Positions 1-11,522 of a DNA stretch of 11,522 nucleotides are shown in pieces. Origin of the DNA: Neisseriaceae bacterium. Its GTDB lineage: Bacteria > Pseudomonadota > Gammaproteobacteria > Burkholderiales > Neisseriaceae. Numbering within the stretch: position 1 is the stretch's first letter; every line of letters begins with the position of its first letter. The stretch lies in assembly GCA_017989485.1 (NCBI GenBank), contig JAGNPU010000023.1, positions 1 to 11,522 of the forward strand, in the 5' to 3' direction. The notes below the pieces were generated by a model, which was given only the letters and a program-made list of their open reading frames with translations, searched no databases and was not told the origin of the DNA. The position numbers were made by a program, and so were the translations under genes.

Positions 1-1473
1 GCCACCTTCTTGTTGAACGAGAAGCGCTCTGAGCTGTTTAGCCTAGAAGAGCGTTTGGACGTGGGCGTTTTGCTGATTCCAAATACGCATTTGGAAACCC
101 CGCATTATGAAATCACCCGCGTGCGCACCGATGATGTTGAAGAGTCGGTGACGCCAAGCTATCAGCGTGTGAACAAGCCGGAAGAAGATGAGACTGTGGT
201 GCGCGCGGGTAAAAAAGTGGAGCGCCAAGAGCCAGCGGTGAAAGGGATACGTCCTGCCCAGCCAGCGCCGTTGACCGAAGAAAAAACCGTGTCGCTGTTT
301 GCCAAAATTGGTGCCTGGATTAAAGGCCTATTGGGCGAAAAAGAAGAAGAGGCCGAGAAGCCTAAAGGGGGCGCGCAGCAACAACGTCGCACACCTTATG
401 GCAAGCGTCAGAATAACCGTCGCCAACAGGGTCAGCGTTCAGGCGATAAGGCTGAATCTGCATCCGGTAACGACAGACGTCAAGGCCAAAACAAGGCCGC
501 AGAGGGCGACAAGCAGCAAGAGCGCGCCCCGCGTAAAGACCGTAATGCGGGCAATGGCCAAGGCAATGCCCAGCAAAAAACGGAGCAAGGTCAAGGCCAA
601 AGCAAAGAGCGCCAGGGCGACAAGCGTCAAAACCCACGCAATAACGACAAGCGTCAGCAAGGCCAGCGTGTGCAAGATGACCAGCGTCAGGCCGACAAGG
701 TAGAAAAAGCACAGCCGGTTGTGGCCGAGCAGCAGGAGCAGGGCGCAGAGCAGGCGCAAGGCACCGAGCGTCGTCGTCGTCGCAATAATCGTCGCGACCG
801 CAAGCCGGATGAGCAAAATGGTCAGGTTCAAGGCCAAGAGCAAGACGTGAGTCAAGAAGCCCCGTTGGTGATTAACCTGGCCGAAGGCAATGTGGCTCAG
901 GCTGACGATCAGCGCCCAGAGCAAGACAAAGGCAATCGTCGCGAAGGCGGTCATAACCGTCGCCGTCGTAACAATCGCGGTCGTCCTGCCACGGCAAACT
1001 ATTTGATTCGCCGCATCGACATTCATGCCGTGGGTGATCAGGTTCGTGCTGCGGTAGACCATATTTACCAAGGTAAGCTGGTTGTGGTGGCCGAGCAGGC
1101 ACCCGTTGCCGCCGTAGCGCCTGTGGTGGCTGCGCCGGTTGTGGTTGAGGCCGTAGTGGCCAAAGCCGAGATCGTTCAGCCTGTCGCCGTAGAGGCGGTC
1201 GCAGCGGCGCCTGTCGTGGCCGTGGCTGAAGTGGTTGCCGAAGTGGTGGCGGTTAAGGCCGCGCCTAAGGTTGAGGCCAAGCCAGCAGCGCCGATGGATT
1301 TGGGTAGCTTGGTGATGGTGGAGACCAAGTCGGCCGCGCCGGTTGCTGCGCCTGCAGTGGCTGCTGCACCGGTAAAACGTCGTTCGGATATTTTGGCCGC
1401 GCAAAAAGTGGCTGCTGAGGATGCGCCTCAAGCAGTTGTTTTAAAACAGGTTGAAACCCAAGCAGACGATTAA
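1..1473 (+). CDS. rne: Ribonuclease E, C-terminal part (5' end off the left edge)
   Basis: Endoribonuclease that starts mRNA decay and matures rRNA and tRNA; its C-terminal half is the degradosome scaffold on the inner membrane. The frame is open from base 1, and the first residues (ATFLLNEKRS, then a PNxxLETPHYE segment) match the end of the RNase E catalytic half, so the gene begins upstream. An amphipathic helix follows at about 289-339 (SLFAKIGAWIKGLLGE), in the place and style of the RNase E membrane-targeting sequence. Next comes a Q/N/K/R-rich disordered stretch with an arginine-rich cluster near 767-803 (RRRRRNNRRDR) and a second near 955-985, typical RNA-binding segments. A short less-biased segment (about 995-1090) precedes a Val/Ala/Pro-rich tail. 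Partner-binding microdomains for enolase or PNPase cannot be assigned by eye. The gene ends 74 bases before tRNA-Asn. The family is secure; the tail's partners are unknown. Confidence 0.93.
   Translation, partial: ATFLLNEKRSELFSLEERLDVGVLLIPNTHLETPHYEITRVRTDDVEESVTPSYQRVNKPEEDETVVRAGKKVERQEPAVKGIRPAQPAPLTEEKTVSLFAKIGAWIKGLLGEKEEEAEKPKGGAQQQRRTPYGKRQNNRRQQGQRSGDKAESASGNDRRQGQNKAAEGDKQQERAPRKDRNAGNGQGNAQQKTEQGQGQSKERQGDKRQNPRNNDKRQQGQRVQDDQRQADKVEKAQPVVAEQQEQGAEQAQGTERRRRRNNRRDRKPDEQNGQVQGQEQDVSQEAPLVINLAEGNVAQADDQRPEQDKGNRREGGHNRRRRNNRGRPATANYLIRRIDIHAVGDQVRAAVDHIYQGKLVVVAEQAPVAAVAPVVAAPVVVEAVVAKAEIVQPVAVEAVAAAPVVAVAEVVAEVVAVKAAPKVEAKPAAPMDLGSLVMVETKSAAPVAAPAVAAAPVKRRSDILAAQKVAAEDAPQAVVLKQVETQADD
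618..656 (+). repeat. 12-bp direct repeat pair in the rne linker
   Basis: CGACAAGCGTCA occurs at 618-629 and again at 645-656, in the same reading frame. It lies in the Gln/Lys/Arg-rich disordered part of RNase E, among looser variants of CAAGGCCA. It probably reflects low-complexity coding sequence grown by small duplications, not a regulatory site. Confidence 0.5.
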
Positions 1474-1483
1474 GCACGCTGCG

Positions 1484-1516
1484 CCCGTCAAAAAGTTCAT
1501 GAAAACGCTTGACGGG
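1484..1516 (+). other. Hairpin after rne overlapping the tRNA-Asn promoter
   Basis: CCCGTCAA (1484-1491) and TTGACGGG (1509-1516) form an 8-bp perfect inverted repeat with a 17-base loop, starting 11 bases after the rne stop. No T-run follows, so it is not a standard intrinsic terminator; it could protect the rne mRNA 3' end or aid Rho-type termination. Its right arm contains the -35 box of the tRNA promoter. Confidence 0.55.
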
Positions 1517-1537
1517 TAGGCTGGGGCTTACTATAAT
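1509..1537 (+). promoter_or_regulatory. Sigma-70 promoter of tRNA-Asn
   Basis: TTGACG (1509-1514) and a perfect TATAAT (1532-1537) are separated by 17 bases, close to the ideal sigma-70 promoter. The predicted start near 1544 would leave a leader of only about four bases before the tRNA, so RNase P would remove very little. No other candidate lies nearby. Confidence 0.85.
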
Positions 1538-1547
1538 GCGCTCCTAT

Positions 1548-1623
1548 TCCCTGATAGCTCAGTCGGTAGAGCGACGGACTGTTAATCCGCAGGTCCCTGG
1601 TTCGAGCCCAGGTCGGGGAGCCA
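1548..1623 (+). tRNA. tRNA-Asn (GTT), CCA encoded
   Basis: A 76-base cloverleaf. The acceptor TCCCTGA pairs with TCGGGGA through seven pairs including one T-G; the D-arm has AGCTCAGTCGGTAGAGC; the anticodon loop CTGTTAA gives anticodon GTT; the T-arm has GGTTCGAGCCC. The discriminator is G and CCA is encoded at 1621-1623. It decodes AAC and AAU. A terminator follows directly, so this is a single-tRNA transcription unit. Confidence 0.98.
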
Positions 1624-1628
1624 AATTC

Positions 1629-1659
1629 AAAAGCCACGCTGATGCGTGGCTTTTTCTTT
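1629..1659 (+). terminator. Intrinsic terminator of tRNA-Asn
   Basis: GCCACGC (1633-1639) and GCGTGGC (1644-1650) pair around a TGAT loop. Upstream A residues extend the stem against TTTTTCTTT from 1651. This is a classic Rho-independent terminator starting six bases after the tRNA, and it insulates the tRNA from groES. Confidence 0.92.
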
Positions 1660-1719
1660 GCCTGTCGTTTGCGTAGGGGTGATGGGCAGGGGGATTCTTA
1701 GGGCGTCGCTGGGCTGCTG

Positions 1720-1768
1720 AAAAAAATTAATCACGGCCTCTTGAATTCTGATGGTTCCCCCCGATATA
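1720..1768 (+). promoter_or_regulatory. Probable heat-shock (sigma-32) promoter of groESL
   Basis: CTTGAA (1740-1745) is followed after 13 bases by CCCCGATATA (1759-1768). This resembles the RpoH promoter pattern CTTGAA-N13/14-CCCCATNT, with one deviation in the -10 element. An A7 tract with ATTAAT (1720-1731) sits where an UP element would lie, about 45-53 bases before the predicted start near 1773. That start gives a 5' leader of roughly 110 bases. No CIRCE repeat (TTAGCACTC-N9-GAGTGCTAA) is visible, so control by HrcA is not supported. Start sites are inferred. Confidence 0.7.
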
Positions 1769-1785
1769 GCCTACATGATGAATTT

Positions 1786-1800
1786 TTAAACATGGTTTAA
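1786..1800 (+). repeat. Short palindrome in the groE leader
   Basis: TTAAAC-ATG-GTTTAA is a 6-bp perfect inverted repeat with a 3-base centre, about 15 bases after the predicted sigma-32 start. It could be an operator or a weak RNA hairpin; being AT-rich, chance is also plausible. Confidence 0.3.
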
Positions 1801-1825
1801 GGCTTAGCCCCTAACTGTGTTGATT

Positions 1826-1856
1826 TTGACAAGTGAAAGCCACGGTGTGGTATTCC
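1826..1856 (+). promoter_or_regulatory. Possible sigma-70 promoter of groESL
   Basis: A perfect TTGACA (1826-1831) stands 19 bases before TATTCC (1851-1856), which is preceded by TG plus one base as in extended -10 promoters. A start near 1863 would give a leader of about 20 bases carrying the GGAG ribosome site. It may supply basal expression beside the heat-shock promoter. The spacer is long and the -10 imperfect, so this is tentative. Confidence 0.4.
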
Positions 1857-1883
1857 TTAACTGTTTTTAATTTGGAGAAATTA

Positions 1884-2171
1884 ATGTCTATCCGTCCTTT
1901 ACATGATCGTGTTGTGATTAAACGTTTGGAAGCAGAAGAAACCACTGCTTCAGGTATCGTACTGGCAGGTTCTGCTGTAGAAAAACCTGATATGGGTGAA
2001 GTCATTGCCGTTGGCAATGGCAAGATTCTGGACAACGGTGAGCGCCGTGCTTTAGACGTTAAAGTCGGCGACAAAGTGATTTTCGGTAAGTATGCAGGCC
2101 AGGCCGTTAAGGTTGAAGGCGAAGAAGTTTTGGTGATGCGCGAAGAAGACATCATGGGTGTGATGGCCTAA
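1884..2171 (+). CDS. groES: GroES co-chaperonin (10 kDa)
   Basis: The seven-fold lid of the GroEL folding chamber in the cytoplasm. The 95-residue length is standard. [14 protein letters not shown] is the family N-terminus, and the mobile loop carries the Ile25-Val26-Leu27 tripeptide that binds the GroEL apical domain. The chosen ATG has GGAG (1874-1877) six bases upstream; an in-frame ATG at 1833 would add 17 residues not found in GroES and lies within the likely promoter. It is followed by groEL after 60 bases with no terminator, so the two are cotranscribed. The heat-shock-type promoter upstream suggests RpoH control. Confidence 0.97.
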
Positions 2172-2210
2172 GGCCTGAAGACCATACCAACCAAACTGAT
2201 TAAACTGTAA

Positions 2211-3875
<1,665 letters not shown>

Positions 3876-3893
3876 GTCTTTTGCCCAATATGC

Positions 3894-3922
3894 TTACAAA
3901 GCAGGCAAAACCCCACTATAAT
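3894..3922 (+). promoter_or_regulatory. Candidate nif3 promoter with its -10 in the terminator loop
   Basis: A perfect TATAAT (3917-3922) forms most of the loop of the groEL terminator. Seventeen bases upstream is TTACAA (3894-3899), a weak -35 sharing three of six bases with TTGACA. The predicted start near 3929 would give a 20-base leader to the ATG at 3949 or about eight bases to the ATG at 3937. It is otherwise unclear how nif3 is transcribed past a strong terminator. Confidence 0.5.
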
Positions 3923-3936
3923 GGTGGGGTTTTTTT
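3907..3936 (+). terminator. Intrinsic terminator of groESL
   Basis: CCCCAC (3911-3916) and GTGGGG (3924-3929) form the stem, with A4 before it and T7 (3930-3936) after it, 32 bases past the groEL stop. The 7-base loop is TATAATG. The T-run abuts an ATG of the next gene, so terminator, promoter and start region are compressed together. Confidence 0.88.
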
Positions 3937-3948
3937 ATGGAATCTGTT

Positions 3949-4695
3949 ATGGATAGGCAAAAACTGTTGTCCTGGTGTGACGAGCGCTTGCGCGTCAATG
4001 CCTATAAGGACTATGCGCCCAATGGGCTGCAGGTTGAGGGCCGGTGCGACATCAACACCATTGTGCTTGCCGTCACCGCCAGTCAGGCGGCGATTGACCA
4101 TGCGATTCAGGTCGGCGCCGACATGCTGTTGGTGCATCACGGCCTGTTTTGGAAGAGCGAGCCGGTGCCCATCATCGGCTGGAAAAAGCAGCGGATTGCG
4201 GCTTTATTGGCGCATGACATCAATATGGTGGGGTTTCACCTGCCGTTGGATGCGCATGAAACCTTGGGCAACAACGCCCAGCTGGCTCGGGTATGTGGTT
4301 GGACGGTTGAGGCACAGGTGGGGGATCAAGGCTTAATTATGCTAGGAAAAACCGAATCTGCTAATTCCTTAACAGAATTTCTGGATCAGTTGGAGACTAG
4401 CCTGAAACGCAAGCCTTTAGGCATAGGCAGACCTGACAAGATCATTAATAAATTAGCATGGTGCACGGGTGGGGCGCAGGGTTATTTTCAGACGGCCATA
4501 GATTTGGGTGTCGATGCGTTCATTACCGGAGAGGTGTCTGAAGCCCAATACCATTTGGCGCAAGAATGCGATGTGGCCTTTATTTCAGCGGGTCACCACG
4601 CAACCGAACGCTATGGTGTGCAAGCCTTGGGCGAAGAGATTAGTCGGACTTTTGGCATCACCTGCCAGTTTTTCGACGAACAAAACCCTGTTTAA
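3949..4695 (+). CDS. Nif3/YbgI-family dinuclear-metal protein (DUF34)
   Basis: A member of the Nif3-like family (COG0327), often labelled GTP cyclohydrolase 1 type 2; its physiological reaction is unsettled. Family blocks are clear: DYAPNGLQVEG, VTASQAAIDHA, LLVHHGLFWK, FHLPLDAHETLGNN, WCTGGAQGYF, DAFITGEVSE and SAGHHATER. From this start the metal ligands fall at His63, His64, Asp101, His216 and Glu220, nearly the E. coli YbgI numbering (63, 64, 101, 215, 219). That favours the ATG at 3949, which has GGA seven bases upstream, over the in-frame ATG at 3937 (four residues longer). The 248-residue length is normal. It is probably cytoplasmic and has its own candidate promoter in the groEL terminator loop. 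No clear terminator is seen before petA. Confidence 0.9.
   Translation: MDRQKLLSWCDERLRVNAYKDYAPNGLQVEGRCDINTIVLAVTASQAAIDHAIQVGADMLLVHHGLFWKSEPVPIIGWKKQRIAALLAHDINMVGFHLPLDAHETLGNNAQLARVCGWTVEAQVGDQGLIMLGKTESANSLTEFLDQLETSLKRKPLGIGRPDKIINKLAWCTGGAQGYFQTAIDLGVDAFITGEVSEAQYHLAQECDVAFISAGHHATERYGVQALGEEISRTFGITCQFFDEQNPV
4487..4498 (-). other. DNA uptake sequence-like word
   Basis: The minus strand reads TGGCCGTCTGAA. Its last ten bases equal the neisserial DUS GCCGTCTGAA, and it matches the 12-base AG-DUS dialect (AGGCCGTCTGAA) at 11 of 12 positions. It lies inside the Nif3-family gene, encoding Phe-Gln-Thr-Ala. It is the only full copy seen, so chance is possible. Confidence 0.45.
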
Positions 4696-4739
4696 AGTCA
4701 AGATTTTAAGCTAAAGCTGGTTTTAATCAAAATAAGACT

Positions 4740-4768
4740 TTAAGCAATAGGGTAAAATCATGTAGAAT
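4740..4768 (+). promoter_or_regulatory. Weak candidate promoter of petABC
   Basis: In the AT-rich gap after the Nif3-family gene, TTAAGC (4740-4745) and TAGAAT (4763-4768) are 17 bases apart, each a partial match to sigma-70 boxes; TAAAAT at 4753 is an alternative -10. The predicted start near 4775 gives a leader of about 40 bases. Low certainty, but a promoter is expected here because the next gene opens an operon. Confidence 0.35.
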
Positions 4769-4815
4769 CCATTGGTTTCAATGGCTCGGTATTCCAAAAA
4801 TTAGGATGACTGATA

Positions 4816-5403
4816 ATGAATGATCAACAACAAGTAAATCAAGGCCGTCGCCGGTTTTTAACTTTGGCGACGGGGGCGGCAGGCGGTGTGGCTGCTTTGA
4901 GTGCAGTAGGGGTTTTTGTGGCTAGCTGGACGCCTTCTGAGCGTGCCAAAGCGGCCGGTGCACCCGTAGAAGTAGACTTTAGTAAAGTAGAATCTGGTCA
5001 ATTGATCACCGTAGAGTGGCAAGGCAAACCTGTTTGGGTGCTCAACCGCAGCGCCGAACAGCAAAAAGAGCTGCCGACGCTAAACGGTACGCTGGCAGAC
5101 CCAGCATCAGAGGTGGAGCATCAGCCAGAGTATTGTAAAAATGAACTGCGCTCTATCAAGCCAGAACTGTTTGTGGCCATTGGTATTTGTACCCATTTGG
5201 GCTGCTCACCAACCTTCCGTCCTGATTTGGCACCAGCCGACTTGGGTCCTGATTGGAAGGGTGGCTTTTTCTGTCCTTGTCACGGTTCTAAGTTTGACTT
5301 GGCTGGTCGCGTCTACAAAGGTGTGCCAGCGCCCACGAACTTAGTCATTCCACCTTACAAGTATATTAACGAAACCACGCTATTAGTGGGCTCTGATGAA
5401 TAA
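4816..5403 (+). CDS. petA: Rieske iron-sulfur subunit of cytochrome bc1
   Basis: Carries electrons from ubiquinol at the Qo site to cytochrome c1, with its soluble domain on the periplasmic side. The N-terminus has a Tat-type motif (GRRRFL, residues about 10-15) followed by a hydrophobic helix (about 18-38) that also serves as membrane anchor. The 2Fe-2S domain has both boxes: CTHLGC (125-130) and CPCHGS (153-158). By family precedent the cluster ligands are Cys125, His127, Cys153 and His156, with a Cys130-Cys155 disulfide. AGGA (4803-4806) precedes the ATG by nine bases. The 195-residue length is normal. It is first in petABC, 15 bases before petB. Confidence 0.97.
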   Translation: MNDQQQVNQGRRRFLTLATGAAGGVAALSAVGVFVASWTPSERAKAAGAPVEVDFSKVESGQLITVEWQGKPVWVLNRSAEQQKELPTLNGTLADPASEVEHQPEYCKNELRSIKPELFVAIGICTHLGCSPTFRPDLAPADLGPDWKGGFFCPCHGSKFDLAGRVYKGVPAPTNLVIPPYKYINETTLLVGSDE

Positions 5404-5418
5404 GGGAACGGATAAGCT

Positions 5419-6765
5419 ATGAGTACGAATAACAGCAAGTTGCAAGCTTTGCTCGGTTGGGTAGACGATCGTTTTCCGCTGTCGAAAATGATGAAAGAGC
5501 ACGTAACGGAATATTACGCGCCTAAAAACTTTAACTTTTGGTATTTCTTTGGCTCTTTGGCCATGTTGGTGTTGGTGATCCAAATTGTGAGTGGTATTTT
5601 CTTGACCATGAACTACAAGCCAGACGGTACCTTAAACGGTGCTGGCCTGCCGGTGGCGTTTGCCTCTGTGGAATACATCATGCGTGACGTTTCGGGTGGT
5701 TGGTTGATTCGCTACATGCACTCAACCGGCGCATCCATGTTCTTCGTGGTGATCTACCTACACATGTTCCGTGGTTTGATCTACGGTTCATTTAAAAAGC
5801 CCCGTGAATTGGTTTGGGTATTTGGCTCATTAATCTTCTTGTGCCTGATGGCCGAGGCCTTTATGGGTTATTTACTGCCTTGGGGACAAATGTCCTTCTG
5901 GGGCGCGCAGGTGATTATTAACCTGTTCTCAGCCATTCCCGTGATTGGCCCTGATTTGTCTGTTTGGATTCGTGGTGACTTTAACGTTTCTGACGTGACC
6001 TTAAACCGTTTCTTCGCTTTACACGTGATTGCCATCCCCTTGATTTTGGTTGGCCTCGTGGTGGCGCATTTGATCGCCCTTCATGAAGTGGGTTCAAACA
6101 ACCCTGATGGCGTTGAAATTAAAGCCATTAAAGACGAAAACGGCATTCCTAAAGACGGTATTCCTTTCCATCCTTACTACACTGTAAAAGACATTGTGGG
6201 CGTTGTGGTGTTCTTAATCGTCTTTAGTGGCATTTTGTTCTTCCTGCCTGAAGGCGGTGGTTTCTTCCTAGAAGCGCCTAACTTCGACCCAGCAGACCCA
6301 ATGAAGACGCCTGCCCATATTGCACCGGTTTGGTATTTCACGCCTTACTATGCGATTTTGCGCGCGATTCCGTCTTTCTTAGGGACGCAGGTTTGGGGTG
6401 TGTTGGGTATGGGTGCTGCCGTGGTGTTGATTGCCCTATTGCCTTGGTTGGATCGCTCACCTGTTAAATCTGTCCGCTACCGTGGCCCGATCTACAAAAC
6501 GATGTTGGTGTTGTTCATCATCTCGTTCATCGGCTTGGGTATTTTGGGTGCGATTCCAGCAACTGACTTGCGGACCATCGTGTCTCGCGTCCTGTCAGTG
6601 GTGTATTTTGTGTTCTTCTTGGGCATGCCTATTTACACCAAAATGGATAAAGTTAAACCAGTACCTGAACGTGTGACCATGAGTTCAACCAGCAACAAAA
6701 TCAAGTTCTTGATTTATGTGGTGGTGACCCTTGTGGGTGCGTACTTGTTCGGTCAGTTTATTTAA
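5419..6765 (+). CDS. petB: Cytochrome b subunit of cytochrome bc1
   Basis: Integral membrane core of complex III, holding hemes bL and bH and the Qo and Qi quinone sites. At 448 residues it is a full-length proteobacterial cytochrome b with eight core helices, an extended loop after the SNNPDG motif and an extra C-terminal helix. The helix B heme ligands are His101 and His115; those of helix D are His202 and His217, 15 residues apart, against 14 in bovine and alpha-proteobacterial proteins. The Qo motif is PVWY (303-306) instead of PEWY, the form reported for beta- and gamma-proteobacteria. GGA (5410-5412) precedes the start. Only ten bases separate it from petC. Confidence 0.97.
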   Translation: MSTNNSKLQALLGWVDDRFPLSKMMKEHVTEYYAPKNFNFWYFFGSLAMLVLVIQIVSGIFLTMNYKPDGTLNGAGLPVAFASVEYIMRDVSGGWLIRYMHSTGASMFFVVIYLHMFRGLIYGSFKKPRELVWVFGSLIFLCLMAEAFMGYLLPWGQMSFWGAQVIINLFSAIPVIGPDLSVWIRGDFNVSDVTLNRFFALHVIAIPLILVGLVVAHLIALHEVGSNNPDGVEIKAIKDENGIPKDGIPFHPYYTVKDIVGVVVFLIVFSGILFFLPEGGGFFLEAPNFDPADPMKTPAHIAPVWYFTPYYAILRAIPSFLGTQVWGVLGMGAAVVLIALLPWLDRSPVKSVRYRGPIYKTMLVLFIISFIGLGILGAIPATDLRTIVSRVLSVVYFVFFLGMPIYTKMDKVKPVPERVTMSSTSNKIKFLIYVVVTLVGAYLFGQFI

Positions 6766-6775
6766 GGGTAGGCAA

Positions 6776-7561
6776 ATGAAAAATAAATTAAAAGCTTTAT
6801 TGGTTGCCGCCGCCATGGTACTGCCTGTTGCTCAGGTAAGTGCCGCCGGTGCTGCCGTTACTGAAAAAGTGAACATTGATTTGGGCAACCAGGCTGGTTT
6901 GCAACGTGGTGCCCAGATCTTTACCAACTACTGTTTGTCTTGTCACTCTGCCAGCAATATGCGGTTTAATCGTTTGACGGATTTAGGCTTGACCGAAGAT
7001 CAGATTAAAGACAACCTCATGTTCACGACGGACAAAATTGGCGACACCATGATTGGTGCTTTGGCGCCGGAAGACGCCAAAGAATGGTTTGGCTCTGTGC
7101 CGCCTGATTTGTCTTTGATTGCGCGTTCTCGTGGTGCGGATTATCTGTACGCCTACATGCGTGGGTTCTATAAAGATCCTTCACGCCCATCGGGCTGGAA
7201 CAACACCACATTTGATAAAGTGGGCATGCCTCACGTATTATGGGAACAGCAAGGCGTTCGTGCGGTAGAACTTGATGACAAAGGCGCACCGGTTTGGGAG
7301 AAAAACCAAGCGGGCGTGCTCGAGCCTAAGTTGTACTGGGAGCGTACGGGCTTACATACCCGTGCGATTGATGAGACCCGTGTCGTGACGGCTGAGTACG
7401 ATCAGTACGTGACGGACTTGGTGAACTATTTGGTGTACATGGGTGAGCCAGCGTTGTTGAAACGCAAACAGATCGGTTACGGTGTGTTGATGTTCTTGCT
7501 GGTGATCATGTTGCCATTGGCGTACTTCCTGAAGAAAGAATACTGGAAAGACGTTCATTAA
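6776..7561 (+). CDS. petC: Cytochrome c1 subunit of cytochrome bc1
   Basis: Membrane-anchored c-type cytochrome that takes electrons from the Rieske cluster and passes them to soluble cytochrome c or an oxidase. The 261-residue protein has a Sec signal peptide (MKNKLKALLVAAAMVLPVAQ, cut near Ala23), a CLSCH heme site at 53-57, a VPPDLSLIARSRG block and a GMPHVL segment whose Met151 is the likely sixth heme ligand. A single C-terminal helix (about 234-252) ends in positive residues. The chosen ATG follows an AGG-type ribosome site and sits ten bases after petB; the frame is open upstream inside petB, but that extension would precede the signal peptide. It is last of petABC. Confidence 0.97.
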   Translation: MKNKLKALLVAAAMVLPVAQVSAAGAAVTEKVNIDLGNQAGLQRGAQIFTNYCLSCHSASNMRFNRLTDLGLTEDQIKDNLMFTTDKIGDTMIGALAPEDAKEWFGSVPPDLSLIARSRGADYLYAYMRGFYKDPSRPSGWNNTTFDKVGMPHVLWEQQGVRAVELDDKGAPVWEKNQAGVLEPKLYWERTGLHTRAIDETRVVTAEYDQYVTDLVNYLVYMGEPALLKRKQIGYGVLMFLLVIMLPLAYFLKKEYWKDVH

Positions 7562-7578
7562 TCTGATAAAGAGTTTAA

Positions 7579-8403
7579 ATGGAAGATTTGTTGCAAAAGC
7601 CGCCCGTATTGGCACCGCAAGCTTCTGAAGCCTTAAAAACTCTGGTTCACACAAAACGCGAGCAAACTGATGCTCGCGTTTTTTTACTGAACCACGAGGG
7701 CGAGACGGTGGTGATTAAGCGGCTGTCTCGAGTGCGCTTTTTGACGCTGAGGCGGTGGCTGTCGCGCTGGATTTATCGGCGCCTAGAGGCTCAGGTAGAA
7801 GCCCCTAAGCCCGCTGCGCGCGCAGCCGCTCAGGCACATGAGGTCAACCGGCTCATGCAGCTGGCGGCCGCTGGGGTCAAGGTGCCTAGGGTGATTGGGG
7901 TGGCCGATGACTGGGTGGCGATGAGCCACGTGGGCGACCCCATCGAAAAGCAGCTGGCAGAGGCCTCGGCAGATGATCGCTGGGCCACGCTAGAGGCCTT
8001 GACCTTAGATTTGGCCGACTTTCACCGCCGCGGCTGTTGGCACGGCGGGGCACAAATCCGCAACGTCACCCAGCAAGCCGATGGGTTTTATCGCTTCGAT
8101 TTTGAAGAGGATTTGGACCGAGACCTGCCTTTGAATGCCCTGCAGGCCATAGACGTGCTGATGTTTTTTAGCTCGTTGATGCGGGTGAAGACCGATGCCG
8201 ACGTGGCGCCGCAAATTGAGCGTCTGGGCAGCCTGTTGGCCCTGTACCAAGCGGCGGCACCGAATGAGCGCGTGTTGGCCTTGACTGAAAAAGGCGCAGG
8301 CTGGTTGAAAAGCATCCTGCCCTTGCTCAGGCGCATGCCGCGCCAGGGGGGGAAGGAGCGGCTGCGGGTGTTGGTGCTCATGGGTTTGTTTTTGCGACAC
8401 TAG
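7579..8403 (+). CDS. Bud32/LPS-kinase-like protein with altered catalytic loop
   Basis: Kinase-fold protein of the Bud32/RIO/KdkA type; substrate unknown. Of 274 residues, the N-lobe has a VVIK lysine (Lys47) and a helix C candidate glutamate (Glu88, AHEVNRL). The hinge region is near AMSHVGDPI, and the catalytic loop reads HGGAQIRN (155-162). Against Bud32 (HGDLTTSN) the catalytic Asp is replaced by Gly157, while Asn162 and the metal-binding Asp174 (FDFEED, in place of DFG) remain. Homologues with HGGAQxRN probably exist in other proteobacteria, so this may be a family trait. The ATG lies 17 bases after petC with a weak AAAGAG site. No in-frame ATG beyond the embedded terminator would keep the N-lobe (next ATG at 7855). 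The coding sequence is richer in GC than petC or sspA. The fold is fairly sure, the activity is not. Confidence 0.8.
   Translation: MEDLLQKPPVLAPQASEALKTLVHTKREQTDARVFLLNHEGETVVIKRLSRVRFLTLRRWLSRWIYRRLEAQVEAPKPAARAAAQAHEVNRLMQLAAAGVKVPRVIGVADDWVAMSHVGDPIEKQLAEASADDRWATLEALTLDLADFHRRGCWHGGAQIRNVTQQADGFYRFDFEEDLDRDLPLNALQAIDVLMFFSSLMRVKTDADVAPQIERLGSLLALYQAAAPNERVLALTEKGAGWLKSILPLLRRMPRQGGKERLRVLVLMGLFLRH
7653..7685 (+). terminator. Strong intrinsic terminator of petABC, inside the next reading frame
   Basis: AAAACGCGAGCA (7653-7664) and TGCTCGCGTTTT (7671-7682) form a 12-bp perfect stem with a 6-base loop, and the T-run is seven bases (7679-7685). It lies 91 bases after petC, where a petABC terminator is expected, yet it falls in codons 25-36 of the kinase-like gene. 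It should stop most petABC transcription unless ribosomes translating that gene block the hairpin. Confidence 0.88.
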
Positions 8404-8432
8404 GCGTTATTGATAGAATTGCATTTCAATAC

Positions 8433-8473
8433 AATGGCTTACCTTGGCTTTCTGGCTTTGGTAAGCCATTTTT
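8433..8473 (+). terminator. Intrinsic terminator after the kinase-like gene
   Basis: AATGGCTTACC (8433-8443) and GGTAAGCCATT (8460-8470) form an 11-bp perfect stem, and T5 ends at 8473. The 16-base loop holds two further TGGCTT words, so TGGCTT occurs three times in 25 bases. It separates the kinase-like gene from sspA and touches the sspA -10 region. Confidence 0.78.
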
Positions 8474-8481
8474 GCTATACT
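8473..8481 (+). promoter_or_regulatory. Extended -10 promoter of sspA
   Basis: TGCTATACT has the TG-N extension and a near-consensus -10 (TATACT, 8476-8481). No good -35 lies 16-18 bases upstream, where the terminator loop sits, which suits an extended -10 promoter. The predicted start is near 8488, leaving a leader of about 27 bases with the GGGA ribosome site. Confidence 0.6.
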
Positions 8482-8514
8482 GTCCCCTTCTGTTAATATT
8501 CTGGGATGTTGATT

Positions 8515-9120
8515 ATGATGACTTTGTATTCGGGTATTACCTGTCCTTTTAGCCACCGCTGCCGCTTTGTGTTGTTTGAGAAAGGCATGGATTTTGAGGT
8601 TAAAGACGTGGACATCTTTAATAAACCTGAAGACTTGGCCATTATGAACCCATACAACCAGGTGCCGGTTTTGGTGGAGCGTGAGTTGGTGTTGCACGAA
8701 TCCAACATCATCAACGAATACATTGATGAGCGCTTTCCGCATCCACAGTTAATGCCTGGTGACCCTGTGATGCGTGCACGCGGCCGTTTGTTCTTATACC
8801 GTTTTGAGCGTGAGCTGTTTGCCCATGTGGTGACCTTGGAAAACCCAGCCGCCACCAATAAAGAATTAAACAAGGCGCGCGAAGCGATTACCGAAGGCTT
8901 GACCGTGATTGCGCCGGTATTTGCCAAGCAAAAATACATCTTGGGTGAAGACTTCTCTATGATTGACGTGGCCCTGGCCCCGCTGCTGTGGCGCTTGGAT
9001 CACTACGGGATTGAGCTGGGCAAGTCTGCTGCCCCAATCTTGAAATACGCCGAGCGTATTTTCCAGCGTCAGGCCTTTATTGATTCATTGACCGCTGCTG
9101 AAAAAGCCATGCGTCGTTAA
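8515..9120 (+). CDS. sspA: Stringent starvation protein A
   Basis: RNA polymerase-associated regulator with a glutathione S-transferase fold that acts in the cytoplasm, best known from stationary phase and acid stress in enteric bacteria. The N-terminal thioredoxin-like domain begins MMTLYSGITCPFSHRCRF and includes NQVPVLVE and ESNIINEYIDERF. The PHP surface motif (75-77), needed for function in E. coli SspA, is intact. The helical domain ends ALTAAEKAMRR-like (SLTAAEKAMRR). The 201-residue length is usual. GGGA (8503-8506) is eight bases before the ATG at 8515; an in-frame ATG at 8506 overlaps that site, and ATG 8518 is also possible. It heads the sspA-sspB pair. Confidence 0.95.
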   Translation: MMTLYSGITCPFSHRCRFVLFEKGMDFEVKDVDIFNKPEDLAIMNPYNQVPVLVERELVLHESNIINEYIDERFPHPQLMPGDPVMRARGRLFLYRFERELFAHVVTLENPAATNKELNKAREAITEGLTVIAPVFAKQKYILGEDFSMIDVALAPLLWRLDHYGIELGKSAAPILKYAERIFQRQAFIDSLTAAEKAMRR

Positions 9121-9125
9121 ACCCA

Positions 9126-9149
9126 AAGGCCACTCACATGAGTGGCTTT
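9126..9149 (+). terminator. Hairpin between sspA and sspB, possible attenuator
   Basis: GCCACTCA (9129-9136) and TGAGTGGC (9139-9146) pair around CA, and flanking A and T residues extend the stem. The following TTTGTTGTG is a poor T-run, so it probably terminates only in part or protects the sspA 3' end, making less sspB than sspA. Confidence 0.5.
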
Positions 9150-9168
9150 GTTGTGTGGAAGAGTGATG

Positions 9169-9567
9169 ATGAAAACCAGTACCAAACCCTATTTGATACG
9201 CGCCTTATATGAATGGTGCGTGGACAACGAACAAACGCCGCATCTGGCCGTTTGGGTCGATGCGCACACCAAGGTGCCGATGCAGTTTGTCAAAGACGAT
9301 GAAATTGTCTTGAATATCGGGCCGAATGCCTGTCAGGGCTTAAACATTGCCAATGACTGGGTGTCGTTTTCGGCCCGTTTTGGCGGGGTGGCCCACGACG
9401 TGTGGATTCCGACCGGCAATGTGTTGACCATTTTTGCCCGCGAGTCGGGCGAGGGCATGGGCTTTGAGCTCGAGCCGTCGGCCTCGGTCGATGCGCCAGA
9501 GTCGGCCGTGGCGGCCCCGAAAGAAGATGCGCCCGCTTTGCCTAGCCATTTGAAAATCATCAAGTAG
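9169..9567 (+). CDS. sspB: SspB, ClpXP specificity-enhancing factor
   Basis: Adaptor that binds the ssrA tag on products of stalled ribosomes and delivers them to ClpXP. The 132-residue protein starts KTSTKPYLIRALYEW and has the SspB core (HLAVWVDAHTKVPMQFVKDDEIVLNIGP, with the NDWVSFSARFGG segment). An acidic, Ala/Pro-rich flexible linker follows, ending in HLKIIK. That terminus resembles the ClpX-docking peptide LRVVK of E. coli SspB, so the linker-plus-tail layout is kept. GGAAGAG (9157-9163) precedes two adjacent ATGs (9166 and 9169); the second has better spacing. A GTG at 9142 would start inside the hairpin and is unlikely. It follows sspA by 48 bases. Confidence 0.92.
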   Translation: MKTSTKPYLIRALYEWCVDNEQTPHLAVWVDAHTKVPMQFVKDDEIVLNIGPNACQGLNIANDWVSFSARFGGVAHDVWIPTGNVLTIFARESGEGMGFELEPSASVDAPESAVAAPKEDAPALPSHLKIIK

Positions 9568-9579
9568 GGTGGATTAAGC

Positions 9580-9622
9580 ACACGCCCCGACGTCGGTCAC
9601 AGACCAGCGTCGGGGCGTGTTT
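9580..9622. terminator. Long hairpin between converging sspB and udg
   Basis: ACACGCCCCGACG (9580-9592) and CGTCGGGGCGTGT (9608-9620) form a 13-bp perfect stem, and the loop carries an inner GGTC-ACA-GACC hairpin (9595-9605). On the plus strand TTTGTGTGTG follows; on the minus strand the tail is not T-rich. It ends sspB transcription and may block read-through from the opposite operon. Confidence 0.75.
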
Positions 9623-9635
9623 GTGTGTGGGCGGG

Positions 9636-10553
9636 TTAAGCCTGATTCAGCCAGCGCTTAAGTTCGCTCAGCGTGTGCCAGGCGCGACGTTTGTCGGCGG
9701 TGTGGCGCAGCAGCTTGGCCGGGTGCGGAATGATGAAGGTGGGCAGGTCTTGATAGGTCAGCCCTTGTGGAGTGATGGCGCAATGCTTGGTGAGGTTTTC
9801 GCCCAGGAACAGCAGGGCCTTAGGCTGGTTGGCCTGAATCTGGGCGTTTAAATACGTCAGACAGTTTTTTTGGTATTCCGGCTGGACGGGCACGGTGAGG
9901 CTCGGGCTGCATTTAATGCTGCTGCTCAAAAAGACGGCGTCAACGGACAGGCCGATGCTGGCGAGCATATTGTTTAACAAGGCCCCAACGGTGCCATGTA
10001 GCAATTGATTGTGTAAGTCGTCGTCCTGTGAAGGGGCGGGCGAAATCACCATGAGGGGGCTGCTGGCGACGCCTCGGCCCGGTAGGGCTTGCTTGCGGCT
10101 TTGGTGTAAAGGGCAGGCGGTGCAGACGGAGATGTGCTGGTGAATGTCACGCAGCCCAAGGCCGTCGGCCAGGACGATCGGCTCGATGATGGGGTTTTTG
10201 GCTTTTTCGGCGGCCAGCGCCGCCGCGGCGACCGCGGCGGTTTCCGCTTCGCTCGGTGGCGGTTTAATGTCTAGGGTTTTGAACAAGGATGCGCGTGAGG
10301 CGGCAACATGGCCTTGTGGTGCCGCGGTTTTGGCTGCGATAGGGGTGTGGGGTGTGGCCGGCGCACTGGCGGGCGGCGCCGCGGCGCGTGTTAAGGCCTC
10401 TGCTGGCTGCTCGGGCGTGGGTATGGCCATTTTGTTGGGGGGGGGCACCGCCGCAGCGTCTTGCGTGTTAGGCACGAGCGTCGCGGCCTGATTGACCCAT
10501 AAAGGGCCCAAGCCTAAAGCTTCATGCAGGTGGACGTAGCGCGTGTCTAACAT
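9636..10553 (-). CDS. Family 4 uracil-DNA glycosylase-like protein
   Basis: Expected to remove uracil from DNA using an iron-sulfur-stabilised fold. Of 305 residues, 1-20 form a conserved-looking start (LGLGPLW), about 25-120 are an Ala/Pro-rich linker, and 125-305 are the UDG domain. Four cysteines fit the 4Fe-4S pattern: Cys144-x2-Cys147, Cys215 and, 15 residues later, Cys231. HPAKLL (277-282) matches the late HPS-type motif. Motif 1, usually GE(A/G)PG, reads SPAPS (171-175), and the KCRPPxNR block reads KCSPSLTV, so activity is uncertain. A C9 tract encodes Pro37-39. The ATG overlaps the rimI stop by seven bases (ATGTTAG), suggesting coupled translation. Last gene of tsaB-rimI-udg. Confidence 0.82.
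   Translation of the reverse strand: MLDTRYVHLHEALGLGPLWVNQAATLVPNTQDAAAVPPPNKMAIPTPEQPAEALTRAAAPPASAPATPHTPIAAKTAAPQGHVAASRASLFKTLDIKPPPSEAETAAVAAAALAAEKAKNPIIEPIVLADGLGLRDIHQHISVCTACPLHQSRKQALPGRGVASSPLMVISPAPSQDDDLHNQLLHGTVGALLNNMLASIGLSVDAVFLSSSIKCSPSLTVPVQPEYQKNCLTYLNAQIQANQPKALLFLGENLTKHCAITPQGLTYQDLPTFIIPHPAKLLRHTADKRRAWHTLSELKRWLNQA
10437..10445 (-). repeat. C9 homopolymer in the 5' part of the udg-like gene
   Basis: Nine G on the plus strand, hence nine C in the coding strand, encoding exactly Pro37-Pro38-Pro39. It is the longest G/C run in the window. Gain or loss of one base would shift the frame before the whole glycosylase domain. Confidence 0.9.
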
Positions 10554-10999
10554 GTTTTTTCCATTAAAATAGCGTCTTCTGGGCCATTTTCAGTGTGATA
10601 ATAGTGTTTGCGGCGGCCGATGATGACAAAGCCGTGGCTTAAGTATAACGCTTTTGCACCGTGGTTGCCGTCCCGCACGTCAAGAAAGATGCGGGCGATG
10701 TTGTGGCTACGGCAAAAATCACCTAAATGGTGTAATAGCTGGCTGGCCAAGCCTTGGCGTTGGGCCGCTAAGGCCACGCCGAAATGATGAATCTCGGCTT
10801 CGTCCAGCACGCCCTGCCAAATCAAAAAGCCCAATACCTGTTCTTGACGGGTGATGACCCAGAGGTTTTCGGTGCCGCTAAGCGCCTGTGCAAACTGCTG
10901 GGCCGACCACACTGACTCTTGCCCCTGTTGGTTAATGGCCACGATGTCGGCTAGGTCGTGAGGCCCAGCTGGGCGGATCATGGCTGGGTGAGGGGTCAT
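10547..10999 (-). CDS. rimI: RimI-type ribosomal protein N-acetyltransferase
   Basis: GNAT enzyme that transfers acetyl from acetyl-CoA to the N-terminus of ribosomal protein S18 in E. coli. The 150-residue protein shows the GNAT fold: an early VWSAQQF helix segment, EAEIHHFGV on strand 4, the acetyl-CoA loop QRQGLAS (80-86), VRDGNHGAKALYLSHGF (108-124) and RRKHYY (129-134) with the late EDAILM, all RimI features. The ATG overlaps the tsaB stop as ATGA, which selects this start and points to translational coupling; a Met at residue 7 is the alternative. Pairing with tsaB is common in proteobacteria. Confidence 0.93.
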   Translation of the reverse strand: MTPHPAMIRPAGPHDLADIVAINQQGQESVWSAQQFAQALSGTENLWVITRQEQVLGFLIWQGVLDEAEIHHFGVALAAQRQGLASQLLHHLGDFCRSHNIARIFLDVRDGNHGAKALYLSHGFVIIGRRKHYYHTENGPEDAILMEKTC

Positions 11000-11522
11000 G
11001 ATGATTTTTTTTGCGCCTGCTCTTGGGCGGTCAAGGCAATCTTATTGCGCACGTATAAGAGGTCGGCGGCCTGCGCGTCAGAAGCGGGGTAGCGGCCGCT
11101 ACAGGCCAGCTTGATGTAGTCTTGGGCCGTGGGCATGGTGGCCGTTCCGGCCGGCAAAATGTCGGCGTACAGGTCATAGGCATTGCCGACGCCGATGGCG
11201 TCTTCGGTCAAGGGCGTTATGTCGGCCGGTTTGGCCACGGCGTAGTCGGATAGGCGGGTCATGCTGTGGGTGTCGTACCAGGCGTAAAAGACTTCACCCA
11301 TGCGGGCATCGATGGCGGCCAGCACGCAGCCATGCTTGGGGGCCACTAGGGCGACGGCATCCAGAGTGGGGATGCCCACCAGAGGAAGGTTGAGCGCCAT
11401 GCTCAGGCCTTGTGCCACGCCCGCGCCGATGCGTAAGCCGGTGAATGTGCCAGGGCCTTGGGCGTAGACGATGACGTCTATCTCGGCCAGGGTGCGGCAC
11501 TGGCCGTCTAATAGGCTTTGGA
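10996..11522 (-). CDS. tsaB: TsaB, tRNA t6A synthesis protein (5' end off the right edge)
   Basis: Non-catalytic partner of TsaD in making N6-threonylcarbamoyladenosine at position 37 of ANN-decoding tRNAs, which include the tRNA-Asn of this window. The frame stays open to the right edge; about 175 residues are present and the start is missing. The ASKHA-fold signature YAQGPGTFTGLRIGAGVA reads at about 11465-11412, followed by a VGIPTLDAVA segment and a variable C-terminal half. The internal ATG at 11418 is not the true start, because the conserved block lies upstream of it. The stop overlaps rimI by four bases. Confidence 0.93.
   Translation of the reverse strand, partial: QSLLDGQCRTLAEIDVIVYAQGPGTFTGLRIGAGVAQGLSMALNLPLVGIPTLDAVALVAPKHGCVLAAIDARMGEVFYAWYDTHSMTRLSDYAVAKPADITPLTEDAIGVGNAYDLYADILPAGTATMPTAQDYIKLACSGRYPASDAQAADLLYVRNKIALTAQEQAQKKSS

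Follow-up and report, generated by a model that had tools for sequence, protein, structure and literature searches.

The terminator of the petABC operon in this Neisseriaceae genome is probably written into the coding sequence of the next gene: a hairpin followed by a T-tract, lying within codons 25-36 of a kinase-like gene, looks like a working intrinsic terminator kept by selection, and read-through would then gate the kinase. The window, that is, the whole 11,522-nucleotide stretch of DNA that was analysed, carries on its + strand what we take to be the end of rne, a tRNA-Asn gene and groES-groEL, together with a NIF3 gene, petABC, the kinase-like ORF, sspA, and sspB, while a UDG-like gene, a GNAT acetyltransferase, and a TsaD-like fragment are on the - strand. 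A single TTCAGACGGC is present inside the NIF3 gene (4487-4496); read on the other strand, it is the core of the classical Neisseria uptake sequence. The last petABC gene, petC (cytochrome c1; 6776-7561, + strand), was identified by its ORF and by Pfam PF02167, and ends with a TAA at 7559-7561. The kinase-like gene (7579-8403, + strand; 274 aa), recognized from the ORF list and profile matches, has its ATG at 7579, 17 nt past petC, behind a Shine-Dalgarno-like AAAGAG (7568-7573, + strand) that was read directly and is identical in all four genomes of the genus. The petABC genes of N. meningitidis are polycistronic, according to the passages of PMC5586341 on this operon, and those passages contain nothing on a petC terminator.

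The hairpin and its T-run occupy 7653-7685 of the + strand, beginning with the third base of codon 25 and extending two bases into codon 36. A left arm, AAAACGCGAGCA (7653-7664), a 6-nt loop (7665-7670; AACTGA in the window), and a right arm, TGCTCGCGTTTT (7671-7682), all read directly, form a perfect 12-bp stem-loop (7653-7682, codons 25-35) that was also recovered by folding and by comparison of the four genomes, and the T7 tract (7679-7685) ends at nucleotide 107 of the kinase-like ORF. A first-pass annotation had described such a stem with T7 in codons 25-36 of the ORF behind petC, and was exact to the base. The sequence contains what is expected of an intrinsic terminator, namely a GC-rich hairpin with a short loop and a U-tract immediately 3′ of the stem, and the 3′ end of petABC RNA would be expected near the end of the T7 tract. 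Counting against termination, the full 12-bp form pairs four of the seven T with the A-tract and leaves only three unpaired; in the 8-bp core, which has six GC pairs, all seven T stay outside. The hairpin was absent from an automated terminator scan because that scan demands five T beyond the longest stem.

Folding of positions 7640-7700 gave -30.2 kcal/mol, compared with -10.6 (sd 2.7) for 200 shuffles, none of which was as stable (z -7.4), and the hairpin by itself gave -17.5 kcal/mol; over 7555-7720 the excess was smaller (z -2.1, with 8 of 200 shuffles as stable). The same folding exposed a 10-bp outer helix around the putative terminator (7640-7649 paired with 7688-7698, + strand), two pairs of which are preserved in relatives via G-U changes and one of which is lost in genome G002. 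This outer helix requires sequence 3′ of the T-run and is therefore formable only in read-through RNA. Rfam covariance models yielded no match in 6700-9200 at values up to E = 1. A DNA-binding palindrome was also considered and judged unlikely, given one copy per genome and the asymmetry of the T-tract.

The hairpin is not a product of chance. Using a rule that required a perfect stem of at least 9 bp, at least 4 GC, and a run of T5 or more with three T outside the stem, we identified 81 hairpins in a 400-kb sample of genome G001, 78 of which were outside ORFs of at least 300 nt; the other three, two sense and one antisense, were in small ORFs (330-369 nt). No such hairpin appeared when the sampled G001 ORFs (342 kb) were codon-shuffled ten times. 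Further, the core with a loop of 3-8 nt occurs at a single site per genome in all four genomes of the genus, and hence is not a scattered repeat.

Conservation within the genus was assessed in four genomes, the window's and G001-G003, which amount to no more than three lineages, as G001 and G003 are nearly identical here. All 24 stem bases and the T7 tract are letter-identical in the four, with differences confined to the loop (AACTGA in the window, AACGTC in G001 and G003, CACGGA in G002). Consequently, all 12 pairs are invariant, and the fold has no covariation in its support. Codons wholly within the stem or T-run were unchanged over the three lineages in seven of seven cases versus 66 of 197 comparable codons elsewhere (P = 0.0006), and pairwise tests across codons 25-37 gave P values from 0.002 to 0.03. 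The silent-site constraint extends beyond the hairpin (12 of 16 unchanged in codons 1-25), with its clearest block at codons 13-40 and its longest unchanged run at codons 19-28. A small CAAAAG/CTTTTG hairpin, with a TTCG loop in G001 and G003, is present at codons 6-12 of G001, G002, and G003 and is broken in the window's genome.

The constraint appears to reach the protein. Homologue searches scored the best 8000 candidates, and the counts that follow are among the matches listed; 58 of 63 homologues were aligned (six of the clade and 52 wider ones), five having been dropped by length, including P0005. Two relatives in the 42-46% identity range, P0006 (46%) and P0007 (43%), share 11 and 12, respectively, of residues 26-37 with the window's protein, as against 5 and 4 of the 25 residues before and 9 and 10 of the 23 after. 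Across the six clade proteins, down to 42% identity, residues 26-28, 30, and 32-37 are invariant, and the two variable positions of this island, 29 and 31, correspond to the codons reaching into the loop. Residue 29 is Q or H, both encoded by CAN, which fits the requirement of the stem; at residue 31, where D, S, and N occur, each has a codon ending in T, which the stem also requires. Clade-specific invariance was highest at residues 26-37 (9 of 12 positions, the best of 263 windows of 12 residues), the best non-overlapping window having six. We read this invariance as a probable RNA constraint visible through the protein, the hairpin being predicted in P0006 and P0007 from their protein sequences. 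The DNA of P0006 was not found among 83 genomes of the family, near families of 6 and 43 genomes, or overlapping draws of 399 and 390 genomes of the order, nor that of P0007 among viral contigs.

It could be argued that the conserved peptide, KREQTDARVFLL, is a functional motif of the kinase clade with the hairpin as its by-product, since it is nearly invariant in proteins that diverge widely elsewhere, including in the flanks. However, the silent sites of the seven stem and T-run codons are frozen as well, random synonymous codings of the 16-aa peptide yielded a stem of at least 12 bp in only 8 of 100,000 trials, and the 52 wider homologues usually have other residues at the island positions, R33 excepted. 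We therefore consider a purely protein-level constraint very unlikely.

The same alignment bears on how the N-terminus arose. The first-pass annotation had offered, as an alternative, that insertion of the gene turned an old petC terminator into an N-terminus; on this view, a once intergenic terminator would have been absorbed as the kinase gene came to lie between petC and the sspA promoter. The arrangement petC-terminator-sspA without a kinase is indeed common in relatives, nine non-genus matches start at query residue 36 or later, eight of ten matches to P0006 as query start at residue 55 or later, and 12 of the 52 wider homologues are without the region. Yet the other 40 align across the hairpin region to the lysine with no gap or a very short one, most sharing L19, R33, and K47 in this N-terminal stretch, and P0006 and P0007 start at the same place as the window's protein. 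The N-terminus thus looks more like inherited kinase sequence than a captured spacer, and the capture proposal is poorly supported and highly improbable.

The hairpin is within real coding sequence, as had been proposed beforehand. A full-length gene, with an open frame of ~274 codons and the same ATG, is present in all four genomes of the genus, and the proteins of G001-G003 are 82-83% identical to the window's. Within codons 1-101, the four genomes have just two ATG, GTG, or TTG codons in common, ATG1 and TTG11, each lying 5′ of the hairpin, while the first common start codon 3′ of it is codon 102, inside the RIO1 match (residues 70-175). The five full-length close homologues likewise begin upstream of the hairpin. 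Synthesis of the kinase from its own promoter and a start 3′ of the hairpin, with the upstream frame untranslated, is scarcely credible: the window has GTG at codons 44, 45, and 52, and P0005 is listed from residue 93, but these GTG codons are not starts in G001-G003, P0005 comes from a contig of 1,186 bases and may be cut, and the scan detected no promoter-like + strand site between 7241 and 8392. A candidate promoter inside petC (7212-7241, 10 of 12) was set aside, as its hexamers are not preserved in G001-G003 and it would not bypass the hairpin. Without a common start between the hairpin and codon 102, full-length kinase mRNA must include the hairpin whichever promoter is used, so that, should the hairpin terminate transcription at all, the kinase could not be expressed without passing this gate.

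With respect to the protein itself, RIO1 (PF01163) passed narrowly (23.6 bits against a cut-off of 22), and matches to the Bud32 and Kdo kinase models were below cut-off. Kinases of the RIO, Bud32, and Kdo kind have their catalytic Asp in an HxD motif. All 58 aligned proteins have HGG at positions 155-157, the catalytic Asp of this motif not being present there, and the family may thus consist of pseudokinases or use other chemistry. In the window, the family motif WHGGAQxxN is at the expected site of the catalytic Asp (8041-8064, protein residues 155-162). Weak homologues (27-33%) from other Neisseriaceae (L005-L012) have HGG replaced in translation by, for example, FLSQAFARN or YLSETFARN.

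We pursued the region 3′ of petC across 60 loci: four from the genus, 42 from other Neisseriaceae, and 14 from other families. The 42 were drawn from 60 non-genus genomes with petC, 18 and the split-match loci L075-L080 being left out. In 41 of the 42, the first hairpin-plus-T-run was located 30-62 nt past the petC stop, the exception being L083 (184 nt). The genus has no such intergenic terminator, and its first hairpin-plus-T-run is at +117/118 from the petC stop, within the kinase-like gene. Other families were less regular, with 4 of 14 loci having no hairpin-plus-T-run by the same rule. The element in the window resembles the ordinary intergenic petC terminator of Neisseriaceae in its A-rich flank, GC-containing stem, and T-tract, and also in energy, the genus hairpin (about -17 kcal/mol) being within the range of the intergenic ones (-8.6 to -22.3); it differs in being in-gene, where the ordinary terminator is intergenic and has no kinase gene. 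The earlier proposal that this hairpin has a canonical terminator form and takes the place of the petABC terminator is therefore upheld, insofar as sequence and position can indicate.

None of the 56 non-genus stretches downstream of petC had a match to the kinase-like protein. The sspA match started 24-254 nt past petC in all 14 loci from other families and 177-579 nt past it in 19 of the 42 Neisseriaceae, with none in the stretch examined for the other 23, and sspA is directly 3′ of petC in many relatives. In the genus it is 949-953 nt from petC because the kinase gene intervenes. The simplest history would be insertion of the kinase gene in the interval from petC to the sspA promoter, such that the petABC terminator is now within the gene. 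The window's sspA (8515-9120, + strand) has GST domains and scored 215.6 bits with the SspA model, under its cut-off of 314. A second hairpin with a T-run, aligned by eye 3′ of the kinase-like gene (8434-8473, + strand), overlaps the sspA promoter region; its stem is similar in G002 and weaker or degraded in G001 and G003. A TATACT was seen by eye at 8476-8481 in the same promoter region.

If the hairpin is the petABC terminator, most RNA polymerases leaving petC would stop at ~7685, and the terminated petABC mRNA would have an open-ended, stop-less last ORF. The minority of polymerases that read through would generate kinase mRNA, and the kinase level would therefore be a low fraction of petABC transcription. 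The read-through fraction may rise if a ribosome that initiated at 7579 arrives at the left arm in time to keep the hairpin from folding. Termination here would also leave a translatable stop-less ORF and with it the expense of ribosome rescue, which counts against this reading.

Li et al. (PMC4824070) placed a single terminator at many positions in E. coli, and their measurements help to gauge these steps. As reported in the passages of that paper considered here, the terminator was silenced close behind a stop codon, with a limit of 27 nt, lost only ~10% of its efficiency to translation when 30 bp past the AUG, and underwent partial silencing further into the coding sequence; ribosomes were argued to rarely catch RNAP within the first 100 bp, and termination inside a coding region to leave non-stop mRNA. 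In the window, 91 nt separate the stem from the petC stop, and the stem begins 74 nt 3′ of the A in the kinase ATG. By these excerpted data, ribosomes on petC should not disturb it, since 91 nt is beyond the 27-nt limit, while ribosomes on the kinase ORF should do so only partly, since the stem is in the first ~100 bp, and any relief may be modest. The positions thus speak for a terminator that works most of the time and lets through a low, perhaps adjustable, fraction of polymerases.

A stronger role for translation, along the lines of the attenuator that the first-pass annotation proposed for a ribosome on the first 30 or so codons, is possible but less likely than not. Polymerase passage would then depend on how ribosomes initiate at, or how fast they move through, codons 1-25, and the kinase would report the coupling of translation to petABC transcription. 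In its favour, the AAAGAG and the ATG are conserved, as are the silent sites of codons 13-40, the terminator of pyrBI is likewise inside a translated leader gene (PMC4824070, in part), and, with the stem past the 27-nt limit of the same excerpts, a ribosome would have to be on the kinase ORF to affect it. Polyproline (EF-P) pausing, an idea taken from passages of PMC5021804, was rejected, as the PP at codons 8-9 is not common to G001. Such an attenuator is at odds with the mere ~10% loss noted above. Moreover, the possible pause hairpin of codons 6-12 does not form in the window's own genome, and MFE, centroid, and consensus folds, which show the most stable forms only, contained no antiterminator. 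Inspection by eye upstream of the terminator recognized no conserved pause signal, either as a hairpin or as a U-rich stretch.

Terminator-like hairpins also protect mRNA 3′ ends. The hairpin could accordingly be conserved but silenced by ribosomes, acting in mRNA stability or in the formation of a processed 3′ end of petABC with no gating of the kinase, and the outer helix, which reinforces it in read-through RNA, would suit this role. Against this, the T7 tract, needless for a stability hairpin, is invariant, and the hairpin ends at about the distance into an ORF where ribosome silencing is weak (PMC4824070, excerpts). We regard the stability role as unlikely.

Returning to the petABC terminator, its stop-less product would call for ribosome rescue. 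The tmRNA model (RF00023) scored above cut-off in two of the four genus genomes, G001 and G002, the two most complete, and gave weak matches only in G003 and the window's genome, both drafts. Matches by E-value were obtained in all 14 controls, archaea included, and nine of these were above cut-off, so only the cut-off counts. A fuller version of the preferred reading is doubtful when taken as a whole. In it, a long-retained terminator would dictate some twelve residues across homologues at 42-46% identity, the kinase could be made only by reading through from the bc1 operon, closer coupling of ribosome and polymerase would raise that read-through, and ribosome rescue would be fed by the stop-less petABC message.

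Predicted terminators inside genes are often dismissed as noise or as silenced by ribosomes, whereas the one in the window is conserved at the nucleotide level and is within the first 107 nt of its ORF. It therefore offers a natural test of whether a terminator so near a start codon works despite translation, of how a gene persists behind a terminator, and of how an RNA constraint fixes protein sequence. The prediction is that petABC messages end without a stop codon.

Among known systems, the frdABCD terminator of E. coli, which is also the ampC attenuator, is alike in that the terminator of a respiratory operon gates the next gene; it differs in that the ampC attenuator sits in an untranslated leader, unlike the in-gene hairpin here. 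We found no description in the open-licence literature of an operon terminator within the 5′ end of the next gene. Term-seq in E. coli has revealed that 3′ ends commonly fall within ORFs and 5′ UTRs, some with intrinsic signals (PMC7815308), and the ORF-internal ends described in the available passages of that study do not include a case in which a gene houses the main terminator of the operon before it. The pyrBI leader gene of E. coli (pyrL, 135 bp; PMC4824070, in excerpt) has an intrinsic terminator in translated sequence that a ribosome can in principle block, and in the window, too, the terminator is within a conserved reading frame. There, however, a short leader peptide precedes separate genes and pause sites set the coupling, whereas here the ORF itself encodes the 274-aa product and no such signal was recognized. 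In B. subtilis, brfA has a typical intrinsic terminator in its coding region, the function of which was shown via synonymous mutations, and E. coli arfA is likewise made from non-stop mRNA (both in passages of PMC6881298); brfA, by this account, demonstrates that an in-gene terminator can be real and physiological. In brfA, which encodes a small rescue factor, the terminator spares ~62 of the 71 codons, while that in the window would leave ~35 residues and would end the upstream operon, being located not near the 3′ end of a ribosome-rescue gene but at the 5′ end of a kinase-like one. Hence, a terminator inside a gene is known, and what is new here is its position at the 5′ end, where it would serve the operon upstream.
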